The notes under the pieces are model-generated. The model had not been told where the DNA came from. It did no database searches and saw only the letters and a program-made list of their open reading frames with translations. Both the position numbers and the translations under genes were made by a program. From positions 1-43,982 of the forward strand of contig JAADGS010000026.1 of NCBI GenBank assembly GCA_013152275.1: a DNA stretch of 43,982 bases, given 5' to 3'. Positions 1 to 43,982 of this stretch are shown here, piece by piece; the stretch's first letter is position 1, and each line of letters starts with the position of its first letter. The stretch is from Actinomycetota bacterium. Its GTDB lineage: Bacteria; Actinomycetota; Acidimicrobiia; Spongiisociales; UBA4744.

Positions 1-17
1 GGGGTCGCCACGACCCC
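1..17. terminator. Perfect inverted repeat at window edge
   Basis: GGGGTCG, a 3-base loop and CGACCCC form a perfect 7-bp stem. It lies about 60 bases beyond the stop of the minus-strand DUF1876 gene, so it may end that transcript, or it may belong to a gene outside the window. There is no T-run, which is common for GC-rich actinobacterial terminators. Confidence 0.45.
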
Positions 18-76
18 CCTGAGCCCTGGGTTCAAAGGAGGCGAGGCGTGAAGGCGCCGTGAGCGATCCGGGCGGG

Positions 77-316
77 CTACGCGAGATACTCTGTGATGCG
101 GTCCTGAGCCACTTCCATGACCTGAGCGGCGAGCGATCCGAGCGCTCGCGCGATGGCCAGTTCTTCGCCCACGAGAGGTATCAGGGGGTCGCCGGGGTTG
201 CGTCGGGCCTTGCCGTAGGACTCGAAGCGATCTCCTTGGAGATCCAGGCGCGCGTGCACAGTGGTTTCGGTCCCATCTTCCTCGACGTGGAGGTTCACGT
301 GAAAACTTCTTCTCAT
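77..316 (-). CDS. DUF1876 (dsRBFC-type) small protein
   Basis: A 79-residue soluble protein matching the DUF1876 pattern of actinobacteria: an N-terminal strand pair, then GKARRNPGDPLIPLVGEELA, where the ARRNP..P..P.IG/VGEELA..RAL core is the family signature, and a C-terminal helix. The fold is thought to resemble a double-stranded-RNA-binding domain; the role is unknown. An ATG 33 bases upstream is possible, but the one at 316 is preceded by AAAGGGG at good spacing, so I chose it. No signal peptide or membrane segment. It appears monocistronic. Confidence 0.8.
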   Translation of the reverse strand: MRRSFHVNLHVEEDGTETTVHARLDLQGDRFESYGKARRNPGDPLIPLVGEELAIARALGSLAAQVMEVAQDRITEYLA

Positions 317-357
317 CAGGGGACCCCTTTCACGAGCATCGTGCCTCAACGCTCTCG

Positions 358-804
358 TTGATGGAAGGGGGCGGAAGACCCTACGAGGTGGGCCGACCGG
401 ACTTTTGGAGAAGGGGGGAGCACTTCGCGTCCCAAGAGGGAGATGGGCGCCGGTTGGTCGGTCGAGGTGATCTGGATCGTGACCACGTCGGCGGCGAGAT
501 TCGTTGCGAGAGGCGGGGGGGCATCGACACTACCCTCCACGGAGGCGGCGACCATGTGGCGACCCGGGATCTCATCCCGGGGAAGCTCGTCGGAGGAGGG
601 GATCGCCCGGACCATCTCGTCTCCCGGTTGAATCGCGGGGCTTCGCCCGAGAGGGGCGACAGTTCGATCCGTAGGGGCGGTCGGAGTGCCGTGGTCGACG
701 TGATGGTGCGACTCGGTGCGATGGCTGAGGCGCATCCTGAGCTCATCGAAGTGGAGATCAACCTCCTCTCTGCGCGTGCCGGCGGTGCGGTCGCGCTCGG
801 CTGA
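358..804 (+). pseudogene. Remnant of ADP-forming acyl-CoA synthetase ATP-grasp domain
   Basis: The last 50 codons (655-804) read VVDVMVRLGAMAEAHPELIE followed by VEINLLSARAGGAVALG and a stop. This resembles the C-terminal end of the ATP-grasp_5 domain of NDP-forming acyl-CoA synthetases, where the consensus ends E(I/L)NPL(L)V...GAVA(L)D. Here the NPL motif is NLL and the reading stops where the enzyme would continue. Further upstream the same frame has only faint resemblance (DHVGGEIR for the HK.DVGGVRL block; KLVGGGDRPDHLV for the ELIVGGVRDP.FGPLV block). I infer an old, decayed fragment. The opposite strand is also open here, so a minus-strand gene cannot be fully excluded. The rest of the 317-865 gap holds nothing else I recognise. 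Confidence 0.4.
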
Positions 805-865
805 CGCGTGTATGTTGGTGGCGGCGAGGCATGAGCGTGCGAGAATACGACCTTTGAGGAAGAGC

Positions 866-2863
866 GTGACCGACCGAAACCAACACAAGACCCGACGACC
901 GTCCGGCTCGGACGACTCTCAGAACCTAGGGAAGCCTCCCGGTCCCGGCGGTTTGCCGGAGCGGCCGAAACTCTCTCCGTTGTGGTGGTTCATTCTCATT
1001 GGATTGCTCATTTGGAACGTGTTCTCGATTCTGGGTTCGGCCCCCAAGAAGGCGCCCCTCCCTTACACGGAGTTCCTTCGTCAGGTACGTGCCGACAACG
1101 TCGATCAGGTTCAGATCAAAGGCGATGCGATCATCGGCAAGCTGGTCCGTCCGATCAGTCTCGCCGCGGTGGAGGCGGCATCGGGTGTCACGACAACCAC
1201 GGCCGCCAGTGGCAAGTCGACGACAACCACGACCAAAGTGGTCGAGTTCACCGAGTTCAAGACCACGTTTCCACAGAGCGTCGGCGACCCCAGACTGTTA
1301 CCGCTCCTGGACGAGCATGGGGTCATCGTCAATGTTGAGCCGGCGACCACGACCTGGACGGCGCTCCTGATCAACGTTCTCCCGCTGGCCCTCTTGGTCG
1401 GCGTCCTGTGGTGGATGGGCAAGCAGACCATGCAGAGACAGTCCGGAATGCTTGGTTTCGGGAAGAGCAAGGCACGTGAATACACCACGGAACGACCGGA
1501 CGTGTCTTTTGCCGATGTTGCCGGGGCAGAGGAAGCGAAAGCCGAGCTGGAGCAGGTGATCGGGTTCCTCAAGGATCCGGAGAAGTTCCATCGGATCGGA
1601 GCGCACCTCCCGCGCGGTTTCCTGCTCGTCGGACCCCCGGGAACAGGCAAGACACTGCTGGCAAAGGCCGTGGCCGGGGAAGCCTCGGTGCCATTCCTGA
1701 ATATCAGCGCGTCCGAATTCGTCGAGATGTTCGTAGGCGTGGGTGCCAGTCGGGTGCGTGACCTCTTCCAAAAGGCAAAGGATATTGCACCGGCGATCAT
1801 CTTCATCGACGAATTGGATGCCGTGGCACGCCGCCGAGGTGCGGGGTTGGGGACCGTGAACGATGAACGCGAACAGACCCTCAACCAACTTCTCACAGAG
1901 ATGGACGGATTCGACGAACGGCAGAGCGTAATCGTGCTTGCTGCCACCAACCGGCCCGATGTGCTGGATCCCGCACTCTTGCGGCCGGGCAGGTTCGATC
2001 GGCAGATCGTCGTTCCCTTACCGAATCTGGAAGGCCGCCAAGGTATCTTGGAGATTCACACCAAGAAGCTTCAACTGTCTCCGGACGTAGATCTGGCCAA
2101 GCTGGCCCGGCGGACCATCGGCTTGAGCGGTGCGGACCTCGCCAATATCGCGAATGAGGCGGCATTGATTGCGGCCGAGGCCGGGGCGAAGACGGTGGGG
2201 GAGAAGGATTTCGATGCGGCGGTCGACAAGGTCACGCTCGGCGCGGAACGGCATATGCCGATGAGCGAGCACGACAGGAAACTGGTGGCCTATCACGAGT
2301 CCGGTCACACGCTCGTCGCCTGGTACTCGAAGCTGGCAGATCCGGTGGACAAAGTGACGATCGTTCCGCACGGATTGGCGCTCGGCGTGACGGAACAGCT
2401 TCCCGCCGAGGAGCGTGTCAACTACACCAAGGGGTACCTTTTGACGAAAGTGGCCGTCATGCTCGGAGGTCGCACGTCCGAAGAGCTGATATTCGAGGAT
2501 TTCACGACCGGGGCCGAGTCCGACATCGTCGAGGCCACGAAGCTGGCACGCAGGATGGTGACGAAGTGGGGTATGGGAAGCTTCGGTCCACTCTCGCTCG
2601 ATGGTGACGAGGATCAGCCGTTCCTCGGCTACGAGTTGGCCCAGGGCCGCAACGTGAGCGAGGAGACGCAGGCGCAGATCGACAGGGATATTCGGGGGAT
2701 CATCGAAAAGCAGCACAAGGCCGCCCGTTCGGTGCTCGAACGGCATCGGGAGGTTCTCGATCGTCTCGTCGGTGCCCTCATCGACCATGAGACCGTTGAA
2801 GATGGGGAGCTTCGGGAGATCCTTGGGCCACCCGCGTCCGAGACCATGACGTCCCAAGGATGA
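866..2863 (+). CDS. ftsH: ATP-dependent zinc metalloprotease FtsH
   Basis: A 665-residue membrane AAA+ protease that degrades misfolded membrane and short-lived cytosolic proteins. Order of parts: Pro-rich cytoplasmic N-terminus, TM1 ([17 protein letters not shown]), an extracytoplasmic domain, TM2 ([18 protein letters not shown]), AAA domain with Walker A GPPGTGKT near residue 256 and Walker [11 protein letters not shown], the second region of homology ([18 protein letters not shown]), and the peptidase domain with zinc site HESGH at about 477-481 and the downstream acidic ligand in TTGAESD. The extracytoplasmic domain carries a Thr-rich insert ([15 protein letters not shown]), unusual for FtsH. 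Start chosen at GTG 866 because GAGGAAGAG ends just before it; longer in-frame starts back to 716 lack a ribosome site and read into the remnant upstream. Confidence 0.97.
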
Positions 2864-2897
2864 GAGTCACACGGTACATCGATCGGCGGTAGGACGA

Positions 2898-3860
2898 TCA
2901 GGGTGTCGAGGGTCGTTTCCGGACTTCGATCGGCTCGTCCTCCGGGGCCAGGTCGGCAGCCGCTTCGACGACCTCGTCCATTTGTGGAAGGGCGAGGCCT
3001 GGTCGCGATACCGAGAGAGCACTCGCAACGTTGGCGAACCGGGCGGCTTCTCGCCAGCCACCCCCTGTTGCACGGTACATCGCAAGCGCCGCGATGAATA
3101 CGTCACCGGCGCCTGTCTCATCGGTGGGTTTCACCGAAAGCGTCGGGATGCGCATCAGTTCGTCCTTGTGGCCGAAGAGCACGCCGGCGTGGCCGAGTTT
3201 GAGGAATACGTTCTTCGCTCCAGCATCGAGGAGATCGCGCACGGCGAGCACCGGGCTGAGGAGCGACGTGGACGTGCGGCCGGCGAGTGACGTTCCTTCC
3301 TGGAGGTCTGGCGTAATGGCCTCCGCTGTGAGCAGGGCGGCCCTCGTGACATTCTCCGGTGGTGCAGGATCGAGGAACAGCTGGACGTTTTGCCCGGCAG
3401 CCCATGTCGTGAGACGAGCGAGCACGTCGGTCGGGACCTCTGCCTGCACCAGGATCACGTCGCACGATGCGAGCGCGGGGAGCGCAGCTTGCACATCGGA
3501 CCATGTGAGGTACTCGTTGGCACCAGGTACGTAGATCAGTGATTGATGATGGCCGTCGGTGAGGCGGATCGCAACGAAGCCGGTGCGGGCACCCTTCGTG
3601 GTGAGAACGTGCTCGGCGTCGACACCGTCTGCGACGACGGACTCTCGGCAGTCGCTTCCGAATTCGTCATCTCCGACTCGACCGACGAGGAGCACCTCCG
3701 CGCCGAGCACCGCGGCGGCGCGAGCCTGGTTGGCACCCTTTCCACCTGGCTGGGCCAGGTAGCGGCCTGCCTGGACCGCGGCTTGGCTGCCGCTCTCTCG
3801 GACGTCGAATAGGTGGATGTCCATGTTGAGACCGCCGACGACACCGATCCGAACGCTCAT
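2898..3860 (-). CDS. PfkB-family sugar kinase, ribokinase-like
   Basis: A 320-residue cytosolic kinase of the ribokinase/PfkB fold that phosphorylates a sugar or nucleoside hydroxyl with ATP. Visible motifs: N-terminal GGLNMDIHL strand, the PfkB-1 glycine signature AQPGGKGANQARAAAVLGA, LVGRVGDDEFG, and near the C-terminus DETGAGDVFIAAL, whose GAGD carries the anion hole and catalytic Asp. Ribokinase is the closest family by motif; the substrate is not provable, so no symbol is given. ATG 3860 is used because AAGGAG lies 7-8 bases upstream; an ATG at 3887 has none. It is convergent with ftsH (34-base gap) and divergent from the methyltransferase gene, whose GTG is 83 bases away. Confidence 0.88.
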   Translation of the reverse strand: MSVRIGVVGGLNMDIHLFDVRESGSQAAVQAGRYLAQPGGKGANQARAAAVLGAEVLLVGRVGDDEFGSDCRESVVADGVDAEHVLTTKGARTGFVAIRLTDGHHQSLIYVPGANEYLTWSDVQAALPALASCDVILVQAEVPTDVLARLTTWAAGQNVQLFLDPAPPENVTRAALLTAEAITPDLQEGTSLAGRTSTSLLSPVLAVRDLLDAGAKNVFLKLGHAGVLFGHKDELMRIPTLSVKPTDETGAGDVFIAALAMYRATGGGWREAARFANVASALSVSRPGLALPQMDEVVEAAADLAPEDEPIEVRKRPSTP

Positions 3861-3943
3861 GCCTCTCTCCTTTGCGATGTGCATCATGTTACGCGCACGG
3901 GCTTCGCGGTAGTATTTCCGGGTTGTCGCGAGAAGGAGTCGCG

Positions 3944-5197
3944 GTGGACTCGAAAGAGGCCACGAAGGCGATCATCGGCATCTTGTCGGACCGGTCGGAG
4001 CACCCGCCGGCGTTTCAGCTGTGGGATGGTGAGCGTATCGGGCCATCCGACGCTCCCGCCACGGTGGTACTCCGACATCCCGGGGCGCTTCGGGCACTGC
4101 TGATACCCCTGAGCGACCTGACCGCCGGAGAGGCGTACGTGTACGACGATGTCGATATCGAAGGCGACATCTTCGCGGTGTTGAACTTCGGCTTTGAGCT
4201 CGTGGAGGGCACCGGCGACAAAGGGATGGCGCTGTCGATCCTTCGTCTTGCACGCAAATTGCCAAGACAGAACCGGCGTACGAAGGTCTATCGGCCGAGG
4301 AAACAAGGTCGTCTGCATTCGATCCGGCGAGATCGCGAGGACATCCGATACCACTACGACGTCGGCAACGACTTCTACCAGCAGTTTCTCGATCCCCTGA
4401 TGGTCTACTCGAGCGCTGCGTTTCTCGACGCTTCCGAACCGCTCGAGGTGGCACAGCGACGGAAGCTGGACGTCATCTGTCGCAAACTCCAGCTTCAGCC
4501 AGGTCAGCGTCTCCTCGATGTCGGCTGCGGGTGGGGAGCACTCGTGACACACGCAGTCCGCAACTACGGCGTTGAAGCGGTCGGGATCACCCTTTCGTCC
4601 CGGCAGGCGGCATGGGCTCGCGACATCGCCGATCGTCAGGGCCTGAGCGAGCGAATCACGATCCTCGAGCGCGACTACCGGGAGATCGAAGGAGCGTATG
4701 ACGCCATCGCCTCCGTCGGCATGTTCGAACACGTCGGCCGCGTCAAGATGCGGGCCTATTTCGAGCGGTTGCGAAGCCTGCTCACCCCGGGTGGCGTTCT
4801 CCTCAACCACGGCATCGGAACCCGTGACCGTGACCGCGGCCGGATGAAACCGACGTTTGTCTCCACGTACGTCTTCCCAGATGGGGAGCTGCTACCGATC
4901 GAAGAGGTCATTGGTGTTGCCGAACGAGTCGGCTTTGAGTTGCGAGACCTCGAGTCGTTGCGCACCAGCTACGCACTCACGCTGCGTCAATGGGTGACGA
5001 ATCTGGAGCGAAACCGGGTCCATGCCGTCGCCGCCGCCGAGGAGCGCGTCTACCGGATCTGGAGGGCATTCATGGCAGGATCCGCCCTTTCGTTCGAGAA
5101 GGCGAGGATCAGCGTCTACCAGCTTCTGCTGGCGGACCCGGGCCGACCGTGGACCTACGGGAGAGCGTGGATGACGGCCGCGGACGATGAGGGTTGA
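3944..5197 (+). CDS. Cyclopropane-fatty-acyl-phospholipid synthase family methyltransferase
   Basis: A 417-residue SAM-dependent enzyme of the CFA/mycolic-acid cyclopropane synthase family, which transfers a methylene or methyl group to unsaturated acyl chains of membrane lipids. The N-terminal 130 residues match the CFA N-domain (DLTAGEAYVYDDVDIEGD). Then comes YHYDVGNDFYQQFLDPLMVYSS-type sequence, the SAM motif LLDVGCGWGALVTHA at about 190-204, and MFEHVG with the conserved Glu and His. The protein ends in the usual long helical C-terminus. Start at GTG 3944, preceded by AGAAGGAG with a 5-base gap. It may be co-transcribed with the MBL-fold gene 58 bases downstream. Whether the product cyclopropanates or methylates cannot be told from sequence. 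Confidence 0.92.
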   Translation: MDSKEATKAIIGILSDRSEHPPAFQLWDGERIGPSDAPATVVLRHPGALRALLIPLSDLTAGEAYVYDDVDIEGDIFAVLNFGFELVEGTGDKGMALSILRLARKLPRQNRRTKVYRPRKQGRLHSIRRDREDIRYHYDVGNDFYQQFLDPLMVYSSAAFLDASEPLEVAQRRKLDVICRKLQLQPGQRLLDVGCGWGALVTHAVRNYGVEAVGITLSSRQAAWARDIADRQGLSERITILERDYREIEGAYDAIASVGMFEHVGRVKMRAYFERLRSLLTPGGVLLNHGIGTRDRDRGRMKPTFVSTYVFPDGELLPIEEVIGVAERVGFELRDLESLRTSYALTLRQWVTNLERNRVHAVAAAEERVYRIWRAFMAGSALSFEKARISVYQLLLADPGRPWTYGRAWMTAADDEG

Positions 5198-5255
5198 GGA
5201 AGCCGCTCTCTGAGCGCAGATAGGGCTCAGGTTCGTCGCGGAATCGGAGGATGGC

Positions 5256-5972
5256 ATGGAAGTTGCGCCGGGAGTTCACCGTCTCGGGACCAGTTTCGTC
5301 AACTTCTACGTCATCGAGGATGGGGGGAGGCTCACGGTGGTCGATGCCGGGTTGCCCGGGTACCGGCGTTTCCTCATGGAGTTCCTCGACTCGTCGGGAA
5401 AGAAGCCGGGCGACATCGAGGCCGTGGTCCTGACACACGCTCATGTGGATCACATCGGATTCTCGGAACATCTGCGCTCCAATCAACACACTCGGGTGCT
5501 TGTACATGAGGATGATGTCGCCCTTGCCACGGGTCGGGAAAAGGCTCGTATCCCCTTGGGTCCGATCTGGCGGCCGATGCTTTTGCGTTACCTTGCACAT
5601 GGGCTCGCGTACAAGGGATTCTCCTTTCCGACGGTGCTGGAAGTGGCTGCGTTCGATGATGGCGAGGTCCTCGATCTTCCCGGCAGGCTTCAGGTGATCC
5701 ATGCACCGGGGCACACGAAGGGGAGTTGTGTGTTGCGGTTCGGAAACGTGCTGCTTGCCGGCGATGTCCTGGCGACCGTCGACATCACGACCGGAGAGGT
5801 CGGCCCGAGAATCGGCCCGAGCTTCGTGAATGTCGACAGCGAACAGGCACTGCGATCCCTGGATCGTCTCGTGGGGCTGGATTTCGACACGGTGCTTGTA
5901 GGACACGGCGATCCGTGGACGGATGGGATCGACGAAGCAGTCCGGCAGGCCCGTCAAGTGGGCATTTGGTGA
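5256..5972 (+). CDS. MBL-fold metallo-hydrolase
   Basis: A 238-residue cytosolic metallo-beta-lactamase-fold hydrolase. The two-metal site is complete: THAHVDH (H61, H63, D65, H66), H153 in HAPGHTKGS, D170 in LLAGDVL, and a final His in VGHGDPW (H217). VVDAG near residue 30 is the family's first Asp motif. This compact form with HTKGS is typical of general MBL hydrolases (glyoxalase-II-like, thioesterase or lactonase activities), and the substrate is unknown. A GGAGG sequence precedes ATG 5256. It follows the lipid methyltransferase gene and meets the amidohydrolase gene tail to tail with 3 bases between stops. Confidence 0.9.
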   Translation: MEVAPGVHRLGTSFVNFYVIEDGGRLTVVDAGLPGYRRFLMEFLDSSGKKPGDIEAVVLTHAHVDHIGFSEHLRSNQHTRVLVHEDDVALATGREKARIPLGPIWRPMLLRYLAHGLAYKGFSFPTVLEVAAFDDGEVLDLPGRLQVIHAPGHTKGSCVLRFGNVLLAGDVLATVDITTGEVGPRIGPSFVNVDSEQALRSLDRLVGLDFDTVLVGHGDPWTDGIDEAVRQARQVGIW

Positions 5973-5975
5973 CCC

Positions 5976-7214
5976 TCAGGTGCTCTTGACGAGTGATCCG
6001 CCCTTCCACACCTTGATGATGTTCGTCGGGTCCGCAAGGACGGCGATGTCGTCGAGCGGATTGGAGGAAACAGCGATGATGTCGGCGTCGAAGCCTGCCG
6101 TGAGCAGACCCGAGTTCGGTGCCTGTGGTCCGAGCGTCGCGGGACCGTTGGCGGTGGCGACCTCGATGATTTCAGCGGGTGAGAGGCCTGCTCGCTCGAG
6201 GTGAATGACTTCCTCGCCGTTTGCGCCCCAGGGCACGGCAGAGTCCATGCCGCTCGTCACGATGTCGGTACCGAGCGCGATTCTGACTCCTGTCTCGTGC
6301 GCCAGCGAGATGGCCTGCATATGGCGGTCTGCGATCTCGACGAGTTTTCGATAAGCGTATTCGGGCATGCCGGAGTTGCTGCCTCCGGCGAGGAGACGCT
6401 CCACGATGAAGCGGGTTGGTACCAGGATCGCACCCTGCTCCTTCATCTGTGCAGCGGTCTCCTCGTCGAGATAGGTGCCGTGTTCGATCGTCGAGACGCC
6501 GGCATCGAGGGCGGCCTTGATCCCAGGTGTTCCGTGGCAGTGAGCCATAACGACCCGTTCGGCTCGTGCCGCCTCCTCGACGATGGCGCGCAGCTCTTGT
6601 GCGCTGAACTGCTGGTGGATGGGATGGTCGATCTCACTCATGACGCCACCGGACGCGCAGACCTTGATCACCCGCGCGTTGCGGCGAAGTTGCTTGCGGG
6701 TCGCCTTCAGGCACTCTGCGACGCCATCGCAGATGCTGAGCCAGCCGCCGGAGGCTTCATAGTCGAGCATCCAGTCCAGCGGGTAGGAGTGCAGGTCGCC
6801 GTGGCCTCCCGTGGTGCTGAGAATCGATCCGGCAGCGTAGATGTTCGGCCCGACAAAGGTACCTTCGGCGATCGCTCGGGCCAGGTACACCCCGAGGCCA
6901 CCCGCCTCGCGCAGGGACGTGAATCCCGCGTTGAGAGCAGCCTCGGCGTCTCTGGCGGAGCGCACACCGGCGAGGGCGTGGGGGATTCGTAGAGCCTCGT
7001 CGATGTTGGGCGTGGTGAGACCCGTGAAGTGTGTGTGACAGTCCCACATGCCGGGCATCACTACGGGCACCTTCGTGACCGTGGCCGACGATGGTGTCGG
7101 TGCCGCTTCGACGGGCCCTGCATAGGTGATCGTGCCGCCTCCGATGATCACACAACCGTCGTCGATGGGCGTTCCCCGCCCGGGAATCAGGACATCGGCC
7201 TCGATACGCTGCAT
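5976..7214 (-). CDS. Amidohydrolase of the imidazolonepropionase-like family
   Basis: A 412-residue metal-dependent hydrolase with the composite N-terminal beta-sandwich and TIM barrel of the amidohydrolase superfamily. Metal ligands are all visible: DCHTH (H60, H62), the Lys that is normally carbamylated in IKVCASGGV (K184), AHCHG (H225/H227), IEHGT (H245) and GTD (D317). The closest families are imidazolonepropionase-like hydrolases and Xaa-Pro/Xaa-Arg dipeptidases of this clan, acting on cyclic amides or dipeptides; substrate undetermined. No signal peptide, so cytosolic. AAGAAAGAGGTGACC precedes ATG 7214, giving a plausible ribosome site. It is divergent from the EamA transporter gene. 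Confidence 0.88.
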   Translation of the reverse strand: MQRIEADVLIPGRGTPIDDGCVIIGGGTITYAGPVEAAPTPSSATVTKVPVVMPGMWDCHTHFTGLTTPNIDEALRIPHALAGVRSARDAEAALNAGFTSLREAGGLGVYLARAIAEGTFVGPNIYAAGSILSTTGGHGDLHSYPLDWMLDYEASGGWLSICDGVAECLKATRKQLRRNARVIKVCASGGVMSEIDHPIHQQFSAQELRAIVEEAARAERVVMAHCHGTPGIKAALDAGVSTIEHGTYLDEETAAQMKEQGAILVPTRFIVERLLAGGSNSGMPEYAYRKLVEIADRHMQAISLAHETGVRIALGTDIVTSGMDSAVPWGANGEEVIHLERAGLSPAEIIEVATANGPATLGPQAPNSGLLTAGFDADIIAVSSNPLDDIAVLADPTNIIKVWKGGSLVKST

Positions 7215-7320
7215 TGGTCACCTCTTTCTTTGACCGCAAGTTACCTACCTGTCGCGACGGCTGCCGGCCGCCGGCAGGAGTTACGACCCTCGCCCCTCGG
7301 TCTCGAGGCCGGGTAGGCGC

Positions 7321-7346
7321 GGTACGAGATATACGAAACACGAGCT
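7321..7346 (+). repeat. Degenerate TACGAAA heptad element, copy A
   Basis: TACGAGATATACGAAACACG consists of back-to-back variants of a TACGARA-type unit in an otherwise GC-rich intergenic gap. Similar strings occur at 13713-13738, at 25471-25503 (opposite strand) and, weakly, at 43602-43617. The composition differs from the surrounding DNA. Confidence 0.45.
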
Positions 7347-7363
7347 ACCGGGTACCGGGCACG

Positions 7364-7391
7364 GTGAGCGAGGCGAGCCTCCTAAGCTCAC
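7364..7391 (+). promoter_or_regulatory. Hairpin just upstream of EamA start codon
   Basis: GTGAGC (7364-7369) pairs with GCTCAC (7386-7391), and inside it GAGG pairs with CCTC, giving a 10-bp interrupted stem that ends 3 bases before the ATG at 7395. The only candidate Shine-Dalgarno bases (GAGG) lie inside the stem. It may limit translation initiation; this is inference from pairing only. Confidence 0.35.
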
Positions 7392-7394
7392 CCG

Positions 7395-8324
7395 ATGCAG
7401 ACAGGGACCTCCACGACTCGCATCGGCGCCACGATCGGTGTCGTCTGCATCTCGTTTTCGGCAATTCTCGTGCGAGCGGCACAGGTCTCGCCTTCCACGG
7501 CTGCATTTTTCCGGGCCGTCTACGCCATTCCGTTCCTTACCGCAGTGTGGTGGTGGGGACGCGGTCGTGACCACCGAGACCGGAAGTCTCGATGGATCGC
7601 TGCAATGGCCGGTCTTCTCCTTGCCCTCGATCTGACCATCTGGCACCACTCGATCGAGTTGATCGGCGCGGGTCTTGCGACGGTACTGGCGAATGCGCAG
7701 GTCGTCTTTGTCGCTCTGGCAGCCTGGTTGGTGTGGCGGGAGCGTCCTTCGATGGCCACGTTATGGATCGGTCCTGGCGTCATCGCGGGGCTGATCCTCG
7801 TGTCGGGACTCGGCCGTGATGACGCCTTCGGATCGAATCCGACGCTCGGCGTGATCCTTGGCGCTGCCACGGGGATCACGTATGCGGGGTTCCTGATCGT
7901 CTTTCGCTTGGCGACACGTCGCCACGATGCCCCGCCGGCAGGTGCGCTTCTCGACGCGACGATCGGGGCGGCCCTTGGCTCGTTGGCGTTGGGAGTGGTA
8001 TTCGGAACCATCTCATTTGTGCCGACGTGGCCTGCACACGGATGGCTGGTGCTTCTGGCAGTCGTCTCCCAGGTCGTTGGCTGGCTCTTGATCGCCGTGG
8101 CACTCCCAAGACTGCCGGCGTTGGAGACTTCGATCCTGCTGCTCATCCAGCCGGTGGCGGCGTTGCTGTGGGCCCGACTGTTCTTTGCAGAGACCATGTC
8201 GTGGATCCAGGCCACCGGGGTGGTGATGGTGATCGCAGGGGTGCTGGCGATCTCGACACGTGGTGCAACCGTTCAACGAGGCGTCGGGGACGCTGGTAGC
8301 CTGCGGCCGAGGAGGATGACATGA
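7395..8324 (+). CDS. EamA/DMT-family transporter
   Basis: A 309-residue integral membrane protein with about ten transmembrane helices in two EamA repeats (roughly residues 10-140 and 155-290), the architecture of the drug/metabolite transporter superfamily. It begins with a helix starting IGVVCISFSAILVRAAQ and has the typical end of the second repeat, ALLWARLFFAETMSWIQATG. Substrates in this family range from amino acids and metabolites to drugs, and none can be assigned here. Its TGA overlaps the ATG of the alpha/beta hydrolase (ATGA), so the two are translationally coupled. No strong Shine-Dalgarno; a hairpin sits directly before the start. Confidence 0.92.
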   Translation: MQTGTSTTRIGATIGVVCISFSAILVRAAQVSPSTAAFFRAVYAIPFLTAVWWWGRGRDHRDRKSRWIAAMAGLLLALDLTIWHHSIELIGAGLATVLANAQVVFVALAAWLVWRERPSMATLWIGPGVIAGLILVSGLGRDDAFGSNPTLGVILGAATGITYAGFLIVFRLATRRHDAPPAGALLDATIGAALGSLALGVVFGTISFVPTWPAHGWLVLLAVVSQVVGWLLIAVALPRLPALETSILLLIQPVAALLWARLFFAETMSWIQATGVVMVIAGVLAISTRGATVQRGVGDAGSLRPRRMT

Positions 8325-9100
8325 GACTCGAGGTCATCACGCATCAACCCAAGACAGACCGTAAGCCGATACCGCTGCTGTTCGTTCACGGAGCATGGCA
8401 TGGCGCATGGTGCTGGAACGAGCACTTTCTTCCCTATTTCGCAGAACACGGGTACGAAGTCCACGCGCCGAGCCTTCGGGGTCATGGGAAGAGTGAAATC
8501 GACGGGAGTCTGCGCTTTGCTCGGGTGCGTGACTACGTGGCCGATGTCGCGTCCGTGGTCGACGGCTTGAGCGCTCCTCCGGTGCTCATCGGTCACTCGA
8601 TGGGTGGCCTCGTCGTGCAGATGTATCTCGAGGACCATTCGGCTGCCGGGGGAGTGCTCCTGGCTTCCGACCCGGTCCGCGGTGTCTTCGGCACGACGCT
8701 GCGTATCGCCAAACGCCATCCGGTAGCGTTCATGAAGGCGAACCTCACCTGGAATCTCTATCCGATCGTTGCCACCCCCGAACTTGCCCGGGATGCCTTC
8801 TTCACCGAGAGCATGTCCGATGAACAGGTGGCCACATATCATCGACAGCTTCAGGCCGAGTCCTATCTGGGCTATCTGGACATGATGTTCCGGCTGCCCA
8901 AACCCGAGAAGGTGAAGACACCGATGCTCATCATGGGAGCCGAAAAGGACGCAATCTTCACTCCGGCGGAGATCGCGGCGACCGCTGCCGCCTATGGAAC
9001 GGATCCGGTCATGGTGCCTGGCATGGGGCACGACATGATGCTCGAATCCGGCTGGCAGGACGTCGCCGATACGATTCTCCAGTGGCTGGAGGACAAATGA
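8321..9100 (+). CDS. Alpha/beta hydrolase
   Basis: A 259-residue cytosolic alpha/beta-hydrolase-fold enzyme. The triad is visible: nucleophile S93 in GHSMGG, D210 in GAEKDAIF and H237 in GMGHDMM, with the oxyanion-hole motif HGAWHGAWCW near residues 23-32. It is close in pattern to esterases and lysophospholipase-like or plant MES-like hydrolases; the substrate is unknown. The start overlaps the transporter stop and GGAGGATGAC lies just upstream. Coupling to an EamA exporter hints that hydrolase and transporter share a small-molecule substrate, but this is inference. Confidence 0.9.
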   Translation: MRLEVITHQPKTDRKPIPLLFVHGAWHGAWCWNEHFLPYFAEHGYEVHAPSLRGHGKSEIDGSLRFARVRDYVADVASVVDGLSAPPVLIGHSMGGLVVQMYLEDHSAAGGVLLASDPVRGVFGTTLRIAKRHPVAFMKANLTWNLYPIVATPELARDAFFTESMSDEQVATYHRQLQAESYLGYLDMMFRLPKPEKVKTPMLIMGAEKDAIFTPAEIAATAAAYGTDPVMVPGMGHDMMLESGWQDVADTILQWLEDK

Positions 9101-9208
9101 GTCATAGTGGCAACTTATGGTCACTGATCTGGGGGACAGGCGAAATAGGGTCCTTTGTCCGTCATTTGGCCTCTAGAAACGGATTGCCGTTGAGCGTACG
9201 GTGAAATG

Positions 9209-9240
9209 TGATGGGCAAGCATGTCCATTTTGATAATCAG
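9209..9240 (+). promoter_or_regulatory. Candidate promoter/operator of the 12-heme cytochrome
   Basis: In an AT-richer stretch 60-90 bases before the cytochrome start there is an imperfect dyad ATGGGCAAGCATGTCCAT (9211-9228, 14 of 18 positions symmetric), followed by TGATAATCA (9231-9239). The latter contains a GATAAT hexamer close to a -10 box and is itself a perfect dyad. The dyad upstream would sit between -35 and -10. Regulator unknown. Confidence 0.35.
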
Positions 9241-9296
9241 GAGAGAAGAGAAGAGGGGTTCTGAGAGACCGCTCTGTTGTCAAGGAGTCTGCGCCC

Positions 9297-11231
9297 ATGA
9301 AACGCGAAATCATTTTCGCGGCAGTGCTCATGACGGCTCTGACACTGGCGGCGTGTACAACCGGGTCGACCTCCACGACTGTGGAGGCTCCGGTGACCAC
9401 ATCGACAGCGGCACCGACGCCATCCACTACCACCAGTACCACCACCACCGCTGCGCCTGCAGGGGTCACCCTACGGACCGACTGCGAGACCTGTCATACG
9501 GACGTCCACAAGACGTGGACCACGGGGTCGCATGCGGATACTCAGGGAGACGTCGCGACCGAACTTGGTGAGGAGCGTGCAGGTCAGACCCCCGACGATG
9601 TCATCCACGGTGACGATCCGGAGAACTGCATCGCATGCCACGCCCCGACCGCCGGGGCGACCATGAGTGGCGTTACAGCCCTTGACATGTTCTTCACGAC
9701 GACCGATGGTGTGTTCACTGCCGACACGACCATCAAGGATGCATCGGACTGGCCCGCCGTCGCATGCACGGCCTGCCACGAAGTGGCTGACGATCACCCC
9801 GCAGGGTCCATGCCCACGATCGCCGCATTCGACGCGACGACCGCCTCGTACACGGCCGTTGCCGGGATGAGCGAGCTATGCGGACAGTGTCATGGAACGC
9901 TCAGGTTTCCCGAAACCGACCACGTGACGTACGACGACTGGAAGGCCGGCGTGCATGCGGATACGCAGAGCGACGTCGCCGGTGAGTTGAGTGAGGAACG
10001 TGCAGGGGAGACTCCGGCGGATGTGATCGCCGGTGATGATCCGGAGAACTGCATCGCCTGTCACGGACCGTCGGCGGTTCTGACCAACGGTGGCATGACC
10101 GAACAGGATGCGTTGGCCTATTTCTTCACGACGGACAACGGCAAGTTCGGCGCAGCCACGACGAGCGCGCATTCCGAAGAGTGGCCTAGCGTCGGATGCG
10201 TATCCTGTCACAACCCGCACAACCCGCAGCAACCGGCGCTGTTGGATTCATCGACGGGGAAGTACGTCGCGATGTCGAGCAGCTCGCGGCTCTGTGGTCA
10301 GTGTCACGGGAGTCTCCGCTTCGACACAGATCATCTGACGTTCGACGCCTGGTCCTCGAGTTCGCACGCGGCGACACAAGCAGACGTGGCCGGCGAGCTG
10401 GCCGAGGAGCGTGCAGGGGAGACTCCGGCGGATGTGATCGCCGGTGATGATCCGGAGAACTGCATCGCCTGTCACGGACCTACGGCGATACTCGCCAACG
10501 GCGGGATGAGCGAGGCTGACGCACTCGCGTACTTCTTCACAACGGATGGTGGGAAGTTTGACGATGCGACAGCACCCGACCACGCGTCCGAATGGCCGAA
10601 TGTCAGCTGTTCGACCTGTCATGATCCCCATAACCCGACTCAGCGTTCGCTGTTCGACTCGTCGACCGGCGAGTACCTGGTCATGAAGGACGACTCGCAA
10701 CTGTGTGGGCAATGCCACGGGAACCTGCGGTTCCCCGACACGGACCATCTCAGCTACAACGTCTTGACCGGTACCGGCGGCATCGGCGTGCCGGACGGCC
10801 GCACGATGCCGGGAACGACCTGCACCAGCTGCCACATGTACGCGAGTGATGTGGATGGGAGCAACTCGTCGATGCAGCATGGGCACACATGGGCCATCGT
10901 CACTCCCGAGGCAAATGGTGAGATCACAGCCTCGTGTAACCAGTGTCATGCAGACTTCTCGAGCAGTGACATCGAGGCAAAGATCGCTGCGTGGCAGAAG
11001 TCCTTCAAGTCGCTCGACACGGTCGTGGCGGCGAAAGTGGCTGCCGCGAGTGACGCCATGGCCGATGTGGACAATGCCGACCTTCAGGCCAAGCTGGACG
11101 AATCAGAGAAGAACCTGGCACTCGCGGAAGGCGACGAGAGTGGCGGCTTCCACAACCACAAGTATCTGATGGCTTTGCTGAAGGATGCGGAAACAAAGGC
11201 GGAAGAGGTGCTGTCGACCCTCGGGAAGTAG
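9297..11231 (+). CDS. Dodecaheme c-type cytochrome lipoprotein with tandem repeats
   Basis: A 644-residue exported cytochrome with a lipobox (LTLAAC, Cys20), then a Thr-rich linker and twelve CxxCH haem-binding motifs, the first at residue 63 and the last at about 547. Residues 75-480 are three tandem modules of about 140 residues, each with HA.TQ.DVA.EL.EERAG, GDDPENCIACH, a C..CH next to a tryptophan-containing block, and LCGQCHG. Module 1 has an extra CETCH. The C-terminal 130 residues (CTSCHM...H.W...CNQCH, then helices and GFHNHKYLMALLKDAE) resemble the tail of cytochrome c552-type nitrite reductases, but the rest does not. It should sit lipid-anchored outside the membrane as an electron-transfer protein. 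AAGGAG precedes the ATG by 9 bases. It is convergent with the fhs operon. Confidence 0.95.
   Translation: MKREIIFAAVLMTALTLAACTTGSTSTTVEAPVTTSTAAPTPSTTTSTTTTAAPAGVTLRTDCETCHTDVHKTWTTGSHADTQGDVATELGEERAGQTPDDVIHGDDPENCIACHAPTAGATMSGVTALDMFFTTTDGVFTADTTIKDASDWPAVACTACHEVADDHPAGSMPTIAAFDATTASYTAVAGMSELCGQCHGTLRFPETDHVTYDDWKAGVHADTQSDVAGELSEERAGETPADVIAGDDPENCIACHGPSAVLTNGGMTEQDALAYFFTTDNGKFGAATTSAHSEEWPSVGCVSCHNPHNPQQPALLDSSTGKYVAMSSSSRLCGQCHGSLRFDTDHLTFDAWSSSSHAATQADVAGELAEERAGETPADVIAGDDPENCIACHGPTAILANGGMSEADALAYFFTTDGGKFDDATAPDHASEWPNVSCSTCHDPHNPTQRSLFDSSTGEYLVMKDDSQLCGQCHGNLRFPDTDHLSYNVLTGTGGIGVPDGRTMPGTTCTSCHMYASDVDGSNSSMQHGHTWAIVTPEANGEITASCNQCHADFSSSDIEAKIAAWQKSFKSLDTVVAAKVAAASDAMADVDNADLQAKLDESEKNLALAEGDESGGFHNHKYLMALLKDAETKAEEVLSTLGK
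9999..10069 (+). repeat. 71-bp exact internal repeat, copy 1
   Basis: This segment of the 12-heme cytochrome is base-for-base identical to 10410-10480, 411 bp (137 codons) downstream, including synonymous positions. It encodes RAGETPADVIAGDDPENCIA plus the haem histidine. The flanks diverge normally, so this points to recent duplication or gene conversion between modules. Confidence 0.9.
10410..10480 (+). repeat. 71-bp exact internal repeat, copy 2
   Basis: Second copy of the identical 71 bp in module 3 of the 12-heme cytochrome. The equivalent segment of module 1 (from about 9576) is related but has many silent and replacement differences. Confidence 0.9.
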
Positions 11232-11246
11232 CTGTTGCAGGCATGA

Positions 11247-11272
11247 TCGAGGGGCCCGATCGGGCCCCTCGA
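11247..11272. terminator. 26-bp perfect palindrome, bidirectional terminator
   Basis: TCGAGGGGCCCGA followed directly by its exact reverse complement. It lies 15 bases after the stop of the 12-heme cytochrome and 22 bases after the stop of the convergent cyclic-nucleotide-binding gene, the expected place for a shared terminator. There is no T-run. Confidence 0.75.
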
Positions 11273-11294
11273 GGCGGCGTCGATTCGAGGGCGG

Positions 11295-11777
11295 TCAACC
11301 CTGGGAGATCAGGCCCGGGCGGATACGGCTGCGAATCTGTTCGCGTGCGTCGGCGAGGCGTTCGGCGAGCATGTGGGTGAATCGCGCCAGGAGGTGGAGC
11401 CCAACGGCCGGGTTCTCTTCGAAGGCCTCCCAGAGTTCCGCGACGGGCATGACGACGAATTCAGAGTCCTCCATACAGACCGCACTGAACGGATGCACGG
11501 CGTCGTCCGCGGTTGCCAACGCCGAAGCGCCGATCACCTGGCCCGGCCGGCTGACAACATTCATGAGGATGTCCTCGCCCCCGTGGATGGGGTGCTGTCG
11601 ATTCGCAACCATGCCGGTGACGAGCACGAGCAGGGTGTCGGAAGGTGCGCCTTCCTCGAATACCCGCTCACCGGTCTTGGCCGTGAGCAGGTTGGTGTGC
11701 GGTGCAAGCACGGCTATCGCTTCGTCGTCGAGCGAGCGGAAGAAGGGGAGGGTCTTGAGTTCGGCAGGATCGATCAT
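11295..11777 (-). CDS. Cyclic-nucleotide-binding domain protein without DNA-binding domain
   Basis: A 160-residue protein made almost entirely of one Crp/Fnr-type cNMP-binding beta-roll: FFRSLDDEAIAVLAPH, GERVFEEGAPSDTLLVLVTG, RPGQVIGASALA, then the C-helix (LLARFTHMLAERLADAREQI). The phosphate-binding cassette is only partly like that of CRP, so the ligand is uncertain. There is no helix-turn-helix, so it is not a transcription factor alone; it may be a ligand-sensing partner of another protein. It starts 12 bases after the fhs stop with a strong GGAGGAG overlapping that junction, so the two form an operon. Confidence 0.82.
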   Translation of the reverse strand: MIDPAELKTLPFFRSLDDEAIAVLAPHTNLLTAKTGERVFEEGAPSDTLLVLVTGMVANRQHPIHGGEDILMNVVSRPGQVIGASALATADDAVHPFSAVCMEDSEFVVMPVAELWEAFEENPAVGLHLLARFTHMLAERLADAREQIRSRIRPGLISQG

Positions 11778-11789
11778 GGTTTCTCCTCC

Positions 11790-13517
11790 TCAGAAAAGGC
11801 CTTGCACTTTGCCGGTCTCGGTGTCGATGTCGACGTTCTCGAACGCCGGTCTGGTGGGCAGCCCCGGCATGGTCCGCATCGTGCCGCACAATGGATACAA
11901 GAAGCCGGCCCCCACGCTGGCTCTGATATCGCGCACGGGAAGCCGGAAGTGCTTTGGTACGCCTTTGGCGTTGGGGTCGTGGCTCAGACTCAGATGCGTC
12001 TTGGCCATGCAGATCGGCAGGTTGTCGTAGCCGAGCTTGGTGTAGAGCTTGACCTTCTTCTCTGCCGCGTCCATGAAGTCGACACCATCGGCGCCATACA
12101 CGCGTGTGGCGATCAACTCGATCTTGTCACGGATCGGCATGTCGAGCGGGTAGAGGAATCTGAAGTCCTTGGGCTGCTTGGCTGCCTCGACTACCGCCGC
12201 GGCAAGATCTTCGGCGCCTGCACCGCCGCGAGCCCAGTGGTCGGTCATGACTGCATTCTCTGCGCCTGCCTCCACGGCGATCTTTCTCAGGATCTCGACC
12301 TCCCGCTCGGTGTCGGTGTCGAAGTGATTGATGGCCACGACCACCGGCACGCCGAAGCCGCGGGCGATCTTGATATGCGCGACCAGGTTGGCGGCGCCGG
12401 CTTCCAGTGCCGGAAGGTTCTCGGTGGTCAGTTCGGGGGGTAGAGGTCTCCCGGCAACGACCCTGCCCAGTCCGCCGTGCATCTTCAGTGCTCGGATCGT
12501 TGCCACGACCACGACCACATCGGGGGTCAGTCCACTGGCGCGCGACTTGATGTCCATGAACTTCTCCATCCCGATGTCGGAGCCGAATCCGGATTCGGTC
12601 ACGACGTAGTCGGCGAGCCGCAACGCCATCTGATCGGCCACGATGCTGGAGTTGCCGTGCGCGATGTTGGCGAACGGACCGGTGTGCACCAAGACCGGTG
12701 TGTGCTCGAGGGTCTGCATCAGCGTTGGCATCAGGGCGTCTTTCAGCAGTACCGCCATCGCTCCTGCAACCTTGAGGTCTTCTGCGGTGACCGGATGTCC
12801 ACCGGATGTGGTGCCGATCACAATGCGACCGAGTCGCTCGCGCAAGTCGGCAAGGCCGGTCGAGAGTGCAAGGATCGCCATGACCTCCGAAGCAACCGCG
12901 ATATCGAACGTCGACTCGCGGGGCGAGCCGTTGGCCTTGCCCCCGAGACCGATGACGACCTTGCGCAGCGCCCGGTCGTTGAGGTCCACGACACGGCCCC
13001 AAGAGACGGAGAAGGGGTTGAGGTCGAGCTGGTTTCCATGCGTGAGGTGGTTGTCGATCGCTGCAGCAAGCAGGTTATGGGCGATCGAGACGGCATGGAT
13101 GTCTCCGGTCAGATGCAGGTTGAAGTCCTCCATGGGGATCACCTGGCTGTAGCCGCCACCGGCGGCGCCGCCCTTGATGCCAAACGTCGGGCCCATGCTC
13201 GGCTGGCGCAGCGTCGTGAACACCGAATGGCCGAGGCGGCCCAGGCCTTGGCTGAGCCCGACGGCGGTGGTGGTCTTCCCCTCACCGAGCGGGGTAGGGG
13301 TGATGGCCGTGACGTCGATGTACTTGCCCAGCGGCAGGTCGGAGAACTTGCCCCGAACGTCGAGATGCACTTTCGCCTTGTATGTGCCGTACAGGTCGAG
13401 ATCGTCCGGGCCGAGTCCTACACCGGCGGCGATATCGAGGATCGGATCGAGAGGGGCTTCTTGAGCGATGTCGAGGTCAGACGGGACGGGGGTGCGAGGC
13501 TGGAGATAGGAACTCAA
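11790..13517 (-). CDS. fhs: Formate-tetrahydrofolate ligase
   Basis: A 575-residue cytosolic enzyme making 10-formyl-THF from formate, THF and ATP, the entry of formate into one-carbon metabolism and a step of the Wood-Ljungdahl methyl branch. Signatures: ITPTPLGEGKTTT (ATP site, near residues 74-84), RQPSMGPTFGIKGGAAGGGYSQVIPMEDFNLH-type segment, FANIAHGNSS and the VAINHF...D block. Length and motifs are normal. I place the start at TTG 13517 because AGAGGAG sits 6 bases before it and the upstream in-frame ATG at 13577 has no ribosome site; this gives the usual N-terminus. No other Wood-Ljungdahl gene is in the window, so assimilation or purine/serine supply is as likely as acetogenesis. Confidence 0.96.
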   Translation of the reverse strand: MSSYLQPRTPVPSDLDIAQEAPLDPILDIAAGVGLGPDDLDLYGTYKAKVHLDVRGKFSDLPLGKYIDVTAITPTPLGEGKTTTAVGLSQGLGRLGHSVFTTLRQPSMGPTFGIKGGAAGGGYSQVIPMEDFNLHLTGDIHAVSIAHNLLAAAIDNHLTHGNQLDLNPFSVSWGRVVDLNDRALRKVVIGLGGKANGSPRESTFDIAVASEVMAILALSTGLADLRERLGRIVIGTTSGGHPVTAEDLKVAGAMAVLLKDALMPTLMQTLEHTPVLVHTGPFANIAHGNSSIVADQMALRLADYVVTESGFGSDIGMEKFMDIKSRASGLTPDVVVVVATIRALKMHGGLGRVVAGRPLPPELTTENLPALEAGAANLVAHIKIARGFGVPVVVAINHFDTDTEREVEILRKIAVEAGAENAVMTDHWARGGAGAEDLAAAVVEAAKQPKDFRFLYPLDMPIRDKIELIATRVYGADGVDFMDAAEKKVKLYTKLGYDNLPICMAKTHLSLSHDPNAKGVPKHFRLPVRDIRASVGAGFLYPLCGTMRTMPGLPTRPAFENVDIDTETGKVQGLF

Positions 13518-13712
13518 CGGATACTCCTCTGGAGGTCTGGTGATGAGTCTATCGAAACAGTGCTGCATCGAATCCATCGGTCGATTCGGCCCACCCTGGG
13601 ACTGGAGGTGGGCCTGGCGACGGATATCTGGGTGACGCTTGCCGATTCGCGCGAGGCTGCTACGTTCGAGCCGCTGCTCCCGCCCCGCGGTCTTGCACGG
13701 TGCCGTGTCGCG

Positions 13713-13738
13713 ATACGAAGGACAAAGTACAAGACACG
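13713..13738 (+). repeat. Degenerate TACGAAA heptad element, copy B
   Basis: ATACGAAGGACAAAGTACAA and the following bases form variants of the TACGARA unit in the gap between the 7-heme cytochrome stop and fhs. It shares ACAAAGTA with copy C (25471-25503). The rest of the 13518-13769 gap has no gene I can support. Confidence 0.45.
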
Positions 13739-13769
13739 TGCCTACGCACCGGCATCACTCAACAGCGTC

Positions 13770-15407
13770 CTAATACCCCTCTTGCGGAGTGTGGCAGTCG
13801 GTGCAACGGATCTCTTTCCACTGGTTGCCGATATTCACCGGATGGCGAAACTCGAGACCGAGAAGGTTGTTCTCCAACTTCGACAGGTCGGTGGACGGGC
13901 CCTGGGCCACGATCGTGTGACATGTGTCACACGCGCCGTTGATCTTCTCGCCGGTATCGGAGACCTTGTTGGAGCCGTGGCATCGGAAGCAGCCCTCGTT
14001 GACGAAGTGGCTGAGGTTGTTCAGATGCGACCGGTAGTCGGTCTTCATCACGGGAAAGAAGTTGTTGTCATAGACACGAATCAGTGCCTCCGAGGCCGTT
14101 TCGATCTTCTCCCGGAGTTGATCGACACGCTCGGGATATGCTTGCTCGTAGTAGGAGAGCAACGTCGAACGGATCTTCTCGGCAGCCTCTTGCTGTGTGC
14201 TGTACGGACTGTTGAGAAGGTCCAGGCCGACCCGCCGGACGTAGGGCAGATCAGGAGAGATGGCCCCACGGGCGATCTCCTGGTTGATCGCCACCGCCGG
14301 CGGCAGGAAGAGGTGGCTGGGTCGGTTGTGGCAATCCATGCAATCGAACACCCTGAGTTTGGTCTTGGGGTCGTTGGGGTCGGGGTAGTCCGACACGGTG
14401 GGGTCTTTGTAGACGGTCACGGTGCCGTCGTCCCGGGTCACACGTATCCACGGGATCACCTGCCGTTTCTCGTCGGTGGCCAGATACTCGATCTTCTTGC
14501 CGATGAGCATGTGCCAGTGGATCCCTTCCTGGGAGCCGGTGCGTGTGTCGCTGCCACCGATATTCACCAGCAGACTGATCGTCCACGGCGAATTCTGCTC
14601 GTCGGTCTGGTAGTAGCGGCGTGTGACCAGTTTCCGGCCGTAGAACTGATTGGGCCAGTGGCATGTCTCGCAGGTTTGCTGGGCAGGGCGCAGGTTCTTG
14701 ACCGGCGTCGGGATCGGCCGGGGGTAGGAATTCGTCAGGGTGGCAACGACCTGGCGAATGCCATCCACCTTCGACCGCACCCAGAATGATGTTCCCGAAC
14801 CGATGTGGCATTCGACACAGGGGACTCGAGCGTGCGGCGAGTGTTCATAGGTGACGGCCTCGGGTTTCATCACCTTGTGACATGTCTGTCCGCAGAACTC
14901 GACCGAGTCTGTCGCCTCGTAGCCTTTGAAGCCGCTCCAGCCGACCACCAGCAGCACAAGGGCCCCGACACCGAGGAAGACCCAGAGGCTGCGCATATAC
15001 CGCGGGTTCGAAGGCTCGACACGGAGCGTGAACTGCACCTTTTCGCCGCGACGCCTCGCGTTCATCACCTGGCGCCGCACCGCAAGCAGGAAGATGATGG
15101 CGCCGAGGAGAACTACGGACGGCATCGCGACATAGGTCACGAGAGAGCGGTACGAATTCTGGCTGGCTGACGTCATGTCGATGGCTACGAGCACCAGGAA
15201 CATCAAGCCGCCTGCGACCATGATGGCGCCACCCACTCCCGCCAGTGGATGCCGGTACAGGCTTCGTGTCTCGATGGTCGGCTCGGTCTCGCTCGGAGGG
15301 TTGGCAGAGACAGGGCTCGAGCCGGCAGGTGGTTGCCCAGGTGGAGTGACGGAGGACTCGTCGGGTGTGCTGGCGTTGGGCTTGTCTGGGGGGTTCACTT
15401 CAGACAC
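13770..15407 (-). CDS. Heptaheme NapC/NirT-like membrane cytochrome c with CX3CH site
   Basis: A 545-residue membrane cytochrome. After a 50-residue Pro/Ser-rich N-terminus come three transmembrane helices (about 57-77, 88-110, 140-158) and then a periplasmic part with seven haem sites. The first is CGQTCH (172-177), a CX3CH variant, followed by CVECH, CETCH, CMDCH, CFRCH, CDTCH and CTDCH. FCGQTCHKVMKPEAVTYEHS and VPCVECHIGSG are the NapC/NrfH-type quinol-dehydrogenase core, as in Geobacter-type NapC proteins with FCG.TCH.VM.PE. Role inferred: passes electrons from membrane quinol or the adjacent cytochrome b to periplasmic cytochromes. GTG start with GGGAGGA 5 bases before it. Third gene of the operon starting at 17546. 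Confidence 0.93.
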   Translation of the reverse strand: MSEVNPPDKPNASTPDESSVTPPGQPPAGSSPVSANPPSETEPTIETRSLYRHPLAGVGGAIMVAGGLMFLVLVAIDMTSASQNSYRSLVTYVAMPSVVLLGAIIFLLAVRRQVMNARRRGEKVQFTLRVEPSNPRYMRSLWVFLGVGALVLLVVGWSGFKGYEATDSVEFCGQTCHKVMKPEAVTYEHSPHARVPCVECHIGSGTSFWVRSKVDGIRQVVATLTNSYPRPIPTPVKNLRPAQQTCETCHWPNQFYGRKLVTRRYYQTDEQNSPWTISLLVNIGGSDTRTGSQEGIHWHMLIGKKIEYLATDEKRQVIPWIRVTRDDGTVTVYKDPTVSDYPDPNDPKTKLRVFDCMDCHNRPSHLFLPPAVAINQEIARGAISPDLPYVRRVGLDLLNSPYSTQQEAAEKIRSTLLSYYEQAYPERVDQLREKIETASEALIRVYDNNFFPVMKTDYRSHLNNLSHFVNEGCFRCHGSNKVSDTGEKINGACDTCHTIVAQGPSTDLSKLENNLLGLEFRHPVNIGNQWKEIRCTDCHTPQEGY

Positions 15408-15514
15408 CGAGTTCCTCCCTGAAGTTGCATTGAGTGCCGGAGTGCCGGGATGGATGTGGTCGTCGATCCTGAATCATGGAGCCCTTCGGTCCGAAAAGCA
15501 ACCCGGCACGAACG

Positions 15515-16417
15515 TCAGGGCACCGTGCTACTCGGGGCGGTTTGTCCGGACTCCGCAGGTGGAGTGTACGGCACATAGATCTGGACAGGGCTGGCGGGAG
15601 GCGGAATCGTCTTGATCGCCACCTGTTCGTAGGTGAGGAACACAACGACAACGATGGCAAACGCAACGGTGAATGCGCCATAGGCGGTGAAGAACGCCTT
15701 TCGTCTCTTTCGCAGAACCTCAGGAGGCACGGGCGGTACCGGAGGAGCACCGGCCTTGATCTCGGCCAGCTGGGCCGGATGCTCCTCGAGCATCTCTTCT
15801 TCGGTCAGATATCCGTCGAACATGCTTCGGTTCAGGTGCCGTAGGTGGACGTGATAGGTGTGCCACACGAGGATTGCCAGAACCGCGAGGATGGCTTCAC
15901 CCCCGTGCACCGCTTTTGCGGCCGGAATGAACTCGCCGGGGAGGAGTCTGGTCGTGGAGATGGGGTTCCACATCATCAGGCCGGTGACCACCATGAGGAT
16001 CGTTCCCCAGATGATTGACCAGTACTCCATCTTTTCGTCGAATGTGAACTTGCCTTGGCGGGGAGGATCGGAGCGAAGACCGAGGCGGAAGGCCACGGTC
16101 TGCACTGCTGCACGAGCATCGTCGAGCCCTGGAAGCATCTCCCGCCCCATCCGAAGCACGAAGAATCGATACCCGGCCGTGCCGATGTGATACACGGTGG
16201 CGACGAGGACCATCGCGGCGAGCGAATGATGGATCAGTCGCGTGGTGTTGATCCCCCCGAGCGCACCAATGATCGCCTTCGAAAGCCATCCTTCCGCCCA
16301 CTTTTGCACAAGGCCGGTGATGGCGAGACCGGTGAAGACGAAGACCTGCACCCAGTGTTCGACACGGTCGGAGACCGAGAATCGAAGATAGCGGGGTTGG
16401 GATGTGACCTCAGGCAT
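15515..16417 (-). CDS. Di-heme cytochrome b membrane subunit (FdnI/cyt b561-like)
   Basis: A 300-residue integral membrane protein of the formate-dehydrogenase-gamma/hydrogenase cytochrome b type: four core helices with haem-ligand histidines in RVEHWVQVFVFTGLAITGL, RLIHHSLAAMVLVATVYHIG and VLAILVWHTYHVHLRH, plus a fifth C-terminal helix (AFTVAFAIVVVVFLTYEQ) and a Pro-rich periplasmic tail. No formate dehydrogenase or hydrogenase catalytic subunit is encoded nearby, so I read it as the quinone-interacting partner of the flanking multiheme cytochromes. ATG 16417 overlaps the upstream cytochrome's stop by 8 bases, showing translational coupling. Confidence 0.9.
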   Translation of the reverse strand: MPEVTSQPRYLRFSVSDRVEHWVQVFVFTGLAITGLVQKWAEGWLSKAIIGALGGINTTRLIHHSLAAMVLVATVYHIGTAGYRFFVLRMGREMLPGLDDARAAVQTVAFRLGLRSDPPRQGKFTFDEKMEYWSIIWGTILMVVTGLMMWNPISTTRLLPGEFIPAAKAVHGGEAILAVLAILVWHTYHVHLRHLNRSMFDGYLTEEEMLEEHPAQLAEIKAGAPPVPPVPPEVLRKRRKAFFTAYGAFTVAFAIVVVVFLTYEQVAIKTIPPPASPVQIYVPYTPPAESGQTAPSSTVP

Positions 16418-17546
16418 CTCGCACCTCACGTCGGGTTCTTCGCTTCTCCCTGTAACGGCCGAGCGCATCGATGATTACGTACAGCAGCATCCCTCCGATC
16501 ACGGTCGGGATCAGAATCCGGTAGAAGAGTCTCGCGTAGTAGACGATCGGCCACTCGTGGGGAGTCGCCGTATAGTGGCTCATCCACGCCGTCGGGAAGT
16601 TGGTGTCGGCATCGGGATGGCAACGCCGACAGGTGGTGAGCAGGTTCGCCTTGAACACGGTGCTCTCGGGGTCGCTTGGCGGCATGATGTCATGCACACC
16701 GTGGCAGGAGACACAAACCGGCTTGTTGGTCTCCTGGCCCGGCGCCAGGTCCTCGAAGAGGGTCACCGTCTTGCCGTGGAAGTCTGCGACATAGGTGCTG
16801 AACACGTCCGTGCGGATCCCGTACTTGTCCATCATCTCCTTGTTCGCGTGGCACTTCTTGCAGATGAGTGGGGAGAACAGCCGGAACGGAGAGTTGATGG
16901 GTCCTTCGATTTCGTGGATACCGTGGCAATCGGTGCACGTGGGGACATCGGGATTGCCATCGGTCAGTGCACTCCCGTGGACACTTTCTTCATAACGGTC
17001 ATAGATTTCCGCATGGCACTTCCGGCACGTCTTGGGGATGTCCACTCGGGCTATGGGCGGGTTGGTCACGTAGTGAGGGTCGTGGCAGTCGGAGCAGACT
17101 GCGGCCTGTTCGATCCCTTCCTCTCGCGCCTTGGCGTGGACGCTGTCCGTGGTCTTGGTTGCCTGCTCGAGGTGGCAGACGGTGCATGATTCAGATTCCC
17201 GGATCGCATACTGACGAAGGTCTTGGGCGGTTGGAGGATCGTGGGGAATGGATGTGATGCTCGTGTGGCACAGAATGCATTTCATGTTCCAATACGCATG
17301 GATCGAAGCCTGCCAGCGAGTCTTGTCGATGGTGGCGTCGAGATGTTCTCCAGAGGGCAGTTCGGTGGAGAGCCCAGAGTTGCCGTGGCAGCCGAGGCAC
17401 GTGGCGTTGTCCCATTGCGAGGTGTCATTGGTGAGGCCGACTTCGGGCGGGTTCTGTTCGGCACTCACGGACGTCGGACGGCCGACAGCGAACACGAACA
17501 GGATGGCGACGAAGCATGTCAGCCAGAGAATCCTTCGATATCCCAT
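16410..17546 (-). CDS. Nonaheme c-type cytochrome, membrane anchored
   Basis: A 378-residue exported cytochrome: signal peptide (RRILWLTCFVAILFVFAVG), nine CxxCH motifs (CLGCH, CILCH, CTVCH, CSDCH, CRKCH, CTDCH, CKKCH, CVSCH, CRRCH) and one C-terminal transmembrane helix (ILIPTVIGGMLLYVIIDALG) with a basic cytoplasmic tail. Haem pairs followed by DPH or GIHEI/GVHDI resemble cytochrome c7/c554-type repeats. The anchor and gene order place it as the periplasm-side acceptor of the cytochrome b/NapC-like pair encoded behind it. Start ATG 17546 has GGAGG 5 bases upstream; longer starts are poorer. First gene of a three-gene operon divergent from the secreted-cytochrome cluster. Confidence 0.94.
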   Translation of the reverse strand: MGYRRILWLTCFVAILFVFAVGRPTSVSAEQNPPEVGLTNDTSQWDNATCLGCHGNSGLSTELPSGEHLDATIDKTRWQASIHAYWNMKCILCHTSITSIPHDPPTAQDLRQYAIRESESCTVCHLEQATKTTDSVHAKAREEGIEQAAVCSDCHDPHYVTNPPIARVDIPKTCRKCHAEIYDRYEESVHGSALTDGNPDVPTCTDCHGIHEIEGPINSPFRLFSPLICKKCHANKEMMDKYGIRTDVFSTYVADFHGKTVTLFEDLAPGQETNKPVCVSCHGVHDIMPPSDPESTVFKANLLTTCRRCHPDADTNFPTAWMSHYTATPHEWPIVYYARLFYRILIPTVIGGMLLYVIIDALGRYREKRRTRREVRDA

Positions 17547-18401
17547 CGTCCCTCCGTGCCGGTTCAACTCGCCCATCCGCGTCGATCCACTCGTCCACCC
17601 CTCCGCACCAACCCGTATCATGGTCCCATTCGAGTCGCGCATTCAAGGGCCGAAGGGCCCTGAACGTCGGGACGTTCGGCCGGTCCAAGGACACATGTGA
17701 GGGCGAGGAGCCCTCTGCACCTCGTCCCGGTGGCCGTTGATCGGAAGGGCTGATGGCAGGCTACTCCGTATTGTGCGCGCGGCGCAGCACCCTGGGTATC
17801 GCGATCGGGTGAGCCGGCGACACGGGGCCGGACCGTTTCCTATGAGGAGTTCGGTTGCGCCGACGCCATTCTGCATCTGGAGGGCGAGACCGTTCTTCCT
17901 TCGCAGTCTCCCACGATGGTCTTGTCACGATCGGCGCCGAAGCCTGCGTTCGGGCTTGCTTCACCCGGACACCGCACGCAACCCATCTGGGGATGGTGAA
18001 GTCGTGCACGGGCGCGACGACACATCCTTGTGATTACACCGGGGACAGGACACCAGGTTGGCCCTGTCGCATGGGATGAACCGCCTGGCCGCCGGGAGGT
18101 TCGGTGCGGTCGAGTCGGTCAGGACCATCAGGGTTTGTCGGATCCGCGGTTGTGCCGAAGACCACCTTTCCATCGGTTCGTGCAGGGTCTCCGGTGGGTG
18201 TCCTGCGGCGAGACGAAGGCATGCGCGTGCACCGGGTCTACAATCGCCGACGTGTACGCCTGGCATCGGGTTTCCTGGGGGGATCTCTCCTCGCTGCGAC
18301 CGGGACTAGTCCCGGGTGTCGCGAGCAAAGGGCTTTTGGCCCTGGCGGACGCGGCCGCAGTCCGGATAGGCTTTGTCCCGTGAAGGGAATGGAGCCGAAA
18401 C
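17547..18401. other. 855-bp divergent intergenic region between cytochrome operons
   Basis: No confident gene. It must hold the promoters of both divergent cytochrome operons, but I see no clear -35/-10 pair or dyad. The best small reading is 17855-18079 (+), TTG start after GAGGAG, 74 codons rich in Cys and His, without a CxxCH motif. A Cys-rich reading on the other strand (17961-18266) overlaps it. Both could be chance or remnants of a cytochrome. I looked for and did not find a GEMM-type c-di-GMP riboswitch core. Confidence 0.5.
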
Positions 18402-19553
18402 GTGGCCGCTGATCGCTTCGACGCTCGCCATTGGAAGCAGCGACTGCCGGTGCCTTCGGTCCGCGCAATCGTGTCGACGGGTGGGTTCGTGTTACTCGCC
18501 CTGGTGCTTTTCGCTACGACGGCGTGGGCGCTCGATGGCCCGACGCCACCACAGCCGAGTGATCCTGTCGGTACACACGTGGCACCACACGGTGGCTACT
18601 CGGCAAGCAGCAACATGTGTCTCCAATGTCACGACGTGCACGATGCGAGCGGGGATTATGCGTTGCTGTGGAAGAACAGCGTTACCTTCATGTGCGCGAC
18701 GTGTCACGGTCTGCATGGGCTCCGCGGAACGCTCGGGCTCCCGAGCGACTGCACCGAGTGCCATGACATGCACAGCGGGGGAAGCTTCTTTCCAACGCCT
18801 CGAGACCCGATCGGACCGGGAACCCTCGGCACGGTTTCGAGTCGGAGCGCCTACAACACATCCACACCGGCATCGACACACGGCATCGGGGCCTTGGCAC
18901 CTCCCGGTGAGACCGGCATCGTGATGACCCGGTCCGACTGGCAGTACTCGTGGGGTGCGAGTGGCCCGCCGCCGGCGGACGCGACGAACCCGTCGGGCTC
19001 CGGGACGGCATCCGACATCGGTGGCGGGCTCTACTGTGGAAGCTGTCACACTCCGCACGGGGACTTCGGACAGGTCGTGAACAAGTGGACGGCAGCCGAC
19101 GAGGGAAGGTCGATATGGTGGACCAACCCGACGACAGGCGACCAGGAACAGAAACTCTTGCACTATGACACCGGAACCGGCGCGTGGCAGGTGTGCGATA
19201 CCGGCGTCACGAATTGTCAGTTCGCCCAAGTGCGAGATGCCGAGGACCAATTGGTGTACCTGTACGCGTACAAGCTGCTGTCGGCATATCCCAATCATGC
19301 GTACTCGACGCTTCAGAGCTACGGTACCGAACAGAATGACGACGACGGGGCTCGGTGGTGCGGCACCTGTCACAGCTCCCGAGTCGACGGCGCCGGCTAC
19401 CACAATCATCCGACAGGGTGCAGTGCGTGTCACGGCAATCCGACAGGTGGAGCATCAACGGACTTCCCGCACACATCGTCCACGGAGTCGCTCCTCATCG
19501 CCTACCCGGACGCGCTCTGTGTCACCTGTCACACGTCGGGCAGCCTGCCATAG
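18402..19553 (+). CDS. Heptaheme secreted c-type cytochrome (doubled CXXCH type)
   Basis: A 383-residue exported cytochrome. A long signal peptide (hydrophobic 25-43, probable cleavage after AWA at 43) is followed by seven CxxCH motifs: CLQCH (73-77), CATCH, CTECH, CGSCH, CGTCH, CSACH and CVTCH. CLQCHDVHD...CATCHGLHG is the doubled-CXXCH arrangement. The middle (about 140-270) is a haem-poor, Gly/Ser/Trp-rich domain between haems 3 and 5. There is no lipobox and no C-terminal helix, so the mature protein should be free outside the membrane. GTG start with GGAG 7 bases upstream. It heads the plus-strand cluster with another cytochrome, a chaperone and an NHL protein; a role as extracellular or filament cytochrome is a hypothesis. 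Confidence 0.92.
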   Translation: MAADRFDARHWKQRLPVPSVRAIVSTGGFVLLALVLFATTAWALDGPTPPQPSDPVGTHVAPHGGYSASSNMCLQCHDVHDASGDYALLWKNSVTFMCATCHGLHGLRGTLGLPSDCTECHDMHSGGSFFPTPRDPIGPGTLGTVSSRSAYNTSTPASTHGIGALAPPGETGIVMTRSDWQYSWGASGPPPADATNPSGSGTASDIGGGLYCGSCHTPHGDFGQVVNKWTAADEGRSIWWTNPTTGDQEQKLLHYDTGTGAWQVCDTGVTNCQFAQVRDAEDQLVYLYAYKLLSAYPNHAYSTLQSYGTEQNDDDGARWCGTCHSSRVDGAGYHNHPTGCSACHGNPTGGASTDFPHTSSTESLLIAYPDALCVTCHTSGSLP

Positions 19554-19969
19554 AGGTGTGTGGTGCAACGAGGCACGCGCCCCGCAGTTTGGACCTTCGG
19601 CGAGACGACGCCGGTTGAACGGTAATCGTCGTCAGGGTCCGTCGGTTTTGCTCAGCTACCATGTAACTCTCCGGCCGAACGGCCAATCGGTTCGGGTCCT
19701 TTGGCCCCATGGAGGGGGGCTGAGCGCAGATACTGTGGACTGTGACCCGACGGGGACGAGAAGAACTCCTGATCGAGACAGGGAGGCGGCGAAGTTGATG
19801 ACACGAGAAGTTGGGCATGCTCTCCGCTGCGTCCTCGAGGTCGAGCGACCTCGATCGCTGTCTACCGCCTCGGCCGGCTCGATGCGGGATCCCGGTCGCT
19901 TCCACGCCAACACCGAATCGAGGGGGAGGCGAGATGTGATCGACCTTCCTCGCGGCGGCTGAGAGTTCC
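19554..19969. other. 416-bp gap between cytochrome genes
   Basis: No gene, clear terminator or riboswitch recognised. Short inverted matches such as GGCCGAACGGCC near 19676 are too short to call. It may carry a separate promoter for the 10-heme cytochrome. Confidence 0.4.
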
Positions 19970-20803
19970 ATGGCGCGCCATCGAAACCTGCGTAGGGTCC
20001 TGTCCGTTGTCGTGGTGATCGGAGCGATCGCCGTCGCCGGTGTACTCGTCGTCTCGCGGTCCCGCAACGGGAATACGCCGGTGACTTCGACGACCGTCGT
20101 CGACAACAGTGCATTTGCAGGGTGCACCGAGTGCCACGCCGACTTCGACGCCGCTCTCCTTTCCGGTCAGGTGCCGACGCTGACCTTCACGCACGCGCAG
20201 CACAAGGCGGCTGCCGGCGCCGTGGAGTGCGGTTCCTGTCATCCTTCCGAGACCCACGTTGGTCGCATAACCTTCAAACCGACGATGGAGGCCTGTTTCA
20301 GCTGTCATGGTGCGGCTGCCGCCTTCCCGATTCCCTGCGCCGCGTGTCATCCTCTCTCCGTGGTGCCCAAGCCTCCGAGCCACAAGGCGACAGATTGGGG
20401 CACGACGCACGGCATCGGTGTATTGGATGTCGAGTCCTCCTGTACCACCTGTCACTCACAAACGACGTTCTGTGATGCTTGTCACGGGGTCGAGATGCCT
20501 CACCCGAAAGGCTGGGACGGAAAACCACACGCCCTGGCGTTCTTCGACGCGGGTTCCGACGTGTGCGCGAAATGCCATTCGTTCGGAATCGACGTGAAGA
20601 GTCGCGACAAGTGTGACACGTGTCACCACTCTGGAGGACCCCAGGATCAACCCTGGGTGAAGGCACACCAAGATGTGGTTGGAGCCGAGGGCGGCGGTTC
20701 GTGCTTTGCTTGCCATGAGCCGGCGACGTGCGTGCAGTGTCATCTTCACGGTATCGAGAACCTCGATGCCGATCGGGCACGCCTTCTCGAGACTGGCGGG
20801 TGA
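19970..20803 (+). CDS. Decaheme c-type cytochrome with N-terminal membrane anchor
   Basis: A 277-residue cytochrome: an N-terminal hydrophobic helix (about 10-29) without a clear cleavage site or lipobox, a short Thr/Val linker, then ten CxxCH motifs (CTECH at 52-56, CGSCH, CFSCH, CAACH, CTTCH, CDACH, CAKCH, CDTCH, CFACH, CVQCH). That is one haem per roughly 22 residues, a very dense packing. CDACHGVEMPHP and the paired CTTCH/CDACH and CFACH/CVQCH are typical of cytochrome c3/c7-like families. Expected as a membrane-tethered electron relay in the cell envelope. The ribosome site is weak (GAGAG before ATG). Downstream is a region that looks like a decayed cytochrome. Confidence 0.93.
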   Translation: MARHRNLRRVLSVVVVIGAIAVAGVLVVSRSRNGNTPVTSTTVVDNSAFAGCTECHADFDAALLSGQVPTLTFTHAQHKAAAGAVECGSCHPSETHVGRITFKPTMEACFSCHGAAAAFPIPCAACHPLSVVPKPPSHKATDWGTTHGIGVLDVESSCTTCHSQTTFCDACHGVEMPHPKGWDGKPHALAFFDAGSDVCAKCHSFGIDVKSRDKCDTCHHSGGPQDQPWVKAHQDVVGAEGGGSCFACHEPATCVQCHLHGIENLDADRARLLETGG

Positions 20804-20903
20804 CATGGTCCGGAAGCACCGCGTCGGATGGTTGCATTCCTGAGGCAGCAGGCGATCATTCTTACGAGTTTGCGGCCGCGCTCCAGACCGTCAAGCATCA
20901 GGC

Positions 20904-21284
20904 GTGTCTTCCATCACGCGATCGACCCCGAGACCGACCTCCCACAGGCCTCGGCTCCTGGAGATGTCTCCTGTCTCGGATGCTGCCCCGGGCCCGGAGC
21001 CGTTGGCGCACGATCTCGTCGGTCCTTCTCGTCACAGAGTTCGTTCAACGGGTCACTCGTTTTCCCGCGGCCGACAGAACTCTTGGAACGCGTCCATGTC
21101 GAGGTGCCATGCCCTCAGGCGTCCGCCGGGACCGGCCTGCCATCCATGGGCGGGAGGCATCGGGCCGAGAGGATTTGGTGTATGCATGAGCTGTCATACT
21201 GACGCCTGCCACGCGAGGCGCCACTCCAACCACGCATCCAACCCATCCGAGAAGAAACCGCTGCGTACCGGAGGTCAACGATGA
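20904..21284 (+). pseudogene. Decayed or very small c-type cytochrome ORF
   Basis: The frame ending at 21284 contains GVCMSCHTDACHARRHSNH, a CxxCH haem site in a His-rich context, and its TGA overlaps the ATG of the next gene (ATGA), the arrangement of a genuine upstream gene. Upstream, coding-like sequence jumps frame: near 20905-20995 another frame reads DPETDLPQASAPGDVSCLGC, then C in place of the haem His (CLGCC). No good ribosome site is seen at GTG 20904 or at the later ATG that gives MSRCHALRRPPGPACHPW. I read it as a cytochrome gene broken by indels and substitutions; a short monoheme peptide encoded only by the 3' part is the alternative. The rest of the 20804-21280 gap holds nothing else recognised. 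Confidence 0.4.
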
Positions 21285-21940
21285 CAAAGCGTCTAGTGGC
21301 GGTCGCTGCTTTGCTTCTCATTGTGGTGGCGGGTCTGGCGGCTGCCATCTGGTATCGAACCGGGGTGCGTGACCCCGTCATCGTCAAGGTCGACGGCGTA
21401 CCCATCCACGAGTCCCAGGCCGAGGCCAGGATCGCCGGGATTGCGGCGGTGCACAAGGACATCGCCTCGACTCTCGGACCCGATTGGCGCTCGTTGGTAC
21501 TCCAGTCACTCGTCGACGACGTTCTCATGCAGCAGGAAGCACGTCGAGCCGGCATCGAGGTGATCGATCAGGACGTCGACGCGTCACTCGACTCCCTGCG
21601 CAGCAAGTTTCCTTCCGAAGCCGACTGGAGGCGTTTCCTGGAGGAACAAGGCATCGATCAAACCGAACTCGAGAGGAGGATCCGACTCCAGCTCGTCGGT
21701 TCCAGGGTCTATGAGGAAGTGACGGCTGCGGTTGCTCCCACCGAGGACGAATTGCGCGCCTACTACCGGGCTCACGAGTCCGATTTCACCGTGGATGGCA
21801 AGGTGCAGCCCTTTCTCGAGGTCCGCAACTCGATCGAGGACAAGGTGACGAAGCAGATGCGGGACGAGGCGTTCGGTACCTGGCTGCAGCAGCGCCGGAG
21901 CGAGGCGGACATCGTGGTTGTGAGCGATGAGTGGCGGTAG
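21281..21940 (+). CDS. SurA/PrsA-like periplasmic chaperone lacking a PPIase domain
   Basis: A 219-residue envelope protein: N-terminal signal anchor (5-22, LVAVAALLLIVVAGLAAAIW), then a SurA_N-type helical chaperone domain (VIVKVDGVPIHESQAEARIA, VLQSLVDDVLMQQEARRAGI, LEEQGIDQTELERRIRLQL). The closing helix (RNSIEDKVTKQMRDEAFGTW) in PrsA/SurA proteins follows the parvulin domain; here only about 15 residues separate the parts, so the rotamase domain is missing. Such proteins bind unfolded exported clients. Placed among exported cytochromes, it is a likely folding or haem-loading helper for them (inference). ATG 21281 has GGAGG upstream and overlaps the preceding stop. Confidence 0.83.
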   Translation: MTKRLVAVAALLLIVVAGLAAAIWYRTGVRDPVIVKVDGVPIHESQAEARIAGIAAVHKDIASTLGPDWRSLVLQSLVDDVLMQQEARRAGIEVIDQDVDASLDSLRSKFPSEADWRRFLEEQGIDQTELERRIRLQLVGSRVYEEVTAAVAPTEDELRAYYRAHESDFTVDGKVQPFLEVRNSIEDKVTKQMRDEAFGTWLQQRRSEADIVVVSDEWR

Positions 21941-22133
21941 CAGTCCGAGCATCGGGCTTTCCAGAGGCCTCCTCGTCGGCACCCTCGAAAGGTTACGACT
22001 CGTCCGGAGCGGCGCGGAAGGAGTCGAACCGTTCTACGGAGTGGCAGCAGCCGGTGCGCTTGTTCTCTTCGAAGCCAACTTCGGTTTCGCTCGGACGCCG
22101 CACGGGCTCGGACCTTCGGTCGCGGCCCCGTGA
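21927..22133 (+). CDS. Possible small protein between chaperone and NHL genes
   Basis: A 68-codon reading that overlaps the chaperone stop by 14 bases and ends in a TGA overlapping a GTG at 22130, just before the NHL gene. It has a short hydrophobic stretch (FYGVAAAGALVLFEANFGFA), no recognised motif and no convincing ribosome site. The overlaps on both sides favour a gene; the absence of a Shine-Dalgarno and homology argues against it. I do not recognise it. Confidence 0.28.
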   Translation: MSGGSSPSIGLSRGLLVGTLERLRLVRSGAEGVEPFYGVAAAGALVLFEANFGFARTPHGLGPSVAAP

Positions 22134-22144
22134 AGGACCACGGC

Positions 22145-23293
22145 ATGGAATCGCCACAAGAACCGTCGCTCGAGCGGGAAAGGCGGCCTTTGGGGCAGGC
22201 CACGATTCACCGCCTGCTCTATGTCCTCATCGGTCTTCTCGGCGTAGCGGCGGTCATCCTGCTCGTCATGCTCATCTGGCTGCTACGTCCCCAGCCCACC
22301 TCGATGCCGGTTGCCGTGGCGGGATGTCCCATGGAGATCACCCGATCGATCTACGGATACGGAACGAAACCGGCCGAGTTGCTGGTTCAACCTCTCGCGG
22401 TCACCTTCGACGGGACAGGCAATGTGTGGATCTCCGATACGGGGAACGCCCGAGTGGTCGAGTTTGGTCCCAACGGGAAGCTGGTTCGCTCCGTGGGTGA
22501 TGACGGCGGTCAGGGACGTCTCCACAGTCCCTACGGCCTGGCGTTCGGCAGCGACTTCGAGCGTCTCTACGTGGCGGATTGGACGCGACGAGAAGTGGTG
22601 GTCTTCTCGGCCGACGGACACTACGTGAAGAGCCTGCCCGCAGGCGACCAGGACCTTGCCGTGTTCGGTCCCGACGGGTTCTCTCCCTACGATGTCGCCG
22701 TTCGCGGAGCCCAGATCGTGGTTGCCTCCAACGATGGCCTGTATTTCTTCGACAGGTCCGGGCACGTCGTCGATCGGTGGGGAGGTGACACGCGAGGATC
22801 GGACGTGGGTAGTTTCGCCTTCCCCGATGCCCTCGCCATCGACCCGACAACCGGCAACGTGTACGTTGCCGACACCCTCAACCGGCGCGTGGTTGCCCTC
22901 GACGGGGACGGCAACGTGCTCTGGGTCTCGGGAAAGCGTGACGAGGAGGGCAAGATCGTCGGCTTCTGGCAGCTTCCAAGATCGGTTGTGGTCGGCCCGG
23001 ATGGTCTCGTCTACGTCACCGACACGTTTCGAGCCCAGGATCACTGCGCCGGCACAGGACACATCGTGGTGTTGAAGCCGACGGGAGAGCTGGTCTCCGA
23101 GTTCGGTGCCGCCGGGCAATCGGAGGACACGCTCAGTTTCCCGGAGAAGATGGCGATCGGCCCGGAAGGTACGTTCGCCCTCGCCGACCGCGAGAACAAC
23201 CGGGTGGTGCTCTTCACCGTCGGTCCGCTGCCACCGGCCGATCCTGGTGAAGCGAGCCTCTACGAGAAGTCGTTCGTGCGTTTCGGACCGTGA
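22145..23293 (+). CDS. Membrane-anchored NHL-repeat beta-propeller protein
   Basis: A 382-residue protein with a short cytoplasmic N-terminus, one transmembrane helix (about 23-47, LLYVLIGLLGVAAVILLVMLIW) and an extracytoplasmic six-bladed NHL propeller: LLVQPLAVTFDGTGNVWISD, LHSPYGLAFGSDFERLYVAD, FSPYDVAV, FAFPDALAIDPTTGNVYVAD, LPRSVVVGPDGLVYVTD and FPEKMAIGPEGTFALAD. NHL propellers are binding platforms without a fixed chemistry. NHL proteins and peptidyl-prolyl-isomerase-like chaperones are often encoded beside multiheme cytochromes of metal reducers, which fits an assembly or scaffold role. I chose ATG 22145 because AAGGA lies 7 bases upstream; GTG 22130 is the alternative. Confidence 0.87.
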   Translation: MESPQEPSLERERRPLGQATIHRLLYVLIGLLGVAAVILLVMLIWLLRPQPTSMPVAVAGCPMEITRSIYGYGTKPAELLVQPLAVTFDGTGNVWISDTGNARVVEFGPNGKLVRSVGDDGGQGRLHSPYGLAFGSDFERLYVADWTRREVVVFSADGHYVKSLPAGDQDLAVFGPDGFSPYDVAVRGAQIVVASNDGLYFFDRSGHVVDRWGGDTRGSDVGSFAFPDALAIDPTTGNVYVADTLNRRVVALDGDGNVLWVSGKRDEEGKIVGFWQLPRSVVVGPDGLVYVTDTFRAQDHCAGTGHIVVLKPTGELVSEFGAAGQSEDTLSFPEKMAIGPEGTFALADRENNRVVLFTVGPLPPADPGEASLYEKSFVRFGP

Positions 23294-23378
23294 CCGACCA
23301 CCGGCGACGGTGACGAGGTCTCCGAACGTCGTACCTAAACTTGTCGGGCCGGGAGTACTTTCGAGGAGGCCGATCGCA

Positions 23379-24080
23379 ATGGCGCGATCCGTGGAACGCA
23401 TGATCGGGTACGGGAAGCTCCTGGCCGATCTCGCCGAGAGCGGATGTCCGGTCTGTCGAGGGTCGGTTGGTGCCGCGGCGAGGTACTTGGAGAGCCTGCT
23501 CTGGGAGAACGTGAACGATGCCGAGGTCCGGGAAGGACTCCGGCGCGACCACGGATTCTGTCGGGAACACTCTTTGGCCCTCCTGCAGGTGGCGGCGGCG
23601 CGAAGTGAGGCGCTCGGTGTGGCCATCCTCTACGAAGATTTGCTGGATCACATCGAGCAGGAGATCGTCACCGTGGGAGCGAGTTCGCGACGCAGACCTT
23701 CCCGCTCTTGGTTGAATATGAGATCCGGCCCGTCATGTCGGGCTTGTACGGTCGCCGACGATGTGGCCGTCAACTACCTCCGCATCATCGCGACTTCCGA
23801 ACCGGATACCGATCTGGATCGACATCTCGGAGGAGCTGCCCTGTGCTTTCCTCATTTTTCGAGAGGGCTGGAGATTCGGGGGCTCGATCATGAGCGGCTC
23901 GAGGCGGTGTATCTACGAGGGTCGGTTTCGATTCGAGCCGAGCTCCGGCGTCTCATCGATCACGCAGACTATCGACGGGCCGACGAACCCCTGGGGAACG
24001 AGAAGGACGCCTGGGCACGCGCCGTCCACCTCGTCGTCGGTTCTCCCGTGTACGGTGCCGTCGCGGAGTCGGGATCATGA
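23379..24080 (+). CDS. Protein with two CxxC...CxxH modules (DUF6062-like)
   Basis: A 233-residue protein without signal peptide or membrane helix. It has two modules: C23PVC26 with FC61REH64 and C120RAC123 with LC156FPH159, each a helical segment of 32-34 residues between CxxC and CxxH. The block SLLWENVNDAEVREGLRRDH followed by GFCREH resembles DUF6062-type proteins of unknown function; I assign this from memory of the pattern, with limited certainty. Four-ligand Cys3His sites suggest zinc or iron binding. These are not CxxCH haem sites. GAGGAGG precedes ATG 23379. Its stop overlaps the start of the next gene, which carries four more such modules, so the pair is made together. Confidence 0.75.
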   Translation: MARSVERMIGYGKLLADLAESGCPVCRGSVGAAARYLESLLWENVNDAEVREGLRRDHGFCREHSLALLQVAAARSEALGVAILYEDLLDHIEQEIVTVGASSRRRPSRSWLNMRSGPSCRACTVADDVAVNYLRIIATSEPDTDLDRHLGGAALCFPHFSRGLEIRGLDHERLEAVYLRGSVSIRAELRRLIDHADYRRADEPLGNEKDAWARAVHLVVGSPVYGAVAESGS

Positions 24081-25435
24081 GCAACTCGGAGTCGGGGCAA
24101 GGAGCAGCCCGGCCGACCGACGAATGTCCCGTCTGCAGCGAAGTGTCCCTGGCCCGCCAGAGACATTGGTTCTGGGTGTTCGCCGAGAAACTCGGGGATG
24201 GGGCGTTCCTGACCCGACTGGGAACGGGAGGCGGCTACTGCGTCAGGCACGCTCGTGAGCTGCTTCTTCACGAGCAGGGGGAACGCACGGCCCGGGGGTT
24301 CCAGTTCGTGTTGCGAGGATGGCGTGCCGGCCTCGGAGCTTCGATGCGTCTCGACTGCCCTGCATGCCGCATCGAGGCCGAGACGGAGGCGTATGTCCTG
24401 CGCCTGCTGAGTCGCGGATTGTGGAGCGGAGATCAGCAGACACGTCTGGACCCGGACGCCCTGTCATGTCTGCCACATGCCCGGATGCTCCTCGAGCAGG
24501 CGCAGGAAGGGATTCTGCCCGAGGCTCTGAAGCGGTTGGGTGCAACGGTCGATCGAGTGCGAGCAGGTGACGGTGGATCGCAGGCCGAGATCCACACCGC
24601 GATCGGTCACGGGTACGACGAGACGTTTCGGAGGCCTGAACGTTGCGATACCGATGCCACGGCCGTGCTCTCGTTCGACGCTGCCGATCGTGCACTTGCC
24701 CAGGGATGGTGCCCTCTCTGTCTGGCAGGCCGTGAGGCGTCGGAGAACGTCATCGGATGGCTCGGGCATCCGGATCGAACCGACCGGGACCAGGATGATT
24801 TTGCCCGGCTGTGCCCCGCCCACCTGTGGGATGCCGCGGCGAACGATCCGGAAGCTTCGGCCCGGACGATGCAGCGGATCCGTCGCACCTGGATCAGGAG
24901 CCTCGGGGGACTCGAGGCGCTTGTCGAAGGGGCCGCGCAATCCGATCGGAAGGGACGATCGGGCAACGGGTCGCGCAGCAGGTTTCGCGGATGGTTGGAA
25001 CGCGCGTTCCCGAAACGCAGTCGCGAAGTCCAGTTCCGCAGGATCCTCGTGGAGGAGGAGTGCGTGGCGTGCGTCGCAGCCGTGACCGCGGTCGACCGTG
25101 GCATCGCACTCCTCGATGCCTACCTTCTCGACACGGATCGAAGCGATTGGTACCTACGCTCGAGCGGCGTGTGCCTGCAGCATGCCTACGCCGCGATCCC
25201 ACACCTCGGTGAGCAGCCTGCGCTCATTGTGACCGACCGGGCAAAGACCCTCATCGCGCGCACGATGTGGGGCCTCGACGAGGCGATCCGCAAGGTGAGC
25301 TGGTCGGTGCGGTATGAGCCATCCGGGGAAGAGACCGAGACGTGGCGTGAAGCGGTCGTGCTCACCGTCGGACGAGGCGTGTTGTGCTCAGACTGGCTCG
25401 CGCCCGTTCTGCAGCGTCCCGAGCGAGCCGTATAG
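24077..25435 (+). CDS. Protein with four CxxC...CxxH modules
   Basis: A 452-residue, apparently cytosolic protein with the same module four times: C17PVC20/YC55VRH58, C94PAC97/SC131LPH134, C212PLC215/LC246PAH249 and C329VAC332/VC366LQH369. The intra-module gaps of 30-34 residues are helical and rich in Trp, Leu and Arg. A basic, low-complexity linker (about 288-318) separates modules 3 and 4. The fusion of four copies, coupled by ATGA to a two-module paralogue, looks like lineage-specific expansion of one metal-binding unit. Possible roles are metal or haem handling for the cytochromes encoded upstream, or a structural role; none is demonstrated. I do not recognise a named family for the full-length protein. 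Confidence 0.72.
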   Translation: MSNSESGQGAARPTDECPVCSEVSLARQRHWFWVFAEKLGDGAFLTRLGTGGGYCVRHARELLLHEQGERTARGFQFVLRGWRAGLGASMRLDCPACRIEAETEAYVLRLLSRGLWSGDQQTRLDPDALSCLPHARMLLEQAQEGILPEALKRLGATVDRVRAGDGGSQAEIHTAIGHGYDETFRRPERCDTDATAVLSFDAADRALAQGWCPLCLAGREASENVIGWLGHPDRTDRDQDDFARLCPAHLWDAAANDPEASARTMQRIRRTWIRSLGGLEALVEGAAQSDRKGRSGNGSRSRFRGWLERAFPKRSREVQFRRILVEEECVACVAAVTAVDRGIALLDAYLLDTDRSDWYLRSSGVCLQHAYAAIPHLGEQPALIVTDRAKTLIARTMWGLDEAIRKVSWSVRYEPSGEETETWREAVVLTVGRGVLCSDWLAPVLQRPERAV

Positions 25436-25452
25436 GAGTCCGCCGGGTGACG

Positions 25453-25467
25453 GTGCCCCGGAGGCAC
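25453..25467 (+). terminator. Weak terminator-like hairpin after the cytochrome cluster
   Basis: GTGCC, a 5-base loop and GGCAC, 18 bases after the last stop of the plus-strand cluster, followed by a T-richer stretch (the heptad element). Confidence 0.35.
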
Positions 25468-25470
25468 GCG

Positions 25471-25503
25471 TCTCGTATTTCGTATTTCCTACTTTGTAGT
25501 TCG
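25471..25503 (-). repeat. Degenerate TACGAAA heptad element, copy C
   Basis: Read on the minus strand: ACTACAAAGTAGGAAATACG followed by AAATACGAGA, again variants of a TACGARA unit, with ACAAAGTA shared with copy B. It overlaps the aberrant C-terminal end of the truncated sigma-factor reading. Confidence 0.5.
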
Positions 25504-25944
25504 CATGGAAGTCGGTGTCGATGCAGGAGCGCGAGGAATCCGACTACGAGGAACCGACACACATTCGTGTCGGACTATCGGTCGAAACCTGCGTGGACCA
25601 CCTTCCGGACTCCCGGGAGGTGGTCCGGCCGCAACGACCGCTCTACCGTCTCGAAGGTCCGTCAGATCCACACGATAGAAAAGCGGCAGAGTGTCCGGGT
25701 CGACGTTCTCCACAATCGAGGGCTGATCTTTGAACGTGGCTCGGAATTCGGCGTAGACGGCGACACGATACAAGTAGCGGACCGGATTCGTCATCTCGCG
25801 GATACGATCCCAACGCGGCCACGCCCACGCCGACACATCCACTGCTGCTTCCCGGCCGGCAGTCGCACCGAAACGCGCGACGAGACCGTGTCGGAGCATC
25901 GGCTCGACTCGCTGCACGAATTCCGGAAAGGAGTTCTCTGTCAC
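25489..25944 (-). pseudogene. Truncated ECF-type sigma factor
   Basis: From GTG 25944 the frame reads VTENSFPEFVQRVEPMLRHG, then a region-2-like helix set with WAWPRWDRIREMTNPVRYLY, matching the region-2 pattern of actinobacterial ECF factors (...NP.GYLYRV). It continues to LTDLRDGRAVV, where region 4 should begin, then turns into Pro/Arg/Ser-rich sequence (PPPGSPEGGPRR...) with no helix-turn-helix. The break coincides with an inverted repeat (25595-25626) and the end overlaps the heptad element. Without region 4 it could not recognise a -35 box, so I call it a pseudogene. No anti-sigma gene is adjacent. Confidence 0.6.
25595..25626. repeat. 9-bp inverted repeat at the sigma-factor break
   Basis: GGACCACCT (25595-25603) and AGGTGGTCC (25618-25626) flank 14 bases. 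The stem starts a few bases after the last sigma-like codon, so it may be a small insertion or a terminator-like hairpin. Confidence 0.5.
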
Positions 25945-26136
25945 AACCTGCCTGCTCACACCCTTAAAAGGCACCCGGCAACCGGACTGCACCGCAAGAT
26001 CCCGCACCTTTGGAGAGAAACACAAGTCGCCTCACACGGTCGGTGATCGCGCGGTCATCCCGCCTGGAGCAGTGTTTGCGTTGTGCACAAGGCGGCTGTC
26101 GGCATCGAGGCCGGCGGGATGCCGCCTGCCAACACG

Positions 26137-26841
26137 CTAGGGCGGGGGAGCCGTCGCCGGCCGTGTGGTCTTCAGTGCCACGGTTCCCGCCCCGGCGATG
26201 AACCCGAGGGCGATGAGCCCCTCCAGCGACGTAACGCGGTCACTGGTGCATATCGACCCGGTTACGCCGTCGCCTCCGGAGGAGATCGAAGTCGACTCGC
26301 TTCCGGCGAACCATTCACTCCCCGTGGCGCCGTTCAAAGCAGTCCTCGTGTAGGTGACGTGGCCATCGGCCCCTTTGGTGGAGTCCCAGCAGGCCGGGTC
26401 CTGGTGGGCAAAGAAGGTGAGGCCGGCGAGGATTGCGAGTATCGGGATGGTGAGCGGCAGGAGGTCGCGCCGCCAGGAGCGTGCACTTTGTGGACTTGGC
26501 CAGCGCAATGCGGCCTGTATCCATACCAACACCGGGATCACCAGGACGAGGCCGACCGAGAAGACGGTGAGAATCGTTGGTACAAGGCCCGTGACGATCG
26601 CCGGCCAGAGTATGCGCGGATCACGCCGGCGCAGACCCAGAAGCGCGACGAACGCGGGAAGCGAGAGCAACGCCGCCCACGCCAGCGCTGCCGGGACGTT
26701 TTCCAACTGTCGCGGAGGCACGCCGTTGAGCCAGAACAGCAGACCGACGACGATCGCCAATCCGAGAAAGATCACCGCACCGATGATGATCAGCACGCCG
26801 GCCGTCTTCGGTGGCGTTGCGACAGGCGAGCTGTGATTCAT
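26137..26841 (-). CDS. Membrane protein of unknown function in sigma/anti-sigma operon
   Basis: A 234-residue protein with about five hydrophobic helices: VLIIIGAVIFLGLAIVVGLL, ALAWAALLSLPAFVALLGL, LWPAIVTGLVPTILTVFSVG (running into VLVIPVLVWIQAAL), LLPLTIPILAILAGLTFF and a last one, LEGLIALGFIAGAGTVAL. An extracytoplasmic loop of about 65 residues lies between the last two and contains CWDSTKG and SICTS, whose two cysteines could form a disulphide. I do not recognise the family. It starts 3 bases after the anti-sigma gene stop, so it belongs to the same transcript and may be a sensor or accessory part of that signalling unit. Confidence 0.7.
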   Translation of the reverse strand: MNHSSPVATPPKTAGVLIIIGAVIFLGLAIVVGLLFWLNGVPPRQLENVPAALAWAALLSLPAFVALLGLRRRDPRILWPAIVTGLVPTILTVFSVGLVLVIPVLVWIQAALRWPSPQSARSWRRDLLPLTIPILAILAGLTFFAHQDPACWDSTKGADGHVTYTRTALNGATGSEWFAGSESTSISSGGDGVTGSICTSDRVTSLEGLIALGFIAGAGTVALKTTRPATAPPP

Positions 26842-26844
26842 GGT

Positions 26845-27981
26845 CTAGCCCTCCCAGTTCCAGAAGTCGACGTCGAGTTGAGTCGCTGTGTCGGCACCTG
26901 ACGCTTCCATGATCTTGGCGACGTTCTCGGTCGGTCCGGTGACAACGAGCGACACGACGGCCGGATCATTACCGGCCAGCCACGCCGCCACGGCGTCGGC
27001 ATTGCTGAGCGCCTCCGAAGTCGGACCCCCTGCTTTCATCAGTTCGGGATGTGATGCCAGATTGTCGAGAGCGCGACGCACCTGTTGGAGGGCAGAGGTG
27101 ATGCTACTTCCGCCGTTCGGGCGGCAGCCGAGCCGGCCACCGCCTCCCGAAGACCCGGACGTCATATAGCCGACCGCGGAATCGAGGATGGTCGGCTCTC
27201 CACACGTCTCGTACCCGAGCATCTCGAAGGAAGGGTGCAGCGGGTCTGGTGGAAGGGCAGGAGTCACGTCGAAACCGACCCACACGATGCGTGCCTCGCC
27301 CTCTGCCGGCTGGAGCGCCTCGGCTTCGGAAATGCTGATGGGGTCCTCCCACCACTGCAGCTGCACGGTGACGACGGTGTCCGCAGGTAGTCGCTCGGGT
27401 GTGAATGGGCGGGATCCATCCCCAACGAAGTAGGGGAGGAGCGGTGAGCCGTTTTCGCCGGTGAACCTGACCAATCCCAGATGCGTGTTGAACGTACCGA
27501 GGGGGCGTGTGGCGTCGCCGATGGGACGGACCAGATCGACAGCGAGGTCTCTGCCGAAAGGAGTCGGGTTGTTGCGCCAACCCGACACCCGGGCTCCGGG
27601 TGTGGAGAGGACGGGCAGGTCCCACGTCGCGATCGCGGCAGCACGAATCCGGTCGCCGCGATCGACGAGGAGAGGCTGGATGGCGAACGCCGACAGGATT
27701 GTCAGCGCCACTGCACCGATGATCCAGATGGAGATGGCATCGAACACGAGCCGGAACAGGGTTCGGCGGATCGTCTTTCGCAACTGCTTCTCATCCCATG
27801 GCTGAGCCGGCCGGCCGATCGTGTTCCCCAGATGGACGGGCGCCTCCACGCCGTCCGGGATGCTTCGGCACTCATCGCACCCGGCCAGGTGTTCTTCGAG
27901 TTCGGCTCTCGTGCCGGGCTCGAGGCTGTCCTCGACGTAGCCTTCGAGCAGGTCACGAGCAATGTGATGTTCCACGCTCAC
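26845..27981 (-). CDS. Membrane-spanning zinc-finger anti-sigma factor
   Basis: A 378-residue anti-sigma factor. The N-terminal zinc-binding anti-sigma domain has the H..3C..2C motif (H31, C35, C38 in EEHLAGCDECRS), then a basic segment, one long transmembrane helix (about 78-103) and a large extracytoplasmic sensor domain of about 270 residues with possible disulphide cysteines (TCGEP, LGCRPN). It should hold the sigma factor encoded just upstream inactive at the membrane until a cue outside the cell is sensed. Its start overlaps the sigma stop by 4 bases. The sensor domain matches no family I can name. Confidence 0.88.
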   Translation of the reverse strand: MSVEHHIARDLLEGYVEDSLEPGTRAELEEHLAGCDECRSIPDGVEAPVHLGNTIGRPAQPWDEKQLRKTIRRTLFRLVFDAISIWIIGAVALTILSAFAIQPLLVDRGDRIRAAAIATWDLPVLSTPGARVSGWRNNPTPFGRDLAVDLVRPIGDATRPLGTFNTHLGLVRFTGENGSPLLPYFVGDGSRPFTPERLPADTVVTVQLQWWEDPISISEAEALQPAEGEARIVWVGFDVTPALPPDPLHPSFEMLGYETCGEPTILDSAVGYMTSGSSGGGGRLGCRPNGGSSITSALQQVRRALDNLASHPELMKAGGPTSEALSNADAVAAWLAGNDPAVVSLVVTGPTENVAKIMEASGADTATQLDVDFWNWEG

Positions 27982-28436
27982 GCCTCCTTCTCGAATGCGG
28001 TCCGAAATGCCGCCCGTGCCCGGTGGATGATCACTTTGGTTGCGCCGAGGCTCTTGCCCAGAACTCCCGAGACCTCTTCGTACGACAGTCCGAGTTGGTC
28101 ACGGAGAATCAATGCCGACCGCTGTGTTTCAGGGAGATTGGCCAGCACCGTCCGGACCGTGATCTGCTGGGCGATATCCGGATCGAAGGCCGCCACATCC
28201 GTCGGTTCGTCGCTCGTTGGGTTTCGCGAGCGACGGCGGACGTCGTCGAGGAAGGTGGTGCGGGCAATCGCAAATAGCCAGGCTCGTGGGCTTCCGCCCC
28301 GGTACCCGGCGAGCGCCCGAGTGGCCCGCACGAACGTGTCCTGCATCAGATCCTCCGCCCACACGGGGTCCCGGCATTGCGAGACCAGGTACGCGTAGAT
28401 CGCCCGTGCGTGATCCCGGTAGAACTTCTCCAGCAT
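27978..28436 (-). CDS. ECF-family RNA polymerase sigma factor
   Basis: A compact 152-residue sigma factor of the SigW/SigE type. Region 2 (residues 1-65) includes the core-binding DPVWAEDLMQDTFVRATRAL and the -10 helix GSPRAWLFAIARTTFLDDVRR; region 4 (about 97-150) has LPETQRSALILRDQLGLSYE with the helix-turn-helix EEVSGVLGKSLGATKVIIHR. It directs transcription of a regulon under control of the membrane anti-sigma encoded behind it. AAAGGAGGGGG immediately precedes the ATG, an excellent ribosome site. The 330 bases upstream (28437-28766), shared with the divergent small coiled-coil gene, hold no other gene. Confidence 0.93.
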   Translation of the reverse strand: MLEKFYRDHARAIYAYLVSQCRDPVWAEDLMQDTFVRATRALAGYRGGSPRAWLFAIARTTFLDDVRRRSRNPTSDEPTDVAAFDPDIAQQITVRTVLANLPETQRSALILRDQLGLSYEEVSGVLGKSLGATKVIIHRARAAFRTAFEKEA

Positions 28437-28721
28437 CCCCCTCCTTTACCGGGCACTGCCGTGGACACGGTAGGTGAGGACGCCGGCGCTTCGCGATCAA
28501 CGTCTCCTCGATACCTTCCGGCAGTTGTGATCGTTCGCCTCATACCAGGGAGACGAACAGGAAGGTACAAAAGTTACAGTCCGTGCTTCGCGCAGCCTTT
28601 CGGCCCGGCGCGCTCCACCGTCGGGGGAGATGATCGGCGGGGAGCCGTCTGCCCGTGTCGAGTGCCGCGTCGGCAAGGACCACGTGAAGATCCTGATCTT
28701 GGCTCGCTCTTGCGCACACGG

Positions 28722-28740
28722 TCATGGCACGAAGTACTAT
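28722..28740 (+). promoter_or_regulatory. Conserved promoter box of small coiled-coil gene, copy 1
   Basis: TCATGGCACGAAGTACTAT ends in TACTAT (28735-28740), a good -10 hexamer 26 bases before the ATG. The same 19-bp box with two changes is found upstream of the paralogue at 41022-41040, while flanking DNA differs. TTGCGC at 28710-28715 could be a -35 with a long 19-bp spacer. TCATGGCAC may be a regulator site. Confidence 0.55.
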
Positions 28741-28766
28741 CACGAGGGAAGACCAGGGGGTGAGTG

Positions 28767-29192
28767 ATGGCCGATACCGACAAGAGCCTGGATGATCTGT
28801 TGGAGGAACTCGCCGAAGTGCAGGGGCGTCTCCTCGAGTTGCCGTCCGACGCTTTCGCCGAGCGGTTCGGACTTCAGAAACGTCAGGACGCCCTTCGGGA
28901 GCAGACGGCCAGGTTCGCCCGGGACTGGGATCTGGACCGCAGCAGTGAAGATTTGTTGGCCGAGCTCGTTTCGCTCCAGGCACGCGTGAAGAGCATCGAC
29001 AGCCTGCGCATCAACACCGCCGCACAGCAATTCAGTTCCGACGGCTCCATCGGGCCGATTGGCGATGGTGGGGGAGCCATACGCCTGAATCAAGGCATCG
29101 CCGACGCCCAGGGGGTCGGCGAACTTCAGGCAAGAATCGGACGCATCAAGGCGATCCTGACCGACCGTGGTGTCGACTTCGATACGAGGTAG
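28767..29192 (+). CDS. Small coiled-coil protein, paralogue 1
   Basis: A 141-residue acidic, helical, cytosolic protein without a known domain. N-terminal heptad-like helices (SLDDLLEELAEVQGRLLELP; LLAELVSLQARVKSI) flank the block RFGLQKRQDALREQTARFAR followed by DWDLDR, then a Gly/Ser-rich linker and a C-terminal helix (LQARIGRIKAILTDRG). A paralogue with about two-thirds identity is encoded at 41065-41484, and both carry the same promoter box. Start at ATG 28767 with GGGGGTGAG upstream; a GTG one codon earlier is possible. Function unknown; conservation of promoter and protein suggests both copies answer the same signal. Confidence 0.75.
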   Translation: MADTDKSLDDLLEELAEVQGRLLELPSDAFAERFGLQKRQDALREQTARFARDWDLDRSSEDLLAELVSLQARVKSIDSLRINTAAQQFSSDGSIGPIGDGGGAIRLNQGIADAQGVGELQARIGRIKAILTDRGVDFDTR

Positions 29193-29782
29193 CCGAGGCG
29201 TGGGCTCTCTGGACTTCCTCGCCGGCATCGCCGTCGGCTTGGCCGTGGCCCGGGGTGTCTGTTGCCGGCGCGGATTCCCGTGGCGTCGACGCACCGGGTA
29301 TGCCACGAACTGGAATGAAAGCCGGACCTTGTCCATATCCTCGAGCCGAAAGATCACATCCTCCCGGCCCTCTCCCAGGCGAAGGATCCAGCGGCTCGAT
29401 AGGGCAGGTCGCGCTCCGTCCCCGCTACGCGGTTCCCCCTACGCAACCGACGTGGCTCCTTCAACAGGGACGTGGTCGACGCCTTCATCGATGTCGGCCT
29501 GGGCCATCCATGGACGCAAATCCGACTCCAAGGCACTCGGATCCTGAGCCAGAAGCCGAATAACTTTCGGCTGCCGTTCCGTCAACCCGCCGGCTTCCGA
29601 CGGAGACTGCGACGGGAACGGTGCACGTATCACCTCATTCTTCTCCCCCGATCCGTAGGCCTCAGACGATGCGTGTCGGGGGAAACGGGGGAGAGTCATC
29701 CTGCTGCGGCGCGTCTGTCCACGGTGAGGGGCCACGTCGGATACGACCGCTTTGAAACAGGTCTCTGCATACTATCGAGCCG
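29193..29782. other. 590-bp region without a confident gene; possible minus-strand remnant
   Basis: No intact gene. On the minus strand, readings in different frames look protein-like (AQADIDEGVDHVPVEGATSV at about 29442-29500; EGREDVIFRLEDMDKVRLSF at about 29310-29370) but are interrupted by stops and frame changes, so this may be a decayed gene. The second piece faintly recalls the C-terminal strand of RimP, too weak to name. The 3' end holds the promoter of the histidine kinase. Confidence 0.35.
29770..29782 (+). promoter_or_regulatory. Probable leaderless promoter of the histidine kinase gene
   Basis: TACTAT (29770-29775) lies 7 bases before the ATG, so transcription would begin at or next to the start codon, as is common in actinobacteria. 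There is no Shine-Dalgarno. The nearest -35-like hexamer, TTGAAA at 29752, is too close to serve; the -35 is otherwise unclear. Confidence 0.45.
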
Positions 29783-31108
29783 ATGAGCAGCAGATCATGG
29801 CGTCGTCGTGTCGTGCACTCCGTGCGGGCGGACTGGAGCGAGGTGGGGAGCCTCGGCAGATTGGCCTTCGTCGGTATCGTGCTCTCTCTCGTTGTCACGA
29901 TCGTTCTGGGGTTCTCGATTCAGAATGCGACACGGCGACACCTGCTTGCGGCGCGAGGGCAGATCTTGGCCAATGTGATCGAGGAGATCGAGGCCCAACA
30001 CCTTCGCCCCTCATCGGGACCGGGCGGTGCGAGTTATGAGGCGTTCGATCAGGAGGTTCGACTTCGGCTGATCGGTGGAGAGACACTCCGTGTCAAACTT
30101 TGGGCGCCCGATGGCACGATCCTGTATTCGGACGATCCGGACCTGGTCGGGTCGGTATTCGAGCTTTCACCGCCGGCCCTTTCTGCACTGCGCGGCGAGC
30201 AGACGTACAACATCTCAGACACCTCGGATCCGGCTCACGCCGATGAGAGCTCCGTCGGTTCACTCATCGAGTTCTACATCCCCTATCACGACCCGGCAGG
30301 TGAGATCATCGGGGCATTCGAGGTCGAACAGCGGATCGATACGCTGCAGAAGACCCTGCAGAGGGTGGGTGTCAACGTATGGCTCACGATAGGCAGCGGG
30401 TTGTTGCTGCTCGGGGGCTTCATGCTTGCTCTTCTGCTTGCTCGTGCCCGCGCATTCAACCTCCGTCGGAGGCAGGTCGAGTCGCTCGTTGGTGAGATCC
30501 TGAAGGCGCAGGAGAACGAGCGGCGACGCATCGTCGGTGCCCTGCATGACGATATCGGGCAGCCCCTCTACCGACTTCTCTACGGACTGGAAGGAGGTAA
30601 GTCACGTCTTCCCGCAGGCAGCCCGGTTCGAAGCGAACTGGATCGGCTGGAGGGGATCGTGCGAGATATCGACGCAACGCTGCGCACCGAACTGCGGGTG
30701 CTCCATCGTGGTCTTGCCGAGGACTTGGGGCTGGAAGCCGCCTTGGCCCAGCTTCTGGACGCCACCAGGCAAGAGACGGGGCTCGACATCGACTTGTCGG
30801 TGAACCTCGGCAACGAGCCGGACCCGATCCCGCGATCGGCACTGCTGCGCGCCGCTCAGGAAGCTGTGACCAATATCCGAAAACACTCGGGGGCAGCCTC
30901 GGTATCGGTTGGCGTGTGGGAGCAAGACCGGGAGGTCATCATGGAGATTGTTGATGATGGGTTCGGAGTGAAGGGCCCTCGAGGTCTTGGACTCACAACG
31001 ACCCGGGAGAGGCTCGAATCGATCGGCGGAGGCATCGAGGTGCGGCCTCGTCGCGAGGGAGGCACCGTCTTTCGTGCATGGGTGCCACTTCCGGAGCCGG
31101 GCGCATGA
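29783..31108 (+). CDS. NarX-like sensor histidine kinase (HisKA_3)
   Basis: A 441-residue membrane histidine kinase. TM1 at about 26-45, an extracytoplasmic sensor domain of about 150 residues (Cache-like pattern, LWAPDGTILYSDDPDLVGSV and FYIPYHDPAGEIIGAFEVEQ), TM2 at about 200-222, then a HisKA_3 dimerisation helix with phospho-acceptor H255 in ALHDDIGQPL, and a HATPase_c domain with AQEAVTNIRKHSGA (N box) and DDGFGVKGPRGLGL (G boxes). This is the NarX/DesK/LiaS class. It couples by ATGA overlap to its response regulator. The signal is unknown; the blue-copper lipoprotein gene downstream is a candidate target. Confidence 0.93.
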   Translation: MSSRSWRRRVVHSVRADWSEVGSLGRLAFVGIVLSLVVTIVLGFSIQNATRRHLLAARGQILANVIEEIEAQHLRPSSGPGGASYEAFDQEVRLRLIGGETLRVKLWAPDGTILYSDDPDLVGSVFELSPPALSALRGEQTYNISDTSDPAHADESSVGSLIEFYIPYHDPAGEIIGAFEVEQRIDTLQKTLQRVGVNVWLTIGSGLLLLGGFMLALLLARARAFNLRRRQVESLVGEILKAQENERRRIVGALHDDIGQPLYRLLYGLEGGKSRLPAGSPVRSELDRLEGIVRDIDATLRTELRVLHRGLAEDLGLEAALAQLLDATRQETGLDIDLSVNLGNEPDPIPRSALLRAAQEAVTNIRKHSGAASVSVGVWEQDREVIMEIVDDGFGVKGPRGLGLTTTRERLESIGGGIEVRPRREGGTVFRAWVPLPEPGA

Positions 31109-31734
31109 GGGTCGTCATCGCCGATGACCACCGCATCGTGCGCGAGGGGTTACGGTTCATGTTGTCCGATCACCCCGATGTCGAGATCGTCGCAGAAGCC
31201 GAGAACGGTGAAGACCTCTTGGAGACGCTGGAGGCGGTCAAGGCCGATGTGGTTCTTCTGGACCTTCGGATGCCCGGCATGACGGGACTCGAAGCCTTGG
31301 ATCGGATTTCTGCCGACCACCCCCGGACAAAGGTCATCATCCTCTCGATGCATGACGATCCGGGCTACGTGCGTCGCGCCGTCGAGCTGGGGGCGTCAGG
31401 CTATCTGCTCAAGAACACTGGACGTGACGAGCTTCTGAGGGCACTGAAGGCGGTCCAGGAGGGCGGTGCGTATATTCAAGGAGAGATCATGGGCCCTCTC
31501 CTGTCGATATTCACGCACGGTTCCGAAGAGCAGGACACGCCGTCGTTGAGTCCACGAGAGAGTCAGGTCCTGCAGCTCGTCGCCGACGGTTGTGAGAACA
31601 AGCAGATTGCCAAGGATCTCGGCGTGTCCGAAGCGACCGTCAAGACGTACCTCAAGAACGTGTTCGCGCGCCTCGGAGTGCGCAGCAGGGCGGAGGCCGT
31701 CGCGGTCGGGTTACGAATCGGAATCATCGAATAG
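31105..31734 (+). CDS. NarL/LuxR-family response regulator
   Basis: A 209-residue response regulator: receiver domain (1-120) with acidic pocket DDH near 7-9, phospho-acceptor D53 in VVLLDLRMPGM, conserved Thr/Ser and Lys in ILSMHDD and GYLLKNT, a linker, and a C-terminal LuxR helix-turn-helix (about 148-205, LSPRESQVLQLVADG, QIAKDLGVSEATVKTYLKNV). It is the cognate partner of the overlapping kinase. ATG 31105 is chosen because it overlaps the kinase stop. NarL-type regulators bind as dimers to short sites, and a paired 13-bp repeat lies 24 bases after its stop, before the copper protein gene. Confidence 0.95.
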   Translation: MRVVIADDHRIVREGLRFMLSDHPDVEIVAEAENGEDLLETLEAVKADVVLLDLRMPGMTGLEALDRISADHPRTKVIILSMHDDPGYVRRAVELGASGYLLKNTGRDELLRALKAVQEGGAYIQGEIMGPLLSIFTHGSEEQDTPSLSPRESQVLQLVADGCENKQIAKDLGVSEATVKTYLKNVFARLGVRSRAEAVAVGLRIGIIE

Positions 31735-31758
31735 GGTCTTTCCGCCTTGCCCCCATCG

Positions 31759-31793
31759 CCCAAACGGGTGATGGTCTCGTCCCAAACGGGTGA
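31759..31793 (+). promoter_or_regulatory. Paired 13-bp direct repeats, two helical turns apart
   Basis: CCCAAACGGGTGA occurs exactly at 31759-31771 and 31781-31793, 22 bp apart start to start. Each unit holds an imperfect dyad (CCCAAACGGG). They lie between the response regulator stop and the copper lipoprotein start, so they are a likely operator for this regulator or another activator. Confidence 0.65.
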
Positions 31794-31853
31794 CTACCAG
31801 GAGCCGCTCGTTTCCTGTACGTTCCTTCGAACGGAAGGTAAGGAGCTATTCCC

Positions 31854-32327
31854 ATGCGTAATCTGAGAATCTTCGCGATTGTTGCCGTGCTGGCGGTGCT
31901 CGCCGCCGCCTGCGGCGGAAACGCTGCCGTGGATACGACGGCGGCACCGACCACGACGGCGGCAGCGACCACGACGGCGGCACCCGCGGAAGGCCCGGTG
32001 GTCGTGCATGTCGTTGCCAACGAGATGACGATCACCTCCGATCTGACCACGTTCAAGGTGGGGGTGCCATACCGTTTCGAGGTCACGAATGAAGGTGCCA
32101 TCGCGCACGAAGTCATGCTGGTGGAGCCGACAGATTCCACCGACATGGAAGCGATCGATGAGATCGCCAAAGGTATGGTCGAGGCAGAGGACCTGGTCCC
32201 GGGCGCCACGGAGTCATTCGACTACACATTCACGACGGCGGACCTGGCGGGTCCGCTGGAGCTGGCGTGCCACGTTCCGGGCCACTACGAGGCCGGCATG
32301 TCGCTACCGATCACCGTCGAGGGCTGA
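31854..32327 (+). CDS. Cupredoxin-domain (type-1 copper) lipoprotein
   Basis: A 157-residue exported lipoprotein: signal with lipobox LAAAC (Cys20), a Thr/Ala-rich linker (21-47), then one cupredoxin domain. All four type-1 copper ligands are visible: H85 in IAHEVML, C139 and H144 in ACHVPGHYEAGM, and M149. The pattern resembles plastocyanin-like and sulfocyanin-like small blue copper proteins, so it should shuttle one electron outside the membrane. GTAAGGAG lies about 10 bases before the ATG. It probably has its own promoter under the paired direct repeats. It could interact with the multiheme cytochrome chain, which is inference from co-location within 10 kb. Confidence 0.9.
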   Translation: MRNLRIFAIVAVLAVLAAACGGNAAVDTTAAPTTTAAATTTAAPAEGPVVVHVVANEMTITSDLTTFKVGVPYRFEVTNEGAIAHEVMLVEPTDSTDMEAIDEIAKGMVEAEDLVPGATESFDYTFTTADLAGPLELACHVPGHYEAGMSLPITVEG

Positions 32328-32351
32328 ACCGATCCGATCGAAGGTTTGGGG

Positions 32352-32371
32352 GCCGGCGGGATACCGCCGGC
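32352..32371 (+). terminator. Terminator hairpin after the copper lipoprotein
   Basis: GCCGGCGG, a 4-base loop and CCGCCGGC form a perfect 8-bp stem 25 bases after the stop, followed by TCTCTTCGTTCGT. Confidence 0.75.
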
Positions 32372-32751
32372 TCTCTTCGTTCGTGTGCCACCGGGGCGTT
32401 GATCGCCCGACACCGTGGCTCTGCTGCGGGCTCCGGGTTGGGTGTTGATCTTGTGTGCATCATTGCCGCCGGGATTCGTATTCCGGGGTTGTGTCATGTC
32501 GCGGATTCCGAAGTTTGGGCCGATCGTATTCGTGCCGTGCGCTCGTCCGGAGTCGTGCCGTTGAAACGCTACAGCTTGCGTGTCAGGACTGCTTCCGAGA
32601 CGGTGAGGCACGAGATGTCATGCGTGTTCGATTGCGGTGGCAGCCGACATGCACCAATGGCCTACGCCATGCGCCTGTGCGGCCTGCTCATGTGGAACGA
32701 AGCTGCGCGGACCGACGAGGCCGCCGATGTTCGTATGGTCGCGAAGAGGGA
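32372..32751. other. 380-bp convergent intergenic region
   Basis: No gene recognised. Readings on either strand are low-complexity and lack ribosome sites. It separates the plus-strand copper lipoprotein from the minus-strand group that begins at 36758. Confidence 0.4.
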
Positions 32752-33816
32752 CTATCCCTCCTGTGGGGGGCGATCCTGCTGCGGATCGGGTGACGCATCC
32801 GGGTGGTGCCGCCTCCGGCTGCGGTTTCGTAGCTCGGTGGTGCCTTCGATGAAGGGGGTGAGGTCTTCCACCGGGGTGAGCGCGATGTCGCCCGCCGGCA
32901 GACCGCAGGCGCGGAGGGTCACGACGGTGTCGGGAAGATCGACCACCGCGGCCCAATTGTTGCCGTCGACCAGCATCTGACCGTCCCGCATCGTGTCGTC
33001 GATCGATAGCTGGAAGTGATCCCACACCGGGATGGGGCGGCGCTCGAACTCCTCGTAGCGCCGGGCTGCCCACCGGGCTGCCTCGTCGGGTGAGAGGCTC
33101 TCGGGCGGCGGTCCGAAGCTGTCGTGCCACAAGCCGCGGGTGACGTCTGCTTTGACAAGTTCGACAGCGGGCAGGCCGGGCAGCTTCCACTGCGTGTCCA
33201 CCCGCAGATACGGCCCATCAGGTGGCTCTCCATAGATGAGTTCTATGCGCTGTAACCCCACCGGTGAGGCCCAGCCATGGCCACCCGGCGAGCGCAGGCC
33301 GTCCCATTGCGCGAGACCGTACGGTGGCCCTGGGGCGGCCTCGACTGCCTTCACGAGCCGCTTCGTCTCCAACTGCTCGGCTCGTGTCGGGCTCACGGTC
33401 TGCACCAACTCGGTCCACAAACGTTCTCGGCCGGATGTTCGCAGTGCGGTCGTGAGCACCGCCAGCCACATCACGACCAGCCACCCGACTGCCACCGGAA
33501 ACCATGGCCACGCGACGGTCACCTGGGCGAGGACTCCCAAGCCGACCCCGACGGCCGTACCGGCGATCCACAACAATGGCACCAGCTCGATGGTTCGGTG
33601 CCGCAACACTATCTGCAGTGCCCGGTATGGCCAGAACGACTGGAAATACCGGACCGTCAGCAGGCCGGCCGTCCCAAAGGCCCACTGGTGACCGTTGACA
33701 CATCGAAACCGTGGTCCTGAGAACCGGCCGTGCGTTAGCCGGCCTCTCAACCGTGCCCACCGGCCCGAAGTGGCTGTCTGTCCTTCCGACCCGCAGACCG
33801 GACACGGCGCATCCAT
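32752..33816 (-). CDS. Zinc-ribbon membrane protein of unknown function
   Basis: A 354-residue protein. The N-terminus has CPVCGSEG (Cys pair) and, 30 residues on, RCVNGHQW, a Cys/His pair that would complete a zinc ribbon. Two transmembrane helices follow (about 75-125, LVPLLWIAGTAVGVGLGVLA and FPVAVGWLVVMWLAVLTTAL). The remaining 230 residues are soluble, with a Trp-rich middle and a Pro/Arg/His-rich end. I do not recognise the family. The start is uncertain: ATG 33816 gives the zinc ribbon at the N-terminus; a TTG at 33873 is also in frame, and neither has a strong ribosome site. Last gene of the minus-strand lipoprotein group. Confidence 0.65.
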   Translation of the reverse strand: MDAPCPVCGSEGQTATSGRWARLRGRLTHGRFSGPRFRCVNGHQWAFGTAGLLTVRYFQSFWPYRALQIVLRHRTIELVPLLWIAGTAVGVGLGVLAQVTVAWPWFPVAVGWLVVMWLAVLTTALRTSGRERLWTELVQTVSPTRAEQLETKRLVKAVEAAPGPPYGLAQWDGLRSPGGHGWASPVGLQRIELIYGEPPDGPYLRVDTQWKLPGLPAVELVKADVTRGLWHDSFGPPPESLSPDEAARWAARRYEEFERRPIPVWDHFQLSIDDTMRDGQMLVDGNNWAAVVDLPDTVVTLRACGLPAGDIALTPVEDLTPFIEGTTELRNRSRRRHHPDASPDPQQDRPPQEG

Positions 33817-33882
33817 CGACCCGATCCACGATCCCCGGCTCTTGTATCGCACACCATGAGTATGCCAGCCCAACGCGGGGGT

Positions 33883-35169
33883 TCAGCAGGCCGGCTTGCC
33901 GACGTCGTTTGTCACCGTAACGGGCGGGGGCCGGTCGAAAGTGCCTTCAACAAGGCCCATGGCGACGTCACCGGCAGCCGTGACATCGACCGGTTGCCCG
34001 CCGACGGTGACTTTCCAGTCGGGATCTTCGACGATCACGATGGCGTAGCCTGCGTTGGAGTAGTCGACTCGGTAGCAGCCCTGCCAGGTCTCGCCCGGCT
34101 CGCCACCAACGAACCCTTCGCCGCCGCCGGTGAACAGCTCTGCCGCCCAGTAGTAGGTCGCGGCCGGCTGTTCGTCCTTGATCATCACGACGAACCCGTC
34201 ACCGAACGGGAACCGGGCCACCGGTTCGTTACCTTCGGGAAGGTCGAAGTCTTCGGGAAGGAACGAGGAAGAGTCGATGCTCGTTGCCAGCAGCGACGAT
34301 TCGTTGCTGTTGGACGGAAAGTCATCGGGCCAGCGAACCGGGTCGCTGATGATGGTGGACCCATCGATGGTGGCAGTGACGGTCGCATCGTAGGGGGAAG
34401 GTCCAAGATCGAGGACGTCGGCGGTGAAGTGCGCCGGTGCGTCCAGGCTGACCGTGCCCTCCCAACAGTTGCCCGTCTGTCCCGCCGTGAGGTCGAACTG
34501 TCGTGACGCTCCGTTGCCGGCGGTGACCATCACGGATCCGGTCACGCCGGCCGGTGGTTTTGCGATGTTGCCGACGAGTGCGGAGAACGGGGCATCTGCT
34601 TCGAGGTCTCGGCCGGACGGATACCAGAACACCTGGGCGTACGGGGGTGGCGGCTCCCCGCCTGTCGTGGTGATCAGCTCGAAGGCCCAAGAGGCGTCGC
34701 CCTGATCGCCCCGACCGAACACGTCGATCCGATAGGTGCCGGTCGGACCCGGCCGCTCGACCGGCGCTCCTGCCGGATCGACACGGACCACGGCACCGCC
34801 GCTGCAGTACTCACCTCCTGGCAGGAACTGCGCCTGGATCACCCATGGCAGCGGGAACATCATCGCAAGGTCGGCGGTGTCGGCGAGCGTGACACTGGGG
34901 AGCGGATCCGGCGGCGGCCCGTCGGCGCACACCACTTGTCTTTGTCCTTCGCCGCCGGTTGACCAGCAGTAGCTGATGGCGGCGAGGGTGAGCCGTTCGT
35001 CGCCGGCGACAACCACGAGGTCCGGGGGATGATCACGCTCAACCGTCGCATCGCTCGGCGTCGACGCCGTGGCCGATGTGTCGGCTCCGAGGTTGTTCGG
35101 GCCTCCCGGGCCTGCAGCGCAGGCAGTGGCTACCACAAACAAGAGCGCCAACAATGTCGAGCGTGTCAT
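33883..35169 (-). CDS. Secreted lipoprotein of unknown function
   Basis: A 428-residue exported protein: lipobox signal (LLALLFVVATACAAG), an Ala/Thr/Ser linker, then a Gly/Pro/Asp-rich, beta-rich ectodomain with paired cysteines (YCWSTG...VVCADG, EYCSGG, NCWEG, GCYRVD, KPAC at the C-terminus), suggesting disulphides. It may consist of two or three beta-sandwich-like units (TYRIDVFGRGDQG; FDLTAGQTGNCWEGTVSLD; FVVMIKDEQPAATYYW). No catalytic motif seen. GAGGTGG before ATG 35169 fixes the start; a GTG two codons earlier is in frame. It follows the PadR/HAAS genes with a 7-base gap, so it may be in the same transcript. Confidence 0.7.
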   Translation of the reverse strand: MTRSTLLALLFVVATACAAGPGGPNNLGADTSATASTPSDATVERDHPPDLVVVAGDERLTLAAISYCWSTGGEGQRQVVCADGPPPDPLPSVTLADTADLAMMFPLPWVIQAQFLPGGEYCSGGAVVRVDPAGAPVERPGPTGTYRIDVFGRGDQGDASWAFELITTTGGEPPPPYAQVFWYPSGRDLEADAPFSALVGNIAKPPAGVTGSVMVTAGNGASRQFDLTAGQTGNCWEGTVSLDAPAHFTADVLDLGPSPYDATVTATIDGSTIISDPVRWPDDFPSNSNESSLLATSIDSSSFLPEDFDLPEGNEPVARFPFGDGFVVMIKDEQPAATYYWAAELFTGGGEGFVGGEPGETWQGCYRVDYSNAGYAIVIVEDPDWKVTVGGQPVDVTAAGDVAMGLVEGTFDRPPPVTVTNDVGKPAC

Positions 35170-35176
35170 TGCCACC

Positions 35177-35554
35177 TCACGTTACTCCCGACCGGCCCGA
35201 CTCCCAGGGCGAGTGTCCCGGAATCCTGGCAGGGCTCGTCAGCGGTTTGGGGCGTCTCGTCGACGCCTCGGCGGCGATCTCTCCAGGGTGTCGAACTGCC
35301 GGATCCAACTGTGCTGCGCCGAGGCAGGGAAGCGCCACCCGGCGCCACCGGGCCGGCCTGCCAACCCGTCGTTCGTCGATGAGCTGAACGGCGAGTTCGG
35401 GTATCGGACCGAACTCGCCGATCGGGGCGGTGTCCTTGTCGTCGAGGTGCTCGACGAGCTCGGCGATGAGTTCCTCGATGGCACGCCCGTCCACACCCGA
35501 ATGGCCGAGCCGGGTGGCGGGCTGGTGCAAATACAGGCGGGCGGCGTCAGTCAT
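35177..35554 (-). CDS. HAAS-like small protein paired with PadR
   Basis: A 125-residue protein whose first half (GRAIEELIAELVEHLDDKDT, IGEFGPIPELAVQLIDERR) matches the HAAS fold, a helical domain found in proteins encoded next to PadR regulators, where it is thought to bind the regulator. The second half is Arg/Pro-rich without a membrane helix, so the usual HAAS membrane part is absent. Its ATG overlaps the PadR stop (TGATG). In intact pairs the HAAS protein tunes PadR; here the PadR gene is frameshifted, so this gene may be drifting too. Confidence 0.65.
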   Translation of the reverse strand: MTDAARLYLHQPATRLGHSGVDGRAIEELIAELVEHLDDKDTAPIGEFGPIPELAVQLIDERRVGRPARWRRVALPCLGAAQLDPAVRHPGEIAAEASTRRPKPLTSPARIPGHSPWESGRSGVT

Positions 35555-35914
35555 CAGGTCGTTCCTTCCATCACGGCGGTCACACGCGTCGCGAGCTCGC
35601 ACCAATACGGGCCGGCGGCCTGCAGCACGTCTGGTCCCTGGCAGGTCGGCTCGTAGTGCTTGCGTTCCGGACCTTGATCGCTGGGCTTCCACGTCGTGGA
35701 GACCGGAGCGTCCTGTGCCAACCGGGAGAGAAGCGGTAGAAGGTTCCACCTTTGATTGGTCCGAGACCGGCATCCTCGAGGGTTCCGGCGATCTTGCAGG
35801 CGTAGCGCTCTCGGTCTTCGAGGAGGCCGAGCACGCAGAGATCGATGGCTCCCTTGAGCCATCGACCGCTTCTGGCGGTGGTGGGTCGGGGGGCCGTGTG
35901 GGTAGCTTTCTCAT
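35554..35914 (-). pseudogene. PadR-family regulator with two frameshifts
   Basis: A winged-helix PadR regulator is readable only by changing frame. One frame gives SGRWLKGAIDLCVLGLLEDR and continues to LGPIKGGTFY; the next gives LLSRLAQDAPVSTTWKPSDQ to the C-terminus VTAVMEGTT and stop. One missing C at 35735-35736 (TACCGC for TACCCGC) restores GGTFYPLLSRL, the PadR recognition-helix region. The start also needs a shift in the run of six C near 35888-35893 to join ATG 35914. Either the gene is recently broken or the assembly has homopolymer errors. Length after repair is about 118 residues, normal for a minimal PadR. Confidence 0.75.
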
Positions 35915-35990
35915 CTACAGGCCGGTCTCGATCGGGTGGCTCGTCTTGACCATGGCCGGGTCTCCACTGCGTGTGGGTTGAGGATGTGAT

Positions 35991-36758
35991 TCAGGGCACA
36001 TACACGGGGAGGGTGGTGACTCGGAAGCCACCGTCCTGGGCGATGACGGTGAAGGGAAACTGGGTTTCGGGCGGACCGCTTGAATCGTCGCCACAGCATG
36101 GTCCTCTGGTGAACGGCACGCCGGCACTGGTCTCGAACTCCACCCAGAACTGGTAGCTGTCACCGGTGATCAGGCCAGGTAGCACCCGCCGGACACGAAG
36201 GTCGCAGAGCAGTTGGTTGCAGGCGGCCTCCAGCAGGGCGACGTGATCGGAAGCATCAACCGTCGGGTTCCAGTCGATCACGGTGTCGAGGCTGCCCGCA
36301 TAGAGTTCCGCGGCGGTGGCGTAATCGCCCGTCCGCATCGCGGAGAGGAACCGTTCCAAAGTGGAGACGGCTGAACGCACCTCGGGGGTGTCCGGAAGCG
36401 AGGCAAGCCCTCTGAGTTGCGTCAACTCCTCCTCGTAGCGGACCCGTTCGGCCTCACATGCCACCTGGGCCGACTCGAAGATCCCTCGCAGTTCGGCCTC
36501 TTGAGCGCTGATCCTCTCCGTCTCACTTCGGCTGTCTTGCAGGGTCTGCTCCAACTCGGCGACCCGAGTGCGCAATCCCGTCACCTCGGCTGCAAGTTCG
36601 ACGATCCTCTCTCGGAGATGCTCGGCCTCAGCCGGCGGGGCCGACGTCGTCGACGCGACAACAGAGGCCGACGTCGTCGATTCGGAAACCTCTGCAGGGC
36701 TGCATCCGACAATCAACCCTGACACCACCAGGCCCAGCAAGAAACGGTTCACATACAA
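35991..36758 (-). CDS. Coiled-coil lipoprotein
   Basis: A 255-residue exported protein. Signal with lipobox LIVGC (Cys near 18), a Ser/Thr/Ala linker, then a long coiled coil of about 80 residues (LRERIVELAAEVTGLRTRVA, LEQTLQDSRSETERISAQEA), then a globular C-terminal domain of about 130 residues with MRTGDYATAAELYAGSLDTV and two Cys pairs (ACNQLLC, GPCCGD). That domain resembles NTF2-like/DUF folds only in general shape. AAGGAG lies 6 bases before TTG 36758, so I prefer it; GTG 36752 is the alternative. Likely the first gene of the minus-strand group ending at 32752. Function unknown. Confidence 0.72.
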   Translation of the reverse strand: MYVNRFLLGLVVSGLIVGCSPAEVSESTTSASVVASTTSAPPAEAEHLRERIVELAAEVTGLRTRVAELEQTLQDSRSETERISAQEAELRGIFESAQVACEAERVRYEEELTQLRGLASLPDTPEVRSAVSTLERFLSAMRTGDYATAAELYAGSLDTVIDWNPTVDASDHVALLEAACNQLLCDLRVRRVLPGLITGDSYQFWVEFETSAGVPFTRGPCCGDDSSGPPETQFPFTVIAQDGGFRVTTLPVYVP

Positions 36759-37181
36759 CACTCGCTCCTTCCCGTCAGTTCGGTCCGCCGGCGGGTTGGC
36801 GCGGACCTTGGCGTCGCTGTCGAGGGCGGCTACTGGTGTATTCGCTGCCGAGCCCGTTTGGGTTCCAGGATACGCGCTCCTCTGTTGGGGGATGATGCGT
36901 GTCGATCTCGCGTGGTTCTGTTCACACGTGTGGGTTGGGCCCCGGGTGCCGCACAGGGGACTCCTTGGATGGAGCAGGTCGCGTTCTGCACTTCGGCGCG
37001 TCGGCTCGGCTGCGGATGTGCGCCCGATGTTCTTGCAGCCTGCAGGGTGTGGCGGGGTGTGGGTCGCCGGCGGGGGAGTGCGGGAGGGTCGCGTCTGGGC
37101 CGGGGGGAGATGGTCTCGCATGCGGGTGTCCTGGCCGGATGACGGTCGCTCTGCCGGGAGGGGTGTGCCAGCATATGTCTG
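36759..37181. other. 423-bp divergent intergenic region, G-rich
   Basis: No gene seen. It lies between the coiled-coil lipoprotein and the second ECF sigma gene and must hold their promoters. The plus strand from about 37030 to 37110 is very G-rich with many runs of three or more G and could form a G-quadruplex; this is unproven. Confidence 0.4.
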
Positions 37182-37742
37182 GTGGGCACGGACGTTACCG
37201 ATGCGGAGTTGATCGAGGCGTCGTGGAGCGACGCGTCACGTTTCGGTGAAGTGTTTCGGCGCAACCACCGCCTCGTGTACGCGTACGCGGTGCGGGCGGT
37301 CGGCCCGTCGGACGGTCCGGATCTGGCCGCGGAGGTGTTCGTGCGCGCGTTCGAGTCGCGGCGACGTTACGACGTTGCGTATGTGAGTGCTCGCCCGTGG
37401 CTGTTGGGTATCGCCCCGCATCTGGTCGGCACCTACTACCGCAGCAAGGCTCGCGCTCGTCGGGCGAACCGCCGACTCGGCAACCCGGAGACCGTCCCGG
37501 ATCTTGCTTCCGATGCTGCCGGACGGGTCGATGCCGCGGCGGCGCGGGATGCGATCGGCGGGGCGTTGAGGGGGTTGCGGCGCGAAGAGGCAGAAGTGGT
37601 GTCGTTGTTCGTGTTCGCGGGTCTGTCGTATCGAGAGATCGCCGAGACGCTCCGGATCGCGGAGGGAACGGTGCGGTCACGGTTGAGCTGGGCCAGGGGG
37701 GAAACTTCGGAACCTGTTGGACGGTTTCGGCGAATTAGGTAG
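37182..37742 (+). CDS. ECF-family RNA polymerase sigma factor, second copy
   Basis: A 186-residue sigma factor. Region 2 has FGEVFRRNHRLVYAYAVRAV, PDLAAEVFVRAFESRRRYDV and the -10 helix ARPWLLGIAPHLVGTYYRSK; region 4 has GALRGLRREEAEVVSLFVFA and GLSYREIAETLRIAEGTVRS. It is not closely related to the sigma factor at 28 kb. GTG 37182 has no clear Shine-Dalgarno, and a leaderless or different start is possible. The next gene begins 24 bases downstream and encodes a membrane protein of a family usually encoded with such sigma factors, so the two probably act as a pair. Confidence 0.88.
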   Translation: MGTDVTDAELIEASWSDASRFGEVFRRNHRLVYAYAVRAVGPSDGPDLAAEVFVRAFESRRRYDVAYVSARPWLLGIAPHLVGTYYRSKARARRANRRLGNPETVPDLASDAAGRVDAAAARDAIGGALRGLRREEAEVVSLFVFAGLSYREIAETLRIAEGTVRSRLSWARGETSEPVGRFRRIR

Positions 37743-37766
37743 AGGCGAGTCAGATATGGGTACACC

Positions 37767-38753
37767 ATGACACATCACGGCGGGGACCCGTTTGAGCTGC
37801 TTCGACGCTTGGGCGGTGATCCGGTTCCGACGGTCGAGGAGGAGCAGCGGGCTCGAGCCAGGCTGGTGGAAGCGATTGCAGGCGAACGGCCGGCGCGGCG
37901 AGGGTTTCGTCGAGTCCGTTGGCTGGTGCCGGCGTTGGCGGCTGCGGCACTGGCGATTGTCATAACCGGCGTGTTCGTGGCCCGTCCGAGTCCGGTGCAG
38001 GCAGTTTTCGATCAGATCGCGTTCGCGGCCCGTCTGGCAACACCGCAGGAGATCCCCGAAGGGTCGTTCCTGTATACGCGCTCCGTGAACGTCCAGCTCG
38101 CCATCACACAAGGCGACGTGTTGGGTCTCGCCCAGGAACATGCCGCTTATCTCGTGCCGACGACGCGAGAGTTCTGGCGCAACGACACCGGCTTCGTGCA
38201 GATGAGCACCACAACCCGTCGGCCTGCTTTCTTCAGCCCTGAGGTTGAGGCCGCCTACTACACACACGGCTTCGACAAGAGGGATCATATTGGCGAGACG
38301 TTGCCCCGGCAGTTCGTCGGTGTTACCGACTCGTACGGTGACGTCGAGTGGCCGACCGATCCCCGGCGACTTCGCGAGTCTCTCGAAGCCTACGTGAGGC
38401 AAGGCGGCAGCACGTTACCGCTGGACATCCAGGTCTTTGACCTTGCCACCGACCTGCTCCGAGAAGCCGACCCCGGACCTGACCTTCGGGCAGCACTCAT
38501 GCAAGTCTTCGCCCAACTCCCCGTCACGCTCGTCGATCAGGCACCCGACGGGTCGATCACCCTCGCGGTCACCTACAACCGACCGCCATCGATGCGAGAT
38601 ACGATCACTTTGGACGCTCGTGGACACCTCATCGCGAAAACCAGCACGCTGCTCGAAGACTATCTCGACCTTGGCATCCCTGCCGGGACCCAAATCAGCG
38701 CCTCCACCTACACCATCCCGACCATCGTCGACAACCTCGACACGAACCCGTGA
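37767..38753 (+). CDS. CU044_5270-family membrane protein, probable sigma partner
   Basis: A 328-residue protein: a cytoplasmic N-terminus of about 50 basic residues (EEEQRARARLVEAIAGERPA), one transmembrane helix (about 51-73, WLVPALAAAALAIVITGVFV) and a large extracytoplasmic domain starting ATPQEIPEGSFLYTRSVNVQ. This layout, located directly after an ECF sigma gene, is typical of the CU044_5270 family of actinobacteria, presumed anti-sigma or sigma-associated. There is no zinc-finger HxxxCxxC motif, unlike the anti-sigma at 27 kb. The ectodomain may bind a lipid or peptide; not provable here. The ribosome site is weak. Confidence 0.75.
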   Translation: MTHHGGDPFELLRRLGGDPVPTVEEEQRARARLVEAIAGERPARRGFRRVRWLVPALAAAALAIVITGVFVARPSPVQAVFDQIAFAARLATPQEIPEGSFLYTRSVNVQLAITQGDVLGLAQEHAAYLVPTTREFWRNDTGFVQMSTTTRRPAFFSPEVEAAYYTHGFDKRDHIGETLPRQFVGVTDSYGDVEWPTDPRRLRESLEAYVRQGGSTLPLDIQVFDLATDLLREADPGPDLRAALMQVFAQLPVTLVDQAPDGSITLAVTYNRPPSMRDTITLDARGHLIAKTSTLLEDYLDLGIPAGTQISASTYTIPTIVDNLDTNP

Positions 38754-38964
38754 CGGCGTACCAGGGCCGACGGCGGGAACCCGAAAGCATCCTGCGGCGA
38801 ATACATCAATAGGTCCAGACACGAACTAGCGCAATGACATCCGAGGGTGATACTCGAGGGACGAAGCCAGGTGAACGGCGGTGCGCCAACCCGTCAAAGG
38901 CACAAGAGGGGATCTTCTGTAGCCGCCGGCTCGTCTAAGGAGGAGAAGAGGTGATGATCGCACA

Positions 38965-39363
38965 ATGGACATGCATCGCCGCCGCAAGCCGGTGAGCCTG
39001 AAATCCACCACCTGGTGGCGATTCCTCGTCACGGTGACTGTCGTGTTCGGGATGCTTGTGGCCTCTTGCGGATCGTCGCCTGCGTCCTCTCCGATCACTG
39101 TCGATGCCGAGACGGCGCACCAGTTGATGCTGACGGGCGTGAACATGACAGGTATCACCGCACCGACCGAAGAGTGGGTGCGGGTCGCCCGGCGCGGATG
39201 CGACAACGGCGCCTGGGACTGGACGGTCGCCAAAGAAGAGGGTGATGCTGCAACCGACGTCGTAGGCAAGCCGCTGCCTCCTGATGTTGTGTGGATTCTG
39301 ACGGTGATGGCATGCCACGATCTCGTACCCGCCACTGCGATCCGGCAAGGCCCTCCCTCGTGA
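38965..39363 (+). CDS. Small lipoprotein of unknown function
   Basis: A 132-residue exported protein: basic N-terminus, hydrophobic core (WWRFLVTVTVVFGMLVASC) with lipobox LVASC (Cys35), then about 95 residues containing two more cysteines (RGCDNG, MACHDL) likely to form a disulphide, and a Trp-rich centre (GAWDWTVAKEEG). AGGAGG lies about 20 bases before the ATG, too far, so the start may be a later in-frame codon such as ATG 38971. No family recognised. The flanking gaps (38754-38964, 39364-39523) hold no gene. Confidence 0.6.
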   Translation: MDMHRRRKPVSLKSTTWWRFLVTVTVVFGMLVASCGSSPASSPITVDAETAHQLMLTGVNMTGITAPTEEWVRVARRGCDNGAWDWTVAKEEGDAATDVVGKPLPPDVVWILTVMACHDLVPATAIRQGPPS

Positions 39364-39523
39364 GCGGCCGGCTGCAACCCGTGGCGGGCATCCACCGCAT
39401 CTGGGCTGGATCACGGTCGCGTTCAGCGCCGGCGCCAAAGGCACGCGACGATGAGTTCGAAGGTGTGTTTCCCGATGCGGGGAACGGTCGTGGCCCCGGT
39501 CGATTGACGGTGTGGAGCAAGTG

Positions 39524-40916
39524 ATGGACGATGTCGACAGAAGCCTGGGTGATCCGTTGGAGGAACACAAGCTGAGGGGATTGCCACCGATCGGGGGTGT
39601 CTTGTGGGTGATCGGATGGCTGGCCTTCGCTGTGATGGTGCTGTCGGCGTGCGTTACGGCGGAGACTCCGACGACACTCTCGAGTGAGGTTGCGACAACG
39701 ATTCTCGGGACCACTTCCACAACGTCGGCTCCGGCGATCACCACGACAGCGGTCCTGCCCACCACGACGTCGACGACATCGACGGTGGTGCTCGACACGA
39801 AGGAAGCGACCCGCCGCCTCGAGGGCCTTCTCGAACGAGCAGAGGGGATCGCGGCGGGTTCCGGGGATGTGGCGGCACTCGACGAGATCGCCAAGCAAGC
39901 CGGCCCTGGTATCCGACGAAGCAGCCGATCCCCGGTATGGGCCGACGATGGACACGGTGTGGGCTCTGATACGGGCAGGTCGTGACGGTCTGCGGATCGG
40001 ACCGCTGCTCGGCCCCGATACCGTCGTGCAGCTGCCCGGAGAGGGCGTGGCGGTCGACATTCATGGGCTCATCGTGCTCATCGATCTCGACGGGACCGTG
40101 ATGGGCCATCTCGATCGCTACCGGATCGACAACCGTTTCTTCGCTCCAGGCCCGATCGTGCTCCGAGACGCCGACGACGGCCTGTGGGTTCTCGACGGCG
40201 ACGGTCTCCGCGAGGGGGCCGGGGTGCCCCTCGCCGACGGCAACGTGCTCATCGTTGGTGACGACGGCTGGGAGATCCGTCGGGACGACACCGTGGTGTT
40301 CGCGGCCACCAACTGGACGTCTTTCGACATGTCTGCCCATCGGGACGTGGTCACCGCATTCGGGGACACTTCCATTGTCATTGATCTGACTGCCGAGTCT
40401 GAGATGACGCTGGCCGACGGATGTGACGTCATCGACCGGGCCGGCGGCCGGTTCTACCTCGCCTGTATGTCCTACGGTGCATCTTCCGGTGACCAGTCGG
40501 GCTCCGACATCTCGGAGATTCGGACGCTCGGCGGCGATGTGCTCGTGCCGAGTGCGGCGCGTGACTACGAGCTCCCCATGGGGCATTGGCGGTGGGGTGA
40601 GGTCTCTCCGGACGGGTCGGAACTGCTATTGCAGTGGAGCGCCGAGTGTGAGATACCGGTGGCGTTCTTCGCTCCGGCATCAGGCGGAGATCCTGTCGGC
40701 TACGACGGCTCGGCCGATTGGTCGCAGACACCGGAGTCGTTCGGTCTCGGATGGACCTCGGACGGTCACGCACTGGTCCTCGCGTGGGGGGAGGGGATAT
40801 GCGGTGCTGCGGCCGACGCTCCGGGCGTGTACCTCATGGACGGGCCTGGTGACGGTCGACTCCTCTACCAGGTCGACGGTTCACCGGATGCTCGCCTATG
40901 GAGGGATCGGGACTGA
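39524..40916 (+). pseudogene. Frameshifted propeller-like lipoprotein
   Basis: The first frame (39524-39900) gives a signal with lipobox LSAC (Cys43), a long Thr-rich linker and a helix ending LDEIAKQA. The second frame continues ALVSDEAADPRYGPTMDTVW and runs to 40916 with a beta-propeller-like domain (VAVDIHGLIVLIDLDGTVMG; repeated D.DG.W/LW.LDGDG patterns). A +1 shift within GCCGGCCCTGG near 39900 joins them. So this is one lipoprotein of about 460 residues broken by one indel, either real or a sequencing error. A separate start at ATG 39948 has no ribosome site. GGAG 7 bases before ATG 39524 fixes the start. Confidence 0.7.
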
Positions 40917-41021
40917 GTGGAGCTTGTGTGTGTGCGACTCTCGTGTCCGGCGCCAGAGAGCGGGAGCTTGAACAGAAGCACGTCTGCCAGGGAACGGCTC
41001 GATTCCATGTGTAACCGAGAA

Positions 41022-41040
41022 TCATGGCACCAGGTACTAT
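41022..41040 (+). promoter_or_regulatory. Conserved promoter box of small coiled-coil gene, copy 2
   Basis: TCATGGCACCAGGTACTAT matches 28722-28740 at 17 of 19 positions, with TACTAT (41035-41040) 24 bases before the ATG of the paralogue. Confidence 0.55.
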
Positions 41041-41064
41041 GAGAGGCATAGGCGAGGAGCGAAT

Positions 41065-41484
41065 ATGACCGATGACGCCAAGAGCCTGGATGAGTTGTTG
41101 GCCGAACTCGCGGAGGTGCAGCAGCGCCTGCTCGAGTTGTCGTCCGACGCGTTTGGGGAGCGGTTCGAACTTCAGAAACGCCAGGATGTTCTGCGGGAGC
41201 AGACCGCCAGGTTCGCCCGCGACTGGGACCTGGACCGGTCCGGCGAAGATCTTCTGACCGAGTTGGCGTCGCTGCGGGAACGTTTGGGCCAGTTGGACCG
41301 TCAGAAGATCGACGTGGTAACCCAGGGTGGGGCCGGTACGGCCGCTCCCGCCGGCGACGGTTGGGGTGCGGTGCAGCTCAATCAAGCCATGGGTGCCGCG
41401 CAGGGGGCCGGTGAACTGCATGCGAGGATCGGGCGTATCAAAGCGATCCTCACCGACCGGGGCATCGACCCTGATGGCGAGTAG
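41065..41484 (+). CDS. Small coiled-coil protein, paralogue 2
   Basis: A 139-residue helical cytosolic protein closely related to the one at 28767. Shared: SLDELLAELAEVQQRLLELS, the core RFELQKRQDVLREQTARFAR plus DWDLDR, a Gly/Ala-rich linker, and the C-terminal helix ARIGRIKAILTDRGIDPDGE. The linker is the main point of divergence. GCGAGGAGCG upstream gives a good ribosome site. No domain or enzyme motif is visible, so no function is proposed; a dimeric scaffold or regulator is possible from the coiled coils. Confidence 0.78.
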   Translation: MTDDAKSLDELLAELAEVQQRLLELSSDAFGERFELQKRQDVLREQTARFARDWDLDRSGEDLLTELASLRERLGQLDRQKIDVVTQGGAGTAAPAGDGWGAVQLNQAMGAAQGAGELHARIGRIKAILTDRGIDPDGE

Positions 41485-41673
41485 GGAGCGGAGAGGTATG
41501 CCCGTGCATCGAGATGGCGGCGACGGTTGCGGATCGTGGGCGCCGTCCAGGGAACCGATACCGGGTGTCCGGCGAATACTTGGGTGAAGGGAGATACAGA
41601 CGTTGACGTTCGTCGGCAGGAATCTGGGCCGTGGCGATCGTGTCGGGCCGGAGCAGACCGAGTGGGGGACGAC

Positions 41674-43551
41674 ATGAACAGGGCACGCGCTTCACGAAGG
41701 GGAGATCATCTGGCGGGCGCGGTTGTTGTGGCGCCGGCGGCCAGGGGGCACAAGGTGAAGCTTGGTCGGGGTGATACGGGTCGGGTGAGGCTTCTTGCGG
41801 GCGCCGGGTCCATTCGGGCACGATCGCTGGTCGCTCTGGCGGTCGTGTCCATGCTTGCTGCCGGCTGTGCTTCGGCCGAGAGCGTGCCGCCTGCGACGGG
41901 GCCGGCTTCGGTCGCTTCGATGACCACGCTACCTGTGACCACGACCTCCACGATGGCCACAACGCACCCTTCCATCTCCACGACGACACCATTACCGGTG
42001 ATCGGTCGGTGGGAGTCGATGCCGGCCGGCCTGGTTGCGCGGTCTGGGCATGTGTCGGTGTGGACCGGTCGAGAGTTGTTGGTGTGGGGGAACCCGCTGG
42101 GCCCGGTGGAGACGCAGGCGACGGGTGACATCTATGACCCGTCAAGAGGTGTGTGGCGTCCGATGTCGGCTGCACCGGAGGCACGCAGGGCCCCGGCTGC
42201 GGTGTGGACCGGCACCCGGATGCTCATCTGGGGCGGCGATCGCACGATGGGCGACTCGACGGTGCCTGATCTGGCGAATGACGGGTTCGCGTACGATTCG
42301 GCCACCGACACCTGGAGTCCGATCCCTGCAGCGCCGATCGGCGGACGCTCGTCCATGTTCAATGTGTGGACCGGCACCGAACTGGTCGTCTGGGGTGGCA
42401 TGGTCGAGCGCGACGGGATGCAGGTCGCCGACGACGACGGTGCCGCCTATGACCCGGCGACAAACACGTGGCGTGTCCTGGCGCCGTCTCCGTTGGGTGG
42501 GAAGGACCCTGGGGTTGGGGTGTGGACGGGACGAGAGATGATCATCGGTGGGGCCGGTGACGCCACCGACGGTGACCTGGGCTGGGCATCCTACGACCCG
42601 GTTACCGACACGTGGGTCAAGATCCCCGATCCGCCCGGTGTCCGCTCGAGCTTGGTGTATGTGGGTGTGTGGACCGGCACCGAGGTGCTTTTCTCGCCCC
42701 ACGGGGTTCCCGACCAGCCGGCACCGTTGGCTGCATATAACCCGGATCTGGGTGAGTGGCGCCTCACGGCACTACCCCCGGTGAACCTCTCGACGGTTCC
42801 GGCAGTGTGGACCGGCACCAAGGTCGTCTTTTGGGGACACACTGTGGCAGGCATGCCTGGGGTAGCCCCGATGGTCGGTGTGGCGTACGATCCGGCCACC
42901 GACACGTGGGACCGTCTCGCACCCGACAGTCTCGGGACCCGTTGGGTTGGCGGTCTCATAGCCACCGGTGAGGGTGTCATCGTCTGGGGAGGCCACTCAT
43001 ACAAACAATACGGAGCCTCCCCCATACCCCTCCACGACGACGGCTCGATCCTGGTGCTCCCGCCGTCGACGACGCCCGTAGCCACGACCGAACCTCCCGG
43101 GTCGACGACGACTTCGGTCGCCACGGGCACAGGTCGGGCCGAGACCGTTCTGGATCGGATCACCAAGGTGGTGCTGACCCTTGACGGTTTCGACGATCCT
43201 GGTTGGGATTTGCCACACGGTGCACCCTATTCGGCGGTGGTGTATTCGCGGAACGGCGACCTTGAAGCCCTCTGGGCGTTCTACGACCCTGCTCCGGTAG
43301 CACCTTCTGGGTTTCTGTTCGGACTCGATCAGATGCCCGACGGTGACGTGGTGCAGACGGACGTCGGACCGGTCACCGTGTGGGATGCCGCAACCATCGG
43401 ACGAGTGAGCGGAGGCGCCGCCAGCCTGCGACAACTCTGTGGCGCATACCAGATCTGGACGGATTCGTTCGCGTCACAGGAGACTGCCGTTGAGGACCTT
43501 GTCGCGGTCGCACGGGCGATCGACTGTGCTGTCGTGGCTGACGGTCCATAG
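41674..43551 (+). CDS. Seven-bladed kelch-repeat lipoprotein
   Basis: A 625-residue exported protein. Signal RARSLVALAVVSMLAAGC has a lipobox (AAGC), then a Thr/Ser-rich linker (TTTSTMATTHPSISTTTP). A kelch beta-propeller of seven blades follows, each with the pair VWTG.E/T...WGG and YDP.T.TW. A second Thr-rich linker (TTTSVATGTG) leads to a separate C-terminal domain of about 130 residues (LTLDGFDDPGWDLPHGAPYS) with two cysteines. Kelch propellers bind ligands or carbohydrates; no catalytic site seen. The start is uncertain: ATG 41674 follows GTGGGGGAC, but it leaves a 55-residue basic N-terminus before the signal, so an internal GTG nearer the signal is possible. Confidence 0.8.
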   Translation: MNRARASRRGDHLAGAVVVAPAARGHKVKLGRGDTGRVRLLAGAGSIRARSLVALAVVSMLAAGCASAESVPPATGPASVASMTTLPVTTTSTMATTHPSISTTTPLPVIGRWESMPAGLVARSGHVSVWTGRELLVWGNPLGPVETQATGDIYDPSRGVWRPMSAAPEARRAPAAVWTGTRMLIWGGDRTMGDSTVPDLANDGFAYDSATDTWSPIPAAPIGGRSSMFNVWTGTELVVWGGMVERDGMQVADDDGAAYDPATNTWRVLAPSPLGGKDPGVGVWTGREMIIGGAGDATDGDLGWASYDPVTDTWVKIPDPPGVRSSLVYVGVWTGTEVLFSPHGVPDQPAPLAAYNPDLGEWRLTALPPVNLSTVPAVWTGTKVVFWGHTVAGMPGVAPMVGVAYDPATDTWDRLAPDSLGTRWVGGLIATGEGVIVWGGHSYKQYGASPIPLHDDGSILVLPPSTTPVATTEPPGSTTTSVATGTGRAETVLDRITKVVLTLDGFDDPGWDLPHGAPYSAVVYSRNGDLEALWAFYDPAPVAPSGFLFGLDQMPDGDVVQTDVGPVTVWDAATIGRVSGGAASLRQLCGAYQIWTDSFASQETAVEDLVAVARAIDCAVVADGP

Positions 43552-43879
43552 GTGAGCGGGTCATGTCCAGCTACGAACAGGAGACTCCGCTGGAAGTGCT
43601 GACGAATACGAGATACCTTCTCCATCCACACGTGGCTGCAACTCTCAGGGCGATGGAGCTCTTCCCTCTCGCGAGTGGGGACCGCTGTGGAATCGCGCCT
43701 CTGATGCCACGCAGTCCATCAACGGGGAAGAGCCGGCTGCATGGCGGCAAAACGGGTCTCGCGGCCTGTCCTCGCCGTGCCGTCAACGGCATGCGAACTC
43801 AGATCTGCGACCCGACTCCCGGTAAGTGTGCGCCACGACTGCCCGCTTCAACGCCTGCCAGGCCCCTGGACGGTTGGTC
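43552..43879. other. 328-bp gap, no confident gene
   Basis: A plus-strand reading from ATG 43563 is low-complexity and has no homology I recognise. It contains GACGAATACGAGATAC (43602-43617), a weak match to the TACGARA heptad elements seen elsewhere in the window. Confidence 0.4.
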
Positions 43880-43982
43880 ATGTTGAGGTTCATCCGGCCG
43901 AGGATCAAGCTGTTCTCAGTCGCGGTTCTCGTGTCTGTGACCACGATCGTGTCTGCCGGGTGCAGTCCGCAAAGTTCACCGG
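43880..43982 (+). CDS. Lipoprotein, 5' end only (cut by window edge)
   Basis: The first 34 codons give a lipoprotein signal: basic MLRFIRPRIK, hydrophobic LFSVAVLVSVTTIVSAGC with lipobox SAGC (Cys28), then SPQSSP. The rest lies beyond the window. No clear ribosome site is visible; a TTG one codon later is an alternative start. Confidence 0.55.
   Translation, partial: MLRFIRPRIKLFSVAVLVSVTTIVSAGCSPQSSP

Follow-up and report, generated by a model that had tools for sequence, protein, structure and literature searches.

A pair of overlapping genes encoding DUF6062 proteins with two and four Cys3His modules

The genome segment examined here (the window; 43,982 nucleotides of contig JAADGS010000026.1 from an Actinomycetota bacterium) encodes two overlapping genes, A and B, whose products are placed by profile search in the Pfam family DUF6062 and together hold six copies of a Cys3His quartet of the form CxxC-X30-34-CxxH, two in A and four in B. 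The ligands of these quartets are invariant among homologues, B carries a tandemly duplicated A-type domain, and the pair is independent of the multihaem cytochrome genes that lie beside it. We propose that A and B are cytosolic, all-helical proteins in which each quartet would hold one structural Zn(II), giving two sites in A and four in B. The co-translated products, perhaps as a complex, would then most likely be a helical scaffold or adaptor, stapled by zinc, that binds a partner, and neither an enzyme nor a factor in cytochrome biogenesis. We infer the zinc, the A-B complex and the scaffold role, and the proposal has about an even chance of being correct. With a module, a duplication, invariant ligands and coupled pairs in hand, DUF6062 becomes a metalloprotein family that can be tested as such.

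Gene organization and family assignment

Gene A (23379..24080; 233 amino acids, ATG start) is preceded by a Shine-Dalgarno sequence, AGGAGG, at 23364..23369, and gene B (24077..25435; 452 amino acids) by a Shine-Dalgarno-like GGAG at 24065..24068, within gene A. These features, like all others described below for the two genes, are on the plus strand. The TGA of gene A and the ATG of gene B share the tetranucleotide ATGA (24077..24080), an overlap that would couple translation of the two genes and suggests that A and B probably work together. Values of dN/dS between two species of the window's genus (0.27 for gene A and 0.11 for gene B) indicate purifying selection on both genes, and the ortholog of gene A in genome G001 is 76% identical. 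No signal peptide-like or transmembrane-like stretch was found in either protein using Kyte-Doolittle averages over 19-residue windows (highest mean, ~1.6), and thus both should be cytosolic. PADLOC returned no defence match for A or B.

Protein A matches the DUF6062 model (PF19538) with 51.4 bits (E=1.2e-13) over residues 20-221, above the curated cut-off of 27 bits. Protein B narrowly exceeds the same cut-off with 29.2 bits (E=7.5e-7), and its best stretch is confined to residues 11-64, which correspond to the first module. Both proteins of this pair, which a preliminary description of this DNA had pointed out, therefore belong to DUF6062, and hence neither is an orphan. No fitting NCBIfam family was found for A or B, and our literature search retrieved no paper naming DUF6062 or PF19538. 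A partial match to the V4R domain (PF02830; 17.7 bits, E=0.0038) was rejected because it falls below the cut-off of 31 bits.

The PF19538 model comprises 243 positions and two modules, and each DUF6062 domain has two CxxC...CxxH pairs. Protein A, a full-length match with two such pairs, fits this one-domain architecture. Protein B, a partial match, has the same pairs and the same C-terminal tail, but differs in carrying two plus two modules through a duplicated domain. The tail, YR..EP.G.E...W.RA...G, is present in A as a conserved helical segment ((Y)R..(D)EP.G.E...W.RA....G; 23889..24053, from alignment) and at the end of B (YEPSGEE...WREA....G; 25211..25384, from alignment and profile comparison).

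Comparison of the four-module with the two-module profile (E=1.2e-54) superimposes the modules of A on the first two of B and the tail of A on the tail of B, and the N-terminal half of the four-module family also matches its C-terminal half (E=6e-17). These profile alignments indicate that gene B arose by tandem duplication of an A-type, two-site domain. When HMMs of single modules are used, the one for the second module gives the highest scores for modules 2 and 4 and the one for the first module does so for module 1; module 3 is ambiguous. The domain family is already known, and its Pfam model does not cover the four-module variant; at an E-value of 0.001, that model missed five genomes with B-like proteins.

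Cys3His modules and their candidate metal

Motif searches and alignment locate two modules in protein A, A1 (C23-x2-C26-x34-C61-x2-H64; 23445..23570) and A2 (C120-x2-C123-x32-C156-x2-H159; 23736..23855). Four are located in protein B, namely B1 (C17-x2-C20-x34-C55-x2-H58; 24125..24250), B2 (C94-x2-C97-x33-C131-x2-H134; 24356..24478), B3 (C212-x2-C215-x30-C246-x2-H249; 24710..24823) and B4 (C329-x2-C332-x33-C366-x2-H369; 25061..25183). The CxxC-to-CxxH spacers are 34 and 32 residues in A, and 34, 33, 30 and 33 residues in B. When A and B were each shuffled 20,000 times, no shuffled protein held more than one module (means of 0.00025 and 0.002), versus the two and four observed. The sequence and the shuffles thus bear out the preliminary description of six CxxC-(30-34)-CxxH copies split two and four across ATGA-overlapping genes. 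None of the six motifs is CxxCH, in agreement with its view that no haem site is formed by the module. The Cys3His unit that it placed in a cytosolic protein is a real repeat, found in proteins that have no signal- or membrane-like stretch.

All six cysteines of A and 12 of the 14 cysteines of B lie inside modules, and neither of the extra residues in B (Cys190 and Cys437) is conserved. Conservation of the Cys and His ligands, which the preliminary description had put forward for checking, extends across homologues of both kinds. An alignment of 59 two-module proteins has no invariant column other than those of Met1 and the eight ligands. The ligands are 99-100% conserved in 83 two-module proteins, a set selected partly by the presence of at least one module. 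Likewise, across 25 three- or four-module proteins, none of the 16 ligand positions varies where a residue is aligned.

In three relatives of one another (L124, L125 and L129), module 3 lacks its CxxH and module 4 its CxxC, and three complete quartets are retained. Such loss of ligands by fours is expected if a quartet forms one tetrahedral site for a single metal ion. Besides the metal ligands, the alignments contain no invariant residue that might act in catalysis, which argues against an enzyme.

The AlphaFold2 model of A is entirely helical (pLDDT 89.7, pTM 0.84), and the CxxC and CxxH of each module are positioned at or beside helix starts. The model of B is less sure (pLDDT 77). Searches of solved structures by sequence gave no match for A or B alone, and the profile yielded weak matches only, the best being to two ribosomal proteins, bS18 (E=0.014) and eL42 (E=0.017). 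Fold searches with the models of A and B returned no PDB match at E<=0.001 and nothing among viral structures. The best VIA-align result for A (Z 4.8 over 68 residues) is to a designed protein, with 14-3-3 rows tied, and it therefore carries no information on the fold.

These models bear on the possibility that A and B are a zinc buffer or deliver metal to other proteins, as the multiplication of sites within one protein and the presence of transporters among DUF6062 neighbours (MFS, Na/H antiporter and CrcB-like) might suggest. However, the predicted position of the ligands, where helices begin in a bundle modelled with confidence, would suit structural over exchangeable sites, and no known metal transporter family recurs among the neighbours. 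We therefore consider buffering or delivery very unlikely.

A precedent for the metal is offered by bS18. In the window's phylum, bS18 has the motif CxxC-X33-CxxH, and the DUF6062 profile aligns with mycobacterial bS18 without gaps over the motif (E=0.014; weak hmmsearch matches range over E=0.014-0.18). Ribosome structures from M. tuberculosis and M. pneumoniae (7MT3 and 7OOC; PMC11791143) have Zn2+ bound by CxxC..CxxH bS18. This zinc (C+) form of bS18 (RpsR) shares with the DUF6062 modules the ligand pattern, a spacing of ~33 residues and a helix after the CxxH. In contrast, bS18 has a single site, and in the model of A an additional helix precedes the CxxH of the DUF6062 modules. Comparison of DUF6062 with bS18 by hhalign gave probabilities of 5% and 1%, and thus no homology at the profile level. 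Because this comparison does not support common ancestry, we treat bS18 as a chemical precedent and not as a family assignment. By analogy with this precedent, zinc is the likeliest metal of the DUF6062 quartets.

The same ribosomal protein provides an argument for iron-sulfur clusters. A near-identical Cys motif in mitochondrial bS18m/mL66 binds [2Fe-2S]; the fourth ligand is a Cys that a second protein supplies, and the His is unused (PMC11791143). If the quartets of A and B were to bind [2Fe-2S] or [4Fe-4S], the proteins might carry electrons or assemble cluster enzymes, and hydrogenase-like and formate dehydrogenase genes do lie beside some homologues. Given that the mitochondrial proteins recruit a Cys from another chain and leave the His unused, that the bacterial CxxC..CxxH form of bS18 binds zinc, and that Fe-S genes are absent from most DUF6062 neighbourhoods, we regard an iron-sulfur role as distinctly improbable.

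Distribution and relation to the cytochrome genes

Upstream of the pair, positions 18402-23293 of the window hold a cytochrome cluster whose core encodes multihaem cytochromes together with an isomerase of SurA/PpiC type and an NHL beta-propeller anchored in the membrane. The PpiC and NHL genes separate the last cytochrome gene from the A/B pair further downstream. Viewed within the window alone, this arrangement would suggest a role in cytochrome maturation, and the preliminary description had tied the pair to the cytochromes through possible haem or apocytochrome handling. The multihaem c-type cytochromes of the window resemble A and B as Cys-rich neighbours, but A and B have neither a CxxCH motif nor an export signal and are not haem proteins of this type.

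The wider distribution of DUF6062 removes the cytochrome-maturation reading. A multihaem ORF (at least three CxxCH motifs, scored in the stretch fetched around each locus) accompanies DUF6062 at 5 of 98 loci, two of which are the window and its congener. Homologues are widespread far from such genes, an outcome that the preliminary description had named as refuting its tie to cytochromes, being present in 81 of 301 sampled Chloroflexota genomes (about a quarter) and 16 of 396 genomes of the window's phylum. Within the window's class, DUF6062 was found in 2 of 198 genomes, both from the window's genus. One Pseudothermotoga MAG also carries the family.

Comparable cytochrome clusters also exist without the pair. 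A paralogous cytochrome-PpiC-NHL cluster in the same genome (contig C81, L220) has no DUF6062 gene, nor does the cytochrome-PpiC-NHL cluster of an order-mate (G007, L219). The G007 contig ends ~0.9 kb past the 7-haem gene, and the NHL gene and what comes after it are inside the contig; a profile search of the G007 genome gave no DUF6062 match. These two clusters show that the pair is dispensable for clusters of this kind. Conversely, the G001 locus retains A, B, the 7-haem gene, PpiC and NHL, but lacks the 10-haem and cytochrome b genes and all but a small part of the 9-haem gene; a 10-haem homologue is located elsewhere in that genome.

Handling of haem or apocytochrome for the neighbouring multihaem cytochromes is thus largely refuted and seems to us scarcely credible, even though the pair adjoins the cytochrome-PpiC-NHL cluster in two species of the genus. 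A and B are independent of the cytochrome genes, and their place beside them looks incidental. The cytochrome clusters of the window, C81 and G007 resemble gene clusters of extracellular cytochrome filaments. A literature search on NHL/PpiC cytochrome clusters yielded nothing useful.

Pairing of DUF6062 genes recurs beyond the window. The window's phylum has B-like proteins in four genera or more, and many Chloroflexota have them too. One Chloroflexota genome (G773, L156) has the same 2+4 layout as the window, and a GTGA overlap can replace ATGA. Others in that phylum carry a 2+2 pair with overlapping ends (G582, L161) or clusters of 2+4+4+2 and 4+2+2 modules (G784 and G579, respectively). Homologues of B also occur in genomes with no detected two-module protein, and the A/B pair is therefore not obligatory. 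Some Chloroflexota loci (L073, L121 and L068) carry three or four DUF6062 genes in tandem, in some cases with four modules per gene.

Other neighbours of DUF6062 genes

The neighbourhoods of DUF6062 genes vary, and no single pathway is prominent among them. Within 5 kb of the 98 loci, the neighbours include MFS transporters (16), a zinc-ribbon/HEAT protein (12), Na/H antiporter-type proteins (10), universal stress or DUF190-like proteins (10), hydrogenase-4/Nuo-like proteins (9), a histidine phosphatase cluster (9), DUF58 (9), MoxR (4) and formate dehydrogenase alpha (4). These counts are approximate, since spurious frames are mixed into some clusters. Names were given by sequence, and not every one of the related loci is independent.

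Several of these neighbours would accord with a thiol redox switch or zinc sensor, in which Cys3His sites release zinc upon oxidation or zinc shortage and thereby alter partner binding, as in Hsp33 and zinc anti-sigma factors. Cys-rich sites of zinc type in the cytosol are in keeping with such a function, and genes nearby often encode universal stress proteins, antiporters or redox complexes, the last including formate dehydrogenase and group-4 hydrogenase-like enzymes. However, every site is invariant, a trait that structural sites share, and neither an output domain nor a common regulated gene was found. Switching or sensing is accordingly a tentative reading that we consider unlikely.

Returning to the structural-zinc scaffold, a broader and speculative extension would make DUF6062 a distinct class of modular helical metalloproteins in which the Cys3His quartet has been multiplied to 2-4 sites per chain and up to twelve per gene cluster. 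Co-translated scaffolds of this class might serve in the assembly or regulation of various redox and ion-transport complexes of the membrane. We doubt that this generalization is correct as it stands.

Genes for group-4 hydrogenase-like (Hyf/Nuo) membrane subunits repeatedly adjoin DUF6062 (L161, L121, L127, L130, L034-L037 and L048), and in genus g176 a four-module gene lies close behind a hydrogenase-like operon on the same strand. A small protein with a zinc ribbon and HEAT repeats is a recurrent same-strand neighbour in two phyla (L045, L048, L059, L118 and L120). Genes for dynamin-like GTPases are located next to DUF6062 at L033, L048, L055 and L056, and the dynamin-like neighbour at L033 matches the LeoA/LeoBC models of PADLOC.
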